DNA of 64,000 nt. It comes from Sinorhizobium medicae (GTDB lineage Bacteria > Pseudomonadota > Alphaproteobacteria > Rhizobiales > Rhizobiaceae). The translations under genes and the position numbers were made by a program. The notes beneath the pieces are model-generated. The model was not told the DNA's origin. It did not search any database and was given only the letters and a program-made list of their open reading frames with translations. The stretch lies in assembly GCF_007827695.1 (NCBI RefSeq), contig NZ_VITA01000012.1, forward strand, positions 124,001 to 188,000, given 5' to 3'. Positions 1-64,000 of the stretch are shown here, one piece after another (positions within the stretch are counted from its first letter, which is position 1; each line of letters starts with the position of its first letter).

Positions 1-245
1 CTCTCGTGGTAGGTACCGCTTGGAGACATGATCCGACCGTCATCGATACTCCCCGTTGCGGTCGGGTCGACCGAGGTCGAGGGCATGGAGCGCATGGGGG
101 ACATGCGCACCTGGTTCTGCGTTCCCGGAGGATTGTTTGGGTCGAGACCCTGATAATAGCTATCCGCGAAGGCCGGCGCAGCGGCGCCGACCAAGGCGGA
201 TGACAGGGCAAATGCAGCAAATGATGTTTTCAGAAAAACTCTCAT
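1..245 (-). CDS. Small secreted protein, paralogue A (3' end outside window)
   Basis: The first 81 codons of a small exported protein of unknown function; the C-terminus lies beyond the left edge. Start is the ATG at 245, because the ATG at 250 meets a stop after two codons. Residues 1-27 form a signal peptide ending in AFA before DSYYQG. The mature part begins DSYYQGLDPNNPPGTQNQ, nearly the same as the gene at 547-945, so the two are tandem paralogues. This copy has lost the tidy YVDPxPTGS repeats of its neighbour; only SVDPTATGS is recognisable. The product is probably periplasmic or extracellular. I do not recognise the family. Confidence 0.6.
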   Translation of the reverse strand, partial: MRVFLKTSFAAFALSSALVGAAAPAFADSYYQGLDPNNPPGTQNQVRMSPMRSMPSTSVDPTATGSIDDGRIMSPSGTYHE

Positions 246-546
246 GGCATTAACTCCTATGTCCGTTAGGCATCCGACCTCCCAATGGATGCTGCTGTTC
301 AGCATACGAGCCTCCTACGAATGCTGCGGTTCCCAACATAACACCGCGCACCCGCCGAAGGCGTTTGACGTTTTGTCACGTTTGCTCATCCAAGAGTGAT
401 GGTCCTTACGCAACTTTAACTTGACGCCAATCCAGAGCCGCAGGTGAGGCACTGCTTGTCTGCCTCCGTGAATGAAGGGCGAACCATCGCCTCTCGAGGC
501 GGTGGTCCGCAAGAGCGCAACGCGCTCAGAAGAAGGGCCAAGGCAT
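246..546. other. Intergenic region, probable promoter of paralogue A
   Basis: No credible gene. It lies upstream of the minus-strand start at 245 and downstream of the stop at 547. It contains a TTTTGTCACGTTTGCTCAT segment near 373-391 that resembles TTTTCACATTTGCTCAT near 1078-1094 upstream of the second paralogue. The offset is about 700 bp, the same as the offset between the two start codons. The promoter therefore seems to have been duplicated together with the gene. I could not assign -35 and -10 boxes. Confidence 0.35.
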
Positions 547-945
547 TTAGGGACGCGGTGCTGGAGGCGATATGCCCTGATAGTAGTCACCGTCACCGGG
601 GCCCTGATACTCATTCGTATAGTGCTCTCGTGCCTTGCCGGGCACGTTATTGGCCCGGCTGCCCATCGGCGCCGGATCCACATAGATGCTGCCCGTGGGC
701 GTAGGATCGACATAGACAGTGCCGGTCGGCGCGGGATCGACATAGACGCTCCCGGTCGGAGCAGGATCGACGTAATACGGGCTGGCCGGCACGGGTACCA
801 TTACCGACCCGGCGTTCTGTGTTCCCGGAGGATTGTGCGGGTCGATACCCTGATAATAACTATCTGCAAAGGCCGGCACCGCGACGCCGGCAAGCGCCGA
901 TGAGAGGGCAAATGCAGCGAGCGGTGTTCTGAAAGGAACTTTCAT
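547..945 (-). CDS. Small secreted repeat protein, paralogue B
   Basis: A 132-residue exported protein of unknown function. I chose the ATG at 945 (MKVPFRTPL) over an upstream start at 969 because it places the signal peptide at the N-terminus and matches the start of paralogue A. The signal peptide ends AFA|DSYYQG near residue 28. Residues about 55-97 hold four copies of a ten-residue unit of the form YVDPAPTGSV, followed by a short Gly/Asp/Tyr-rich tail that repeats the DYYQG motif of the mature N-terminus. There are no Cys residues, no lipobox and no internal membrane segment. A periplasmic or surface-exposed, low-complexity, Pro-rich role is likely. The function cannot be named. Confidence 0.7.
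   Translation of the reverse strand: MKVPFRTPLAAFALSSALAGVAVPAFADSYYQGIDPHNPPGTQNAGSVMVPVPASPYYVDPAPTGSVYVDPAPTGTVYVDPTPTGSIYVDPAPMGSRANNVPGKAREHYTNEYQGPGDGDYYQGISPPAPRP
674..775. repeat. 30-bp tandem repeat inside the secreted protein gene
   Basis: Units begin at 674, 704, 734 and 764, each opening GGATC(G/C)AC. The exact 30-bp period equals ten codons and encodes the YVDPxPTGxx units. The third unit is very close to the second. In-frame repeats like this can change copy number by slippage or recombination without breaking the reading frame. Confidence 0.8.
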
Positions 946-1171
946 GGCGTTGCTCCTGTCTGTTTCCACATCAGCTTCCGAACGCGGAGGCTGTCATCAC
1001 AGCAGAGGGCTTCTCGCCAATGCTGCATTTTCATAACTCGTTTGGCGTGCAGGGGTTCCTTAAATGCGCCCCGTATGTTTTCACATTTGCTCATGTCGCC
1101 GTGATGCGGATCTGGCGGCCGTTGCGTCGCCGCCGCCGCCGCATCTCGGCGTCAAACGTTCGCCGGCTCAT

Positions 1172-1193
1172 GCAAAAGCCCGCTTTCGCGGGC
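1172..1193 (-). terminator. Terminator of the mcp-cheW operon
   Basis: GCCCGC-TTTC-GCGGGC stem-loop at 1178-1193. Read on the minus strand it is followed by TTTT. It lies about 75 bp past the cheW stop, as expected for intrinsic termination of the chemotaxis transcript. Confidence 0.65.
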
Positions 1194-1268
1194 CTCTACG
1201 AAAAGAAATGCGGGCTTATGACGGCTCGTCCCTGCTGGCTCGGGAATGGAGCTTCGCTCCCCGAAGGC

Positions 1269-1733
1269 CTATGCCGCCTGCGCCAGTTCCTCGGCGATGA
1301 CGGTATCGAGGTTGAGGAAGCAGACCATCGATTTCTCAAGTGCAACTATGCCGCGGCAGAATGCTCGCTGTGCTTCCGGGATGATCTCCGGCGCCGGCTG
1401 CAGATCTTCGCCGCGGATCGTCATCATGTCCGAGACCTTCTCGACCAGGAGCCCGACGAGCTTGCCATTGATATCGGTAACGATGATCGCGGAGCGCTCG
1501 GACGGCTCGGTCATCTTCATCCCAAGGCGGCAGGCCATGTCGATGACGGGGATCACTGCGCCGCGCAGGTTGATGAGACCTAGGACATAGGGAGGGGTGT
1601 GCGGCATCGGCGTCACCGGCGCCCAGCCGCGAATTTCTCGGATCGCCATGATGTCTATGCAGAATTCCTGGTCGCCCAGATGAAAGGAGACGATTTCAAG
1701 GTAGGCGCCTGACTGTTTGATTGCGTTGCTCAT
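1269..1733 (-). CDS. cheW: Chemotaxis coupling protein CheW
   Basis: A 154-residue adaptor linking chemoreceptors to the CheA kinase at the cytoplasmic face of the membrane. Family landmarks are an N-terminal beta segment SFHLGDQEFCIDI, then IREI, then the receptor/CheA-binding core VLGLINLRGAVIPVIDMACRLGM, then IIVTDINGKLVGLLVEKVSDMM. The length is normal for the family. I took the ATG at 1733 (MSNAIKQSG) because it lies two bases after the stop of the upstream chemoreceptor; an earlier start at 1751 would overlap that gene by 16 bases. The tight pairing suggests a dedicated coupling protein for this receptor. By memory it resembles the mcpE-cheW2 pair of S. meliloti, which I have not checked. 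Confidence 0.92.
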   Translation of the reverse strand: MSNAIKQSGAYLEIVSFHLGDQEFCIDIMAIREIRGWAPVTPMPHTPPYVLGLINLRGAVIPVIDMACRLGMKMTEPSERSAIIVTDINGKLVGLLVEKVSDMMTIRGEDLQPAPEIIPEAQRAFCRGIVALEKSMVCFLNLDTVIAEELAQAA

Positions 1734-1735
1734 GA

Positions 1736-3808
1736 TCAAAACTCTTCCCAATTTTTACCGGATGCCTTTGCCGACGGCAGCGAACCCGGGCTGTTGCCAA
1801 ATGCGCCCGCCAATTTTCCCATCAACGCCTTGGCGGGAGATGGAACGGAGCGCGTGGATGATTGTGCGGCTGTGCCTGACTTGCGGAGCGTGAGGGTCGT
1901 CGCGCCAGCCCCCGGTGTCGCGCTCGCCTGGACGCTCGCCATGGTCGTGCCTCCCCTGCCCGACGGTTGGACCGCCGCCATGCCGGTCGCCGTCTCGCGC
2001 GCCCGCTCATGGCGAAATTGCCCGACGAGTTCGCTTAGCATCTCGGCATCCTGCGCAAGCGTACGACTCGTCGCATTCGTCTGTTCGACCATGGCGGCAT
2101 TCTGCTGCGTCATCTGGTCGAGCTGCGCCACGGCGGTGTTGATTTCATTCAGGCCAGTCGATTGCTCGCGCGCCGCTAGGACGATGGAGCTCATATGTTC
2201 GTTGATGCGGGCGACCTTGGTACCGATGTGGCCAAGCGCATGCCCGGTCTCCTGAACCAGCCTGACACCGGCCTTTACCTCGTCGCCCGAACGGCTCACC
2301 AGAGCCTTGATGTCTTTGGCGGCCCCGGCGGCTCGCTGGGCGAGCTCCCTCACTTCCTGGGCAACGACCGCAAAGCCTTTGCCGGCTTCTCCGGCCCGCG
2401 CGGCCTCGACCCCGGCATTGAGCGCCAGCAGATTGGTCTGGAACGCAATCTCGTCGATCACGTTGATGATCTTTCCGATCTCGCTGGAGGCGCCCTCGAT
2501 GCGGGCCATTGCAGCGATCGCTTCACCGACGATACGTCCGGACTCCTCGGCATTTATGCGCGTTTCATCGACTATATGGCTCGCCTCTTCGGCGCGCTCG
2601 GTCGCGGTCTTCACCGTGACGGTGATCTCCTCCAGCGCGGCAGAAGTCTGCTCCAGCGACGCCGCCTGCTTTTCGGTCCGCCAGGCCAGGTCGTCGGCAG
2701 CACTGCGCATTTGCCGCCCGTTCGATTCGATGGAGGCGGTGTTTTCCCTGACGCTCGACAGAACGTGGCTCAACCGCTCCACCGTATCATTGAAGTCCCG
2801 GCGCAGGGCATCGAGCCCGCCCTCGAAAGGCTCGCGGATCGCGACAGCCAGATTGCCGTCTGCAAGCTGGTTCAGTGCCCGGCCAAGGGTCTCAACTGCG
2901 GTTTTGATCAAGCCGGCCGCCTGCTGACGCTCTGCCTCCTGCCGCCCACGTTCCGCTTCAGTTTCGTTCCGGCTCGTCTTCGCCCGTTCCTCCAGCGACC
3001 GCTTCTCGATTGCCGAAGCCCGGAAAAGCTCCACCGATCGTGCCATCTCACCGATTTCGTCGCCGCGTTCGAGCCCGGCCACATCAGCTGAAAGATCGCC
3101 CTCTTGTATCCGCCGCATGTTATCGCGCAGACCGAGAATGCCCCGGCGCAATGCGTTCCCGTGGAACCAGATCAGGCCGATAAGGCTTGCCATAGCCAGC
3201 AGGCAGGCGACGGCCTGGAACATGAGCGCATGTTTGCCGCTGGCACGCACATCGGCAATCCGTGCCTCGGCAAGGCTGGCTGCGGCATCGGCCAATCGCG
3301 CAAGCGACGCGCCCAGGCGCTCGCCGGCGCCGTCGATCACATCATCGATGCGAGCAAATTCGGCGGCTGGCGCTCCCGCTTCCACGAGAGCCTTCAACTC
3401 CTGCTCGACTGTCCTACGCAGTTCGGCCAGATCCGCATCGAAGCCGGCAAGGACCTCAGACTGCCCCAGAAGACGCGCAAGCGTCTGTATATCGGCTTGG
3501 TTGCGCTCGATAACTGCCAGAGAGGCCCTGATCTGGAGCGCGCGGTCCGGATGTATCCGGCGCTCGGCGCGGTCCACAATCGTGTCCATTGCCGCAAGCA
3601 CGAGTTCCACCTGGGCGAGGCGCATTTCCTCGAGCGTTCCTGCACCGCGCTGAGCGATGATCGCCTTTTCGAGTGCTTCGCCTGAGCTGCCTTGTTCATA
3701 CAGGCCAAGGGCGAGAACGGAACCGAACCCGAGAAAGGCGGCGCCCGCAAGCGTGGCAAGACGTTGGCTCACGGAGAGTTTACTCTTGGCGGATGGCAGC
3801 GTGTTCAT
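1736..3808 (-). CDS. Methyl-accepting chemotaxis protein with C-terminal NWEEF tether
   Basis: A 690-residue transmembrane chemoreceptor. Start is the ATG at 3808 (MNTLPSAKSK), which puts the first membrane segment at residues 17-36. A roughly 155-residue periplasmic helical region follows, then a second membrane segment near 194-216. Next come two HAMP-like stretches, the first around GDLSADVAGLERGDEIGEM and the second around GNLAVAIREPFEGG. The signalling tip is IINVIDEIAFQTNLLALNAGVEAARAGE split over a long coiled coil. The protein ends KNWEEF, a C-terminal pentapeptide of the kind that tethers CheR and CheB. No PAS or Cache fold is evident, so the ligand cannot be predicted. It is co-transcribed with cheW, two bases downstream. 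Confidence 0.92.
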   Translation of the reverse strand: MNTLPSAKSKLSVSQRLATLAGAAFLGFGSVLALGLYEQGSSGEALEKAIIAQRGAGTLEEMRLAQVELVLAAMDTIVDRAERRIHPDRALQIRASLAVIERNQADIQTLARLLGQSEVLAGFDADLAELRRTVEQELKALVEAGAPAAEFARIDDVIDGAGERLGASLARLADAAASLAEARIADVRASGKHALMFQAVACLLAMASLIGLIWFHGNALRRGILGLRDNMRRIQEGDLSADVAGLERGDEIGEMARSVELFRASAIEKRSLEERAKTSRNETEAERGRQEAERQQAAGLIKTAVETLGRALNQLADGNLAVAIREPFEGGLDALRRDFNDTVERLSHVLSSVRENTASIESNGRQMRSAADDLAWRTEKQAASLEQTSAALEEITVTVKTATERAEEASHIVDETRINAEESGRIVGEAIAAMARIEGASSEIGKIINVIDEIAFQTNLLALNAGVEAARAGEAGKGFAVVAQEVRELAQRAAGAAKDIKALVSRSGDEVKAGVRLVQETGHALGHIGTKVARINEHMSSIVLAAREQSTGLNEINTAVAQLDQMTQQNAAMVEQTNATSRTLAQDAEMLSELVGQFRHERARETATGMAAVQPSGRGGTTMASVQASATPGAGATTLTLRKSGTAAQSSTRSVPSPAKALMGKLAGAFGNSPGSLPSAKASGKNWEEF

Positions 3809-4070
3809 TGAATATGGCAGTCCGTGGCTGGACCCCGCCGACGGCAGGTCTTCCGTTGCGATCGATGCGGGAAACCGGAGCTCGATCAAACCGGATGACC
3901 TCATGTCATATCGAAGTGGTGCACTTCTCCGCGTCATTGGACATTGGCAAATACATCTTAAACAATTGCTAAAACACGAGATCAATGCTCCCGCAGCGGC
4001 TATGCGGAAGGTTACGCGAATCCGCTGCGACTGCCCTTTTCCTTCCGTCTCACAATGCTATGATCTCCCA

Positions 4071-4229
4071 ATGCGCACGGACACAAAGAAGTCGCTCACA
4101 CCCCTGATCTTCGCCCTCGTTACGGGCGCGCTCGCGCTCGTCTCTTTGCTCGCTTTCAAAGGCTGGATGGCGAATGGGGCGGATATTTTTCTGTCGCTGG
4201 CTCAAGCCGGCCTCGCCTGGTGCATCTGA
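4071..4229 (+). CDS. Small membrane protein upstream of the SCO1 gene
   Basis: A 52-residue protein starting at the ATG at 4071 (MRTDTKKSLTP). It has one clear hydrophobic helix, LIFALVTGALALVSLLAF, and a second, weaker one, IFLSLAQAGLAWCI, at the C-terminus. It probably sits in the inner membrane with a short basic cytoplasmic N-terminus. It precedes the SCO1-type copper chaperone in the same direction, with a gap of 144 bases, so a part in cytochrome oxidase biogenesis is possible but not shown. The ribosome-binding site is weak. The evidence is its composition and position, not a recognised family. Confidence 0.55.
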   Translation: MRTDTKKSLTPLIFALVTGALALVSLLAFKGWMANGADIFLSLAQAGLAWCI

Positions 4230-4373
4230 GACGGGACACACCCGAAGGTCCTGCGGCATTTGTCCCCTTTGCACCAGTGCATGTGAAGCGGTATCAACGC
4301 CCTACATTCCTGACGGCCTTACGGCGAAGCGCGTCCGCCCGGATGCGCAATGGGCCGCAACAGACTGGTGGCA

Positions 4374-4976
4374 ATGATGAAATCCATACGCATAGTTCTC
4401 TGGGCGGCCATTCTGGTCCTGGTGGCCGTTCTCGGCTGGGTAAGCTTCGATATGACGCGATCCAAACAGCAGGCTGCTTCCGGCCCCTTCGGGGTACCCT
4501 TCACCCTCGTCGCCCAGAACGGCGAGCCGGTCACTGAAAAGGCCTTCACCGGCAAGCCGACGGCACTGTTCTTCGGCTTCACCCATTGTCCGGAAGTTTG
4601 CCCGACAACGCTGTTTGAACTGAACGGCTGGCTCGAAAAAGTCGATCCCGAGGGGAGCAAGCTGCAGGCCTACTTCATCACCGTCGATCCCGAGCGCGAC
4701 ACGCCTGAGGTACTCGGTCAGTATGTTTCGAACGTATCCAAGCGCATCACCGGCATCTCCGGTCCGCCCGAGAAGGTGCTGGAAATGGTGAAGGGCTATC
4801 GTGTCTACTACAAGAAGGTCCCCACCGACGAGGCAAAGCCGGAAGGCGACTACACGATGGACCATACCGCATCAGTCTTCCTCCTCGATGCGAACGGTCA
4901 ATTCAGCGGAACGATCGCCTATGGCGAAAATCCGGAAACGGCCGTCAAAAAGCTGGAAAATCTCACACGGGGCTGA
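4374..4976 (+). CDS. SCO1/SenC-type copper chaperone
   Basis: A 200-residue membrane-anchored thioredoxin-fold protein that delivers copper to the CuA site of cytochrome c oxidase. An N-terminal anchor at residues 7-25 is followed by the periplasmic domain. The CxxxC copper site is C72-PEV-C76 within FTHCPEVCPTT, and the third ligand is the histidine in MDHTASVFLLD near residue 162. FITVDPERDTPEVL is the usual SCO motif. Start is the double ATG at 4374/4377; the in-frame ATG at 4350 would add eight polar residues and is less likely. The preceding small membrane protein may be a partner; prmA follows in the same direction. Confidence 0.9.
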   Translation: MMKSIRIVLWAAILVLVAVLGWVSFDMTRSKQQAASGPFGVPFTLVAQNGEPVTEKAFTGKPTALFFGFTHCPEVCPTTLFELNGWLEKVDPEGSKLQAYFITVDPERDTPEVLGQYVSNVSKRITGISGPPEKVLEMVKGYRVYYKKVPTDEAKPEGDYTMDHTASVFLLDANGQFSGTIAYGENPETAVKKLENLTRG

Positions 4977-5137
4977 CGCTGATCGCCGTCACGACTCCCG
5001 CGAGCGTCGGAAAAGCCGGCGCTTTGCGTTTGTCCTCCATTCATGATAGCGGCGAAACCGACCACAGCGCAGGCATCCGATCGGACGTGCTGAAGACGCT
5101 ATGGCCCTTGAATGGCTGTATGCCGAAGGAAAGCACC

Positions 5138-6013
5138 GTGAGCGAGATACGCCTTTTCGTCACCACCACCGAGAAGCAGGCGACAGCCGTACTCGACGTC
5201 ATGAGCGCGATCTTCGAAGACGACGATTACGCGATAGCTACCATGGAGATCGACGAGAAGCGTGATGTCTGGGAAGCTTCGGTCTATATGATGGCCGACG
5301 AAGAAGAGAGCGTGAGATCGCGCCTCGCTCAGGCACTCGAAGCCGATTTTGCGAATCTTCCGATCGAGCGCGAAGTGCTGCCGGATGTGGACTGGATTGC
5401 CAAATCGCTCGAGGGCCTCGCCCCTGTGCGCGCAGGTCGCTTCGTCATCCACGGTTCGCACGACCGTGACAGGGTTAAACCCGGCGAGATCGCCATCGAG
5501 ATCGATGCCGGGCAGGCCTTCGGCACCGGCCATCACGGCACCACGGCCGGCTGCCTTGAAATGCTTGCCTCTGTCGCCCGGTCTCGGCCTGTCAGCAACG
5601 CTCTCGACCTGGGAACGGGAAGCGGTGTGCTGGCGATCGCCGCCTGGAAGCTTCTTCACGTGCCGGTGCTTGCAACCGACATCGATCCTGTCGCGACTTT
5701 CGTCGCCTCCGAAAACGCCCGTCGAAACGGTGTCGTCACCGGCTTGACCTTCGCCACCGCGCCCGGCTTTCACTCGAATACCTTCAGCGCCAGCGGCCCC
5801 TTCGACCTCATCATCGCCAACATCCTGGCGCGGCCGCTGATGAAGATGGCACCGCAACTTGCCGCAAATCTCGCCCCCGGAGGCTCGGTCATTCTCTCCG
5901 GCATCCTCGCCGAGCAGCGCTGGAAGGTGATCGCGGCCTATAATGGCCAGAACCTCAAGCATGCGCGCACCATTTGGCGCAACGGCTGGGTAACCATCCA
6001 TCTGACCCGATAA
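5138..6013 (+). CDS. prmA: Ribosomal protein L11 methyltransferase PrmA
   Basis: A 291-residue S-adenosylmethionine-dependent enzyme that methylates ribosomal protein L11 in the cytoplasm. The N-terminal substrate-recognition region leads into GQAFGTGHHGTT, the SAM-binding motif LDLGTGSGVLAIAAWK, a TDIDPVA acidic loop, and the PrmA signature NILARPL. I chose the GTG at 5138 (SEIRLFVTTTEKQ) because AAGGAAAG lies six bases upstream and because earlier ATGs would add a non-conserved extension. The gene is followed by a strong hairpin at 6094-6130 that should end the transcript. Confidence 0.9.
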   Translation: MSEIRLFVTTTEKQATAVLDVMSAIFEDDDYAIATMEIDEKRDVWEASVYMMADEEESVRSRLAQALEADFANLPIEREVLPDVDWIAKSLEGLAPVRAGRFVIHGSHDRDRVKPGEIAIEIDAGQAFGTGHHGTTAGCLEMLASVARSRPVSNALDLGTGSGVLAIAAWKLLHVPVLATDIDPVATFVASENARRNGVVTGLTFATAPGFHSNTFSASGPFDLIIANILARPLMKMAPQLAANLAPGGSVILSGILAEQRWKVIAAYNGQNLKHARTIWRNGWVTIHLTR

Positions 6014-6093
6014 GAGACTCTGCTTCGGTCCTTATTCCTCGACATCGGGATGAGGACCGTAAGAGTTCCAGCTGAGAAGAGAGCCTGAAACCG

Positions 6094-6130
6094 AAAAGGC
6101 CGCCCAGTCCATCATGACGGGCGGCCTTTT
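6094..6130 (+). terminator. Terminator after prmA
   Basis: A perfect 12-bp stem, AAAAGGCCGCCC paired with GGGCGGCCTTTT, around a 13-base loop. Because the stem starts with A4 and ends with T4 it can act in both directions. It could therefore also back up the end of the minus-strand RNA that finishes near 6131. Confidence 0.8.
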
Positions 6131-6290
6131 CGAAACAAAGGCGATGCCGAAGCATCGCCTGCTGGCCGGCTTGTGACCGACCATACCCGCGAGCCTGAGG
6201 AGGAGGAGCGCTCAAGCGGGCTCTACCGTTCCGAAGCTGACCACCCTGAGGGAGGAGGAGAACAGATGACCAGCTATTCTCGGAACTGCA
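6131..6290 (-). ncRNA. Candidate anti-Shine-Dalgarno sRNA (alpha-r14/NfeR1-like architecture)
   Basis: Read on the minus strand, three hairpins follow one another. The first pairs CCGA plus AGCTG with CAGCT plus TCGG (6231-6239 with 6271-6283), and its loop exposes CTCCTCCTCCC. The second pairs 6186-6194 with 6210-6220 (nine pairs, one two-base bulge), and its loop exposes CTCCTCCTCC. The third, GGCGATGC-TTCG-GCATCGCC at 6140-6159, is followed by TTTGTTTC, a classic intrinsic terminator. Two looped anti-SD motifs plus a terminator is the architecture I recall for rhizobial alpha-r14 trans-acting sRNAs, which block ribosome binding on transporter mRNAs. The 5' end is approximate. Family membership is inference. 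Confidence 0.5.
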
Positions 6291-6328
6291 GTCTTTTGAA
6301 CCGGCGAATATTCGTCCGTGTTCGTTGA

Positions 6329-6555
6329 GCGCGCTTATAAACTATAATTCCGATAGAGATAGATACATTGCGGCATGGGTGCCATGCATCGTGTGCATAT
6401 GTATGACAAATGGGCAGACGCCCTCAGCCGGAGGTGAGCCGATATGGCTGCTGTTTTATGAGTCTTGTCCCAAAACCGCTGCACATTTTCGGGCGACATG
6501 CATTAACATGCCTCGTCTCACCTTCCGTTCTCCTTCAAGCTTACCGGGGATATCC
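6329..6555. other. Leader region of the aminopeptidase gene
   Basis: No supported gene. It holds an AT-richer stretch near 6335-6370 that could carry the promoter of the plus-strand aminopeptidase, of the minus-strand sRNA candidate, or of both. The reading frame of the aminopeptidase stays open upstream to 6325, but the encoded residues are not aminopeptidase-like. Confidence 0.3.
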
Positions 6556-8391
6556 ATGTTCCAGTCCTTCGAAGTCACCTCCACGCCTCAGTTCGGCAAG
6601 GAGAGAACCGCCGCACTGCGTACAGCCATCGCAAGCCTGGGCGTCGATGGCTTTCTCGTGCCGCGTGCCGACGAGTTTCAGGGAGAATATGTGCCCCGCT
6701 GCTGCGAACGGCTATCGTGGCTGACCGGGTTTACGGGCTCGGCGGGCGTTGCGCTCGTCACGCAGCGCCAGGCGATCGTTTTCGTCGACGGCCGCTACGT
6801 CACGCAGCTCAAGGAGCAGGTCGACGGCAGCGTCTTCACCGGCGGCGATCTCATCGGCGAACCGCCGCATGTGTGGCTTGAGCGCCATGCACCAAAGGGT
6901 TTCCGCCTCGGCATCGATCCCTGGCTGCACACCGCAGCGGAAGTTCGCCGGCTCGAAAAGGCGCTCGCCGCGATCGATGGCAGCCTCGTATTTCTTGACC
7001 ACAATCCGCTCGACCGGCTCTGGGCCGACCGTCCGGCGGCGCCGCTTGGTGCGGTGGCGATCCAGCCCGTCGAGCATGCGGGGCGATTGGCGAAGGAGAA
7101 GATCGCGGCAATCGCGGCGGAAGTGGAAAAGACCAATGCCGCAGCCGTCGTTCTGACGGACCCCTCCTCCGTCGCCTGGACCTTCAATATCCGCGGCAGC
7201 GACGTGCCCCACACCCCGCACCCTTTGGCCCGCGCCATCGTCCATTCTGACGGACGCGCGGAGCTTTTTCTCGACAAGCGCAAGACGGGAATCGAGCAGG
7301 AAGCCTATCTGACCCAGCTTGCAGACATAATGGCACCCGCGACCTTCGACGATCGCCTGGCCGCCCTCGCCTCTACCGGCGCGGCAATGATGATCGACCC
7401 CGATCTCGCCCCCTTCGCCATCGGCGAGCTGATCCGCAGGACGGAAGGCCTGGTCATAGAGGCCGCCGATCCCGCCCGCCTGCCGCGCGCCTGCAAGAAT
7501 GCAGCCGAGATCGGCGGATCGATCCGGGCGCACCTGCAGGATGGTGCGGCGATGGTTGAGTTTCTCGCCTGGCTCGACCGGGCGGAGCCCGGCAGCGTCA
7601 CCGAAATCGGCGCAGTCCGGCAGTTGGAGGCAGCGCGTGCAGCCGTCGGTGAGCGCATGCAGAACCCCCTGAAGGACATTTCTTTCGACACGATCGCCGG
7701 TTCCGGCCCGCATGCTGCAATCATGCACTACCGGGTCACGAACGATACCGACCGGCCGATCGAGGCGGGAACGATGTTCCTGATCGACTCCGGCGCGCAA
7801 TACGTCAACGGCACGACGGACATCACCCGCACCGTGGCGATCGGGACAGTGCCGGAAGAGCAGAAGCGGTTCTTTACGCTCGTTCTCAAGGGCATGATCG
7901 CAATCAGCACGGCGCGCTTCCCGAAGGGATCGCGCGGCGTCGACCTCGATCCGCTCGCCCGGATCGCGCTGTGGAAGGCCGGCGCCGATTATGCCCATGG
8001 GACCGGTCACGGCGTCGGCTCGTATCTTTCGGTCCATGAAGGACCGCAGCGCATTGCGCGGCTTGCCACGCAGGAATTGTTGCCCGGCATGATGCTTTCC
8101 AACGAGCCGGGCTATTATCGCCCCGGCGCCTTCGGCATCCGTATCGAAAACCTCGTCTTCGTTCGCGAACCGGAGGAAATCGCAGGCGGCGACCAGCCAA
8201 TGCTCGGCTTCGACACGCTGACCTATTGCCCGATCGACCGCCGGCTCGTCCTTCCCGCCCTTCTGACGGACGACGAACTCGACTGGCTGAATTCTTACCA
8301 CTCGGAAACGCGGGGGAAGCTGATGCCGCTTTTGGCCGACGGTGAGACCAGAGCCTGGTTGACCAGCGCTACGGAATCGATCGAGCGATAA
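6556..8391 (+). CDS. pepP: Xaa-Pro aminopeptidase, long M24B form
   Basis: A 611-residue cytosolic metallopeptidase predicted to remove N-terminal residues preceding proline. Two creatinase-like N-terminal domains lead to the C-terminal pita-bread catalytic domain. The dinuclear metal ligands are visible: the Asp of LIDSGAQY, the Asp of TTDITRT, the His of HGTGHGVG, the Glu of SNEPGYY and the Glu of RIENLVFV. The length matches the three-domain XPNPEP1-like branch rather than the 440-residue E. coli PepP. Start is the ATG at 6556 (MFQSFEVTST) with GGGGAT just upstream; the longer open frame from 6325 encodes no aminopeptidase-like sequence. A hairpin follows the stop at 8400-8427. Confidence 0.88.
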   Translation: MFQSFEVTSTPQFGKERTAALRTAIASLGVDGFLVPRADEFQGEYVPRCCERLSWLTGFTGSAGVALVTQRQAIVFVDGRYVTQLKEQVDGSVFTGGDLIGEPPHVWLERHAPKGFRLGIDPWLHTAAEVRRLEKALAAIDGSLVFLDHNPLDRLWADRPAAPLGAVAIQPVEHAGRLAKEKIAAIAAEVEKTNAAAVVLTDPSSVAWTFNIRGSDVPHTPHPLARAIVHSDGRAELFLDKRKTGIEQEAYLTQLADIMAPATFDDRLAALASTGAAMMIDPDLAPFAIGELIRRTEGLVIEAADPARLPRACKNAAEIGGSIRAHLQDGAAMVEFLAWLDRAEPGSVTEIGAVRQLEAARAAVGERMQNPLKDISFDTIAGSGPHAAIMHYRVTNDTDRPIEAGTMFLIDSGAQYVNGTTDITRTVAIGTVPEEQKRFFTLVLKGMIAISTARFPKGSRGVDLDPLARIALWKAGADYAHGTGHGVGSYLSVHEGPQRIARLATQELLPGMMLSNEPGYYRPGAFGIRIENLVFVREPEEIAGGDQPMLGFDTLTYCPIDRRLVLPALLTDDELDWLNSYHSETRGKLMPLLADGETRAWLTSATESIER

Positions 8392-8399
8392 ACGGAGGG

Positions 8400-8427
8400 G
8401 GATGCGGCAAAGTCTGTGCCCGCATCC
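8400..8427 (+). terminator. Hairpin after pepP
   Basis: GGATGCGG paired with CCGCATCC around a 12-base loop, starting eight bases after the pepP stop. There is no good T-run, so termination is plausible but not certain. Confidence 0.4.
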
Positions 8428-8502
8428 TCTCACCTGTAGGAATGATCAGATTCATGCCTCTGGGCCGCTCCGACCTGAAATCATCCTGGTCTGGGACGGG
8501 GC

Positions 8503-8542
8503 GGCCCGGCGGTGTGGGCTGGGGCTGGGGTACCGCCGGGCC
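8503..8542. repeat. Long GC hairpin in the pepP downstream region
   Basis: A perfect 10-bp stem, GGCCCGGCGG with CCGCCGGGCC, closing a loop of G-rich triplets (GGGCTGGGGCTGGGG). No gene is supported between 8428 and 8673. The loop has three G-runs, so a G-rich secondary structure is conceivable. The role is unknown. Confidence 0.35.
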
Positions 8543-8673
8543 TCCGTTGGGAGGGTCGATTTCTCAACCAACAGCATGGTTATATTTGCGGCGACGCTCT
8601 CGCGTAACCCGCGAATTTTACTGAATTTCACCTTTTCGAAAATCAGCTGGAAGCCAATACGGGCCGTTACCAG

Positions 8674-8913
8674 TCAGATCCCGAGCATCGTCTTGGCTTG
8701 ACCGAGCGCTGCCTCCGAGCCCGCATGGTCGCCAGCCTTGTGTAAGTCTTCTCCCTGCTGGCGCAACTGTTTGACCTTGGCCATATCAGCGTCTGACAGC
8801 GATGCGTTGGGCATGGCCGCGTCGATCGCCTGCATCATGGCGGGGCACTGGTTCGCAAAAGCGGTAGCGGGCGCCAGCGCGAGAAACAGCGCAACGAAAA
8901 TTCTGGTAATCAT
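8674..8913 (-). CDS. Small exported helical protein
   Basis: A 79-residue protein with a clean signal peptide: residues 1-20 are MITRIFVALFLALAPATAFA, with cleavage before NQCPAMM. The mature part is about 58 residues, predicted all-helical, with one cysteine and a charged middle section (DMAKVKQLRQQGEDLHKAGDH). It should be periplasmic. The ATG at 8913 has GGAGGAGC a few bases upstream, which supports translation. I recognise the pattern as a conserved rhizobial hypothetical but know no function. It stands alone, about 115 bases upstream of the azlD stop, on the same strand. Confidence 0.7.
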   Translation of the reverse strand: MITRIFVALFLALAPATAFANQCPAMMQAIDAAMPNASLSDADMAKVKQLRQQGEDLHKAGDHAGSEAALGQAKTMLGI

Positions 8914-9027
8914 GGTCGCTCCTCCGTAGGCCGGGAGTCAGCTGCCTCCCCGGCAACAATAGGATGATAATCCAGAAGAGGCCGGGCGCCAATCCGATCG
9001 CCGGACCATGTTCGGGCGGCGAGGAAC

Positions 9028-9336
9028 CTACATGATCAGGTGCCGGATCATCATGACCGTGATCCAGCCGACGAGGAGCATCCGAAGGGTCGAGAAGCGC
9101 AGCCCGATGACGAAGGCGACGAGCATCGCTGCGGCGACATCCATGCCCCCATAGACGAAGGCCGGCGCGACCAGGGTTGTCAATACGGCCGCCGGGACTG
9201 CGTTCAATGCAGACTCGATCCGCGGGGGGATGTTCTTGAGCTGCGTGATCAGGACATAGCCGCCGAAGCGCGTGACATAGGTGGCGACCGCCGCCGCGAC
9301 GATGAGATAGAGAAGATCGAGATGTTGCGCGTCCAA
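9028..9336 (-). CDS. azlD: Branched-chain amino acid exporter small subunit AzlD
   Basis: A 102-residue membrane protein of the AzlD family, the small partner of AzlC in export of branched-chain amino acids or analogues. Three to four hydrophobic helices are visible (LIVAAAVATYVTRFGGYVL, AVLTTLVAPAFVY, AAAMLVAFVIGL, LVGWITVMMI). The start is a TTG at 9336: GGAGGCC lies about eight bases upstream and the codon falls three bases after the azlC stop, with no in-frame ATG there. The tight spacing shows one operon with azlC. No Lrp-type regulator, often found beside this pair, is present nearby. Confidence 0.85.
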   Translation of the reverse strand: MDAQHLDLLYLIVAAAVATYVTRFGGYVLITQLKNIPPRIESALNAVPAAVLTTLVAPAFVYGGMDVAAAMLVAFVIGLRFSTLRMLLVGWITVMMIRHLIM

Positions 9337-9339
9337 GGA

Positions 9340-10056
9340 TCAGGCCTCCTGTTCCACGGCGTGAACTTCGACCGCCGGCCGCTTCGGCGGCAGACAGGCT
9401 GCAAGCACGATGCCGGCAAGGGCACCGATGCTGACATGCCAGGGAGAGCCGACGAAATGCATCGCCGCGACGGAAGCGACGGCGCTCACCGCCACGATCG
9501 GCAGGAACCGGTCGCGTGTTCGGAAGCTCATCACGAGTCCCAGAAAGTAAATCGGGAGGAGCACGTCGAGGCCGATCGCCTTGGGATCGCCGATCAACTG
9601 CCCGAAAATCGCACCGATCAGCGTGTTGATGATCCAGGGGACATAGATTACGAGGCCGAAACCCGCATACCAGGCGAAGGTGACCGGCAATCCGCGCTCA
9701 CCGCGCTGTTCGGTCTCTGCATATTGCGGATCCACGAGCAGGAAGAAGGCAATCAGCTTCTGACCGAAGCTGAAGTGGCGGATGTGCTTGGCGAGAGAAG
9801 CGGAATAAAGCACGTGGCGAAAGTTGACCGCGAAGACGGAAAGCACCACCAGCCAGGGCTGCACATTGCTTCCGAAGAGTTCGATGCCGACCATCTGGCT
9901 TGCACCCGCATAGACGGTGGCACTCATGAAGACCGCATCGGCAATCGAAAAACCGTTATCCACCGCAAGTGCGCCGAAAAGCGCTCCGAAGGGCGACGCC
10001 GCCAGCATGATTGGAAAGCCGCCGCGCAGCCCTTCCCGGAAATCGCTTCTAATCAT
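9340..10056 (-). CDS. azlC: Branched-chain amino acid exporter large subunit AzlC
   Basis: A 238-residue inner-membrane protein of the AzlC family with seven to eight hydrophobic helices. The family opening MLAASPFGALFGALAV is present, as is GASQMVGIELFG followed by NFRHVLYSASLA. With AzlD it should form an exporter of valine/isoleucine-type amino acids. Start is the ATG at 10056 (MIRSDFREGLRGG) with GGGAGAA five bases upstream; the open frame runs further up to 10140, but those 28 residues are not family-like. azlD follows after three bases. Confidence 0.87.
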   Translation of the reverse strand: MIRSDFREGLRGGFPIMLAASPFGALFGALAVDNGFSIADAVFMSATVYAGASQMVGIELFGSNVQPWLVVLSVFAVNFRHVLYSASLAKHIRHFSFGQKLIAFFLLVDPQYAETEQRGERGLPVTFAWYAGFGLVIYVPWIINTLIGAIFGQLIGDPKAIGLDVLLPIYFLGLVMSFRTRDRFLPIVAVSAVASVAAMHFVGSPWHVSIGALAGIVLAACLPPKRPAVEVHAVEQEA

Positions 10057-10241
10057 GGAATTCTCCCGCGGGGCCGCTCGCAACGAGCACGCCGGCAGAT
10101 TGCCTGCCGGACAGATAGGGGCTGCCGCCCATCGCGACAATTCAATTACTCTGATGCGGCGATTGAATTTTCTGATGGTTGGACGTGCGTCATACCGGAA
10201 GGAAGGCCCCCGAGACTTGTTGCTTGATCAACCATAAGGAC

Positions 10242-10264
10242 GCGGGCGCAAGGATCGCGCCCGC
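10242..10264 (-). terminator. Hairpin after panB
   Basis: GCGGGCGC paired with GCGCCCGC around a seven-base loop, starting about ten bases past the panB stop on the minus strand. It is the likely end of the panCB transcript. The T-run is weak. Confidence 0.5.
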
Positions 10265-10273
10265 CCCTACACG

Positions 10274-11095
10274 TCAACGCTTTACCTGAAACGTGTGCTC
10301 TATGCCGGGAAAGGTTCGCGCCTTCACCTCATTGGCATAATCCTCGACCGCCTTCGAGATCGCCGGGGCGAGCTCGGCGAAATGCTTGACGAAACGCGGT
10401 TTGAAATCATTGAAAAGGCCGAGCATATCGTCCGACACAAGGATCTGGCCGTCGCAGGCCGGCGAAGCACCGATACCGATGGTCGGCGCGCGCAGGGTGG
10501 CGGTGATCTCTCGTGCAACCGGCTCCACCGTCCCCTCGACCACTATGGCGAAGGCACCGGCATCGTCGATCGCCTTGGCGTCGCGGCGGATCTTGGCCAC
10601 TTCCTTCTCGTTGCGCCCGACCGAGCGATAGCCGCCGGTCGTGTTGACGAGCTGCGGCATCAGGCCCACATGGCCGAGCACCGGAATGCCGCGGCTGACG
10701 AGGAATTCGACCGTCTCGGCCATCTCGGCCCCGCCCTCGAGCTTCACTGCGCTGCAGCCCGTTTCCTTCAGGATGCGCGCGGCACTGCGGAACGCCTGCT
10801 CCTTCGACTCCTGATAGGCGCCGAAAGGCAGATCGACGACGACGCAACAGCGCTCCGATCCGCGCATGACCGCCTGGCCATGTGCAATCATCATGTCGAG
10901 CGTGACGCCGACGGTCGTGTCGAGGCCGTAAAGCACCATGCCGAGCGAATCGCCGACGAGGAGGAAATCCACATGGGGATCGAGCAGCCGCGCGATCGGC
11001 GTCGTATAGGCCGTCAGGCTTACGATCGGTCGGTCGCCTTTCAGGGATTCGATGCTGGCGGGGCTGAGCCGCCGTTTCGTGGTGTGGACGCTCAT
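10274..11095 (-). CDS. panB: Ketopantoate hydroxymethyltransferase PanB
   Basis: A 273-residue cytoplasmic TIM-barrel enzyme. It transfers a hydroxymethyl group from methylene-THF to alpha-ketoisovalerate, the first committed step to pantothenate and CoA. Family motifs are [15 protein letters not shown], the Mg-binding [38 protein letters not shown] and [16 protein letters not shown] prefer the ATG at 11095 (MSVHTTKRR); a GTG at 11101 overlapping the panC stop is the alternative and would add two residues. It is translated directly after panC (two-base gap), so the two are coupled. A hairpin follows. Confidence 0.95.
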
Positions 11096-11097
11096 TC

Positions 11098-11973
11098 TCA
11101 CGCTACCTTTGCAAAACGGGCGGATTTCGGGGCTATGACGCGGTTGTCGAGCAGCTTCGTCGTGCCGAAGCGGACGAAAAGCAAAATGAGGACCGGCTTT
11201 CCTGAGATTTCGCCGAAGGGTTCAAGCGTTTCCGGGTCGCGCAGCGCCACCACTTCAGGCCGCGCCAGCGGCTCACCGGCGAGAAATTCCAGGACACGCT
11301 TCTCGATCTCGGCCGGCTCGGTGACGCCGCTTGCGATCAGCCGCTCGGCCTCGTCCAGTGCCCTCGGCACGATCGCGGCTGCGCGACGTTCTTCCGTCGT
11401 CAGATATACGTTGCGCGACGAACAGGCGAGCCCGTCCTCCTCGCGCACCGTCGGTACGCCGACCACCTTGACCGGCTGCGCCAGATCCTCGACCATGCGG
11501 CGTATGATCTGGAGTTGCTGGAAATCCTTCTCACCGAAATAGGCGCGGTCCGGCTGGACGATGTTGAAGAGCTTTGTCACGACAGTGGCAACGCCTGCGA
11601 AATGGCCGGGCCTGACTGCGCCTTCGAGTTCGGAGCCAAGCTTCGGCACGTCGACCACCGTTTCCATCGGCCTCGGATACATGTCGGAAACGCCGGGGGC
11701 AAACAGGATGTCGACCCCGCCATCCGTCAGCAGCTCCTGATCGCGGGCAAGGTCACGCGGATATTCGCCGAGATCCTCGTTTGCGCCGAACTGAAGCGGA
11801 TTGACGAAAATGCTCGCCACCACCACGTCATTCTCGCCGCGGGCGCGGCGAACGAGCTCCATGTGTCCGACATGAAGATAACCCATCGTGGGGACCAGAC
11901 CGACGGACCTGCCCGCCCGCCGGTGTTCGGCAAGGGCGTCACGCAGTTCTGCAATGGTGGTGATAGTTCTCAT
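11098..11973 (-). CDS. panC: Pantothenate synthetase PanC
   Basis: A 291-residue cytoplasmic ligase joining pantoate and beta-alanine with ATP through a pantoyl-adenylate. The nucleotide-binding HxGH motif is in [17 protein letters not shown]. The [16 protein letters not shown] segment and the SSRN motif ([10 protein letters not shown]), which plays the KMSKS role, are present. Start is the ATG at 11973 ([12 protein letters not shown]), eight bases after GGAGGATC; the open frame further upstream is not conserved. It is the first gene of the panC-panB operon. A 48-bp palindromic repeat lies upstream at 12032-12079. Confidence 0.95.
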
Positions 11974-12031
11974 TTCCGGATCCTCCAATCCGCCGGGGCG
12001 AGAAAAACGGCACGCCACGCTGATATGGCTT

Positions 12032-12079
12032 CTGCATGATTCCTTAACTCCTTACCGATCTAAGGGCAAAATCATGCAG
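12032..12079. repeat. 48-bp intergenic palindrome, copy 1
   Basis: Ends in the perfect inverted repeat CTGCATGAT / ATCATGCAG with TTCCTTA and TAAGGGCAAA inside. A second copy of the same length lies at 24343-24390. The layout suggests a dispersed rhizobial intergenic element. Both copies sit just upstream of a minus-strand gene (panC here, ligA there). A smaller hairpin, GCAGCAT-CATAA-ATGCTGC, follows at once. The rest of the gap to 12334 shows no gene. Confidence 0.65.
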
Positions 12080-12334
12080 CATCATAAATGCTGCAGCGCC
12101 TTGTGGAGACCAGCTCCGCAAAAAGGCAATTGCATAAAATTTGGCTGCAAGCTCTATCTTGTGCAACGCAAAAATACAAACGGAAATGGTCGCTTTCGAA
12201 GTGCGGCCACCGATCGGCCCACTGGCGTGACCGACCATTGAACAGGAAAAATTCCGACAAGGATTGTCGGCATAACGCCCAGGCTTTCGTCCTTGGCTCA
12301 TCGAAGCGGGATCAATTTCAAATAGGAGCACCCC

Positions 12335-12739
12335 ATGCGCATGATTTTCGTCAACCTGCCGGTCAAGGATCTGAAAACGTCCCGGACCTTCTTCTCCGCT
12401 CTGGGCTTCACATTCAACGAGCAATTCTCAGACGAGACCGCCGCCTGCATGGTCATCGACGACAATATCTTCACCATGCTTCTGACGGAGCCGAAGTTCA
12501 GCAGCTTCATCGTCGGCGAAATCAGCGACACGGCGAAGGGCACCGAAGTCATCACGGCCCTTTCGGCTTCCAGCCGCGCCGAGTGCGACGACATGTTCGA
12601 CAAGGCGATCGCCGCCGGCGGCAAACCATGGAAGCCGGCAATCGATTACGGCTTCATGTACGGCATCAGCTTCCAGGACCCGGACGGCCACGTCTGGGAG
12701 TTCATGTGGATGGACATGGCGGCGCAGCAACAGGCCTGA
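12335..12739 (+). CDS. VOC-superfamily (glyoxalase/bleomycin-resistance fold) protein
   Basis: A 134-residue protein of the vicinal oxygen chelate fold, with paired beta-alpha-beta-beta-beta modules. It opens MIFVNLPVKDLKTSRTFFSALGF, where metal-binding family members usually have a His in the first strand; here that position is not a His. It closes with the typical FQDPDGHVWEFMWMD, which contains the C-terminal Glu ligand. It belongs to the small single-domain branch often labelled lactoylglutathione-lyase-like; the substrate cannot be told. AGGAG lies upstream of the ATG at 12335. It stands alone, and a perfect hairpin at 12806-12828 separates it from the ABC operon. Confidence 0.8.
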   Translation: MRMIFVNLPVKDLKTSRTFFSALGFTFNEQFSDETAACMVIDDNIFTMLLTEPKFSSFIVGEISDTAKGTEVITALSASSRAECDDMFDKAIAAGGKPWKPAIDYGFMYGISFQDPDGHVWEFMWMDMAAQQQA

Positions 12740-12805
12740 AGGCGGGCATTCTCCTTGCGATAGCGGAAACCGACCACGAACGATTATCCCCAATATCGGT
12801 TTGAC

Positions 12806-12828
12806 GTCGGCCCTTGAGAAGGGCCGAC
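12806..12828 (+). terminator. Hairpin after the VOC gene
   Basis: A perfect 10-bp stem, GTCGGCCCTT with AAGGGCCGAC, and a three-base loop. A T-run is lacking. It probably insulates the VOC gene from the ABC/sulfatase operon. Between 12829 and 13011 I see no gene; the operon promoter should lie there. Confidence 0.45.
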
Positions 12829-13023
12829 ACCTACCCCACCAACGGACCGCGCCATGCGTCCTGGTTATGGGTTCCACCGTAAAAAGAATTTCAAATTATG
12901 GCTGCGGCGCCTATTGTACTTCAACGGGAGAACCCAGGAGGATAGGTTGCTGGCTGATTTGCACCATCGTCATGCTTGGCGTGAACATATCGTGGTGCGC
13001 CCGATTCGAGGGTGCACGGGGAT

Positions 13024-13935
13024 ATGAAATCGCTGTTCCGGCAACGATCGGGCGTGTTCAGCAAGATCACGACGGTGCCGTTTCTTCTGCTGGTAATCGG
13101 CGTTGGCGGTTATTCCTGGGCGCAAGTTATCGTCATGGCATTCTCTCGCCTTCGAATTGAGGCGGGGCAATTTGTCTGGTCGCCGGCCGGCTTCGATAAC
13201 TTCAGGGATATCCTGGCCAATGACGTGGCGCTTTATTCGGTTGCGGTCACCACGATTTTCGTGATCGCAACGGTCTGGCTGTCGGTGCTGCTCGGGCTGT
13301 TGCTCGCACTCCTTGTGCAACGCAGCAAGCGTTTCAATCGGCTTGCGCAGGTCGTCCTGTTGTGGCCGGCCATGGTTGCCCCAGTCGTGGTCAGCCTGAT
13401 CTGGCTCCTGATTCTCAGCCCCAATATCGGCGTTCTTAATAAGCTTCTCGATACGTTCATGCTGCCGACGCAGGATTGGCTCGGTATGGAAGTCGGTGCG
13501 ATCGTGGCGATCGTTATCGTCGATGTCTGGCACTGGACTCCCGTCGCCTTTCTGATGCTCTACACGGCACTCTGCGCCGTCGATGAAGAGGCGGTGGAAG
13601 CGGCGCGCTGCGACGGCGCCAACGAATGGCAAGTCATCCGCTACGTCAAGATACCGATGCTAATGCCGGCCATTTTGGGAACGATCTTCATTCGTGCCGT
13701 CATGGGTGTGAAAGCATTCGATGAAATGTACCTCCTCACTGCGGGCGGGCCGAACAATGCAACGACGCTCGTGTCGCTGCACATTCGCGACGTCTTCTTC
13801 GATCAGCTGAATTACGGCTACGGGTCAGCCTTCAGTGTGCTGATCGTCCTTCTGATGTCACTGATCATCGCGTTGGTGCTCACTGTCAGGACATTGCGTC
13901 ACAGCCGGTTTTTTATGCGTGAGGTGCAGGAATGA
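13024..13935 (+). CDS. ABC sugar-type (CUT1) permease, first subunit
   Basis: A 303-residue inner-membrane permease of the MalF/UgpA kind with six hydrophobic helices and the permease-ATPase coupling loop EAARCDGANEWQVIRYVKIPMLMP. The extended sequence KAFDEMYLLTAGGPNNATT is typical of carbohydrate permeases. Start is uncertain: I chose the ATG at 13024 (MKSLFRQRS); a GTG at 13012 would add four residues. Neither has a good ribosome-binding site. It overlaps the next permease by four bases (ATGA), so the two are translationally coupled. It is the first gene of a five-gene unit with a binding protein, a sulfatase and an ATPase. Confidence 0.88.
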   Translation: MKSLFRQRSGVFSKITTVPFLLLVIGVGGYSWAQVIVMAFSRLRIEAGQFVWSPAGFDNFRDILANDVALYSVAVTTIFVIATVWLSVLLGLLLALLVQRSKRFNRLAQVVLLWPAMVAPVVVSLIWLLILSPNIGVLNKLLDTFMLPTQDWLGMEVGAIVAIVIVDVWHWTPVAFLMLYTALCAVDEEAVEAARCDGANEWQVIRYVKIPMLMPAILGTIFIRAVMGVKAFDEMYLLTAGGPNNATTLVSLHIRDVFFDQLNYGYGSAFSVLIVLLMSLIIALVLTVRTLRHSRFFMREVQE

Positions 13936-14813
13936 CCGCAGGTAGTCACGCCATAAAGGCAGAAGTAGCGACCCGTTCGAAACTCCGGCGGCGCCATAGC
14001 CTGTCCGACATGACGTCCGATGCCGTTCTGGTCCTGCTGCTTCTCGGTTTTGTCGCTCCGATAGTCTGGATGATCATACTCGCGTTTCAGTCAGACCGCG
14101 CCATCATCTCAATGTTCTGGGAAATCGATCTGACACTCGACAACGTTGCCAGCATCTTGTCGCCGGCCGAACCTTTCCGAGCGCAGCTCGTGAACAGTAT
14201 CATCGTCGTGACGGGAACGGTCGTCCTCTGCGGTGCGGCCTCTACGCTTGCAGCCTACAGCCTGTCGAAGTTGCGCCTTTCAGGGTGGCTGAACGCGGCT
14301 GTCAACGTTTCCTGCGCCGTCGTGCCCCTTCTGCCGCCAATGGCCCTTGTTCCGGGTTTTTACGTCACGCTCATTCAAACCGGTCTGCTCGGCTCCCTCA
14401 CCGGGCTGGTGATCCTGAACACCATCCTCAACCTGCCCTTCGCGACGTTGCTGATGAAAATCGGCTTCGACGATATTCCCCCCGCCCTGCAGGAAGCCGC
14501 CTCGATCGATGGTGCAAGCGAAGCGCGGACCTTCTGGATGATCATGCTGCCGCTCTCCATGCCGAGCCTGATCACGAGTTCACTCTTTACGGCGATCATG
14601 ACGTGGAACGAGTTCCTGATGGGTCTGACGATGACTTCCGGCGGAACGACGTCGCCGCTTTCTGTCGGCATCGCATCGCTCGTGCAGCCCTACGAGGTAC
14701 GGTGGGGGCAGCTTGCCGCGGCCGGCAGCCTCGCGGTTGTCCCGATCATGATCGCCAGCGTCGTCGCCAGCAAAAGGATTATAGCCGGCATGACACGCGG
14801 CGCGGTCAAATAA
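13932..14813 (+). CDS. ABC sugar-type (CUT1) permease, second subunit
   Basis: A 293-residue inner-membrane permease of the MalG/UgpE kind. After a basic cytoplasmic N-terminus the first helix is AVLVLLLLGFVAPIVWMIIL. The coupling loop is EAASIDGASEARTFWMIMLPLSMP. The helix pattern (six segments) and the closing SKRIIAGMTRGAVK are typical of the family. Its ATG overlaps the stop of the first permease. The substrate is inferred from neighbours: with two sulfatases in the locus it is probably a sulfated or phosphorylated sugar-like compound rather than a simple sugar. Confidence 0.88.
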   Translation: MTAGSHAIKAEVATRSKLRRRHSLSDMTSDAVLVLLLLGFVAPIVWMIILAFQSDRAIISMFWEIDLTLDNVASILSPAEPFRAQLVNSIIVVTGTVVLCGAASTLAAYSLSKLRLSGWLNAAVNVSCAVVPLLPPMALVPGFYVTLIQTGLLGSLTGLVILNTILNLPFATLLMKIGFDDIPPALQEAASIDGASEARTFWMIMLPLSMPSLITSSLFTAIMTWNEFLMGLTMTSGGTTSPLSVGIASLVQPYEVRWGQLAAAGSLAVVPIMIASVVASKRIIAGMTRGAVK

Positions 14814-14844
14814 GCCGAAATAACTGATCACAGGGAGGAACAAG

Positions 14845-16194
14845 ATGATCAAGCCAATAATTTCTTCGCCCAGACCGCACTTGAGCAGACGGCAGGTCTT
14901 GCAGGGCGTGGCGGCCGCGGCCGGTGCCGGATTGGCGGGATTTCCCGGACAGCTCGGCGCAGCAAGTCAGGTCAAGGAACTGATCGTTCTAACCGGAACC
15001 ACCCCATGGCTCCCGGCTTACCAGAAGGCCGCAGCAGCCTACGAGGCGGAGAAGGGCATCAAGATCACGTTCCGCGCATTTCCCTATGGCGGAATGCGTA
15101 CCCAGATGACCAACGCAATTCAGAGCAAGAACGCGGCCTTCGACGTCTTCCAGCTCGACGAACCCTGGACCGGCCAGTTCTACGACAACGGATGGGTCAA
15201 ACCGCTCGAGGAGATTATCGAGGGCTACAAGCTCGACCCGAACATTCTGACCTATGACAGCCTTCCCCTCTGGGACAAACAGCAGAGGCGCGGCAAAGCC
15301 GGCGGGAAGATCATGGGCCTGCCGATAAACGGCAACGTCGATCTATTCGTCTACCGAAAGGACATCTATGAGAAGCTGGGTCTGACGGTTCCGAAGACCT
15401 GGGATGAGGCGATCGAAAACGGCAAGAAGGCCGTCGAAGCAGGCGAAGTCCGATATGGTTATGTCACCCGTGGCCAACCCACGGCCGGCGGGCAATCGGT
15501 CAGCTTCGAGTTCATGCACGTGCTTTACGGCTTCGGCGGCGATTGGTTCAAGGCCGACGGCGCTACACTCGTCCCGACAATCAACAATGACGCTGCAAAG
15601 ACCGCGGCAGCGACTTTCCGCCGGCTTCTTGAGCTTGGGCCCTCACGGTCTCAAACGGTCGGTCAGGCGGACTGCATCGCCCTGATGCAGAGCGGCCAGG
15701 CTCTGCAGGGTCACTTCGTTGCTGCCGGCATGCCCCAGCTCGAAGACGAGACCCGTTCATCGGTCGTCGGCAAATGCGGCTACACCATCGTTCTGGCAGG
15801 ATCACTCGACCATCCCGTTCCGGCAAGTGGTGTCTGGTCGCTTTGCGTCCCGGCGGATCAGGCGCCCGAACGGCAGCTCGCGGCAGCCGAGTTCATTATG
15901 TGGATGCTGGACAAGAAGCAGCAGGAAGCCTTTGCAGGCGCTGGCGGGATGCCGACCCGCAAAGACGTCGACGTGTCCGGAGCAGGCGCATTGCGACCGA
16001 TCATGGAAGCCGCCAGGGATTCGGCGGCCCTCACGCAGGGCGCCATCCGCTATGTCTTCGCAGCCCAGATGCTTGAAGCCGTCGAACCGGTCATCGGTCA
16101 GATCGGCTCCGGTGACCTGGCCGTCGACGAAGGACTGGACGAACTGCAAGCGAAACTCGCGGAGATCGCCAAGGCGAGCGGCTTCGCGAAATAG
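14845..16194 (+). CDS. ABC extracellular solute-binding protein with Tat signal
   Basis: A 449-residue periplasmic binding protein of the carbohydrate type 1 family. The N-terminus carries a twin-arginine signal (LSRRQVLQGVAAAAGAG) instead of a Sec signal, so it should be exported folded. The mature domain opens LIVLTGTTPWLPAYQKAAAAYEA and includes DVFQLDEPWTGQFYDNGWVKPLEE and PINGNVDLFVYRKDIYEKLGLTVP, as in sugar-binding proteins. AGGGAGGAAC precedes the ATG. It follows the two permease genes and precedes the sulfatase gene, so it should capture the substrate of this importer. Tat export is uncommon for CUT1 binding proteins but not rare in rhizobia. Confidence 0.88.
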   Translation: MIKPIISSPRPHLSRRQVLQGVAAAAGAGLAGFPGQLGAASQVKELIVLTGTTPWLPAYQKAAAAYEAEKGIKITFRAFPYGGMRTQMTNAIQSKNAAFDVFQLDEPWTGQFYDNGWVKPLEEIIEGYKLDPNILTYDSLPLWDKQQRRGKAGGKIMGLPINGNVDLFVYRKDIYEKLGLTVPKTWDEAIENGKKAVEAGEVRYGYVTRGQPTAGGQSVSFEFMHVLYGFGGDWFKADGATLVPTINNDAAKTAAATFRRLLELGPSRSQTVGQADCIALMQSGQALQGHFVAAGMPQLEDETRSSVVGKCGYTIVLAGSLDHPVPASGVWSLCVPADQAPERQLAAAEFIMWMLDKKQQEAFAGAGGMPTRKDVDVSGAGALRPIMEAARDSAALTQGAIRYVFAAQMLEAVEPVIGQIGSGDLAVDEGLDELQAKLAEIAKASGFAK

Positions 16195-16367
16195 TACAGC
16201 CAGATCCGCGGCAAGGCGGTCCGTGCTGTCACACGACAAGCGGGCCTGCCCTGCGGGTTCGGCGATCCCTTACAAGCACATCCGACACAGCTGCCGGCAT
16301 CGGCCGGCGGAAAGGAGCGGGCGTGCCAGATAACTGAGAACCGATGCAACCAACCGAGAGAGCCTTG

Positions 16368-17972
16368 ATGAGCAAGCGCCCCAATATCGTCCTCGTACTG
16401 GCTGATGACATGGGTTTTTCCGACCTCGGCTGCTATGGCGGAGAAATCTCGACGCCCAATCTGGACAGCCTCGCGCGTCGCGGCGCGCGCTTCACGCAGT
16501 TCTATAACACGGCGCGATGCAGCCCATCGCGTGCGTCGCTTCTGACCGGGCTTCATCCTCACCAGACCGGCATCGGTATTCTGACCAACAACGACTTGCC
16601 GCGAGGCTATCCGGGTAACCTGAACCTGCGATGCGCCACGCTGGCGGAAATGCTGAAAGCTGCCGGATATGCGACATGCCTCTCGGGGAAATGGCACCTG
16701 GCGAGCGAAATGCACGAACCGAACGATACCTGGCCGACGAGACGCGGTTTCGACCGGTTCTTCGGCACGCTCACCGGCTGCGGCAGCTTCTATACGCCCG
16801 GAACGCTGACCCGCGGCGAATGCGACGCCTCGGCCGAAGCACTCGACCCGGCATTCTTCTATACCGACGCCATCGCCTCTCATGCCGCGGAATTCGTCAC
16901 CGAACAGTCCGCGGCAGGCAATCCGTTCTTTCTCTACGCCGCCTTCACCGCTCCCCATTGGCCGCTTCATGCACATCCCGGCGATATCGACCGTTATCGG
17001 GGGCGCTTTGACGAAGGCTGGGACGTTCTGCGCGAAAAGCGGATGAAGCGGCTGGTCGAGGAAGGAATTCTTACGGCGAGCACCGCAATCAGCGCGCGCG
17101 ATCCCACGCAGCCCGCCTGGTCTGATACGAAGGAAAAGGCTTGGCAAGTCAAACGAATGCAGGCCTATGCTGCCCAAATCGAGCGAATGGACCGCGGGAT
17201 CGGCAAAATCATCGAGGCACTTAAGACCGGCGGCACCTTCGAAAACACGGCTTTCATCTTCCTGTCCGACAATGGAGCATCGCCGGAGGATCTGCCGCAA
17301 TTCGACGCCGAAAAATTCATGCGGCGAACGGACATTCTTCCACGGGCGACGCGCGATGGACTACCGATGCGTGTCGGCAATACTCCCGATATCTGCCCTG
17401 GTGCCGAAGACACATATTCCAGCTATGGCCGTGCCTGGGCAAACCTGTCCAATACGCCCTTCCGCTTCTACAAACGGTGGGTGCATGAAGGCGGCATCGC
17501 CACGCCATTGATTGTCCATTGGCCCGCAGGAGGACTCGATTGCGGCGCGATCCTCGATCAACCCGCCCAGCTCGTCGATATCGCCCCAACCATTCTGGAA
17601 GTGACCGGTGCAAGCTATCCGCTTCAGGCTATCGGCCGGGAAATCGCTCCGCTGGAAGGCTGCAGCCTGCTTCCTGCATTGAAGGGCGAAATACTCTTCG
17701 AGAGGCCGCTCTACTGGGAACACACGGGTAATGCCGCAATCCGCCTCGGACGATGGAAGCTTGTTCGCGAAGAGCCAAATGGCTGGGAACTTTACGACCT
17801 TGCAGCCGATCGCACAGAGCTGAACGACGTGGCGCCGGGCAACCCTGAGGTCGTCGCGGACCTCCGGGCAAAATGGGAAGCCTGGGCAGAGCGCATCGGC
17901 GTCATCCCCTGGGAGGTAACGCTCGGCATTTACGAGGAACGCGGTCTGCATCCGACCTGGGCAGCCGGCTGA
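16368..17972 (+). CDS. Type I (formylglycine) sulfatase, arylsulfatase family
   Basis: A 534-residue hydrolase of sulfate esters. The metal-binding DD pair is at residues 13-14 (VLADDMGFSD). The catalytic site is C51-S-P-S-R55 in TARCSPSRASLLTG; the Cys must be oxidised to formylglycine by a maturase that is not in this window. GKWHLAS supplies the conserved Lys-His pair, and FLSDNGASPED holds the second metal site. There is no signal peptide, so it should act in the cytoplasm on an imported substrate. It sits between the binding-protein and ATPase genes of the same transporter, which ties its substrate to that importer. Start is the ATG at 16368. Confidence 0.9.
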   Translation: MSKRPNIVLVLADDMGFSDLGCYGGEISTPNLDSLARRGARFTQFYNTARCSPSRASLLTGLHPHQTGIGILTNNDLPRGYPGNLNLRCATLAEMLKAAGYATCLSGKWHLASEMHEPNDTWPTRRGFDRFFGTLTGCGSFYTPGTLTRGECDASAEALDPAFFYTDAIASHAAEFVTEQSAAGNPFFLYAAFTAPHWPLHAHPGDIDRYRGRFDEGWDVLREKRMKRLVEEGILTASTAISARDPTQPAWSDTKEKAWQVKRMQAYAAQIERMDRGIGKIIEALKTGGTFENTAFIFLSDNGASPEDLPQFDAEKFMRRTDILPRATRDGLPMRVGNTPDICPGAEDTYSSYGRAWANLSNTPFRFYKRWVHEGGIATPLIVHWPAGGLDCGAILDQPAQLVDIAPTILEVTGASYPLQAIGREIAPLEGCSLLPALKGEILFERPLYWEHTGNAAIRLGRWKLVREEPNGWELYDLAADRTELNDVAPGNPEVVADLRAKWEAWAERIGVIPWEVTLGIYEERGLHPTWAAG

Positions 17973-18042
17973 GTGCATCAAGAGCCGGTCCGCCAGGCGA
18001 GATCACCCGGCCGGGTCCGGCATCAAAAGGAAAGTCACGACC

Positions 18043-19092
18043 ATGGCTTCGGTCGAAATTCAGAGTGTCAAAAAGTTCTACGGCGCATTGCAGGCGTTGC
18101 ACGGGGTTTCAATCCAGATCGAAGACGGAGAGTTCGTCACGCTGGTCGGCCCTTCCGGTTGCGGAAAATCAACCCTTCTGAGGATGCTCGCCGGGCTCGA
18201 GGAAATCAGCAGCGGGACGATCCGCATCGGCGCGGCGGTCGTCAACGACCTCCCGCCGAAGGACCGCGACATTGCAATGGTCTTTCAGAACTATGCCCTC
18301 TATCCTCACATGACGGTCGCCGAGAACATGGGCTTTGCCTTGAAGCTCAAGAATGCCGACAAAGGCGAGATCCGCTCCAAGGTCGAGCGTGCGGCGAATA
18401 TCCTCAATCTCGACAAGCTGCTCGATCGTTATCCGCGCCAACTCTCGGGAGGGCAGCGCCAGCGGGTCGCCATGGGCCGGGCGATCGTGCGCGCGCCCAA
18501 GGTCTTTCTTTTCGATGAGCCGCTTTCCAATCTCGACGCGACGTTGCGGGTCTCGATGCGCGCCGAGATCAAGAGCCTGCATCAAAGGCTCGGCACGACC
18601 ATTGTCTATGTGACCCATGATCAGGTCGAAGCTATGACGATGGCCGACAAGATCGTGGTGATGCGCGATGGGATCGTAGAGCAAGTCGGGGCGCCGCTGG
18701 AGCTTTATGACAGGCCATCCAACATGTTCGTTGCCGGCTTCATCGGGTCGCCAGCGATGAACTTTCTGACGGGCGATATCCGCGCGAATGGATTTATGAC
18801 CGGCACTTGTCTGTTTCCCATTGGTGAAAATCGGCCTGATCTGCATGGCCGGAGCGCCGTGTACGGAATACGTCCCGAGCATCTGCGCATCTCGGAGGAC
18901 GGCATTCCCGCCGAGGTTCAACTGGTCGAGCCAACCGGGTCCGAGTCACACCTGATCGTCAAAATCGCGGATCAGGCAATCACTTGCGTGGTGCGGGACC
19001 GCGTGGACGTCAGACCCGGCGATTTAATCCGGCTGTCTCCCGACGCGGATCGCGTTCACCTGTTCGATCCTGATGGAGAGAACCGGCTCTAG
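18043..19092 (+). CDS. ABC transporter ATPase, UgpC/MsmK type
   Basis: A 349-residue ATP-binding subunit that energises the two permeases at 13024-14813. Walker A is GPSGCGKST, the Q-loop is FQNYALYP, the signature is LSGGQRQR, Walker B is VFLFDEPLSNLDA and the switch is YVTHDQVEA. The C-terminal third is the TOBE/regulatory domain seen in sugar importers (YGIRPEHLRISEDG). It starts at the ATG at 18043 after a 70-base gap from the sulfatase gene. A terminator hairpin follows at 19105-19150, so the transcription unit ends here. Confidence 0.92.
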   Translation: MASVEIQSVKKFYGALQALHGVSIQIEDGEFVTLVGPSGCGKSTLLRMLAGLEEISSGTIRIGAAVVNDLPPKDRDIAMVFQNYALYPHMTVAENMGFALKLKNADKGEIRSKVERAANILNLDKLLDRYPRQLSGGQRQRVAMGRAIVRAPKVFLFDEPLSNLDATLRVSMRAEIKSLHQRLGTTIVYVTHDQVEAMTMADKIVVMRDGIVEQVGAPLELYDRPSNMFVAGFIGSPAMNFLTGDIRANGFMTGTCLFPIGENRPDLHGRSAVYGIRPEHLRISEDGIPAEVQLVEPTGSESHLIVKIADQAITCVVRDRVDVRPGDLIRLSPDADRVHLFDPDGENRL

Positions 19093-19104
19093 CTCCCCAT
19101 GGAA

Positions 19105-19150
19105 CTGCCGCAGAGGCCCGCTGAATTCGCAGGCGGGCGGGCAGCTTTTT
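19105..19150 (+). terminator. Terminator of the ABC/sulfatase operon
   Basis: Nested stems, CTGCC with GGCAG and GCCCGC with GCGGGC, are followed immediately by CTTTTT at 19145-19150. The position 13 bases after the ATPase stop fits an intrinsic terminator. Confidence 0.65.
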
Positions 19151-19186
19151 CCAGGGGCTGCAGCAAATGAATCAGAGGAGGCGGCG

Positions 19187-19474
19187 ATGAGCGGGATTTA
19201 CGCACCACCGCGAAGCTGGGAAGAGTTGCAGAGATGCGTTGCGGCGCGAAAACGGGAATTTTCAGCGCAACTCATCCTTCTCGCAGAGTTCGCCCTGCGT
19301 CATCCAGACGCGATCGCCTTCGGAACATGCGGCTCCATCGCCGCTCATGCAGGAGTGTCAGCGACGACCGTGCCTAGGCTCGCTTCATTTTTGGGATATC
19401 AATCCTTCCGCGATCTCAGGAAGATGTTTCGCGACGACCTGCTGCGCGCTTCCAGTCTCGCTTCCGCCGACTAG
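19187..19474 (+). CDS. RpiR-type HTH domain protein, truncated (no SIS domain)
   Basis: A 95-residue protein equal to the N-terminal DNA-binding domain of RpiR/MurR regulators: helices around LILLAEFALRHPDAIAFGT, then SIAAHAGVSATTVPRLASFLGYQSFRDL as the helix-turn-helix. Normal family members have about 280 residues and a C-terminal SIS sugar-phosphate-binding domain, which is absent. Only 60 bases separate its stop from the convergent sulfatase, so the missing part is not nearby in another frame. AGAGGAGGC precedes the ATG, so it is probably still translated. It could be a decayed regulator of the sugar/sulfatase operon or a ligand-independent repressor. Confidence 0.65.
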   Translation: MSGIYAPPRSWEELQRCVAARKREFSAQLILLAEFALRHPDAIAFGTCGSIAAHAGVSATTVPRLASFLGYQSFRDLRKMFRDDLLRASSLASAD

Positions 19475-19534
19475 AAGTATGAGTGAACGGCGCCAGAATC
19501 CCCCAACCGGATCCGACGATCTTGTCGACCGCGC

Positions 19535-21067
19535 CTATGAACCGACGTCCATAGCGGCGAGCCCGTAGCGGCGGTAATACTCTTCGGGTGCGTCATGGGC
19601 GATAAGCACACTCCGGATTCCCTCGGACAGGCGGAGCTCTATCTCCGAATCCCGGAAGGGCCGCATCTGCGTTCGGTCCAGATGAAGATCGTACAAGGTC
19701 GTTCCAAGGTCCACCGACCACCCGACCCGATCATTGTTGGGGATTCGTCGCGCATCTCGCAGCGCATCGATCCGAAGGACTGGCATATTCTTGGTGAAAT
19801 TGAAACCAGCCGTAAGTGCCGACGTCTTCAGTTCCTCCGGGGTGAACAATGAAGTCATATGCATTGGCATGAGAGTGTACTCGTGGAGGTCGGGACCATA
19901 GAGGTCTTCGGGATACAGGTAATAAGTGTACCTGCCGTCGGTTGATCCGATGGGGCCGCCGAATACGCCGAAAATGGCAACGTCCCGCATCGATCTATCC
20001 TCCTTCAACAGGGGTAGGAGGGAATGTCCCTGCACTTCCTGCGGCACATCGATGCCGAAGAGATCGAGGAAGGTCGGCATCAGATCGATGGTCTGCGTAA
20101 GCGCCGAACGTCGCGTCCCGCCTCCTCCGGCATGCTCCGGATGGTAAATGATGAGTGGAATCGGGGAAATTTCGGCATAGTAAGGCATCCGATTCTTGCC
20201 CCACCAGTCGTGCTCGGCAAGAAGGAATCCGTGATCGGTGGACAGGATGATCGCTGTGTCTTTCCAAAGGTCGTGCTCGTCAAAATAGTCGAGCAGGCGC
20301 CCGAAGTATTCGTCGCACATTGTTACCAAGGCGGCATAGTTGGCGCGTATTTCCGCAATTTCCTCCGGGCTGTCGACGACTTTCTCATATTTCGGCCAGT
20401 CGAGAACACCGCCCTCCCATCCCGTAGCGTATTGCTCCTTGAACCGCTCCGGCGCGGCGAATGGCTCATGGGGATCGAAGCATTCGACCATCAGGAACCA
20501 GTCGTCTGCTGCTCGGTTCAGATCCAGGAATTCCAAAGCGGACTTAAAGCAGCGGGGACCCGGATACTCGTGCTCGCCACGAACGAATTCGCGATTGACC
20601 GCGCTCTGCATGCGCTTCCACGGATCATCAAAGTCATAATGCTTCTCCGAATACATTTCCTTGAAGCGCTCGAGTGGCGGCTGCACCATCGCTTTCCAGG
20701 GGTCGTCTTCCTGTCCGCGGATGAAATCCCATGTGCGGAACCGGGTATGATAGGTCGAGCCGCCATCCTCGAAATAATGAAGGTGGTCGGTGATCAGGTG
20801 CGAGTGAACGCCGCACTTGCCCAGCAGCTCCGGGAAGGAATTGTCGAACGGCTCCAGCGGCCCCCAGCTTCGATGCATGAAGTTCAGGCGGCCCGTGTGC
20901 AAATCCCGACGAGCCGGCATGCAGGGAAGACTGCCGACGAAGTGACTGTCGAATGTGGTCGCGCGTTCTGCAAACCGATCGAAGTTGGGCGTTTTGACCG
21001 CGTTCGCACCGTAGCGGCCCACGGCAGTGCGGTTCAGTGAATCGAACAATACAAATATGGCTCGCAA
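19535..21067 (-). CDS. Second formylglycine sulfatase (CMPAR type)
   Basis: About 510 residues. It opens RAIFVLFDSLNRTAVGRYG, with a D..N metal site instead of the DD of classical sulfatases, and carries the catalytic Cys in LPCMPARRDLHTGR (a CxPxR motif, so formylglycine maturation is expected). STDHGFLLAEHDWWGK supplies the second metal cluster. There is no signal peptide. No in-frame ATG exists at the N-terminus: I chose the TTG at 21067, ten bases after GAGGAG; a TTG at 21088 is possible. It may act on a sulfate or phosphate/phosphonate ester. It is divergent from the LysR gene at 21164 and convergent with the HTH gene. Confidence 0.82.
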   Translation of the reverse strand: MRAIFVLFDSLNRTAVGRYGANAVKTPNFDRFAERATTFDSHFVGSLPCMPARRDLHTGRLNFMHRSWGPLEPFDNSFPELLGKCGVHSHLITDHLHYFEDGGSTYHTRFRTWDFIRGQEDDPWKAMVQPPLERFKEMYSEKHYDFDDPWKRMQSAVNREFVRGEHEYPGPRCFKSALEFLDLNRAADDWFLMVECFDPHEPFAAPERFKEQYATGWEGGVLDWPKYEKVVDSPEEIAEIRANYAALVTMCDEYFGRLLDYFDEHDLWKDTAIILSTDHGFLLAEHDWWGKNRMPYYAEISPIPLIIYHPEHAGGGGTRRSALTQTIDLMPTFLDLFGIDVPQEVQGHSLLPLLKEDRSMRDVAIFGVFGGPIGSTDGRYTYYLYPEDLYGPDLHEYTLMPMHMTSLFTPEELKTSALTAGFNFTKNMPVLRIDALRDARRIPNNDRVGWSVDLGTTLYDLHLDRTQMRPFRDSEIELRLSEGIRSVLIAHDAPEEYYRRYGLAAMDVGS

Positions 21068-21163
21068 CCGCGTCAAGCTCCTCTTCAAGTTCCCAATTCA
21101 AATGTACCGTGCTGGCGCCATATGCTAAAATTCCTTTTCTGCGAGAATCGATACGGATTTGTT

Positions 21164-22102
21164 ATGGACCTCTTTAGGCATGTCGGCCTTCTGCGCTCAT
21201 TTTTGATGGTCGCGCGGGAGGGGAATGTGACGGCGGCGGCTGAAAAACTCGGCATCAGTCAGCCCGCGCTGACGCGGAGCATTCGCCGCCTGGAAGACGA
21301 AACGGGCTTTCGCCTTTTTGATCGGCATACGAGAGGGGTCACACCCACGATCTATGGGAAGGCGCTGCTCCGCCACGCCCAGTTGATCGATACGGAATGC
21401 CGCTTCGCATCTTCAGAACTGGAGGCCCTTCGTTCCGGGCATAGAGGGCAGATAAAAATCGGAGGCGGCCCTTTCTGGGGTGCCGCCCTGCTGCCGAGGG
21501 CTGTCGCGCGATTGCATTCGCTTCTGCCCAAGCTACAGGTGAACTTGCAGATCGGCGTCAACAACGTGCTTCATCCGAAACTGCTGGATGGAGAACTGGA
21601 CCTGGTGGTATCTGCAGCCCCCCGCGATCTATCGCAATTTCCGGAGCATTTCCGCTTTACTCGGATCACGACCATACGGAGCCAGATGTTTGTCCGTGAA
21701 GGGCACCCCATTCTCGCACAAGAACGGATCCGCTACGAGGATTTGGCAAATTATCCATGGATCATGTATCAGCAGGATCCGGAGATAATCGAGCGGGTCG
21801 CGACACTCCTCAAAGACCTCGGGGTCAACCCGCCTCGGATCGCCATCGAGGCAAGCTCACTGATGGCCGTATTGGAGCTTCTCAGATCAGGAGACTTCTT
21901 GGCCTGTTTGGCGGCGCCCATCCTTGGCGTCGTCCAGGACGTCGGAATCCGCCCCGTCCCCATCGACCGCGAAATTTGGAGCTTCCCCGCTGGCATTACT
22001 TACCATCGTGCAATCGAGCAATCCACGCCGTTTGAGCTGCTCAGACAGATGTTGACCGACGAGGTCACGAAACTCGGGCTCGACCGGACCGAACAAAGAT
22101 AA
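21164..22102 (+). CDS. LysR-family transcriptional regulator next to sulfatase 2
   Basis: A 312-residue LysR regulator. The N-terminal winged helix-turn-helix is LLRSFLMVAREGNVTAAAEKLGISQPALTRSIRRLEDETG; the C-terminal part is the periplasmic-binding-like effector domain, starting near GQIKIGGGPFWGAALLP. Start is the ATG at 21164 (MDLFRHVGLL); the open frame upstream from 21122 lacks family similarity. It is transcribed divergently from sulfatase 2, with about 95 bases between the starts, the usual setting for a LysR protein controlling its neighbour. The effector is unknown. It is convergent with ligA. Confidence 0.87.
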   Translation: MDLFRHVGLLRSFLMVAREGNVTAAAEKLGISQPALTRSIRRLEDETGFRLFDRHTRGVTPTIYGKALLRHAQLIDTECRFASSELEALRSGHRGQIKIGGGPFWGAALLPRAVARLHSLLPKLQVNLQIGVNNVLHPKLLDGELDLVVSAAPRDLSQFPEHFRFTRITTIRSQMFVREGHPILAQERIRYEDLANYPWIMYQQDPEIIERVATLLKDLGVNPPRIAIEASSLMAVLELLRSGDFLACLAAPILGVVQDVGIRPVPIDREIWSFPAGITYHRAIEQSTPFELLRQMLTDEVTKLGLDRTEQR

Positions 22103-22155
22103 TTCAGACACCAGCTAAATCGAATCGAGGGGAAGACCGCACATAGTGAGTTGCG

Positions 22156-24339
<2,184 letters not shown>

Positions 24340-24342
24340 TTA

Positions 24343-24390
24343 CTGCATGATTCCTTAAATCGGAATCGATTTGAGGAGAAAATCATCAAG
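24343..24390. repeat. 48-bp intergenic palindrome, copy 2
   Basis: Opens CTGCATGATTCCTTAAAT and continues CGGAATCGATTTGAGGAGAAAATCAT, in two halves complementary to each other. It matches the element at 12032-12079 in length and in both flanks (CTGCATGATTCCTTAA, AAAATCAT), but its last bases (CAAG) have drifted. It lies in the recN-ligA gap. Confidence 0.65.
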
Positions 24391-24474
24391 CAATGCACAC
24401 TTCCGAGGCGAAGTTTGCGCGTCCGGCAAAGCGCGGCGCTTCAGAGAAGCCGGCCGGAAACAAACCCGGTGCGA

Positions 24475-26148
24475 TCAGGCATTGCCGGCGAGCAATCGCG
24501 CAGCCGCGGCCCTCGCCTCTTCGGTGATCGAGGCCCCTGCCAGCATACGGGCTATCTCTTCGGTGCGTGCCGCATCGTCCATGCGAGCGACGCGAGTCGC
24601 GATCATCTCGGCTTTTTCCGCCGAGGGACCCTTCGAGATCAGGAGATGCGTGGCCGCACGCGCGGCAACCTGCGGCGCATGGGTGACCGAAAGCACCTGG
24701 ACGGTCTTCGAAAGGCGTTTCAGGCGCTGACCGATCGCATCTGCCACGGCACCACCAACACCCGTGTCGATCTCGTCGAAGACGAGAGTCGGCGCCGAAC
24801 CCCGGTCGGCAAGCGCCACTTTCAGCGCGAGCAGGAACCGCGAAAGCTCGCCGCCCGAAGCCACCTTCATGATCGGTCCCGGCCTGGTGCCGGGATTGGT
24901 CTGTACGTGGAACTCGACTGAGTCGATCCCGTCGGCCGTAGGCGATTCCGGATCGCTCGTCACCTCCACCATGAAGCGGGCGCGTTCCAGCTTCAGCGCC
25001 GGCAGTTCTTCCATAACGGCCGCCGAAAGTGCAACGGCCGTATTGTGCCGCTTTTCCGACAGCGACTGCGATGCAGCGTCAAACGCCGCTTTGCATTCGC
25101 CGACCCGTACCTCGAGTTGCTGCAGCTTCTCCTCGCCTGCATCGAGATCGGCGAGATCGGCGATCATCCGCACGGCAAGGGCGGGCAATTCGGTGACGGG
25201 GACGGAGTATTTCCGGCCCGCTGCGCGCAATGCGAAAAGCCGCTCTTCGACGCGTTCGAGCTCCTTGGGATCGAACTCGGTGTTGCGCAACGCGCGCTCG
25301 ACCGCCATCTGGGCATCCGCAAGCTGGTTCAGTGCACCGTCCAGAAGTTCGACGGTCTCTTCAAGGAGGCCGGGAGCCTCATGGCTCTTGCGCTCCAGCC
25401 GCCGGACGAGCGATGCGATGAGCGGAACAGGCGATGCATTGCCGTTCAGAAACTCGGCTGCCTCGCTGATATCGCCGGCGATGCGTTCGACCTTCATCAT
25501 GCGGGCGCGGCTCTCCGCCAGCTCCTCCTCTTCGCCATCGCGCGGCGATAGTGTCTCGAGCTCCTCGACGGAGGAGCGGAGATAGTCCGCCTCCCGGGAT
25601 GCGGCCTCCACCTTCTCCCGATGTTTCTTCAGCCCCCGCTCGGCATCCTTCCAGGCGCGGTAAAGGTTCGCGACCGCTTCCGCCGCATCGGTGGTGCCGC
25701 CAAAAGCATCGACGAGCGTGCGGTGCGCGTCGGTATCGACGAGCGCTCGATCGTCATGCTGGCCATGGATTTCAACAAGCGTCTGGCCGACCTGGCGCAT
25801 CAGCTGCACGCTGACCGGCTGATCGTTGATAAAGGCCTTGGTGCGGCCGTCCGCCGACTGCACGCGACGGAAGATCAGATCGCCATCGTCATCAATGCCG
25901 TTTTCCCGCAAAAGGAGCCGCGCCGAATGACCGGCCGGGACATCGAACACGGCGCTCACCTGGCCCCTGTCCTCGCCATGGCGCACGAGCGAACCGTCGC
26001 CGCGCCCGCCCAGCGCAAGCGACAGACTGTCGAGGAGAATGGATTTGCCCGCACCGGTTTCGCCGGTCAGCACCGACAGCCCGACATCGAAGCTGAGGTC
26101 AAGCCGTTCGATCAGGACGATATCTCGGATCGCGAGCTGGGCGAGCAT
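24475..26148 (-). CDS. recN: DNA repair protein RecN
   Basis: A 557-residue SMC-like ATPase that acts early in double-strand-break repair. The N-terminal head has LAIRDIVLIERLDLSF and Walker A GETGAGKS (residues 29-36). Two long coiled-coil arms fill the middle. The C-terminal head has the signature ASGGELSRFLLALK, Walker B TLVFDEIDTGVGG and the SVTHAPQVAA switch. The length is normal. It lies between bamD (35 bases upstream) and ligA on the same strand, so bamD-recN are probably co-transcribed. No LexA box was seen near its start. Confidence 0.95.
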   Translation of the reverse strand: MLAQLAIRDIVLIERLDLSFDVGLSVLTGETGAGKSILLDSLSLALGGRGDGSLVRHGEDRGQVSAVFDVPAGHSARLLLRENGIDDDGDLIFRRVQSADGRTKAFINDQPVSVQLMRQVGQTLVEIHGQHDDRALVDTDAHRTLVDAFGGTTDAAEAVANLYRAWKDAERGLKKHREKVEAASREADYLRSSVEELETLSPRDGEEEELAESRARMMKVERIAGDISEAAEFLNGNASPVPLIASLVRRLERKSHEAPGLLEETVELLDGALNQLADAQMAVERALRNTEFDPKELERVEERLFALRAAGRKYSVPVTELPALAVRMIADLADLDAGEEKLQQLEVRVGECKAAFDAASQSLSEKRHNTAVALSAAVMEELPALKLERARFMVEVTSDPESPTADGIDSVEFHVQTNPGTRPGPIMKVASGGELSRFLLALKVALADRGSAPTLVFDEIDTGVGGAVADAIGQRLKRLSKTVQVLSVTHAPQVAARAATHLLISKGPSAEKAEMIATRVARMDDAARTEEIARMLAGASITEEARAAAARLLAGNA

Positions 26149-26183
26149 CCGGTTTCATATCTTCGTTGTCGGGCGCCTGGAAA

Positions 26184-27050
26184 TCACGCGCCGATAAGGT
26201 TTTTGCCCGCGCGCGCGATCCAGGATGTGCCGGTTTCGCGCGGCTCTAGCCCGCCCGATTGCAGCAGCTTGTAGGAATCGGCATACCATTGACTGTCCGG
26301 GTAGTTATGCCCGAGAACCGCTGCCGCTGTCTGAGCTTCCCCGGTCACGCCCATCGCATAATAGGCTTCGACGAGACGGGCGAGTGCTTCCTCGACCTGA
26401 TTTGTGGTCGGATATCGCTCGACGACGGTGCGGAAGCGCGAAATCGCGGCCAGGTATTCCTTGCGCTCGAGATAATAACGGCCGACCTGCATTTCCTTGC
26501 CGGCGAGCTGGTCGCGTGCAAAACGGATCTTGGCCTGCGCGTCGTCGACATATTCGGAATCCGGATATTTGTCGACGACGACCTGCATTGCCTCCATTGC
26601 CCTCATAGCCGGTCTTTGATCCTGCGTCACCGACGGGATCTGCTTGGTGTAGGCCAGCCCCTGAATATATTGTGCATAGGCCGCGTCTTCGGACTGCGGA
26701 TAAAGATTCAGGTAGCGGTTGGTCGAGTTGATCGCGTCCTGATACTGGCCGTTACGGTAAGAAACGAAGGCATTCATCACCAGCGCTTTGCGGGCATATT
26801 CGGAGAACGGGTGCTGCTTGTCGATCGCCTCGAACTTCCGCGCCGCCTCCGTGGTCTTGCCGGCGTTCAGGTTTGCGAGACCCTGATTGTAGAGCACCTC
26901 CGGCGGGTCGGTCTCCGCCGTGAGTTTGGTGATGTCGATGTCCGGATCATTCTGGCAGGCCGTGATCAGACTGGAGCCGGCGACAGCCGCTAAAACGACC
27001 GCGGCGACACGCGCTGATTTTCTTATGTCGACAGAAACTGCAAGAACCAT
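26184..27050 (-). CDS. bamD: Outer-membrane assembly lipoprotein BamD
   Basis: A 288-residue lipoprotein of the BAM complex, which inserts beta-barrel proteins into the outer membrane. The signal peptide ends in the lipobox LITAC; the Cys becomes lipidated. The rest is a set of TPR repeats typical of the YfiO family ([44 protein letters not shown]-like [21 protein letters not shown]). Start is the ATG at 27050 ([12 protein letters not shown]) with GGGA seven bases upstream; a GTG at 27068 would put charged residues ahead of the signal. It follows lpxC after about 280 bases and a hairpin. Confidence 0.93.
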
Positions 27051-27272
27051 CGGATATTCCCGTTTCACTCAGCGGCTAGCACCCCGCCAGACTTGCGCGT
27101 TTTAGAGCAAGTTACCTCAAGACCGCAACGTCATGATCGGCAATTCATGCAAATTTGTGGCGTCTGGCTGCACTGCACCTCTTTTCGGATGTGTAAAGTG
27201 CCTGTCGCATCGGGAAATCGGTGCAGCTGAACACCCGCTGCTTCCAGCGAATAACGAATCAGCAATGAAAAT

Positions 27273-27290
27273 GCCGGCCTTTCGGCCGGC
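27273..27290 (-). terminator. Terminator after lpxC
   Basis: GCCGGCC-TTTC-GGCCGGC. Read on the minus strand it is followed by ATTTTC. It lies about 40 bases past the lpxC stop, so bamD probably has its own promoter in 27051-27270. That stretch otherwise holds no gene. Confidence 0.65.
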
Positions 27291-27328
27291 GACTGGAGAA
27301 TGAATAGTGGCTCGCCAGGCGACGACGA

Positions 27329-28282
27329 TCAGGCAGACCAGGGAGCGAAGCCAGGCGCGGCCACCGCCACCATATCCCTTGGACGCGTGCGCTGGCGCGG
27401 CGTCGCCGTTTCCACGACTTCATAGGCGGTCGGATCGCTGAGCAATGCCTTTAGGGCATTGGCATTCATCCGGTGCCCGCCGCGATAGGAGCGGTAACAG
27501 CCAAGGAAGGGCGCACCCGCCAAAGAAAGATCGCCTACGGCATCAAGCGTTTTGTGGCGAACGAACTCGTCCGTATAACGCAGACCCTCGACATTGATGA
27601 CCGTATTGTCATCCGAGATCACCACGGAATTCTCGAGCGACGAGCCGAGTGCGAACCCCCCGGCCCAAAGTCGCTCCACATCCCGCATGAAACCGAAAGT
27701 ACGCGCCCGCGACAATTCCCGCTTGAAAACCGACGGTGTCATATCGCCTTTCCAGGATTGCCGGCCGATGAGCGGGCAATCGAAATCGATCTCGACTTCA
27801 AAGCGCATGCCGTCATAGGGCGTGAACTCGGACCAGGATGCACCCGATTCGATGCGCACCGGCTTGAGTATACGGATATAGCGGCGCTTCTCCGGGAGCG
27901 AGTGAACGCCTGCCTGCTCGATCGCTTCGATGAAGGGCGCGGAGCTGCCATCCATGATCGGCATTTCGGCGCCATGTACTTCGATCAGCAGGTTGTCGAG
28001 GCCGAGTGCATAGACCGCTGCCATGACATGCTCGATCGTCGCGATCGACGTCGAGGGCGACAGACCTAGAACGGTGCAGAGATCGGTATTGCCGACATGC
28101 GACGAGACGGCCCGGAACTCGCTGAGCCGCCCGCCAGCGAGCACCCGCTGGAAAACAATGCCGGCATCGGCATCAGCCGGGTGGAAGGTAATCTCGACTT
28201 CCGACCCGGAGTGAACGCCAATACCCTTGAGGGTTATCGGGTTTGCAATCGTTGTCTGAAACCCGAGCAGTTCGATTCCCAT
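27329..28282 (-). CDS. lpxC: UDP-3-O-acyl-N-acetylglucosamine deacetylase LpxC
   Basis: A 317-residue zinc deacetylase catalysing the committed step of lipid A synthesis at the inner face of the membrane. It opens TTIANPITLKGIGVHSGSEV, carries the first zinc His in ATIEHVMAAVYALG, the catalytic region MDGSSAPFIEAIEQAG, and the HKTLDAVGDL motif with the other His and Asp zinc ligands; HRMNANALKALL supplies the general-acid His. I used the ATG at 28282 (MGIELLGFQ); a TTG at 28297 would add five residues. It follows ftsZ on the same strand, as in many alphaproteobacteria, but a strong terminator separates them. Confidence 0.95.
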   Translation of the reverse strand: MGIELLGFQTTIANPITLKGIGVHSGSEVEITFHPADADAGIVFQRVLAGGRLSEFRAVSSHVGNTDLCTVLGLSPSTSIATIEHVMAAVYALGLDNLLIEVHGAEMPIMDGSSAPFIEAIEQAGVHSLPEKRRYIRILKPVRIESGASWSEFTPYDGMRFEVEIDFDCPLIGRQSWKGDMTPSVFKRELSRARTFGFMRDVERLWAGGFALGSSLENSVVISDDNTVINVEGLRYTDEFVRHKTLDAVGDLSLAGAPFLGCYRSYRGGHRMNANALKALLSDPTAYEVVETATPRQRTRPRDMVAVAAPGFAPWSA

Positions 28283-28559
28283 TCTCGTCACTTTCAATCA
28301 AGGCGGCCGTTGGCCAATTCCTAAAAGGGTGCAGCTTTGCTCAAGGCACAAGACAAAGTACCGGGATCCCGCGCCAACCGGCCGGAACCTCGCTTCGAAC
28401 CAACAGCGCCCGATCGAATCGTCTGCGTCCCCAATTCCGATGCTGAAAATAAGAGTTTGGAGGCACCATTCCAAATCACTGTTCGTTTCGTTTTGTTACG
28501 CAATTCATATGCGCACAATGGAAGTAGTAACCCCGTGAAATCACGGGAGAAATCGAAAA
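28283..28559. other. Intergenic region upstream of lpxC
   Basis: About 275 bases with no credible gene. It presumably holds the lpxC promoter: AT-richer DNA at 28490-28530 lies downstream of the ftsZ terminator on the minus strand. I could not assign specific boxes. Confidence 0.3.
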
Positions 28560-28583
28560 ATGCCCGGGCTTGCGCCCGGGCAT
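28560..28583 (-). terminator. Terminator after ftsZ
   Basis: A perfect 10-bp stem, ATGCCCGGGC with GCCCGGGCAT, four-base loop, followed on the minus strand by TTTTTC. A textbook intrinsic terminator about 125 bases past the ftsZ stop. Confidence 0.85.
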
Positions 28584-28707
28584 CGGCAAGGTGAAGGAAC
28601 AGCCTCCGCATCTTGCCTCGAACCGAAATCGGCTCAAGAAAAACATGCAGTGGCTGAAGTACTACAGCGACGCTGTGCGGCTGATCAGACGCACAACGCT
28701 GTAGGTA

Positions 28708-30480
28708 TCAGCTCGATTGGCGGCGCAGGAACGCCGGGATTTCGAGTTGATCGTCTTCATGCGACCGCATCTGCGGGGCAGCGCGACCGTGGTCGTCGAG
28801 CTGGCCGCGACGCGGCGCATAGAGGCTGGCTTCCGGAGAAAGCGGCCGACGCTGCTGCGAGGCGGCGCTCGGTGCGGCTGCGGTCATGTCGGACGAGACA
28901 TTCGTCGCCTCCCGCTCCCGCAATCCCAGGGAAGTTGTGATCTTGTTCAGGAGCCCCATCGGCCCGCGCTCTTCCTGATGCAAGGGCGCCGGCTGTGCCC
29001 GGTGGTTCATTTCAGCCTTCACGACCGGAGGAAAATCCTCGACCTTAGGCATGCGGACCGGCTCGGCCTGCTGGCGTACGACCGGAGCGGGCTCCTGCCT
29101 GACGGGCTGGGCCTGCATCTGCGGCTGGACTGGCGCCTGCATCTCGACGGGGCGCGGTGCCGGCTGCGCCGGCCGCATTGCCGGCGCTTCAGCCGGAGCG
29201 ACGCCGGCGAAAAGCTTGCTCTGCGGACGGAAAGCCTCTTCCTGCGGCTGCGGGGCCGCTGCGGAGATCTGGGCGTGGGCAGCTATATCGAGCTCCCGCT
29301 CCATTTCGGCTTCGCGGATCGCAAGCGCGATGTGGTCGACATTCTGCTGCTGAACCGGTTGCTGCACCGGCTGCGGCTGGGGCGCAGGCTGATGCGAAAC
29401 GGTCGGCTGCGGGATGCTCTGTTGCGGCTGGGCCGGAACAGCGGCGGACGGACGGACGATCGGCTTCTGCGTTACCTGACGAAAGTCGGCAGAGCGGCCG
29501 GCCACCTCCGCGGCAGTACGGTCGATGCCGGTGGCGACGACGGAGACCCGGATAAGGCCCTCGAGTTCTTCGTCGAAGGTCGCACCGAGAATGATGTTGG
29601 CGTCCGGATCGACTTCCTCGCGGATACGCGTCGCAGCCTCGTCCACTTCGAAGAGCGTAAGGTCGCGGCCGCCGGTGATCGAGATAAGCAGGCCTTGAGC
29701 GCCCTTCATCGACGTCTCGTCGAGCAGCGGGTTGGCGATCGCAGCTTCCGCCGCCGCCATTGCGCGGCCTTCACCCGAAGCTTCGCCGGTACCCATCATG
29801 GCGCGGCCCATCTCGCGCATCACCGAACGAACGTCGGCGAAATCGAGGTTGATGAGGCCTTCCTTGACCATGAGGTCGGTGATGCAGGCGACACCCGAAT
29901 AGAGAACCTGGTCAGCCATGGCAAAGGCGTCCGCGAAGGTCGTCTTGTCATTGGCGATGCGGAAGAGGTTCTGGTTCGGAATCACGATCAGCGTGTCGAC
30001 CGACTTCTGAAGATCGGAGATGCCCTGATCGGCGATGCGCATGCGGCGTCCGCCTTCGAAATGGAAGGGCTTGGTGACGACGCCGACGGTAAGGATACCC
30101 TTGTTGCGGGCCGCCTGGGCCACGATCGGAGCAGCGCCGGTGCCGGTGCCGCCACCCATACCGGCGGTAACGAAGCACATATGCGTGCCCTGCAGGTGAT
30201 CGATGATCTCGTCGATGCACTCTTCAGCAGCCGCACGGCCGACTTCCGGCTGCGAGCCTGCACCCAGGCCTTCGGTAACGGCGACACCCATCTGGATGAT
30301 CCGTTCGGCCTTGGTCATGGTGAGGGCCTGGGCGTCCGTATTGGCAACGACGAAATCGACGCCCTGGAGCCCGGCGGTGATCATGTTGTTGACGGCGTTG
30401 CCGCCGCCGCCGCCGACGCCGAAGACCGTGATGCGCGGCTTCAGCTCGGTAATGTCCGGCTTCTGCAAGTTGATGGCCAT
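28708..30480 (-). CDS. ftsZ: Cell division GTPase FtsZ (long alphaproteobacterial form)
   Basis: A 590-residue tubulin homologue that builds the division ring at midcell. The GTPase core covers roughly residues 15-320: [16 protein letters not shown], the tubulin signature [11 protein letters not shown], and [11 protein letters not shown] of the T7/synergy region. After it comes an exceptionally long linker, rich in Pro, Gln and Ala, of about 250 residues, then the conserved C-terminal peptide [12 protein letters not shown] that binds FtsA. Enteric FtsZ has about 380 residues; this length is typical of Sinorhizobium FtsZ1. It follows ftsA after 94 bases and ends at a strong terminator. Confidence 0.97.
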
Positions 30481-30574
30481 AGTCCTGTTCCTTCTCTTTC
30501 CCTGGCCGCCTTGCCGAGCCGGCCAATTCCTTCAAACTCGAATACCTGTCTCGTCCGGCTGAATGCCGATCGAT

Positions 30575-31903
30575 CTAGAAACTTTCTTTCAGCCATTGCC
30601 CCATTCGGGCGAAGCGGCTGTTGCCGCCGAGCGTGGAGAGCATGCCGCTGCCGGCGGCATGTGTCTCCAGATCGGCGACCTGGGGATAGATCATCAGCCC
30701 GACGGCAGTGGAGAAGGCGGGACCCTTCGCAGCGGCCGGGAGGCCGGATACTCCAAGTGGCCGGCCGATGCGGACATTGCGGGCAAGAATGCGCCGCGCC
30801 GCTTCCGGCAGGCCGGTCAACTGGCTGGCGCCGCCCGTCAGAACGATCCGTTTTCCGACGATCGGACTGAATCCGGACCGCTGGATGCGATCACGGATGA
30901 GCTCCAGCGTTTCCTCGATGCGAGCGCGCACGATGCGCGAAACCAGCGCGCGCGGTACGTGCGTCGGCTGGTCGCGATCGTCCTCGCCGATCGGCGGAAC
31001 CGAAATGATATCGCGCTCGTCGGCGCTGTTCGGAAGCGCCGAACCGTGCACGACCTTCAACCGCTCGGCATCCTCGATGCGAGTGGACAGGCCGCGCGCC
31101 AGATCGGTCGTGACATGGTGACCGCCAAGGCCGACTGCGTCGGCATGGACGAGCCTGCCTTCGGCGAAAACCGAGATCGTCGTCGTGCCCCCGCCCATAT
31201 CGATCGCCGCGCATCCAAGCTCGACCTCGTCGTCCACAAGTGCCGCAAGACCGCTCGCATAGGGCGTCGCGACCATGCCCTCTACGGAGAGGTGCGCGCG
31301 ATTGACGCAAAGCTCGAGATTCTTCAATGCGGGCCGCTCCGCCGTCAGCACATGCATGTCGACGCCGAGCACATCGCCGAACATTGCCAGCGGGTCGCGT
31401 ATGCCGCGCTCGCCGTCGAGCGAAAACCCCGTCGGCAAGGAATGCAGTATGGCCCGATCGGTGCGCAGCGACTGGTGGCCCGCGGCGGCAAGAACCTTCT
31501 TCAGATCGTTCGCCTCGACCTCCTGCCCACCGAGATCGATCGTTGCGGTATAGACGTCGCTCTGCAGACGGCCTGCGGAAACATTCACGATGAGGCTGTC
31601 GATCGTCAGCCCCGCCATGCGCTCGGCTGCATCGACTGCAAGCCTGACCACGCTTTCCACCGCATCGAGATCGGCGATGACGCCGTTCTTGACGCCCCGC
31701 GACTTCTGGTGGCCGATGCCGATGACCTCGATGTTATGCGTGCGGCCCGGCAGGATCTGGCTCTCGGCGCGCGGCGTCAGGCGGCCGATCATGCACACCA
31801 CCTTGGTCGACCCGATGTCCAGGACCGAAACCACATGCGACCGCTTCGACGACAGTGGCTTCAGACGCGGAAGGCCGAAATTGGCGGATCCGAACAGATT
31901 CAT
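30575..31903 (-). CDS. ftsA: Cell division protein FtsA
   Basis: A 442-residue actin-like ATPase that anchors FtsZ filaments to the inner membrane. It opens VVSVLDIGSTKVVCMIG (phosphate 1 loop) and carries the second phosphate motif CAAIDMGGGTTTISVF and IVLTGGASQLTGLPEAARRIL (adenosine motif). The C-terminal amphipathic membrane helix is RMGQWLKESF. Its ATG overlaps the ftsQ stop (ATGA), so translation is coupled. ftsZ follows after 94 bases, a gap that may hold an additional ftsZ promoter. Confidence 0.96.
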   Translation of the reverse strand: MNLFGSANFGLPRLKPLSSKRSHVVSVLDIGSTKVVCMIGRLTPRAESQILPGRTHNIEVIGIGHQKSRGVKNGVIADLDAVESVVRLAVDAAERMAGLTIDSLIVNVSAGRLQSDVYTATIDLGGQEVEANDLKKVLAAAGHQSLRTDRAILHSLPTGFSLDGERGIRDPLAMFGDVLGVDMHVLTAERPALKNLELCVNRAHLSVEGMVATPYASGLAALVDDEVELGCAAIDMGGGTTTISVFAEGRLVHADAVGLGGHHVTTDLARGLSTRIEDAERLKVVHGSALPNSADERDIISVPPIGEDDRDQPTHVPRALVSRIVRARIEETLELIRDRIQRSGFSPIVGKRIVLTGGASQLTGLPEAARRILARNVRIGRPLGVSGLPAAAKGPAFSTAVGLMIYPQVADLETHAAGSGMLSTLGGNSRFARMGQWLKESF

Positions 31904-32829
31904 ATCCGCTTCTCCTGGGCTTTCAGCATCTTCTCCCTCGCCTTGAGCGCGACTTCCCGACGCTTCACCGCGTCAGCAGTCAACTGTACGGTCGTGCGGT
32001 CGTCGAGCCTGAGATCGACGGCCGCAATATCGCGCTCGAGCAATTTATGCGTGTCCTGCATATGGGCAAGGACGCTCATCGCGCGGGCGACATCCTTCTC
32101 CGGAAGTTTCACGACGACGCCATTATGGAGGCGCAGATCCCAGCGGCGCCCTGCGACGCGCACGAAGGCCTTGACGCGGGAGCGGAACTCGGGCCAGCGG
32201 GAGAATTCATCGTAAAATGCAGCCGCGGCGGTCTCCGCATCGCGGCCGACGAAAAGCGGCAGGCTGGCAAACTTGTTGTCCCTGAGCGGCGCGATGACGC
32301 TGCCGCTGCGCTCGATAAGCGATAGATCCGATCCGTGCTGCCAGATGCCAAAGGCTTCCCGCTCCCTGAGAACGACCTCGATCGTGCCTGGATAGATCTT
32401 GCGCACGGTCACGGTCTCGACCCAGGGCAGTTCGCCGATCAGCCGACGCGCCTCCTCGATATCGAGCGCCACAAGCGACGTCGTACCGTCCAGACCGAGC
32501 TGCTGAAGGATATCGATCTCCGAGGTCTGCGCATTGCCCGAGACGCGGACGTCCTCGATTGCGAAACCCGCCGCAGTCGTCGAGACCTGGGCGAAGCTCT
32601 GCGTATGCCCGCCGAGCGACATGCCGTAGAGGCCGGTCGCCAGCAGGAAGGCTGCAGCGGAAACCGTTCCGGTGTGATTGGGAAAACGGACACGACCGGC
32701 ACCGAGACTGACGAGAAACCGCACGCCCTTGCGCAGCGGTCGCGGCAGGACGAACGATTCATCCGCCTCGGCGACACCCCCGGCTGGGTGACGAACCCTC
32801 TTGCCCCTTCTGCCCCTCAACGCAAGCAC
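31900..32829 (-). CDS. ftsQ: Cell division protein FtsQ
   Basis: A 309-residue bitopic divisome protein. A basic cytoplasmic N-terminus (about 50 residues) leads to one membrane helix ([18 protein letters not shown]), then a periplasmic POTRA domain ([25 protein letters not shown]) and the FtsQ beta domain ([30 protein letters not shown]). I chose the GTG at 32829 because GGAGGA lies six bases upstream; it overlaps the end of ddl by 13 bases. A GTG at 32850 would add seven Gly-rich residues. The gene ends inside the ftsA start (four-base overlap). Confidence 0.93.
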
Positions 32830-33743
32830 GACGCGTCCTCCACCATCCACCTGAGAAATTCACCAAACCGAAGGCCCGCATGCTGCGCCATTTCGGGCAC
32901 CAGGGAGGTTGGGGTCATGCCGGGTTGGGTGTTGATCTCGAGCCAGATCAACTCGCCCTCACCATCGCCACGATCGTCGAAACGAAAGTCGGACCGGCTG
33001 ACGCCGCGGCAACCGATCGCCTGATGCGCCTTCAAAGCCAGTGTTTGTATTTTTTGGTAAATATTTGGTGAAACCTGTGCCGGTATGACGTGCTTCGAGC
33101 CACCTTTTACGTATTTAGAGTCGTAATCGTAGAAGGCATGCCCCTGCGGAATGATCTCAGTGACGCCAAGAGCGACATCGCCCATGACGCCGCAGGTGAA
33201 TTCGCGTCCTGCAACGTAGCGCTCGACCATGATGCGGTCGCCGTAGCGCCAGTCGCTCGAGGTGATCACCTGAGGCGGATGCGACTGATCCTCCTTGACG
33301 ATCACCACGCCGAAGCTCGACCCCTCTCGCACCGGCTTCACCACGTAGGGGGGCTTCATCGGATGCTGATTGCCGAAGCTGCGGCGGTCCATGACCACTG
33401 CCTCGGCAACCGGAATACCGGCGGCCTTGGCGACATGCTTTGCCTGGGCCTTGTCCATGGCCAGCGCAGAGGCAAGAACGCCCGAATGGGTATAGGGAAT
33501 TTCGAGATATTCGAGGATTCCCTGAATCGTTCCGTCTTCGCCGAATGGTCCGTGAAGCGCGTTGAAGACCACATCCGGGCGCAATTCCTGAAGCACCGCC
33601 GCGACGTCGTGACCGACATCGACGCGCGTGACGCGATAGCCTTCGCCTTCCAGAGCATCCGCGCAAGCCGTCCCCGAAGACAGGCTCACCGGCCTCTCCG
33701 AGGAAAATCCGCCCAACAGGACAGCGACATGCTTGCTGCTCAT
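32817..33743 (-). CDS. ddl: D-alanine--D-alanine ligase
   Basis: A 308-residue ATP-grasp enzyme that makes the D-Ala-D-Ala dipeptide used by MurF. It opens [20 protein letters not shown], has [19 protein letters not shown], the ATP-grasp segments [18 protein letters not shown] and [13 protein letters not shown], and the metal site [22 protein letters not shown]. The length is normal. It heads the ddl-ftsQ-ftsA-ftsZ group and overlaps ftsQ. Two TTAACCA boxes lie about 105-135 bases upstream (separate entry). Confidence 0.95.
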
Positions 33744-33848
33744 TCAAACCCCCAAACAATACGCCATTATCGCGAAGCTTGCTTGCACCTGGCTGATTCC
33801 GAAATCGCGATTCGCGAGATCGCCGCGTAGAACCACTACAACGACATT

Positions 33849-33877
33849 ATGGTTAATGAAGTGTTTACTTTGGTTAA
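33849..33877 (-). promoter_or_regulatory. Candidate CtrA boxes upstream of ddl-ftsQAZ
   Basis: Read on the minus strand: TTAACCAA at 33877-33870 and TTAACCAT at 33856-33849, 21 bases apart (two helical turns). TTAACCAT is close to the half-site of the alphaproteobacterial cell-cycle regulator CtrA. The boxes lie 106-134 bases upstream of the ddl start. Regulation is inferred only. Confidence 0.45.
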
Positions 33878-33988
33878 CTCTCTCGCTTAATGCCCTTGGG
33901 CGGCACCGCCAAGAATCAACCAGAAACAAGATTTCCTAGCTGAATCAGAGGTTTCTGTGGCTTGCAAGGGAAATAATCTCTGGAAAGG

Positions 33989-34020
33989 ACGAGCCCGCCT
34001 GCGGGCGCAGGCGGGCTCGT
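33989..34020 (-). terminator. Terminator after aqpZ
   Basis: A 14-bp perfect stem, ACGAGCCCGCCTGC with GCAGGCGGGCTCGT, loop of four. On the minus strand CCTTTCC follows. It separates aqpZ from the ddl promoter region. Confidence 0.75.
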
Positions 34021-34056
34021 GGAGGTCTTGGCCGGGTGTTCCATGCCTTTTTCCGG

Positions 34057-34743
34057 CTAGGCTTCCTCGCCGACGACCTTCCAGGCGATTCCGGCAATGA
34101 CCGCACCGATCAGCGGCGCCACCCAGAAAAGCCAGAGCTGTGAAATCGCCCAATCGCCGACGAACAGCGCCTGCCCGGTCGATCGAGCCGGATTGACCGA
34201 GGTGTTGGTGACCGGGATCGACACGAGGTGAATCAGCGTCAGCCCGAGGCCGATGGCGATGGGTGCGAAGCCCACAGGCACCCGGCTGTGCGTCGAGCCC
34301 AGAATGATGAACAGGAAAAAGGCGGTCATGACCACCTCGGTGACGAGCGCTGCCGTCAGCGAGTAGCCGCCCGGAGAGTGCTCGCCGTAGCCATTGGCGG
34401 CAAAACTACCAAGCTGGAAATCGGCCTTGCCGGTGGCGATCACGTAGAGGACGGCAGCCGCGGCGATCGCCCCGGCAACCTGCGCGATGATGTATCCGAC
34501 GAGGCTCGCCGGCGGCACCCTGCCGACGACGGCAAGACCGAGCGATACCGCCGGATTGAAATGGCCGCCGGAAATTCCGCCAACCGCATAGGCCATGGTC
34601 AGCACCGTAAGGCCGAAGGCAAAGGAGACGCCAAGCAGGCCGATACCGACCTCCGGGAAGGCCGCGGCAAGCACGGCGCTGCCGCACCCGCCGAGAACGA
34701 GCCAGAAAGTACCGAGAAATTCCACAGAAAGCTTCCTGAACAT
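34057..34743 (-). CDS. aqpZ: Aquaporin Z
   Basis: A 228-residue inner-membrane water channel. Six membrane helices and two half-helices carry the two NPA motifs, GGHFNPAVS and [10 protein letters not shown]. The selectivity filter looks like a water-specific aquaporin (narrow, with Arg after the second NPA) and the length equals AqpZ. Start is the ATG at 34743 ([15 protein letters not shown]) with GGGGGAG a few bases upstream. It sits between murB and ddl and so interrupts the dcw gene order. It has its own terminator and a hairpin-forming inverted repeat in its leader. Confidence 0.93.
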
Positions 34744-34758
34744 GAATACTCCCCCAAA

Positions 34759-34777
34759 ACGAAGCAAAACGCTTCGT
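34759..34777 (-). promoter_or_regulatory. Inverted repeat in the aqpZ leader
   Basis: ACGAAGC-AAAAC-GCTTCGT, a perfect 7-bp inverted repeat ending 15 bases upstream of the aqpZ start. In the mRNA it forms a hairpin followed by TTTT and then the ribosome-binding site, so it could be an operator or a small attenuator. Confidence 0.4.
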
Positions 34778-35143
34778 TAACGAGAGTTCTACAGTATTCG
34801 AATCCCGTCAAGCGGGAGATGTATTCACCCTTCTTGCCCGCAATACGGGAGGCATGATGAATTCGCCCAAGCTGGAAGTGAGCTGCTCGGGCACGCGGAC
34901 GACAGCACGCCGGCGGAATATTGCTTCGTCAGCAAGCGCATTTAGTTCGCATATCTTACGAAATCAGTCTTTCTCGATATGAAAACTTGCGCTAAGAACC
35001 GGCCGCCCGCCTCCCAAGACGGCATTCCGCTAGCTCCTTTCCTTGCCCCTGTCCGGGTAAAGAATTGATCTAACCCTCTGAAACTAAGCGATTCCGCGGG
35101 GAGAATGGTTCTCTTCCCCGCGAATTGCTCCAGGAACGAACCA
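34778..35143. other. Divergent intergenic region between aqpZ and the MFS gene
   Basis: No gene. It must hold the divergent promoters of aqpZ (minus) and the MFS gene (plus). Near its right end CGCGGGGA (35095-35102) can pair with TCCCCGCG (35115-35122), a hairpin about 20 bases before the MFS start. Confidence 0.35.
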
Positions 35144-36454
35144 ATGACAGACGCGACAACCTCGCTGTCGCCGCAGGATGGTGCGTTGCATCGACAGGCC
35201 GTGAACTCCCCGGCCCGGGTGCTGTTCGCCAGCCTCGTCGGCACGACGATCGAATTCTTCGACTTCTATGTCTATGCGACAGCAGCGGTGATTATTTTCC
35301 CGCACCTTTTCTTCCCTGCAGCTGATCCGACCTCGGCAATGCTGCAGTCCTTGGCGACTTTCTCGATCGCCTTTTTCGCCCGTCCCCTTGGCGCCGTGAT
35401 CTTCGGCCACTTCGGCGACAGGATCGGCCGCAAGGCGACGCTCGTCGCCGCGCTGATGACTATGGGGATTTCGACGGTCGTGATCGGCCTGCTGCCCACC
35501 TACGCGACGATTGGCGTCGTGGCGCCGCTTCTCCTTGCGCTCTGCCGCTTCGGCCAGGGCCTGGGCCTCGGCGGTGAATGGGGCGGCGCGGTGTTGCTAG
35601 CGACCGAGAATGCGCCGGAAGGCAAGCGGAGCTGGTATGCAATGTTCCCCCAGCTCGGCGCGCCGATCGGCTTCATCCTGTCGGCCGGGACCTTCCTCGT
35701 GCTCGGCGAGGTCATGAGCGACGAGGCCTTCCTCGCCTGGGGCTGGCGAATTCCCTTCGTCGCCAGCGTGCTGCTCGTGATCGTCGGTCTCTATGTCCGC
35801 CTGAAGATTACCGAAACGCCGGAATTCCAGAAGGCAATCGATAAACGGGAGCGCGTCGAGGTACCGGTGGCGGCGATATTCCGCTCGCATAAGCGAAGCC
35901 TCGCGCTCGGCACCTTCGTGGCACTCGCGACCTTCGTCCTGTTCTATCTGATGACCGTCTTCTCGCTCTCCTGGGGCACGACGAAGCTCGCCTATTCGCG
36001 CGAGCAGTTCCTGCTTGTACAGATGACCGGCGTCGTTTTTTTCGGCCTGATGATTCCCGTCTCCGGCATTCTTTCGGACCGCTTCGGACGCCGCCTGGTG
36101 CTGGTGCTCACAACAATCGGCATCGGCATATTCGGCCTCGTCATGGCGCCGCTTCTGACATCCGGTCTCGGCGGCGCCTTCGTCTTCTCGATCCTCGGAC
36201 TCGGCCTGATGGGCCTTACCTACGGGCCGATCGGCGCGGCGCTGGCGGCTCCCTTTCCGACTGCAGTGCGTTATACCGGCGCCTCGATGACCTTCAACCT
36301 CGCAGGCATCTTCGGCGCGTCGCTGGCACCCTACATCGCCACCTGGCTCGCGACCAACTACAGCCTCGGCCATGTCGGCTATTATCTGATGGGCGCCGCA
36401 TTGATCACGCTCGTCTGCCTGCTGCTTTCGAACGAGGAAGAGGTCTCGGGCTGA
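35144..36454 (+). CDS. MFS transporter, metabolite:proton symporter (MHS) family
   Basis: A 436-residue inner-membrane transporter with twelve helices. It resembles the ShiA/YhjE/ProP branch: the first helix VLFASLVGTTIEFFDFYVYATAA, the A-loop GHFGDRIGRKATLVAALMTMG, the motif LCRFGQGLGLGGEWGGAVLLATENAP, and a second cytoplasmic motif SDRFGRRLVLV. Substrates of this branch are organic acids, shikimate or betaines; the substrate here is unknown. Start is the ATG at 35144 (MTDATTSLSPQDG) with AGGAAC upstream; an in-frame ATG at 35105 gives an unlikely extension. It lies between murB and aqpZ, opposite in direction to the dcw genes. Confidence 0.87.
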   Translation: MTDATTSLSPQDGALHRQAVNSPARVLFASLVGTTIEFFDFYVYATAAVIIFPHLFFPAADPTSAMLQSLATFSIAFFARPLGAVIFGHFGDRIGRKATLVAALMTMGISTVVIGLLPTYATIGVVAPLLLALCRFGQGLGLGGEWGGAVLLATENAPEGKRSWYAMFPQLGAPIGFILSAGTFLVLGEVMSDEAFLAWGWRIPFVASVLLVIVGLYVRLKITETPEFQKAIDKRERVEVPVAAIFRSHKRSLALGTFVALATFVLFYLMTVFSLSWGTTKLAYSREQFLLVQMTGVVFFGLMIPVSGILSDRFGRRLVLVLTTIGIGIFGLVMAPLLTSGLGGAFVFSILGLGLMGLTYGPIGAALAAPFPTAVRYTGASMTFNLAGIFGASLAPYIATWLATNYSLGHVGYYLMGAALITLVCLLLSNEEEVSG

Positions 36455-36475
36455 GGAGGAATGAACCTGAAAACA

Positions 36476-36504
36476 GGGCCGCGGCGGATGTCCGTCGCGG
36501 GCCC
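36476..36504. terminator. Shared terminator between the MFS gene and murB
   Basis: GGGCC-GCGGCGGA pairs with TCCGTCGC-GGGCCC (one bulge, one mismatch), in the 70-base gap between convergent genes. CTCTTT follows on the plus strand. It probably works in both directions. Confidence 0.55.
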
Positions 36505-36524
36505 CTCTTTGGCGCTGATTCGCT

Positions 36525-37499
36525 TCAGGCCGTAGCGCGGCCGAGGAATTCCTTGATTTCGTAGCCCGGCATGAAATTGCCGACGCGCTTGATCTCCCAT
36601 TCCAGCTTGACACCGGAATGGTCCATCACCCGCTGGCGGACGGTCTCGCCGAGATATTCCAGTTCATAGCCGGTCGCCTGACCGGTATTGATCATGAAAT
36701 TGCAGTGAAGCGGGGACATCTGAGCGTTGCCGATCATCATGCCGCGGCAGCCGGCCTCGTCGATCAACTTCCAGGCCGAATGGCCTTCCGGGTTCTTGAA
36801 AGTGGAGCCGCCGGTCTTTTCGCGGATCGGCTGTACGGTTTCCCGATGCTGGCGCACCGCGTCCATGTCGTTGCGGATCTTGGCCTTGTCCTCTGCATAG
36901 CCTTCGAAGATCGCATGCGTGAAGATCAGGTCCTTGGCTGCCCCTGAATGGCGATAGCCATAGCCCATCTCCGATTTGCTCAGAACATGTCTGTCGCCCT
37001 TCCGGTCGACGGCATGGACTTCGAGGACGCGCGCGCTGGTTTCACCGGCATTGGCGCCGGCGTTCATGCGCAGTGCACCGCCGATCGAACCAGGAATGCC
37101 GTAATAGAAATAGAAGCCGCCTATGCCGTGGTCGAGCGCCATGGCGGCGAGGTTCTTGTCGGGGCAGATTGCGCCCGCCTTGATGCGGTGTTCACCGGCA
37201 AGTTCGAGGTCGCCGAAGCCCTTTGCCGAGAGCCGGATGACGACACCGGGAATACCTCCGTCGCGCACGAGCAGGTTGGAGCCCACACCGACGACCAGCA
37301 CCGGCACCTCCTCAGGCACGAGCTTGAGGAAGGTAGTGAGATCGTCCGTGTCGTGCGGCTGAAACATCAGTTCGGCGAGACCGCCTGCCCGAAACCAGGT
37401 AACGCGGTCCATTGGGGCATCGGGCGTGATACGCCCGCGTATCGCGCTGACGCCGTTTCCGAGCGATTCGAGGAGTTTCTGCCCGTTGACCTGTTTCAT
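36525..37499 (-). CDS. murB: UDP-N-acetylenolpyruvoylglucosamine reductase MurB
   Basis: A 324-residue FAD enzyme reducing UDP-GlcNAc-enolpyruvate to UDP-MurNAc with NADPH, in the cytoplasm. Motifs are [15 protein letters not shown], the FAD-binding [43 protein letters not shown], the YGYRHS segment and the catalytic Ser in [18 protein letters not shown]. The sequence is the short type II-like form found in rhizobia. The ATG at 37499 overlaps the murC stop by four bases; the frame stays open far upstream, but that part is murC read in another frame. It is the last gene of the mraZ-to-murB series. Confidence 0.96.
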
Positions 37500-38911
37500 G
37501 CTCGATTTCCCGAGATTTCCGCGAGCTGCTTCGGCAGCGCCGCGGCCCAATAGGTAATGCTGCCAGCCCCCAAGAGAACCACAAAATCGCCCGGCTGCGC
37601 AATCTTGGCGACAACAGGCGCAAGGGCCTCCTGTCCCGAGATATGGCGGGCATCGCGGTGGCCGGCAGCCTTGATGCGGTTGACCAGCGCTTCCGAATTG
37701 ACTCCATCTATCGCTTCTTCGCCGGCCGAATAGACCGGAGCGAGCAGAATCGTGTCGGCGTCGTTGAAGCAGGATGTGAAATCCTCGAAGAGGCTCGACA
37801 GGCGCGAATAGCGATGCGGCTGGTGGACCGCGACGATGCGCCCCTGACAGGCCTCCCGCGCGGCCCTCAGGACGGCTTTGATTTCGACCGGATGATGACC
37901 GTAGTCGTCGAAGATGCGCGCGCCGTTCCACTCGCCCGTCAACGTGAATCGGCGTTTGACGCCGCCGAAGGAGGCGATCCCTCTTGCAATATCCTCCGGC
38001 TTGATGCCGAGCCGCTGCGCGACCGCCACGGCGGCCGTGGCGTTCGACACATTGTGACGGCCGGGCATCGGCAGCCTGAGATCCTTGATCTCGATCACCT
38101 GACCCGTGCGGCGGCGGCGTATCTCGATATCGAAGATCGAGGTGGCACCGTCCATCCGGATATTGTGGAAGCGCACGTCCGCCTGCGGGTTTTCGCCATA
38201 GGTGACGACTTTCCGGTCCTCGATCTTTCCCACCATGGACTGGACTTCCGGATGATCGAGACACAGCACACCAAAGCCGTAAAACGGCACATTTTCGACG
38301 AACTGGCGAAAGGCCGAGCGCACGGCGTCGAAGCTGCCGTAATGGTCGAGATGCTCGGGATCGATATTGGTGACCACTGCGATGTCGGCGGGCAGCTTCA
38401 GGAACGTGCCGTCGGATTCGTCGGCTTCAACGACCATCCATTCGCCCGCGCCCATGCGTGCATTGGTGCCGTAGGCATTGATGATACCGCCGTTGATCAC
38501 CGTCGGGTCGAGGCCACCTGCATCGAGCAATGCGGCCACCATCGAGGTCGTGGTGGTCTTTCCGTGCGTTCCGCCGATTGCAATCGCATTTCGGAAACGC
38601 ATCAGCTCGGCCAGCATCTCGGCGCGCCGGACGACCGGCAGAAACTTTTCACGCGCAGCGATGAGCTCTGGATTGTCCTTCTTGATCGCGGTCGAGACCA
38701 CGATCACCTCGGCATCGCCAAGATTTTCCGCCTTGTGACCGATGGAAATTCTGATGCCCTTTTCCCTCAGGCGCTGCACATTGGCGCTTTCCGCCTGGTC
38801 GGAACCCTGGACGCGATGGCCGAGATTGTGCAGCACCTCGGCAATACCGCTCATGCCGATGCCGCCGATACCAATGAAATGTACGAGCCCGATCGTCTTC
38901 GGCATCTTCAT
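37496..38911 (-). CDS. murC: UDP-N-acetylmuramate--L-alanine ligase MurC
   Basis: A 471-residue cytoplasmic Mur ligase adding L-alanine to UDP-MurNAc. The N-terminal Rossmann motif is [22 protein letters not shown], the ATP loop is [19 protein letters not shown], and the central motif is [18 protein letters not shown]; the C-terminal domain holds [19 protein letters not shown]. The length is standard. Its ATG overlaps the murG stop by four bases and its own stop overlaps the murB start by four, so the three genes are tightly coupled. Confidence 0.97.
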
Positions 38912-40032
38912 GAACGTGTTTCCTTGAACTTCGCGACTGTCGAGCCGCTGGCAATAGCCTCTACCAGTAACGCAAGCAAGCGCGCGGCATCCGGCTTGCC
39001 GGTCTGGCGGGCACCAGCCGCCATCTGCGCCAGGGTATCCGGGTTGCTCATTGCATCTGTTAGAATGTTTGCAAGCCGCTCGGCGCTGAGCTCCACCTGG
39101 GCGATCACGCGCGCGCCGCCTTTCGCGGCCAGCGCAGCCGCATTTGCCGCCTGGTCGTGGTCGAGCGCATAGGGATATGGGACCAGGATTGCCGGCCGGC
39201 CGATGACCGAGACTTCCGAAACGGTGGAAGCACCGGAACGGCAGATAACGAGCTGCGCGGAGGCGATCCGCCCCGCCATGTCGGTGAAGAAAGGGGATAC
39301 TTCGGCCGGAATGTCGAGCTTCTCGTAAGACGCGATGACACCTTCCCTGTCCTCGGGACGCGCCTGCTGCGTCACCTTCAGCCGCCGGCGCAAAGCGTCG
39401 TCGAGCCGGCAGACAGCTTGCGGCACTGCCTTCGAGAAAAATTGCGCCCCCTGGCTGCCCCCGAACACCACGAGATGAAAAGGCGCGTCACCACCGGCCG
39501 GCGCGTAGGGCACCCTCGCGGCTTCCAGCACCGCAGGTCGCACAGGATTCCCCGTTGCAACGGTCTTTGCAGCGAAGGCTCCCGTACCCTCCGGAAGAAA
39601 GCCGCCGGCAATGGCCGCAACGCGCGATGCGAGCATCTTATTGGCGCGCCCCATGACCGCATTCTGTTCGTGGATGATCGTCGGGACGCCCATGCCGGTT
39701 GCCGCGAGCAGCGGCGGCACAGTCGGATAGCCGCCGAAACCGACGACGGCCATCGGCTTGAGCCTGGAAATCAGCCGCCGGGCTGCTCTCAAACCCGTCC
39801 AGAGCTTCCACGCCGATCGTGCGAGCTTTACAGGATTCTTCGACCCGATCGTCGCCGACGCTACGACATGTATTTCGTCTGCCGGGAACCTGCCCGCGAA
39901 GCGCTCGGCGCGGCTGTCCGTCACCAGATGCACGGAATAGCCGGACGCCTTCAACTCGTGGGCAAGCGCCTCGGCTGGAAAGAGGTGTCCGCCGGTCCCG
40001 CCGGCGGCAAGTAGAATTATGCCTTTATCCAT
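38908..40032 (-). CDS. murG: Lipid II-forming GlcNAc transferase MurG
   Basis: A 374-residue peripheral inner-membrane glycosyltransferase (GT-B fold) that adds GlcNAc to lipid I to give lipid II. The N-terminal glycine-rich motif is [20 protein letters not shown], the second G-loop [16 protein letters not shown] is followed by THEQNA-like [17 protein letters not shown], and the UDP-GlcNAc site shows [17 protein letters not shown] and [23 protein letters not shown]. It starts 17 bases after the ftsW stop and overlaps murC. Confidence 0.96.
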
Positions 40033-40049
40033 GTCTCACTATCCATGTC

Positions 40050-41204
40050 TCATTCGGCGGGCACCCCGACGCCCGATCGAAAGAGGCTGCGCTCGACGGC
40101 ACGCTTCTCCGGCCTATGGCGCGTCAGTGCCAGGATGAACCCCGCCGTTACGCAGATCGCCACCATCGACGAACCACCATAGGAAATCAGCGGCAGCGTC
40201 ATGCCCTTGGCCGGAAGCAGTTCGAGATTGACGCCAATATTGATCATCGACTGGATTCCGATCTGCAGAACCAGCCCGGCAACCGCGAAACGGTTGAAAT
40301 CGTTGCGCTCGCGGAAGGCATGATTGAGGCCGCGCAGCACCACGAAAGCGAAGACCACGACGACGACCATGCAGAAGACGATGCCGAACTCTTCTGCCGC
40401 GACCGAAAAGATAAAGTCCGTATGGCTGTCCGGAATGACGCGCTTCATTATGCCCTCGCCTGGTCCCCGGCCGAACCAGTCTCCACGAATGATCGCCTCT
40501 CGCGCCGTATCGACCTGGAACGTGTCGCCCTCGCCGGTCAGGAACCGGTCGATGCGGCCGGCGACGTGGGGCAGGATGGAATAGGCGGCGAAAAACCCGC
40601 CCATGGCGACCGAAGCGAGCACGATGATCCAGAGCCATGGCATGCCGGCCATGAAGAACATGCCGCCCCAGACGACCGTCGTAAGAATGGTCTGTCCGAG
40701 GTCGGGCTGGGCGACGAGGAGCGCTCCGACAATGCCGAAGAGGAGGATTGAAAGCAGATTGCCGGGAATCTCCGGCTGACGTGCATGCTCGGCGAAAAGC
40801 CAGGCACAGACGACGACAAAGGCCGGCTTCATGAACTCCGATGGTTGCACCGAGATGCCGGCGAGCGATAGCCAGCGCCGCGAACCCTTGACCTCCTGGC
40901 CGAAGAACAAGGCGAGCGCCATCATCGCAACCGAGATGACGAGAAGGATGATCGCCGTGCGCCGCACCTGCCGTGGCGAAAGAAAGGAAATGCCGACCAT
41001 CACCACCAGTGACGGCGGAAGAAAGAGTGCGTGACGCTTGACGAAGTGGAAGCTGTCCAGGCCAAGCCGCTCGGCGATCGGTGGGCTCGCGGCGAAGGAG
41101 AGCATGAAGCCGATGCCCATCAGGAGGATGAAGGCCGCCAGAAAAAATCTGTCGATCGTCCAGAACCAATCGGCCACGGGGCCCCGTTCGGCTCGGCTTA
41201 CCAT
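40050..41204 (-). CDS. ftsW: Septal peptidoglycan polymerase FtsW
   Basis: A 384-residue SEDS-family inner-membrane glycosyltransferase with about ten helices that polymerises lipid II at the septum together with FtsI. Family motifs are KGSRRWLSLAGISVQPSEFMK, VAQPDLGQTILTTVVWGG, the periplasmic loop with HTDFIFSVAAEEFGI, and LPLISYGGSSMVAICVTAGFIL. The acidic residue expected after QPDLGQ is in place. The length is normal. It lies between murD (56 bases upstream) and murG. Confidence 0.96.
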   Translation of the reverse strand: MVSRAERGPVADWFWTIDRFFLAAFILLMGIGFMLSFAASPPIAERLGLDSFHFVKRHALFLPPSLVVMVGISFLSPRQVRRTAIILLVISVAMMALALFFGQEVKGSRRWLSLAGISVQPSEFMKPAFVVVCAWLFAEHARQPEIPGNLLSILLFGIVGALLVAQPDLGQTILTTVVWGGMFFMAGMPWLWIIVLASVAMGGFFAAYSILPHVAGRIDRFLTGEGDTFQVDTAREAIIRGDWFGRGPGEGIMKRVIPDSHTDFIFSVAAEEFGIVFCMVVVVVFAFVVLRGLNHAFRERNDFNRFAVAGLVLQIGIQSMINIGVNLELLPAKGMTLPLISYGGSSMVAICVTAGFILALTRHRPEKRAVERSLFRSGVGVPAE

Positions 41205-41260
41205 CTCTCTGTCCCCTTTCCGGCGCGTGCTGCGCCAACGTCACTATCCGGCCGAAGCCG

Positions 41261-42652
<1,392 letters not shown>

Positions 42653-42657
42653 CGCGC

Positions 42658-43758
42658 TCACCGAAGCTTCAGCGTCGAGAGACCGACCATCGCAAGGATC
42701 ACGGCGATGATCCAGAAGCGGATCACCACCTGGCTTTCCGTCCAGCCCTTCTTCTCGAAGTGATGGTGGATCGGTGCCATCAGGAACACCCGGTGCCCGG
42801 TGCGCTTGAACCAGAAGACCTGAATGATGACAGACAATGTCTCCATGACAAAGAGCCCGCCGATGATGACCATGACGATCTCGTGCTTGGTTGCGACGGC
42901 GACGGTGCCTATGAGACCGCCGAGGGCAAGCGAACCGGTGTCGCCCATGAAGATCGCGGCGGGCGGCGCGTTGAACCACAGGAAGCCAAGGCCTGCGCCG
43001 ATCACCGCGCCGAGGATCACCGCGAGTTCGCCGGTGCCGGGCACGAAATGGATCTGCAGGTAGTTGGCAAAGACAGCGTTGCCGGCGAGATAGGCGATCA
43101 GCCCGAACGCGGCCGAGGCGATCATGACAGGGACGATCGCGAGCCCGTCCAGGCCATCGGTCAGATTTACGGAATTTCCCGCGCCGACGATGACGAAGCC
43201 GCCGAACAGCACGAAGAAATAGCCGAGATTGAGCATCAGGTCCTTGAAGAATGGAAAGGTCACCGATGACCCGAAAGTGGAGCCCGCCGCCCCTGCCGAA
43301 AGCGCAGCCTGCATCATGAAGAAGACGGCGATCGAGGCGATCACGAACTCGATGCCAAGCCGGGCTTTGCCGGAGAAGCCTTTGTCCGATTGTTTCGTCA
43401 CCTTGAGATAGTCGTCGTAGAAGCCGATCGCGCCGAAACCCAGCGTTACCAGAAGCGTCGAGACGACATAGATGCTGGATAGATCGGCCCAAAGCAGCGA
43501 GGACACCACGATGCCCGCGAGGATCATCAACCCTCCCATGGTCGGCGTCCCGGCTTTCTTGAAGTGCGTCTGAGGGCCGTCGGCGCGGATAGGCTGGCCC
43601 TTGCCCTGACGGATGCGCAACGAAGCGATCATGGCCGGACCGAACAGGAACACGATCAAGGCAGAGGTGAACAGAGCCGCGCCCGTGCGGAAGGTGATGT
43701 AGCGAAAGAGATTGAAGAATTGAAAGTGGTCCGCCAGTTCCACAAGCCAGATCAGCAT
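42658..43758 (-). CDS. mraY: Phospho-MurNAc-pentapeptide transferase MraY
   Basis: A 366-residue inner-membrane enzyme with ten helices that transfers phospho-MurNAc-pentapeptide to undecaprenyl phosphate, making lipid I. Key motifs are [32 protein letters not shown] with the catalytic Asp pair, [28 protein letters not shown] and the HHHFEKKGW loop. The length is standard. It follows murF after a 230-base gap in which no gene or clear terminator is seen, so an internal promoter is possible there. Confidence 0.97.
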
Positions 43759-43988
43759 AAGGGACCTTTCCCCCGGAAGTTTATATCAGGACATCGTCCA
43801 AACAGAATCATCTGCCAGAAGATATCCGCTTGCGTTCGACTATGTTAGGCCATTTCCCCCGGCCCAAGGTCCGTATCCACCGGCACTGCGGCGCCTTGCG
43901 CCCTTCCAGGGTCGCAAAATCCGCCGCGGCACTTCCAGTTGTGTCATATCGGTTCCGCTTCAAGGAAGCAGCAGGCCGACACCGTCCC

Positions 43989-45422
43989 CTATGCTTCCCT
44001 TTTTCCGGCCTCGTCATGCGGATGGGCATCGAGAAGCGCCTGGACGATCTTTGCGCAACCGGTGCTTTTCGAAGACTTGACCATCACCACGTCGCCGGCT
44101 GCAACTGCGCCGAGAGCGTAGGCCGTCAGGTCGCTCACCAGATCGCGATGGACGACGGACACCTCCGACGGCAGGGCATCGCGCAAATGTGCCATCTCGG
44201 TCCCCGTCAGCCAGACGTCGGCGATACCCGCATCGACAATGGGTCTCGCAAGTGCCGCATGAACCGCCGCCGAATGCTCGCCCATTTCCAGCATGTCGCC
44301 AAGAATGGCGATGCGCCGGCCGCCGGGCGAGGGCTCGGCATCGCGGAGCAGCGTGATCGCCGCCCGCATTGAAGCCGGGTTGGCGTTATAGCTCTCGTCG
44401 ATCAGCGTCATGTAGCCGGCACCCATCCTGAGACGGTGCCGCAATCCCCTGCCCTTTTCCGGCTGCATGGTTGCAAGCGATGCGGCGACGCGATCTGTGT
44501 CCGCGCCTGCCAGTGTCGCTGCGGCGATCGCCGCCAGAGCGTTCTCGGCGATATGGCGCCCCGGTGCGCCAATCGCGATTTCAAGCGTTCTGCCTCCGAC
44601 ACCCGCCCACAGCACCGAACCTTCCGCACCACCGGCGAACTCGGCCAGGCGGAATTCCGATTTTGGATTGGCGCCGAAGAAATGGACATGGCTGACCCCG
44701 GCTGTCGCGGCGGCCTTCTCCAGCAGTTCGTATTGAGCACTGTCCCTGTTGATCACCGCATGGCCGCCGTTGACGACCCCCTCGAAGATCTCAGCCTTGG
44801 CCGCGGCGATGTCGTCCAGACTCGCAAAATTCCCGAGATGGGCGGCAGCAATGCTGGTCACGACCGCCACATGCGGACGAACCATCCGTGTCAGCGGCCG
44901 AATTTCGCCGGCATGGTTCATCCCGATCTCAAAGACGCCGTAATCGGTCGTCTCCGGCATTCGGGCAAGCGTCAGGGGCACGCCCCAGTGATTGTTGAAG
45001 GATGCGACGGAGGCGTGGACCCGACCCAGCGGCGAAAGCATGTGCCTCAACATCTCTTTCGTCGTGGTCTTGCCGACCGATCCGGTAACGGCAATGATCT
45101 TTGCGGCGCTTCGGTCGCGTGCCGCGCAACCCAGCCGGATCATTGCCTCCAGCACGTCGTCCACGACGATCATCGGGGCGATCAGGCGCCCGAGCGCCGG
45201 CAGCTTCGCTTCGCTGACGACAAGAAGCGCTGCTCCGTTAGCAAGGGCGATCCCCGCATAGTCATGGCCGTCGACGCGATCGCCCCTGATCGCGAAAAAA
45301 GCCTCGCCATTGCCGATTGTCCGGCTGTCGATCGAAATGCCGGTGATCCCTTCCGGCAGGTTCCCGACGGGACGGCCGTTCATCGCGGCCAGAAGATCGC
45401 TGCTTGTCCAGAGCCAGTTCAA
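43989..45422 (-). CDS. murF: UDP-MurNAc-tripeptide--D-Ala-D-Ala ligase MurF
   Basis: A 477-residue cytoplasmic Mur ligase that adds the D-Ala-D-Ala made by Ddl. The N-terminal domain has GISIDSRTIGNGEAFFAIRGDRVDGHDY, the ATP loop is AVTGSVGKTTTKEMLRHML, followed by NNHWGVPLTLARMP, FEIGMNHAGEI and LIDESYNANPASMRAAI. The start is a TTG at 45422, one base after the murE stop, with GGGAGG nine bases upstream; no ATG is available nearby. The unusual start may lower its translation relative to murE. Confidence 0.95.
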   Translation of the reverse strand: MNWLWTSSDLLAAMNGRPVGNLPEGITGISIDSRTIGNGEAFFAIRGDRVDGHDYAGIALANGAALLVVSEAKLPALGRLIAPMIVVDDVLEAMIRLGCAARDRSAAKIIAVTGSVGKTTTKEMLRHMLSPLGRVHASVASFNNHWGVPLTLARMPETTDYGVFEIGMNHAGEIRPLTRMVRPHVAVVTSIAAAHLGNFASLDDIAAAKAEIFEGVVNGGHAVINRDSAQYELLEKAAATAGVSHVHFFGANPKSEFRLAEFAGGAEGSVLWAGVGGRTLEIAIGAPGRHIAENALAAIAAATLAGADTDRVAASLATMQPEKGRGLRHRLRMGAGYMTLIDESYNANPASMRAAITLLRDAEPSPGGRRIAILGDMLEMGEHSAAVHAALARPIVDAGIADVWLTGTEMAHLRDALPSEVSVVHRDLVSDLTAYALGAVAAGDVVMVKSSKSTGCAKIVQALLDAHPHDEAGKREA

Positions 45423-45423
45423 A

Positions 45424-46884
45424 TCAAAGACCTCCCAGTGCCTTGCGGACCTCCGCGTGGTCGGAGAAAGGCAGCGTCACGGAACCAACCGTCTGCCCCT
45501 CTTCATGCCCTTTGCCCGCGACGATCAGCGTATCGCCGGTCTTCAGCATGCCGACGGCAACGCGGATCGCCTCGGCGCGATCGCCAATCTCCGTAGCGCC
45601 CTTTGCCGCCGCCATGATCTCGGCGCGGATCACCTCCGGCACTTCCGAGCGCGGGTTGTCGTCCGTGACAATGACGACATCGGCAAGGCGGCTGGCGATC
45701 TCTCCCATGATCGGGCGCTTGCCCTTGTCCCGGTCGCCGCCGCAACCGAAAACCACGACGACCCGGCCAGTGGTAAAAGGACGCAGGGATTCGAGCACAT
45801 TTGAGAGCGCGTCCGGCTTGTGGGCGTAATCCACGTAGGCGAGCGCGCCATCCTTCGTCTGCCCGACGAGTTCGAGGCGCCCTGAGGCGCCCTGCAGCCT
45901 CTCCAGCGCCGAGAAAGCTGCCTTCGCGGAAATCCCCGTTGACATTGCAAGCCCCGCCGCAACGAGTGCATTGGCGACCTGGAAGTCACCGGCGAGCGGC
46001 ACGTGTATCTCGTAGATGTCGTCGCCGACATGAACCTCCGCCGACTGCTTGTGGCGGAAATGCTCGACACGTTTCAGCGCGATGAAATCGCCATTGCGCC
46101 CAACGGTCCGCACATCGTGCCCTGCCTTGCGAGCGGCAGCGATCGCATCGGCGGACCATTGGTCATCGGCGAAGATCACGGCCGGCGAACCTTTCGGCAG
46201 CAACGCCGCAAAGAGGCGCATCTTCGAGGCCATGTAATGCTCAACCGTCGGATGGTAGTCCATGTGATCGCGGCCGAGATTCGTAAAGGCGGCGGCAGCG
46301 AGATTGACGCCGTCCAGCCGTTGCTGGTCCAGGCCGTGGCTCGACGCCTCCATTGCGGCGTGGGTCACGCCCTCATCAGCCAGTTCGGCGAGCAGCTTGT
46401 GCAGCGACACCGGATCCGGTGTCGTCAGAGAACCGTATTCGGCGCGGCCGGGTGATACGACGCCCGTGGTGCCGATCATCGCCGCCGAGAAACCGGAATG
46501 CGCCCAGATCTGCCGGGTGAAGGAGGCAACGGACGTCTTCCCCGCCGTACCTGTGACCGCCACCATCGTCTCGGGCTGGCGTCCGAAAAAGCTCGACGAC
46601 GCCTTCGCCAGGAAACGGCGTGGTTCGGAGATCGTGAAAACGTTGATGCCAGCCTCTGCCCGGGCGCTGGTTCCCGCGACGACCGCCGAGGCCCCGCGCG
46701 ATAGCGCGTCCGTTATGTAAGCGGACCCGTCCGCCTTCGCTCCGGCGACCGCGACGAAGAGGTCGCCGGGCCTGACCTGCCGGCTATCGGCCGTAATGCC
46801 GCCGATCTCGATGTTCGCGGCGTCGCCCTTCAGCTGCGCCGAAAGTTCCGGGAAACTCGATCCCGCCAGGTCCCTGATCTTCAT
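45424..46884 (-). CDS. murE: UDP-MurNAc-L-Ala-D-Glu--meso-DAP ligase MurE
   Basis: A 486-residue cytoplasmic Mur ligase adding the third residue of the peptidoglycan stem. The DDNPRSE motif identifies meso-diaminopimelate as the amino acid. The ATP loop is [16 protein letters not shown] (Ala where many have Asn). [16 protein letters not shown] and [18 protein letters not shown] are diagnostic. I took the ATG at 46884 ([10 protein letters not shown]) rather than the GTG at 46893, which has no ribosome-binding site at a useful distance. It follows ftsI after 170 bases that contain a nested hairpin. Confidence 0.95.
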
Positions 46885-46973
46885 GAACTGCACGTCTCAC
46901 ATCGATATGATCCTACAGGGATCTCTGCGCGTCATGTCAGACGCACAGGGACCGCCATAGGCTTTAGAATGCA

Positions 46974-47016
46974 GCATGGTCTCTTCCTTGGTCGACTCCG
47001 ATCCAAGGAGCCATGC
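46974..47016 (-). promoter_or_regulatory. Nested hairpin between ftsI and murE
   Basis: GCATGG (46974-46979) pairs with CCATGC (47011-47016), and inside it TCCTTGG (46985-46991) pairs with CCAAGGA (47003-47009). Thirteen pairs in two stems lie in the only sizeable gap in the proximal part of the mraZ-to-murE series. It may be an attenuator or processing site. No T-run is present. Confidence 0.45.
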
Positions 47017-47053
47017 AGCGGAATCGCGAATCGTCCGCACTTTCATTTCACGG

Positions 47054-48802
47054 TCAATAAGACACAAGCAAGGCAGAACCGTCTTCTCCAAACTTAGGCT
47101 CGACCCCGAGCAGCGGAGCGGAGCGGCTGATGATGTCGCGCACCATAGGGGCGGCATTCGAGCCGGCGGTACGCCCCCCACCCTCGCCCGTTTTCGGCGC
47201 GTCGATGAAGGTCAGCACCATATATTTGGGATTGTCGATCGGAAACGCGGCCAGGAACGCATTGAAGTTCAAGTCGCTGGCATAGCGGCCATTGACGACC
47301 TTGTCCGCCGTGCCGGTTTTGCCGCCGACGTTGAAGCCGGGTACGAGCGCCCGCTTGCCCGAACCGGCAATGCCGTTCCGGCGCAGCAGGTAGCGCATGT
47401 CATCGCTCGTGCTCTTTTTCACCACCGCGCTCGCGAGTTCGCTCGCCTCTTCCTCGCTGCGCGGCAGAAAGCTCGGCGGAATGAGCTTGCCGCCATTGAC
47501 CAGCGCGGCACCTGCAACAGCCGTCTGCAGCGGCGTCGTGGAGACGCCATGACCGAAGGAGATCGTGATCGAGTTGATCTTCTTCCACTCCCGAGGCTGG
47601 CTCGGCGACTTGACCTCCGGCAGTTCGGTCGGGAGCCGCGTCAGCAGGCCCATCCGCGTGAGGAACTCCTTGTGGCCGGGAATGCCTATCAGGTCGGCGA
47701 TCTTGGCCGTGCCGATATTCGATGAGTACTGGAAAATTTCCGGCACTGTCAGAACGCGGCGCTTGCCATGGAAGTCCTTGATCGTGAAGCCGCCGATGCG
47801 GATCGGCCGGGTCGCATCGAAACTGTCATTGAGCGTCACCTTGCCGGAGTCGAGGCCCATTGCGATGGTGAATGTCTTGAAGGTGGAGCCCATCTCGAAC
47901 GTGCCGTTCGACATGCGGTTCATCCAGCCCTCTTCGGCGCCTTCCGCGGGCCTGTTCGGGTCGTAGTCCGGAACGGAGGCCATAGCCAGCACTTCGCCGG
48001 TATGCACGTCGAGCACCACGGCCCCGGCGGCGATCGCCTCATAATTCTTCATGCCGGAATCAACGACGTCGCGCACGATGTTCTGCACGCGTACATCGAT
48101 CGACAGCCTGACCGGCTCCAGCTTGGCATCGCTTGTCATGCCGATGGCGGCAAGATCGGCGAGCCCCTGTTCGTCGATGTAGCGCTCCATACCGGCGACG
48201 CCGCGGTTGTCGATGTTGACGTGGCCAAGAATGTGAGCCGCGGTCGGTCCGCCGGGATAAAAGCGCCGCTTCTCCGGCCGGAAACCGATACCTGGAATGC
48301 CGAGCGCAAGGATTTCGCTCTGCTGCTTCGGAGTGAGCTGCCGGCGCAGCCACTGGAAGCGCGAATCCGACTTGAGCTTGTTATAGATTTCGCGCGCATT
48401 GAGGTCGGGCAAAACAGTCGCCAATCGCTCCACCGCCTCATCGGCGTCGACGATCTTGTGCGGCTCCGCGTAAAGCGAGACGGTGCGAATGTCGGTCGCG
48501 AGCACCTCGCCATTGCGATCGAGAATATCCGGACGCGATGCCATGAGAGTGTCGGCGCGGCCGATCGAAGACACTGTTTCCGGTTGCGCCAGACCGTATT
48601 GAACCAGACGCCCTCCAATCACCGCATAGACGACACCGAAACTGGCTATCATGATCGCGACGCGGCTCTTCGCCCGGCTTGCGCTCCTCTTGCGCGTTCC
48701 TTCGAAGGTAACGTTGAGACCACCATCGGTGGTGCGATGATCGCCGCCAGCCGAGAAATGCGCCTTGCTCTTCAGCACCATGATACGGGAGAGAAACGAC
48801 AT
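47054..48802 (-). CDS. ftsI: Septal transpeptidase FtsI (PBP3)
   Basis: A 582-residue class B penicillin-binding protein cross-linking septal peptidoglycan. One membrane helix (VAIMIASFGVVYAVIGGRLV) follows a basic cytoplasmic tail of about 48 residues. The pedestal domain begins near RPDILDRNGEVLATDI. The transpeptidase motifs are the nucleophile MGSTFKTFT, YSSNIGTAK (SxN) and GKTGTADKV. The length is normal. Its ATG overlaps the ftsL stop by one base (TGATG), which couples the two. It should act in the periplasm with FtsW. Confidence 0.96.
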   Translation of the reverse strand: MSFLSRIMVLKSKAHFSAGGDHRTTDGGLNVTFEGTRKRSASRAKSRVAIMIASFGVVYAVIGGRLVQYGLAQPETVSSIGRADTLMASRPDILDRNGEVLATDIRTVSLYAEPHKIVDADEAVERLATVLPDLNAREIYNKLKSDSRFQWLRRQLTPKQQSEILALGIPGIGFRPEKRRFYPGGPTAAHILGHVNIDNRGVAGMERYIDEQGLADLAAIGMTSDAKLEPVRLSIDVRVQNIVRDVVDSGMKNYEAIAAGAVVLDVHTGEVLAMASVPDYDPNRPAEGAEEGWMNRMSNGTFEMGSTFKTFTIAMGLDSGKVTLNDSFDATRPIRIGGFTIKDFHGKRRVLTVPEIFQYSSNIGTAKIADLIGIPGHKEFLTRMGLLTRLPTELPEVKSPSQPREWKKINSITISFGHGVSTTPLQTAVAGAALVNGGKLIPPSFLPRSEEEASELASAVVKKSTSDDMRYLLRRNGIAGSGKRALVPGFNVGGKTGTADKVVNGRYASDLNFNAFLAAFPIDNPKYMVLTFIDAPKTGEGGGRTAGSNAAPMVRDIISRSAPLLGVEPKFGEDGSALLVSY

Positions 48803-49200
48803 CAGCGCGCCACCGAACCTGTTTTGATATTGTCGGCCTCGATGACTGCGGCGATGCTGTCTGCCGCCGCCTTGTCCTTGGCCTTCTTATCCTCTTCGGA
48901 AGGGGGCAGATCGGCCCTCAGCATCGGCAACTCCTCCGGTTGCGCAAGCTGCGTCGAGGGGGTCGGCGCGAGTTGCAGGTCGGCGGCAAAGACGGTCACC
49001 AGCCTCTCAAGCCGGTTCGGCTGGGTCAGAAGCGCCCAATCGGCCTTGAGCAGATCGATCGTATCCTCTTCAAGCTTTATGGCCGCGTCGAGCCTGCGCA
49101 CCTCTTCAAGCTTGTTCTCAGCCTTATGCTTGATCGTATAGGTGACCGTTGCGGCCGCCGTCATGATGACGATCAGGACAACATCGAGCGTTCTGAGCAT
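48802..49200 (-). CDS. ftsL: Divisome protein FtsL
   Basis: A 132-residue bitopic protein: a short N-terminus, one membrane helix (LDVVLIVIMTAAATVTYTI), then a periplasmic leucine-zipper-like coiled coil (ENKLEEVRRLDAAIKLEEDTIDLLKADWALL) ending in TQPNRLERLV, the usual FtsL box. A charged, low-complexity tail follows. It is identified mainly by this pattern and its position between rsmH (six bases upstream) and ftsI. GGAG precedes the ATG. Confidence 0.88.
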   Translation of the reverse strand: MLRTLDVVLIVIMTAAATVTYTIKHKAENKLEEVRRLDAAIKLEEDTIDLLKADWALLTQPNRLERLVTVFAADLQLAPTPSTQLAQPEELPMLRADLPPSEEDKKAKDKAAADSIAAVIEADNIKTGSVAR

Positions 49201-49206
49201 CGTCTC

Positions 49207-50232
49207 CTAGCCCCCCAGTCTTGCAAGGCTTGCCAGTTCCGGCAGGTTGAAAATGGACAAATCGGCACCCGGCGACGGAGCTGCTGTTCGTATTCCGGCT
49301 CTCAGCTTCGCGGACCGGGCACGCGGATTGCGTGACGCCTCTTCATCGCTCGCCGATACCATAGGCTTGCCGACTGGCGCGAAGGTTGCGGCGCGCGCCG
49401 TCACCAACGGCAAATGGCGGGAACCGCCCGCCTTGCCGGAGCGATCCTGGAAAAACGTCTTAACGATCCTGTCCTCGAGTGAATGAAAGGAGACGACAAC
49501 AAGTCTACCGCCGGGCTTCAGCGCCCGTTCGGCCGCAAAGAGCGCAGCTGCAAGTTCGCCGAGCTCGTCATTGACGAAGATGCGCAGCGCCTGGAAGACG
49601 CGCGTTGCCGGGTGAATCTTATCTTTCGCCTTACGCGGCGTCACCGTCTCGATAAGATTGGCGAGATCGCGCGTGGTCTCGAACGGAGCCTCGGCGCGTC
49701 GCTTTTCGATGGTACGCGCAATTCGTCCGGCCTGCTTCTCCTCGCCGAGAAAGCCGAAGATGCGAATAAGATCCGAGACCTTCGCGCGATTGACGACATC
49801 GGCTGCGGAGACGCCGGCGGCCGACATGCGCATGTCGAGCGGCCCCTTCTTCTGAAAAGAAAAGCCACGCTCCGCCTCGTCTATCTGCATCGACGAAACG
49901 CCGACGTCCAGCACGACGCCGTCGAGACCCTCGGCGGGCGCATGCTCGGCGAGGCCGGAAAAACGGGAATGGATAAGGCTGAGCCGGCCGCCGCTGGCGC
50001 TTACCATCGACTGCCCGGCGGCGATCGCCGTCGGATCCCGGTCCAGGGCGATGACCTCGGCACCTGCATCGAGGATGGCGGACGCGTAACCGCCGGCACC
50101 GAACGTGCCATCGAGAATAACTTTGCCCGGAGCGGGTTCAAGAGCTGCTAGAACTTCCTCGAGGAGGACGGGAATGTGACGAACCGGTCCGCCATCGGCT
50201 TCAGAAGTCCTGCCGCCTTGATCCGTCACCAT
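49207..50232 (-). CDS. rsmH: 16S rRNA m4C1402 methyltransferase RsmH (MraW)
   Basis: A 341-residue SAM-dependent methyltransferase that modifies C1402 of 16S rRNA. It carries [13 protein letters not shown], the SAM motif [54 protein letters not shown] (split here only for description), the LDMRM motif and the C-terminal [16 protein letters not shown]. Start is the ATG at 50232 ([15 protein letters not shown]) with GAGAGGCGGG directly upstream; the open frame continues upstream to 50976 but through mraZ and the mosaic element. ftsL follows after six bases. Confidence 0.95.
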
Positions 50233-50248
50233 CCCGCCTCTCCACTCC

Positions 50249-50350
50249 AGAGCATGTCCGCTTTTCTCAAAATCGCGGAACTGCTCTGATTTCATGTTTC
50301 CCCGCAATTCCGGACAGAAAACTGCTGCGCAGTTTTCCTGGAAATGCTCT
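50249..50350. repeat. RIME-like mosaic element between mraZ and rsmH
   Basis: 102 bp bounded by AGAGCAT and ATGCTCT. The internal segments CCGCAATTCCGGAC, GAAAACTGC and TTTTCCTGGAAATGCTCT match, in reverse orientation, the element at 63170-63269. The right end supplies the last two bases of the mraZ stop codon (T then AG). I read it as a Rhizobium-type intergenic mosaic element; this name is from memory. Confidence 0.75.
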
Positions 50351-50789
50351 ATTGCGAACGCAGCCCCCGTTGCTTGCGCCCTTCCCTGGCCTCCGCCTGC
50401 GCCCTCGCAAACGCCCGCGGCTCCCAGAGCTGAAAATGATCGCCCCGCCCTACGAATGTCACGTCGGTCGAGATACCGGTGAAGTCGCGGATGAAATCCG
50501 TCAGCATCAGCCGGCCCTCCTGGTCGAGCCTCAAATAGACGCCGCCGCCGTGAACAAGGAGCGACATCTGGTTGGCCGCATCCGAAAACGGATCCTCGGC
50601 GGACATTTGCTTTTCGAACCGGTCCAGAAGCTCTGGCCCGCCGACGCTGATCGCCGGAAAGACGAAGTCCTGGAAGCAGTATAACTCCCGCACGCCCGCC
50701 TCCGAAAGCACCGCACGGAAGATCGAAGGGACGGAGACCCGCCCCTTGGCATCGATCCGGTTCGTAACATGTGACAAGAAGCGGTTCAT
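50349..50789 (-). CDS. mraZ: Transcriptional regulator MraZ
   Basis: A 146-residue DNA-binding protein, the usual first gene of the dcw cluster and its autoregulator. Two AbrB-like (SpoVT) half-domains carry the DxxGR motifs [15 protein letters not shown] and [16 protein letters not shown]. The C-terminal tail, [10 protein letters not shown], ends at a TAG whose AG belongs to the adjacent mosaic element. TGGG boxes at 50966-51000, 177-211 bases upstream of the ATG, are its probable binding sites. Confidence 0.94.
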
Positions 50790-50965
50790 GACGCGAAACG
50801 GCCGCCCCCGACTGACGGACCATAATCATCGGCCCGCACGAACACTCGCATGACCGCGCAAAAAATCCCCGCCGGGCACATGCATGCCCGCCTGATCCTT
50901 CCATCGACGGAAGCCTCGAATTTCGCGATGACGGGCCATTGAACGGCCCTTGCGCAGTACCATTA

Positions 50966-51000
50966 TGGGATAACATGGGACCATATGGGCGTCAATGGGA
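50966..51000. promoter_or_regulatory. Four MraZ-type boxes, exact 10-bp period
   Basis: TGGGA (50966), TGGGA (50976), TGGGC (50986) and TGGGA (50996), each separated by five bases. TGGGN repeats with five-base spacers are the known MraZ operator form. They lie upstream of mraZ, on the plus strand. The rest of 50790-51226 shows no gene; a 16-bp palindrome, TTGTTAA-GT-TTAACAA, lies at 51043-51058. Confidence 0.7.
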
Positions 51001-51226
51001 TAAGCTCTTGAACAGCCTTGCGGATGATCAAATATTGATAGGTTGTTAAGTTTAACAAAGGGTTACGATCCGGACCCTAATGCCTTGGAATCCCGTTCAA
51101 AAGCGGACCGCGCCGGCAAGCCGGGTAGAACTGATTCGGTGCGCAACGATGCGAGGTGCACCGCCACTCGATGAGATCAGCAAAATCCCGGAGGGCGCTG
51201 GCGGAAGCGCAGCAGCAAAGAAAAAA

Positions 51227-51626
51227 AGCCAGTTGGCCTGTAAGCCGGGTTCTGTATGGCTCCGCCTCCGAGGAGACGAAACGTGGCAGCCATTCATCTG
51301 GGACTGCGCTTGCGCGCAGCCTCGTGCAACCCACCCGGACGACGCGCCTGGAAACCGGCTGGACGCTTGCGCGCCCGTGTCGTCCCTATTCGGTCTTGCT
51401 CCCGGTGGGGTTTGCCGTGCCGTCCATGTCGCCATGTCCGCGGTGGGCTCTTACCCCACCCTTTCACCCTTACTCCGCAAGCGGAGCGGTCTGCTTTCTG
51501 TGGCACTTTCCCTGGGGTCGCCCCCGCCGGACGTTATCCGGCACCGTGTTTCCGTGGAGCCCGGACTTTCCTCGCCCCGCGGCCTTTCGGCACTTGCGGG
51601 GCGCGGCTGCCCGGCCAACTGGCAGA
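51227..51626 (-). ncRNA. rnpB: RNase P RNA (bacterial type A)
   Basis: The catalytic RNA of RNase P, which matures tRNA 5' ends. Read on the minus strand the 5' part has GAGGAAAGTCCGGGCTCC (universal CR I) and the 3' part AGAACCCGGCTTACAGG (CR V). The outer P1 helix pairs GCCAGTTGGCC with GGCCAACTGGC (51613-51623 with 51228-51238). The sequence GGGTGAAAGGGTGGGGTAAG matches the P-loop core. A run of T residues (GCTTTTTTTC) follows as terminator. The 5' end is set from helix P1 and may be off by a few bases. It lies between dsdA and mraZ. Confidence 0.95.
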
Positions 51627-51680
51627 GGCTCATTAAACGACCGTGGCGGCTAGCGCCAGAGAAATCGGTACTGCTGTAAA

Positions 51681-53009
51681 TCATCGTGATCTGGAGGCCT
51701 GAGCAATTTCCAGGAATTGGTCGAACTGCTCCTGCGGCACAAACGATCCTCCTGTCGTCCAGACCACATGCGTTGCCTGCCGCAAGCGATCAGACAGCTT
51801 CAGCCGTTCGCAGAATGCCCGCCCCTGCGGATGCTTCACGATAAAGCCCGGCCCCGCAAAACCCGCGGCCGCAGAAGGCTCCAGGCGAAGACCCTGGACC
51901 TCGTGGGCAAGGAGCAGCCAGCGAAAGAGAGACGCATCGTCAACGGTGAAGACCCCTGCCAGCATGTTCCGCATGACTGTCGCAACGAAGGCCGACATCC
52001 GCGCGACGGCCATGCCGTCCGCCTCCGTGCTGTTCGTCAGCCCGACATCATAGACCGAGACGAGTTCCTCGGAACCACTCATCATATGGACGAGAGCGCA
52101 AGGCGACTGGACAGGCTCCACAAAGAAGCAATGCGCATTGTCGCCGAACACCTTTTTGGCACCATAGGTCACGCCGCCGGGGGCACCGCCGATGCCGCAA
52201 GGCAGATAAAGGAACAGAGGACGGTCGGCGTCGACGGCAACACCAAACGTTTGAAGCTGATCCACGAGTTCCGACGCGGCAACGCTGTAACCGAGAAACA
52301 GGCGTCGGGATTGCTCATCGTCGACGAAGTAGACCGCCGGGTCGTCCTCTGCCGCGCTGCGGGCGTTCTCCACCGCCGTGGTGTAGTCGGCCTCGTGCTG
52401 TACGACCTTCACGCCGAGCTTTCTCAATCGCTCCACCTTCCACGGTTTCGCATCCGATGACATGTGAACCGTTGCTTCGAAGCCAAGAGCACGCGCGGCG
52501 ACTCCAACGCTGAGCCCCAGATTGCCAGTGCTGCCTACGGCGATCGAATAGCTGGAGAAAAATGCCCGGGCTTCGGCGCTGGCCAGATGACGAATATCCT
52601 CCCGGTCCCCGATAAGGCCCTCGCGCCTGGCCAGTTCTTCGGCGAAAACGAAGACTTCGTAGACGCCGCCGCGTGCCTTGATCGAACCCGCTACCGGGAG
52701 CGCGCTGTCTGCCTTAGCGAAGACCCGGCCGAACTCGCCGCCGCCATAACCAAGCGCCTCACGAAGCGCGTGCAATTCTGTCAGGTCGGAGCGTATTGCA
52801 CCCGCTGTCTTCTTCAATTCGGGGAAACAGGTCTCGAGGAGCGGCGCCAGGCGCTCCCAGTCAGACTGTGCCACATCGACCTGATCGGGAACGAGCGGCA
52901 GGCAGGTATCGCCGATTGCATCGTCGCGGTACAGAGAATTGATCCAAAGGGTCGGGCGGGCTGAAAGCACATCGCTACGGGCCGGATCATTCGGGAGCTG
53001 AAGTGTCAT
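51681..53009 (-). CDS. dsdA: D-serine dehydratase (D-serine ammonia-lyase)
   Basis: A 442-residue PLP enzyme converting D-serine to pyruvate and ammonia. The PLP lysine is K111 in PVAGSIKARGGVYEV; the phosphate-binding loop is SIAVGSTGNLGLSVGVAARALG; LPCGIGGAPGGVTYG is the second glycine loop and VGLTNSTEADGMAVAR is typical of DsdA. The length equals E. coli DsdA. Start is the ATG at 53009 (MTLQLPNDPARS) after GAGGAC. It is the last gene of the glyA-like/folD/purU/dadA/dsdA series, 50 bases after dadA. It could also act slowly on D-threonine. Confidence 0.93.
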   Translation of the reverse strand: MTLQLPNDPARSDVLSARPTLWINSLYRDDAIGDTCLPLVPDQVDVAQSDWERLAPLLETCFPELKKTAGAIRSDLTELHALREALGYGGGEFGRVFAKADSALPVAGSIKARGGVYEVFVFAEELARREGLIGDREDIRHLASAEARAFFSSYSIAVGSTGNLGLSVGVAARALGFEATVHMSSDAKPWKVERLRKLGVKVVQHEADYTTAVENARSAAEDDPAVYFVDDEQSRRLFLGYSVAASELVDQLQTFGVAVDADRPLFLYLPCGIGGAPGGVTYGAKKVFGDNAHCFFVEPVQSPCALVHMMSGSEELVSVYDVGLTNSTEADGMAVARMSAFVATVMRNMLAGVFTVDDASLFRWLLLAHEVQGLRLEPSAAAGFAGPGFIVKHPQGRAFCERLKLSDRLRQATHVVWTTGGSFVPQEQFDQFLEIAQASRSR

Positions 53010-53059
53010 GTCGTCCTCGTGTTTTGGGGGGCTACGAATGCTGCTCGCGCTGGAGTCGC

Positions 53060-54310
53060 TTAGCCATACCTGGCAATGGCGAGATCGGTGGCATCGATCT
53101 CCAGCTTGCGGTCGCTGACGAGATCGGCGATCACGCGGGCCGATCCGGAACTCATCGTCCAACCCAGAGTGCCGTGACCGGTATTAAGGAAGAGCCCGGC
53201 GATCCTGGTCGGGCCAATCACCGGCGTGCCGTCGGGCGTCATCGGACGCAGCCCGGACCAGAAGGAGCCCTTCGCGGCATCGCCGCCCGGGAACAGGTCC
53301 ATGACCGAATGTTCCAGCGTGCGTCGGCGCGCAATGCCGAGGTCGTTGGTATAGCCGGAGATCTCGGCCATGCCTCCGACGCGGATGCGATCGCCGAGGC
53401 GGGTGATGGCAATCTTGTAGGTTTCGTCCATCACCGTCGATACCGGTGCGCGCGAAGCGTCCGCAATCGGAATGGTCAGCGAGTAGCCCTTTACCGGATA
53501 GACCGGCAGGCGAATGCCGAAGCGCCGCACGAGCAGCGGCGAATAGCTGCCGAGTGCGACCACCACCGCATCGGCGGCGCGCCGTCCCTTGGAGGTGACG
53601 ACGCCGTGCACCCGGCCGCCATCGACTTCCAGCGCCCTGATCTCCGTGCCGTAATCGAAGCAAACGCCGAGTTTTTCCGCCCTCCCCGCCAGCGCATTAG
53701 CGAATTTGAAGCAGTCGCCGGTTTCGTCCTGCGGCGTTAGCAGGCCGCCGACGATCTTGTCGCGCACGCGCCCCAGCGCCGGCTCCGCACGGATGCAGCC
53801 GTCGCGGTCGAGCACCTCGTAGGGGATACCGTCGGCGGCGAGCGCGCTGATGTCCTTGGCCGACGCGTCGAGCTGCGCCTCGGTGCGAAACAATTGCAGC
53901 GTGCCTTGCATTCGCTCGTCATAGGTGATTGCCGTCTCCTCGCGCAGGGCAGCGAGCGACGTGCGGCTGTAGTCGGCAAGCCGCAGCATGCGGCTCTTGT
54001 TGACCGCATAACGCCGGGAGGTGCAATTGGAGAGCATTTTCGCCATCCAGCTGAGCATGGCCGCATCGATCCTGGGGCGAAGGATCAGCGGCGCGTGCTG
54101 CATGAAGAGCCATTTCAGCGCCTTCATCGGAATGCCGGGCGCAGCCCAAGGGGAACAATAGCCGAAGGAGACTTCGCCGGCATTGGCAAAGCTGGTCTCA
54201 AGTGCCGGGCCCGGCTGACGATCGATGACCGTCACTTCGTGTCCCGCCCTGGAGAGCTGATAGGCCGATGTGACGCCGATGATGCCGGCGCCGAGAACGA
54301 TGACTTTCAT
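53060..54310 (-). CDS. dadA: D-amino-acid dehydrogenase (DadA-type)
   Basis: A 416-residue FAD protein of the DAO family that oxidises D-amino acids, best D-alanine, to 2-oxo acids and passes electrons to the respiratory chain at the inner membrane. The FAD-binding motif is [43 protein letters not shown] is a DadA hallmark; the C-terminus has [25 protein letters not shown]. The length matches DadA (about 432 in E. coli). It starts at the ATG at 54310, 59 bases after the purU stop. In this cluster D-alanine could come from the SHMT-like enzyme encoded at 56305-57582. Confidence 0.92.
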
Positions 54311-54369
54311 GATGTACCCGAAATCAAGGCGAACGGTTGTGGCGCTGCGGCTCCGGCTCGACGGGCGCT

Positions 54370-55266
54370 TCAGCCCATGCGCTCGGATGCAAAGGAGCCC
54401 GGCGACGGCGGGAAGACGATGGTCTTGTTGCCGTTCAGGAAAACGCGGCCATGGATATGCGCATGGATCGCCCGCGCCAGAACCTGGCTTTCCACGTCGC
54501 GTCCGAGGCTTACATAATCGTCGGCGCTCTGGGCGTGCGTCACCCGGACGGTCTCCTGCTCGATGATGGGGCCTTCATCCAGGTCCGCGGTCACGTAGTG
54601 CGATGTCGCGCCGATCAATTTAACGCCCCGCTCGAAAGCCTGCTTATAAGGGTTCGCGCCCTTGAAGGACGGCAGGAACGAATGGTGGATATTGATGATG
54701 CGTCCTGACATCTTCCTGCACATCCCGTCGGAGAGGACCTGCATATAGCGCGCGAGCACGATGAGCTCCGCACCCGTCTCATCCACTATGCGCATCTGCT
54801 CGGCTTCCGCCGCCAGCTTGTTTTCCCTGGTGACCTTGATGTGGTGGAAGGGAATGTCATGGTTCACGACGATCTTCTGATAGTCGAAATGGTTGGAGAT
54901 GACGCCCACGATGTCGATCGGCAGGGCGCCAATGCGCCAGCGGTAGAGCAGGTCGTTGAGGCAATGACCGAAGCGCGACACCATGAGGATAACCTTGCGC
55001 TTTGCCGTCTCGTCGAAGAATTCGGCATCCGCTTCGTATTCCGCGGCGATGTCGGCGAAGCCTTCGCGCAAAAGCTCGAGGGTGTGACCTTCCTCCGGCT
55101 GGAAGCTCACGCGCATGAAATACCGCCCGGTGCTTTTGTCGTCGAATTGGGCGCTGTCGGAGATATTGCAGCCGTTGTTGGATAGATAGGTCGCGATGGC
55201 AGCAGTCACCCCCCGGATGGACGGGCAGGCGACACGCAATGCATAGCGATTGGAGGGGACGGGCAT
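54370..55266 (-). CDS. purU: Formyltetrahydrofolate deformylase PurU
   Basis: A 298-residue enzyme hydrolysing 10-formyl-THF to formate and THF. An N-terminal ACT domain ([23 protein letters not shown]) is followed by the formyltransferase-like domain with [15 protein letters not shown], the catalytic [16 protein letters not shown] and [16 protein letters not shown] motifs. The length is normal. AAAGGATC lies upstream of the ATG at 55266. It follows folD after 21 bases, so the two act in one transcript: FolD makes 10-formyl-THF and PurU releases the carbon as formate. Confidence 0.94.
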
Positions 55267-55287
55267 CGGACGATCCTTTCGGGCCGC

Positions 55288-56181
55288 TCAATCGATATTG
55301 ACGGCGTGCTGACGGCAGAAGGCCGTCAGGGTATTCGACAGCAGGCAGGCGATTGTCATGGGGCCGACCCCGCCGGGCACGGGCGTAATGGCACCGGCAT
55401 GGCCGGCTTCCTCGAAGGCAACGTCGCCGACGATGCGCGACTTGCCCTCCGCTTCGACGCGGTTAATCCCGACATCGATGACCACGGCCCCGGGCTTGAT
55501 CCAGTCGCCACGTACCAGGCCCGGCCGTCCCACCGCGACGATGAGGATATCCGCTTCCCGACAAAGCTCCGGCGCGTTGCGCGTGCGCGAATGCGCGATC
55601 GTCACCGTGCAGCTTTCGGCAAGCAGCAGTTGCACCATCGGCCGGCCGACTATGTTGGACTTGCCCAGAACGACCGCGTGGAGCCCCGACAGGTTCGCGC
55701 CGAGGCGGTCTTTCAGCAGTAAAAGGCAGCCGAGCGGTGTGCAGGGCACGAGTGCCGGTTGGCCGGTCGCAAGGCGTCCGGCATTGGAAATGTGAAAGCC
55801 GTCGACGTCTTTGTTCGGGTTGATCTCCTGAATGACGGCGTTGGCGTCGAGATGTGCCGGCAGAGGCAATTGAACGAGGATGCCGTGTACGGCGGGATCG
55901 ACGTTCAGCCGGTCGATCAGCGCCATCAGTTCTTCCTGCGTGGTTTCTGCCGGAAGCTCGTATTTGAATGAAGCGATGCCGGCGGCAAGGGTCTGGCGAT
56001 GCTTCGACCCGACATAGACTCTGCTTGCAGGGTCTTCGCCGACGAGCACGACGGCAAGGCCGGGAACCTGCCCGGTCTCTTCCTCCAGTTTCTTCACCCT
56101 GGCCGTGATATCGTCCAGCAGTCCGGCGGCGAACCGTTTGCCGTCAATGATCGCACGATCGGCGATTCTATCCATTCCCAT
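55288..56181 (-). CDS. folD: Methylene-THF dehydrogenase/cyclohydrolase FolD
   Basis: A 297-residue bifunctional enzyme taking 5,10-methylene-THF to 10-formyl-THF with NADP. The family motifs are [16 protein letters not shown] (with the catalytic Lys region), [48 protein letters not shown] and the closing [20 protein letters not shown] chose the ATG at 56181 because AAAGGAA lies five bases upstream; a TTG at 56202 would add seven residues. It is probably a second FolD used for catabolism, since it lies with purU and the SHMT-like gene. Confidence 0.94.
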
Positions 56182-56231
56182 GGGGATTCCTTTCGCGTTC
56201 AACGGACCGGGCGCACCGGCTGCAGCAAGTT

Positions 56232-56280
56232 AGAGCGGGATGCGGGCGGACAACCGAGCACACTTTTCCTCATCCCGCTC
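56232..56280. repeat. AGAGCGGGATG-type intergenic palindrome
   Basis: AGAGCGGGATG pairs with CATCCCGCTC around CGGGCGGACAACCGAGCACACTTTTCCT, described in two parts (CGGGCGG, CACACTTTTCCT). It lies in the 123-base gap between the SHMT-like gene and folD. It is a different sequence from the AGAGCAT elements but has the same layout. It resembles a dispersed rhizobial repeat known to me from memory. Confidence 0.6.
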
Positions 56281-56304
56281 CGCCTGTACGGCTATCGCCC
56301 GCGT

Positions 56305-57582
56305 TCAGTGACCGTAGACGGGAAAGGCAGCCGTCAGTTCAGCCACCTTCGTCTTCGCAGCCTCGACGCTAAGGTCGGCATTGCCGGCAGCTTCCGCCTC
56401 GATGAGGTCTGCGATGATGGTGCCGAGCGTTCGGAATTCGTCTTCCTTCATGCCGCGTGTCGTGGCCGCGGAGACGCCGAGGCGCATACCCAACCATTCC
56501 GGCGGACGCGGGCTGTCGTTCGGGATCGGGTTCTTGTTGGCCGTGATGTTGGCACGGGCCAGCAGATCCTCGGCCTGCTTGCCGATCAAGCCCTTGCTCG
56601 ACAGGTCGACAAGTACGATGTGGGTGTCCGTGCCGCCGGAGACGACCCGTACTCCACGGGCCATGAGGACATCGGCGAGAACCCGCGCATTGGTTTTCAC
56701 TTGCGCCGCATAGACCTTGAAATCGTCGCGAAGCGCCTCACCGAGGCAGATCGCCTTGGCCGCCAGCACATTGCTGTGGAGCGATCCCTGGACCCCCGGG
56801 AACACCGCGGACTGGAGCTTCTTGAACCAGGCTTCGTTGTTGGTGAGGATCAGTCCCCCGCGCGGGCCGCGCAGCGTCTTGGTCGTCGTGCAGGTGACGA
56901 TATCGGCGTGCGGGAACGGCGAAGGATGGACCCCGCCTGCCACGAGACCGGCGATATGCGCCATGTCTACCAGGAACCAGGCGCCAACCTTTTTTGCAAT
57001 ATTGCCCATGCGTTCGAAATCGAGTTCGCGCGGATAGGCCGAGCCGCCGGTGATCAGGAGTGTCGGACGCACCTCTTCGGCGATCCGCTCCAGTTCGTCA
57101 TAATCGATGACTTCGGTTTCCGGGTTCACATTGTAGTTGTGGGGTTCGAACCAGCGGCCCGAAAGATTGCCCTTCATGCCGTGCGACAGGTGACCGCCTG
57201 CCGCAAGGTCAAGCGAAAGAACCTTGTCCCCCGGCGTCAGGAGCAGGAAGAATACGGCGAGGTTTGCCTGAGTGCCCGAATGCGGCTGGACATTGGCATA
57301 TGCGCAGCCGAAAAGCTGCTTCGCCCGGTCGATTGCGGCCTGCTCCACCACATCGACGAACTGGCCTCCACCGTGGAAGCGGTTTCCCGGGTAACCTTCC
57401 AGGGTCTTGTTCGTCATCTCGTGGCCAAGCGCATCGAGAACGGCCCGGCTGACGATGTTCTCCGAAGCGATGAGTTCGATCTGGTCCTGCTGGCGCTTGC
57501 GTTCATTGTCGATGGCCTGCGCGACCAATGGGTCGCGTTCGTGAACCGGCGCATTGAAATAAGCCTTCGTGTATTCGGTCAT
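56305..57582 (-). CDS. SHMT-family enzyme, predicted alpha-methylserine hydroxymethyltransferase
   Basis: A 425-residue PLP enzyme clearly of the GlyA family (IELIASEN, YANVQPHSGTQANLAV, LVDMAHIAGLVAGG, PLP lysine K235 in TTTKTLRGPRGG). Against E. coli GlyA three active-site residues differ: Tyr55 is T60 (NKTLEGYPG), Tyr65 is H70 (NRFHGGG), and His228 before the PLP lysine is T234. Glu57 (E62) is kept. Thr at the first site is, as I recall, the mark of alpha-methylserine hydroxymethyltransferase, which forms D-alanine and methylene-THF. Context (folD, purU, dadA, dsdA, importer) agrees. A plain SHMT is the alternative. The first gene of its operon; the ATG at 57582. Confidence 0.85.
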   Translation of the reverse strand: MTEYTKAYFNAPVHERDPLVAQAIDNERKRQQDQIELIASENIVSRAVLDALGHEMTNKTLEGYPGNRFHGGGQFVDVVEQAAIDRAKQLFGCAYANVQPHSGTQANLAVFFLLLTPGDKVLSLDLAAGGHLSHGMKGNLSGRWFEPHNYNVNPETEVIDYDELERIAEEVRPTLLITGGSAYPRELDFERMGNIAKKVGAWFLVDMAHIAGLVAGGVHPSPFPHADIVTCTTTKTLRGPRGGLILTNNEAWFKKLQSAVFPGVQGSLHSNVLAAKAICLGEALRDDFKVYAAQVKTNARVLADVLMARGVRVVSGGTDTHIVLVDLSSKGLIGKQAEDLLARANITANKNPIPNDSPRPPEWLGMRLGVSAATTRGMKEDEFRTLGTIIADLIEAEAAGNADLSVEAAKTKVAELTAAFPVYGH

Positions 57583-57717
57583 GACCTGTCTCCGGACGGA
57601 AAGATGATGAGAACTCGAGGAAGGCTAGCGGCCGCATCGATCCAGAAAAAGTTAATAATATTTGCACATATGTTCTGATCTGCTAATGATTTGAGGGGCT
57701 GATTTCAGGAGTGGACG
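57583..57717. promoter_or_regulatory. Divergent promoter between the SHMT-like gene and lysR
   Basis: 135 bases between opposed starts. An AT-rich core at 57650-57690 holds the palindrome ACATATGT (57666-57673) and T-N11-A type arrangements expected for a LysR-type operator. It should serve both the catabolic operon and the regulator. Confidence 0.5.
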
Positions 57718-58638
57718 ATGGATCTTTCTCGCTTGCGTGCTCTACGGGAATTGTCGATCCGCAAGACCATGGCGGCGGTAGCCGAGGCGCTCTACGTCTC
57801 GCCATCGGCTGTTTCGCAGCAGATCGCCCTGCTCGAACAGGAGGTCGGTATCGACCTGATCGAGCGCCGCGGCCGCGGCGTCGAACTGACGCCCGCCGGA
57901 AAGCAGCTCGTCGAACGGGCAGAGCGAATCCTGATAGAACTGGAGTCGGCGCGAGCCGATATTGCGGAGTTGAAGAAGGTCATTGCGGGTGAATTGCGCG
58001 TAGCGGCCTTTCCGTCCGTAGCCGGAGCAGTCGTTGCGGGCGCAATCCATGGGCTGCATCGTCTCCATCCCCGGCTGACGGTTCAGTTCGATGAAATGGA
58101 GCCGGCCGAGAGCCTCGCCGCGCTTCGCAGCTGGCAGACGGATATCGCGATCATCGACGATCTCAATGTACCGTCCGGCGCGCTCGACCCGAACATCGAG
58201 ACGATTCCGCTCATGGAAGACGTCTTCAATGTGATGGTTTCCAGAACGCATCCCCTGGCAGAGCAATCCACGGTCATGCTGCACCAATTGCGTAACGAAC
58301 GCTGGGCTCTCGACACCGCATCCTCGACCTACAACCGCATGATCACCGATGCCTGCCAGGAGGCAGGCTTCACCCCGAACATCGTCGCCCGCTGCAAGGG
58401 CTTCGAGGTTACGATCGCGCTGATAAGGCAAGGCTATGGCATTTCTATCCTTCCGGGCCTGAGGGCAAGCTATGACCTCGAAGACGTCTGGGTATGCAAG
58501 CTTGAGCCGGAGATCCGTCGCAAGATTTCCCTCGCGTTCCGTAAAGGAGAGAAACGCAGCCCCGCCGTTCAGGCGTTCATTGCGGAAGTGAACGAACGCG
58601 TCGGCTCCCGCCGCCGCGTGCCTGCCGGAGAAAGATAA
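57718..58638 (+). CDS. LysR-family regulator of the D-amino-acid locus
   Basis: A 306-residue LysR protein. The N-terminal helix-turn-helix is LRELSIRKTMAAVAEALYVSPSAVSQQIALLEQEVG, followed by the linker helix and an effector domain starting near GELRVAAFPSVAGAVVAGAI. AGGAG lies seven bases before the ATG at 57718. It is divergent from the SHMT-like operon (135 bases between starts) and upstream of the ABC importer on its own strand, so it is well placed to control both. The effector may be the imported amino acid. Confidence 0.88.
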   Translation: MDLSRLRALRELSIRKTMAAVAEALYVSPSAVSQQIALLEQEVGIDLIERRGRGVELTPAGKQLVERAERILIELESARADIAELKKVIAGELRVAAFPSVAGAVVAGAIHGLHRLHPRLTVQFDEMEPAESLAALRSWQTDIAIIDDLNVPSGALDPNIETIPLMEDVFNVMVSRTHPLAEQSTVMLHQLRNERWALDTASSTYNRMITDACQEAGFTPNIVARCKGFEVTIALIRQGYGISILPGLRASYDLEDVWVCKLEPEIRRKISLAFRKGEKRSPAVQAFIAEVNERVGSRRRVPAGER

Positions 58639-58912
58639 CAGCCGGGACGCGCGAAGGCCCTCCCATTAAAATCAAACAGTTTTTCTAAATAGTACATAAA
58701 GAAAAATTAAGTAGACCTGAATGAACTGCCTTCCTATCGTTCCTCCTGTCGATTGATATGGGTTTGCTGCTTAAGCGAACTTAGGCCAGCGGCGGGAGCA
58801 ATCGCTACAGAACGGCAAGAGCCGCTGTTGCCCTATCACCCAATCACAACTCGGCAAGAGAGCAGGACTCTGCACCTTCGTGCGGGCCGTTCGCGATATA
58901 AAGGGGAATGCA

Positions 58913-59944
58913 ATGAAACTGATCAAGCTTCTCACGGCCGGTGTTTTTGCCGGTCTCGCCGTTACCACAGGTCAGGCGTCTGCCTCCGTCCTCGACACCG
59001 TCAAGCAGCGCGGCACACTGAACTGCGGCACCGACAACACCGCTCCCGGTTTCGGCTACCTCAATACGACCACAGGCCAGATGGAAGGGCTGGACGTAGA
59101 CTTCTGCAGGGCGGTTGCAGCGGCGGTCCTCGGCGACGCGTCCAAGGTCAAATTCGTCACCGTAACGGACAAAAGCCGCTTCGACGCCGTCCTGACGAAC
59201 CAGGTGGACGTCGTCTTCGCACACACGACCATGAAGCCGGCCCGCGAATCCTCGATCGCCATAGATTTTCTGCCGGTCAACTTCTATGACGGCACGGGTA
59301 TCATGGTGAAGACGGATTCCGAGGTGGTGCAGTTCGCCGACCTCGAAGGTGCGACGTTCTGCACGACTCAGGGTTCCGTGACCGAAACCGTGCTTACCAG
59401 CGCTTTCAAGGCCAATGGATGGCAGGGCTCCAAGGTTCTCACCTACGAAAACCTCGAAAAGCTGTTCGCCGCGCTCAACTCCGGTCGCTGCAACGCGATG
59501 AGCACAGACAAGTCCGCGCTTGCGGCCTGGGCCGGCAACTCGCCGAAGCCGTCCGATTATCTCATCCTGCCGGAAACCCTCGACAAGTCGCCCTTCGCTG
59601 GTTTCGTCGCGGCCAATGATTCCAAATGGCGCAATGCGCTGCGCTGGATCACCTACGGCCTGTTCCAGGCGGAGGAGTCCGACATCACACAGGCCAATCT
59701 CGAAGAAAAGCTGAAGAGCGACGACCCGTTCGTTCAGAAGTTTCTCGGCGTGGGAGGCGGCTACGGCAAGGACTTCGGCCTTCCGGACGATTTCGTTGCG
59801 CAGGCCATAAAGGCGATGGGCAATTACGGCGAGATTTACGCCCGCAATCTCGGTCCGGATACGAGCATGTTCCTTGACCGGAAAGGTACGCCTAACGCTC
59901 TTTGGACAGAGGGCGGCGCGATCTACTCGCCCCTCTGGAACTGA
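58913..59944 (+). CDS. Amino-acid ABC transporter binding protein, AapJ-like
   Basis: A 343-residue periplasmic binding protein. The signal peptide (MKLIKLLTAGVFAGLAVTTGQASA) is followed by the family opening SVLDTVKQRGTLNCGTDNTAPGFG, then DVDFCRAVAAAVLG, DKSRFDAVLTNQVDVV, and FYDGTGIMV. This is the AapJ/BztA group, which binds a wide range of amino acids. AAGGGGAATG precedes the ATG at 58913. About 270 bases separate it from lysR; that gap is AT-rich and should hold its promoter. The first of four transporter genes. Confidence 0.92.
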   Translation: MKLIKLLTAGVFAGLAVTTGQASASVLDTVKQRGTLNCGTDNTAPGFGYLNTTTGQMEGLDVDFCRAVAAAVLGDASKVKFVTVTDKSRFDAVLTNQVDVVFAHTTMKPARESSIAIDFLPVNFYDGTGIMVKTDSEVVQFADLEGATFCTTQGSVTETVLTSAFKANGWQGSKVLTYENLEKLFAALNSGRCNAMSTDKSALAAWAGNSPKPSDYLILPETLDKSPFAGFVAANDSKWRNALRWITYGLFQAEESDITQANLEEKLKSDDPFVQKFLGVGGGYGKDFGLPDDFVAQAIKAMGNYGEIYARNLGPDTSMFLDRKGTPNALWTEGGAIYSPLWN

Positions 59945-60013
59945 TCCTCTCTACTGACCGAGCCGAGGCGGACGACCCGCCTCGGCTCCTATCCCGGTTC
60001 CAGGTATCCCGAC

Positions 60014-61222
60014 ATGAATGTGCATCATGCGAAAGCGGCCGAACATGCGGTCGACGACGATCTCCTCTCCGCTCGCCGGCGCCGCAATCGGATCAGGTAC
60101 GGAGCCACCCAGTTTGCCGTGATCGCGGCCGCGATCACCCTGGTGGTCCTTTTTGCGCTTGCCGTGAAGGAAGGACTTGCCCGGCACGGGATCAGGTTCA
60201 GCTTCTCGTTTCTATGGGACGCCGCCGGATTCGACCTCAGCGAGGGCAAAACCTTCGTCTTCGACGGCACGTTCTGGCTGGCCTTTACGGAGTTCACCTC
60301 GGAGCGTTCGATAGCGCAGGCATTCGCCGCCGGAATCGTGAACACCACCAAGGTGGCGGTTCTCGCCATTGTTCTGAGCACCATGCTCGGAGTCCTGCTC
60401 GGTGTAAGTCGGCTCTCCACCAATTGGGTGGCTCGGAGCCTTTCCTTCTGGTGCGTCGAGTTCGTCCGCAACACGCCGCTCCTTATCCAGCTCGTCTTCT
60501 GGTACTTCGCGGTCATCCTGCATTTCCCACCTATCGCGGCCGCGGCCGAATTCTACGGCGTCGTCATCAGCCAGCAAGGCCTCTTTTTTCCGGCCCTCGT
60601 CTGGAAGGGCGAAGGTTCGCCGGTCGCCATCGCAATGGCGACTGCTTGCTGGGTCGCAATTCTCGGACTGGTCTTCGACAAGCACAGACTGGTCCGCCGG
60701 GTTTGCATGGGTGCCATAGTCGTGCTTCCTTGCCTGATGCTGCTGACCGGGATCGTGGAACTGGATTTCCCCGTGGCATCGAAGTTTCGGGCCAAAGGTG
60801 GTACAGGCATGAGCCCCGAAATGGCGGCACTGCTTCTGGCGATCGTCGTCAACAGCGCTTCCTACATTGCGGAAATCGTGCGTGGAGCGATCGATGCCTT
60901 GCCAAAGGGGCAATGGGAGGCGGCAGCCTCCCTCGGACTGAGCCGCCGCGATACCGTCCACGACATCATTCTCCCGCAGGTCTTCCGGGTCGTGCTGCCT
61001 TCCTTCGGAAACCAGTATATCAGCCTCACGAAAAACACGGCCCTCGGCATTGCGGTCGGATATCCCGAACTCTTCAACATCTACGGCACCATAGCGAACC
61101 AAACGGGCCATAGCCTCGAAGGCATCCTCATCGTCATGGCGTCCTATCTGATCCTTAGCTGGGCTATCAGCGCGACCGTCGCCTGGGCCGACCGCCGCCT
61201 GAGCAAACGCGGAGCGATGTGA
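60014..61222 (+). CDS. Amino-acid ABC permease, AapQ-like
   Basis: A 402-residue inner-membrane permease of the AapQ/BztB type. It has an extended region between its first helices and the transporter core, as in that family. Permease motifs are FVRNTPLLIQLVFWYFAVIL and the coupling loop EAAASLGLSRRDTVHDIILPQVFRVVLP, followed by SLTKNTALGIAVGYPELF. The ATG at 60014 follows the binding-protein gene by 69 bases. Its stop overlaps the next ATG by one base. Confidence 0.93.
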   Translation: MNVHHAKAAEHAVDDDLLSARRRRNRIRYGATQFAVIAAAITLVVLFALAVKEGLARHGIRFSFSFLWDAAGFDLSEGKTFVFDGTFWLAFTEFTSERSIAQAFAAGIVNTTKVAVLAIVLSTMLGVLLGVSRLSTNWVARSLSFWCVEFVRNTPLLIQLVFWYFAVILHFPPIAAAAEFYGVVISQQGLFFPALVWKGEGSPVAIAMATACWVAILGLVFDKHRLVRRVCMGAIVVLPCLMLLTGIVELDFPVASKFRAKGGTGMSPEMAALLLAIVVNSASYIAEIVRGAIDALPKGQWEAAASLGLSRRDTVHDIILPQVFRVVLPSFGNQYISLTKNTALGIAVGYPELFNIYGTIANQTGHSLEGILIVMASYLILSWAISATVAWADRRLSKRGAM

Positions 61223-62352
61223 TGATCGCCAGATTCCTGAAATGGTCGCGGCACAATCTGTTCGGCAAGCCGTTCGACATTCTGCTGTCTCTCACCGTCA
61301 TACCCGGCTTTCTCTGGCTGGCCTACCAGGTCGCGGCCTGGACGGTTACGACGGCGCGATGGGAGATCATCCCCGAGAGCCTGCGGATCCTGATGATCGG
61401 CATTTTCCCGGCCGAGCAGGCATGGCGCGCCTGGGTCGCGATCATGATCATCGCCGCCCTCCTCGGCGCGGCGCTGGGATGCGTGTTCGCCTTCAGGAAG
61501 CGCCACGCGGCTGGCTTGCTCTTGGTGCTGGCTGCCGTCATCGCGCTTACGGGTTCAAAAGACCTGACGAATGCGCTCCTTACCGCCTCGACCATTGCGA
61601 TCTTTGCGAGCGGCTGCGCGGCAATCTCGCTTATCCCCTTGCTTCGCAGAGCATTGTTGCCGGCTGGCTTCATTGCGCTGATCGCAATCTTCGCCGTCAT
61701 GTCGCCGCCCGGCGCCGGCCTTTGGGGTGGCCTGCTCCTGAGCATTCTGCTGACGCTCGTGACATCGATTGTCTCGCTTCCGGTCGGAATCCTGCTCGCC
61801 TTTGGCCGCCGCAGCCGTTTCTCGAGCATGCGGTGGATCTGTATGGGCTATATCGAGGTGATGCGGTCCGTGCCATTGATCATGGTCGTCTACTGGATCT
61901 GGATTCTGATGCCAGTCCTGGCGCCGCAATTCGGCCTCGCGGACGTCGTGCGCGGCATGATCGGCTTCACCCTGTTCTATTCCGCCTATGTGGCCGAATA
62001 TGTCCGGAGCGGCCTGCAAGCCGTTCCCCGCGAACAGACCGAGGCGGCCCGCTCGCTCGGCATGAGCGAGTTCGACATCAACCGCTCGATCGTACTGCCG
62101 CAGGCCCTTCGCGTGGCGGTGCCGCCGCTTGTCGGCAATGTGCTCGATATTTTCAATACGGCGCCGCTGGTCTTCATCATCGGCCTGACGGATTTTCTGC
62201 GCGCCGGTCAGATGATCCTGGCCAATCCCCAATATGGCGACCGGACCTATGAGGTCTACGCCTTCCTGTTTCTCACCTATTTCCTTGTCGGATCCCTGAT
62301 AACCTTCGTCGCGCGCAGGCTCGAAACGCATCTTGCACGAGGCAATCGGTGA
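61222..62352 (+). CDS. Amino-acid ABC permease, AapM-like
   Basis: A 376-residue inner-membrane permease of the AapM/BztC type. It has several N-terminal helices (about 200 residues) before the standard permease core with [20 protein letters not shown] and the coupling loop [30 protein letters not shown] chose the ATG at 61222, which overlaps the preceding TGA by one base (TGATG); a GTG at 61219 is possible. The ATPase gene follows with overlap or a 29-base gap, depending on its start. Confidence 0.92.
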
Positions 62353-62381
62353 CCGAAATGAGCCATGCTGGAGACAGTTCC

Positions 62382-63140
62382 ATGAACGCCATCATCGAAA
62401 TGAAGAACCTCAACAAGTTCTATGGAAGCCATCATGTTCTGAAGGATATCGATCTTTCCGTTTCGAGAGGCGAGGTCGTAGTGGTGGTCGGAGCAAGCGG
62501 CTCAGGAAAATCCACCCTGATCCGCTGCGTCAACGGCCTGGAAATGTACCAGAACGGCAGCCTGCTCGTGGACGGTTACCCCATGCCGGTCGAGGAGGAC
62601 CGCCGCCTGGGAGGCGAACGTGAACTCGCTGCCATCCGCAAGGGTGTCGGAATGGTGTTCCAGCAGTTCAACCTGTTTCCGCACAAGACGGTCGTGGAGA
62701 ACATCACGATTGCGCCGATGCGCGTGCACAGGAAGACCAGGCGAGAAGCCGAAGCAACTGCCCTCAAGCTTCTGGAACGCGTCGGGCTGGAGGCTCATGC
62801 GCACAAATATCCGGGCCAGTTGTCCGGGGGACAGCAGCAGCGTGTGGCAATCGCCCGCTCACTAGCCATGGAGCCGCACCTGATGCTTTTCGACGAACCG
62901 ACCTCCGCTCTCGACCCGGAAATGATCGGCGAGGTGCTCGACGTCATGCGGGAACTGGCGGCAGACGGCATGACGATGATGATCGTGACGCATGAAATGG
63001 GGTTTGCGCGCGAGGTGGCGGATCGGATCGTTTATATCGACCAAGGCAGCATCCTGGAAATTGGAAAGCCGGACGCCTTTTTCGACAATCCGGAAAACGA
63101 CCGTGCCCGCTCGTTCCTTGCCCGTGTGCTGAAGCACTGA
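62382..63140 (+). CDS. Amino-acid ABC ATPase, AapP-like
   Basis: A 252-residue ATP-binding subunit of the polar amino-acid family. Walker A is GASGSGKST, the Q-loop is FQQFNLFPH, the signature LSGGQQQR, Walker [14 protein letters not shown] and the switch [10 protein letters not shown] chose the ATG at 62382 ([15 protein letters not shown]) because GGAGA lies seven bases upstream; a GTG at 62349 overlapping the previous stop and an ATG at 62358 are alternatives that add 11 or 8 residues. It ends the importer operon; a mosaic element follows. Confidence 0.92.
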
Positions 63141-63169
63141 CCGCGTTTCTAGCGCTCCCGTCGGGTTGG

Positions 63170-63269
63170 GGCAATTCCAGGAAAATTTGCGTAGCGGTTT
63201 TCCGTCCGGAATTGCGGCAAAACAACCGGTTAGAGAGTATCCGCGATTCGGAGAAAGCGGAAATGCTCT
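63170..63269. repeat. RIME-like mosaic element, second copy
   Basis: 100 bp carrying AATTCCAGGAAAATTTGCG, TTTTCCGTCCGGAATTGCGG and AGAAAGCGGAAATGCTCT. It matches the element at 50249-50350 in the opposite orientation. The right terminus, ATGCTCT, supplies two bases of the stop codon of the FAD gene that ends at 63268. The left terminus is degenerate. It lies in the gap between convergent genes. Confidence 0.75.
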
Positions 63270-64000
63270 AACGAAACGCGACCGCGAAATCTGTCTCGTA
63301 GTCGTCGGCCGGAAGCCTCCCCTCCGTCAACAGCACGGCACCAAGCCTGCCGATCTCGTCGGAGCTCTTGGCAGCCTGTCCGTTGCCGCCTGTAAGCACA
63401 GCGACACGATTGCTCGCAAAGCCTATATAGGGGTAGCCGTGACGCGTGAAAGCGGTGACGCAGGGTGAATGATGCGTCGAGACCGGCCTCAGTTCCGGGA
63501 TCGTCTCTGCGAGGAGCCTGTGCATATGCGCGGCCGCTTCTGCGTTTGCGCCGCTTCGGAACCATGCCCTGACCGCCGGCTCGCTGGCAAGAATCCGATC
63601 GGTCGGATCGCCGCCGATCTTTATATAATGCTTGCCGTCGGGATAGGCGACCGGAGGCAACAGATAGTAGCTTCGCTCCTGTTCCGGCGCGGCGCCGATC
63701 AGCGACGGCATGCGCGTAAAGCGGGGGAGATCATCCGCCGCGACCTCGGCAAAGAGCACCGTACGCGCCTTCACCGTGAGATCGAGCGGACGCGGGAGCA
63801 GCGCCTCCGAAATCGAGAAGCCGCCTGCGGCGACAAGGACGCGGCCGGCGTGCAGCGAGTGCCCGCCGGCTGTCCCGACCACCACTCGATGCCGGCCGTC
63901 TTCGACCGATACGACCTCGGAACGGATCACCCGTGCGCCGGATTTTTCGGCCGCGATCGTCTGCGCGAGCACGAGCGAGCGCGGATTGATGTAGCCTGCA
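63268..64000 (-). CDS. FAD-dependent amine oxidoreductase, DAO family (5' end outside window)
   Basis: The C-terminal 243 residues of a DAO-family flavoprotein; the N-terminus with the FAD Rossmann motif lies beyond the right edge. The visible part starts AGYINPRSLVLAQTIAAEKSGA, which is the substrate-domain entry of glycine/sarcosine-oxidase-like enzymes. It then has GRVLVAAGGFSISEALLP and the C-terminal FAD segment YPYIGFASNRVAVLTGGNGQAAKSSDEIG. The stop TAG is formed with the adjacent mosaic element. The substrate may be an amino acid or an N-methylated amine. It is convergent with the importer operon. Confidence 0.85.
   Translation of the reverse strand, partial: AGYINPRSLVLAQTIAAEKSGARVIRSEVVSVEDGRHRVVVGTAGGHSLHAGRVLVAAGGFSISEALLPRPLDLTVKARTVLFAEVAADDLPRFTRMPSLIGAAPEQERSYYLLPPVAYPDGKHYIKIGGDPTDRILASEPAVRAWFRSGANAEAAAHMHRLLAETIPELRPVSTHHSPCVTAFTRHGYPYIGFASNRVAVLTGGNGQAAKSSDEIGRLGAVLLTEGRLPADDYETDFAVAFR

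Follow-up and report, generated by a model that had tools for sequence, protein, structure and literature searches.

A conserved minus-strand RNA with anti-Shine-Dalgarno loops in Sinorhizobium, probably the former 3' part of a small mRNA under LsrB-type control

The locus between prmA and pepP

The window, the whole stretch of 64,000 nucleotides of Sinorhizobium medicae DNA that was analysed, carries a prmA-like and a pepP-like gene, both on the plus strand, with the locus of an RNA read from the minus strand between them. The RNA runs from about 6326 to 6131 (predicted length, 196 nt); its two loop hairpins expose CUCCUCCUCCC and CUCCUCCUCC, a terminator follows, and the minus-strand reading of the locus closes with the terminator tail UUUGUUUC. 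The features of the locus are the following:

6013, plus strand: end of the prmA-like gene (ribosomal protein L11 methyltransferase; by eye and from relatives' annotation)
6092-6132, both strands: perfect inverted repeat, bidirectional terminator-like, between prmA and the RNA
6131-6160, minus strand: intrinsic terminator (stem 6160-6139) and tail TTTGTTTC
6163-6183, minus strand: variable spacer hairpin between hairpin 2 and the terminator
6185-6221, minus strand: hairpin 2, loop reading CUCCUCCUCCUC
6197-6208, minus strand: loop motif 2, CTCCTCCTCCTC
6225-6289, minus strand: hairpin 1, loop holding CUCCUCCUCCC
6250-6260, minus strand: loop motif 1, CTCCTCCTCCC, which contains CCUCCUCCC
6305-6318, minus strand: small 5' hairpin of the consensus structure
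6326 (±2), minus strand: predicted transcription start
6334-6339, minus strand: -10-like TATAAG, of which TATAA (6339-6335) is kept in all 37 aligned sequences
6375-6398, minus strand: LsrB/VtlR-type operator ATGC-N7-GCAT-N7-AT, at -72 to -49 of the predicted start
6556, plus strand: ATG of the pepP-like gene (aminopeptidase P; by eye and from relatives' annotation)

The terminator stem is the sole minus-strand match among the three terminator-like matches found in 6000-6600 (0.4 expected). Helix 1 of the consensus structure joins the terminator tail to ACGAACA at the 5' end of the RNA, next to the small 5' hairpin (98.2% of cells paired, no double change), and this pairing might protect both ends of the RNA. 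The sequence CTCCTCCTCC occurs twice in the window, both times on the minus strand (6251-6260 and 6199-6208), against 0.17 occurrences expected; 2 of 100 shuffles of the 64-kb window reach that count. Furthermore, the strand from 6300 to 6120 has a folding energy of -73.5 kcal/mol (z = -2.56), and 1 of 200 shuffles was equally stable. The genome itself (6.5 Mb, 68 contigs) holds one copy of the RNA, the second match being the inverted repeat of the same place.

An earlier note on this DNA had described three consecutive hairpins at 6131-6290. The two loop hairpins and the terminator with its tail stand as described, with an additional, variable hairpin (6183-6163) before the terminator; this spacer hairpin is absent in 2 of 37 aligned sequences, the Ensifer/Sinorhizobium loci L036 and L038, where the other parts are kept. 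The conserved block reaches past that interval, extending from about 6092 to about 6405 and including the promoter.

Conservation and structure of the RNA

Besides the window, the alignment of 37 sequences took in 27 loci from the Sinorhizobium/Ensifer group and 9 from the Rhizobium group. Among the 120 genomes covered by a DNA search were 32 others of the genus, of which 31 matched strongly; the exception is a genome that is 70% complete. Both loop motifs, which the earlier note had expected to be conserved in relatives, are kept in all 37 aligned sequences, the second with an extra CTC unit in L042. Averaged over the 37 sequences, the probability of being unpaired is 0.996 for the first motif and 0.932 for the second, compared with 0.318 for the rest of the RNA.

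Across the alignment, 99.2% of the 2165 pair cells of the consensus structure remain paired, and 12 of its 59 pairs are altered on both sides (covariation score, 0.214 vs. 0.143). None of 500 shuffles reached the observed values for cells paired, double-changed cells or covariation score, and 3 of 500 reached that for double-changed pairs; a weak measure, the number of further pair types, was reached by 43 of 500. Every slid-structure control had at most 47.3% of cells paired. Because the structure was derived from the same alignment, the slid controls favour it; the shuffles are the fairer comparison, and the caveat of relatedness among the sequences remains with them. On the same alignment, the consensus energy was -77.8 kcal/mol for the minus strand vs. 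-34.0 kcal/mol for the plus strand.

A covariance model of the RNA (R1), built from 27 of the 37 rows, found it on the expected strand in 82 of 83 sources. These 82 loci are the best 82 of 104 model matches, taken at one per source with E <= 0.005, the 22 weaker matches being dropped; the source without a match, L064, has a sequence that stops 180 nt past prmA. Eighty named loci were fetched via prmA, so that their adjacency to prmA is true by construction. Of the 82 loci, 77 have two C/U loops that carry TCCTCC (or CTCCCTCC), and L060, L083, L087, L089 and L104 have one. Searched with R1, at least 78 of 394 genomes of the family gave a match, with one copy each; the filters were strict, and this count is therefore a lower bound.

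On the plus strand, the loop motifs look like Shine-Dalgarno sites, behind which the earlier note saw no good genes. Of the 37 sequences, 7 have an intact version of the 51-aa frame that begins at 6173; the ATG at 6266, kept in 28, yields a 20-aa frame in 14. Frames so poorly kept leave no well-kept gene behind the look-alikes, and a plus-strand gene was rejected on these counts.

Two other readings of the sequence were discarded. The -12 GC of a possible sigma-54 promoter, TGGCAC-N5-CCGCA, varies. The GAAC repeats suggestive of a LexA site stand, by eye, six bases apart; the spacing of LexA repeats is seven bases. Also considered and set aside were the Agrobacterium RNAs PmaR, whose interacting sequence is not an anti-Shine-Dalgarno sequence (PMC6234868), and VrsA, located between atu4669 and atu4670 (PMC7486931).

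Correspondence to a transcript detected in S. meliloti

By coordinates, not by sequence comparison, the RNA is the S. meliloti candidate sm26, alias SmelC531. At the gathering threshold, the only Rfam match in the whole window was the class A RNase P RNA (51225-51622, minus strand, 305.7 bits), which lies 45 kb from the RNA locus in the window and about 35.5 kb from it in S. meliloti 4H41. Strain 1021 has this RNA as SmelC809 at 2356793-2357134 (PMC7143759). With the RNase P 3' end as anchor, the terminator-tail end in 4H41 (window position 6131) falls on 2321055 of strain 1021, a transfer that presumes no indel between 4H41 and 1021 across 35 kb. The predicted terminator end of sm26 is 2321055 (PMC2573895), and SmelC531, seen in 454 reads and equated with sm26 by its authors, spans 2321050-2321287 on the minus strand (PMC2873474). 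Locus and strand thus agree by coordinates, and the terminator end of the window coincides with the end predicted for sm26 and lies 5 nt from that of SmelC531; the 5' end of the SmelC531 454 contig is about 37 nt upstream of the start predicted here. Northern bands of about 135 and about 200 nt, microarray signals under acid, cold, oxidative and salt stress, and conservation in S. medicae, R. etli and R. leguminosarum are described for sm26 (PMC2573895). The published intergenic length of 1270 nt does not match the approximately 600-1000 nt of 4H41, and strain 1021 must therefore differ on the prmA side.

Conservation, compensatory changes, the comparison of strands and the coordinate match to this Northern-detected transcript together bear out the proposal of the earlier note that the minus strand encodes an sRNA with looped anti-Shine-Dalgarno motifs. 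The conserved RNA is real and was detected earlier. Among the matches listed, sm26/SmelC531 in this sense appears only in PMC2573895 and PMC2873474; it stands classed as cis-antisense, and the matching passages name neither a regulator nor an origin or a function. The family study of 2011 was built on 52 trans-encoded sRNAs (PMC3927594). None of the literature matches listed, which leave aside the 2015 cuckoo RNA paper, links sm26/SmelC531 to LsrB or describes a loss of an ORF.

In S. meliloti Ak57 (L115; CP090106.1, 2413934-2420211), an antitoxin-like gene and further genes separate the RNA from the SCO gene of the prmA side. CP090106.1 is labelled pSymB yet measures 3.7 Mb, which suggests a mislabelled chromosome.

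A promoter design shared with AbcR1 and NfeR1

Published promoter boxes are available for two other sRNAs: in abcR1, the LsrB/VtlR box GCAT-N3-TG-N3-T lies at -61 to -49 (PMC8844928), and in nfeR1, the bound motif TGCA-N6-GCAT, with EMSA and mutation data, lies at -72 to -60 (PMC10746234). Both boxes are found in the window within 6375-6397, upstream of the core promoter. At 6375-6387 (-61 to -49), the plus strand has GCATGGGTGCCAT, which fits GCAT-N3-TG-N3-T exactly, and the minus strand reads TGCACACGATGCAT at 6397-6384 (-71 to -58, with the start at 6326). Elsewhere in the genome, the corresponding promoter sequence is ATGCGCAAACGGCATGGCTGTCATGC at the first copy of a tandem ar15 pair, taken as AbcR1, and ATGCACTGTTCGCATAGGTGCCATTC at one ar14 copy, taken as the NfeR1 counterpart. 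The pattern ATGC-N7-GCAT-N7-AT has 18 sites in this genome vs. none for the reversed pattern, and CTCCTCC follows within 420 nt downstream at only 3 of the 18, namely those of AbcR1, NfeR1 and the RNA described here.

The three-half-site element was found up to 450 nt upstream in 75 of the 82 loci; of the seven others, two offer no more than 20 nt of sequence upstream. The literal GCAT-N3-TG-N3-T, on either strand, is present in 24 of these 75 boxes and the literal TGCA-N6-GCAT in 42; the centre base of the operator is A in 19 and T in 18 of the 37 aligned sequences. By eye, a LysR-type frame that fits lsrB adjoins the ar15 copies. Because the promoter motif is shared, LsrB likely controls this RNA as well, a judgement made from the motif. 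For the AbcR RNAs, LsrB is reported to be without effect in S. meliloti 1021 (PMC7486931) and to have a strong effect in strain 2011 (PMC8844928). Apart from the promoter element, the likeness to AbcR1/ar15 (RF02345) lies in the C/U-rich anti-Shine-Dalgarno loops, whereas sequence and fold are different and AbcR1 is Hfq-bound (PMC8844928).

Just past the tandem ar14 copies, an LsrB-type box, GCATGGGTGCGAT, lies upstream of a DUF1127 frame (MNLARSFNNWRKYRQ...; L160, G000:C8:79463-79477). The small Agrobacterium gene atu1667 is one that we take to be a DUF1127 gene. Control of this gene by VtlR has been described (PMC7486931). A three-half-site element also stands before a frame that by eye is peroxiredoxin-like (L220, G000:C6:125355-125378), which would fit a redox regulator.

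A small reading frame ahead of the hairpins in relatives

Rhizobium, Neorhizobium and their kin have the same hairpins preceded by a frame of 46-57 aa, which is found nowhere in the Sinorhizobium/giardinii clade. The operator stands 105-161 nt from the hairpin core in 39 of the 82 loci, the window included, and 203-309 nt from it in 36; in the remaining 7, no operator was found. The ORF is present in the long-form loci and in five of the seven operator-less ones (L060, L081, L082, L104 and L107); the other two, L087 and L113, come without upstream sequence. A related ORF was recognized in 40 of 41 ORF-type loci, the frame of L089 looking unrelated, after exclusion of seven of 47 frames as chance frames in ORF-less loci; it is missing in the window and in the other 38 ORF-less loci. 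Thirty-six of the 40 ORFs have 57 codons, and the others have 46, 55, 55 and 57 (L097, full frame). AAGGA precedes the ATG, and in 33 of 40 the ORF ends 8-12 nt into the core, within the 5' arm of hairpin 1. In this arm, the GTTCCGA of the window aligns with the ORF end of Rhizobium, some relatives having GTTCTGA, and we read it as a remnant of that end.

Across 329 pairs of the 36 equal-length ORFs, there were 1681, 1324 and 3856 changes at codon positions 1, 2 and 3, and single-change codons were synonymous in 2775 cases vs. non-synonymous in 1704, the pairs being non-independent. Judged from these counts, the codon use is that of a coding frame.

The state of the ORF changes twice on a prmA tree of 80 rows, and none of 500 shuffles gave so low a number. 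The ORF-less loci are a clade of Sinorhizobium/Ensifer, giardinii/herbae and Shinella L064 (support, 96/88) and, separately, Ferirhizobium L079, on a tree rooted by midpoint only that lacks L067, L113 and L114 and includes L064 without RNA data. The second Shinella (L114), outside the tree, is ORF-less.

Of 249 genomes taken from the order, 73 gave a match to the small protein, and 71 of the 73 belong to other families than that of the window. The protein is absent from the genome studied here (best E, 0.076), and a plasmid tblastn with two of the small proteins gave no match. A usable frame was present in 22 of 28 outside-family loci that were read, and 8 of the 22 have a C/U run including CTCC within 170 nt downstream; by eye, the motif is exposed in a loop only in L197 and L206. 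Before six of the 30 frames were excluded as wrong picks (L184, L193, L194, L195, L204 and L205), the count stood at 14 of 30 loci for a C/U run and at 7 of 30 for an upstream ATGC/GCAT pair. Since the frame is widespread outside the family and the loop motif rare there, the frame seems older than the hairpins, and, with a midpoint root only, we read the order of events as frame, then hairpins, then loss of the frame. A single hhalign comparison of the small protein with DUF1127 gave 71% probability (E, 3.9e-5), with no DUF1127 match in Pfam (nine tested) and no match in NCBIfam (three tested); the protein is perhaps DUF1127-like.

Relation to ar14/NfeR1, cuckoo and CIN1-type RNAs

The earlier note had likened the RNA to the ar14/NfeR1 family. 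The likeness is real in the loop motif, an anti-Shine-Dalgarno CCUCCUCCC, and in the promoter, where an element of the same design stands at the same distance before one ar14 copy of this genome; membership did not hold against the Rfam model. The ar14 covariance search that had been suggested as a check (RF02344) was run: at E <= 10, the interval 5950-6600 gave 11 Rfam matches, none above its family cut-off and none to ar14. Genome-wide, with 150 of 353 first-look candidates scored, RF02344 matched eight places at E <= 0.001, six of them above the cut-off and none at this locus. The 2015 cuckoo RNA paper reportedly defines its family by 2 to 4 adjacent hairpins, each with CCUCCUCCC in its loop; here the first loop fits, the second lacks the last C, and the exact CCUCCUCCC occurs in 58 of the 82 loci. 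NfeR1 has three hairpins, each loop with this motif (PMC10746234), and ar14 has several copies, whereas this RNA has two such hairpins, the second with the loop CUCCUCCUCCUC.

The Rhizobium relatives resemble the CIN1-type locus of Rhodobacter in that a small DUF1127-like frame and a CCUCC-loop RNA form one unit; the differences are that the frame is missing in the window and that Rhodobacter has four CcsR RNAs and an RpoHI/RpoHII promoter (PMC10253847).

Proposed function and origin

We propose that the minus strand from about 6326 to 6131 gives rise to a stand-alone, trans-acting sRNA whose activator is most likely LsrB, a redox-sensing LysR regulator that would bind the operator. The two loops, complementary to Shine-Dalgarno sequences, can by analogy pair with GGAGGAGG-type ribosome-binding sites and would do so on a set of mRNAs, lowering their translation; the loops of NfeR1, with the same motif, silence ntrB and other mRNAs (PMC10746234). 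The sRNA would be the former 3' part of an mRNA that encoded a small, perhaps DUF1127-like protein and was transcribed from the same promoter. Relatives would have retained promoter, ORF, two hairpins and terminator, and the Sinorhizobium/giardinii lineage would have lost the ORF and kept the rest. We put the probability of this whole explanation at about 0.7. OxyS is said to be an independent case of an sRNA derived from an mRNA, in other bacteria and with another regulator.

The classification of SmelC531 as type '2, cis-encoded antisense' in PMC2873474 would make the RNA an antisense to the 5' region of pepP or to a small plus-strand gene. We regard this as very improbable: the RNA ends short of prmA, its predicted start lies 230 nt upstream of the pepP ATG, the 51-aa frame is intact in so few sequences, and the conserved pairing is far stronger on the minus strand than on the plus. 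There is a slim chance, larger than for an antisense RNA, that the locus holds a genuine but diverged ar14/NfeR1 (cuckoo) copy with no separate history, as the exact CCUCCUCCC in the first loop and the promoter type common to this RNA and an ar14 copy would allow. Against it stand the silence of RF02344 at E <= 10 and the eight genomic places that exclude the locus, the single copy in each of the 78 matched genomes among 394, vs. multi-copy ar14, and the relatives, which carry the RNA as the tail of a small mRNA.

Two further alternatives concern what the loops do and which part came first. The C/U loops could serve to bind a protein, either an RNA chaperone or one of the DUF1127 kind, to titrate the 30S subunit or just to shield the 3' end. 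Two nearly identical loops could serve as protein sites, and in Rhodobacter the DUF1127 protein CcaF1 acts on the CcsR RNAs of the same transcript (PMC10253847). This is unlikely, if the least so of the alternatives, given that NfeR1 uses loops carrying this motif to silence ntrB (PMC10746234) and that the Sinorhizobium RNA retains the loops despite the loss of the frame. A gain of the ORF in Rhizobium and Neorhizobium, ahead of an older sRNA, would be permitted by a prmA tree rooted only by midpoint. The occurrence of the protein family in 73 of 249 genomes of the order, nearly all outside the family, with the loop-exposed motif only in L197 and L206, makes such a gain improbable, though less so than an antisense role.

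Returning to an anti-Shine-Dalgarno sRNA left over from an mRNA, we lean towards a wider reading as well: an LsrB-controlled, DUF1127-like mRNA would have gained 3' anti-Shine-Dalgarno hairpins in Rhizobiaceae, making a protein-plus-riboregulator, and Sinorhizobium would have lost the protein half and kept the riboregulator, with one redox regulator driving three such sRNAs of separate origin (AbcR1, NfeR1 and this RNA) through a common promoter design. If true, Rhizobium species carry the ancestral dual-function form. A neglected transcript would then gain a likely regulator, a structure and an origin, and a before/after pair would be at hand for how stand-alone sRNAs arise from mRNA tails, the before state (promoter, ORF and hairpins) in R. 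leguminosarum and relatives and the after state in S. meliloti, each of them readily worked with. The shared promoter architecture and the ORF ahead of the hairpins in relatives appear to be new. They suggest that LsrB acts via several convergent anti-Shine-Dalgarno RNAs, which bears on the redox reshaping of metabolism in nodulation.

Two other places in the genome deserve mention beside the ar14 and CIN1-type RNAs. L123 (G000:C9:193444-193544), a sub-threshold ar14 match with two CCTCCTCCC motifs in apparent hairpin loops, is a possible two-hairpin cuckoo RNA of this genome. At G000:C3:383287-383397 and 383612-383736, an ar14 copy is preceded on its own strand, at a distance of about 215 nt, by a DUF1127 match, which makes the arrangement one of the CIN1 type.
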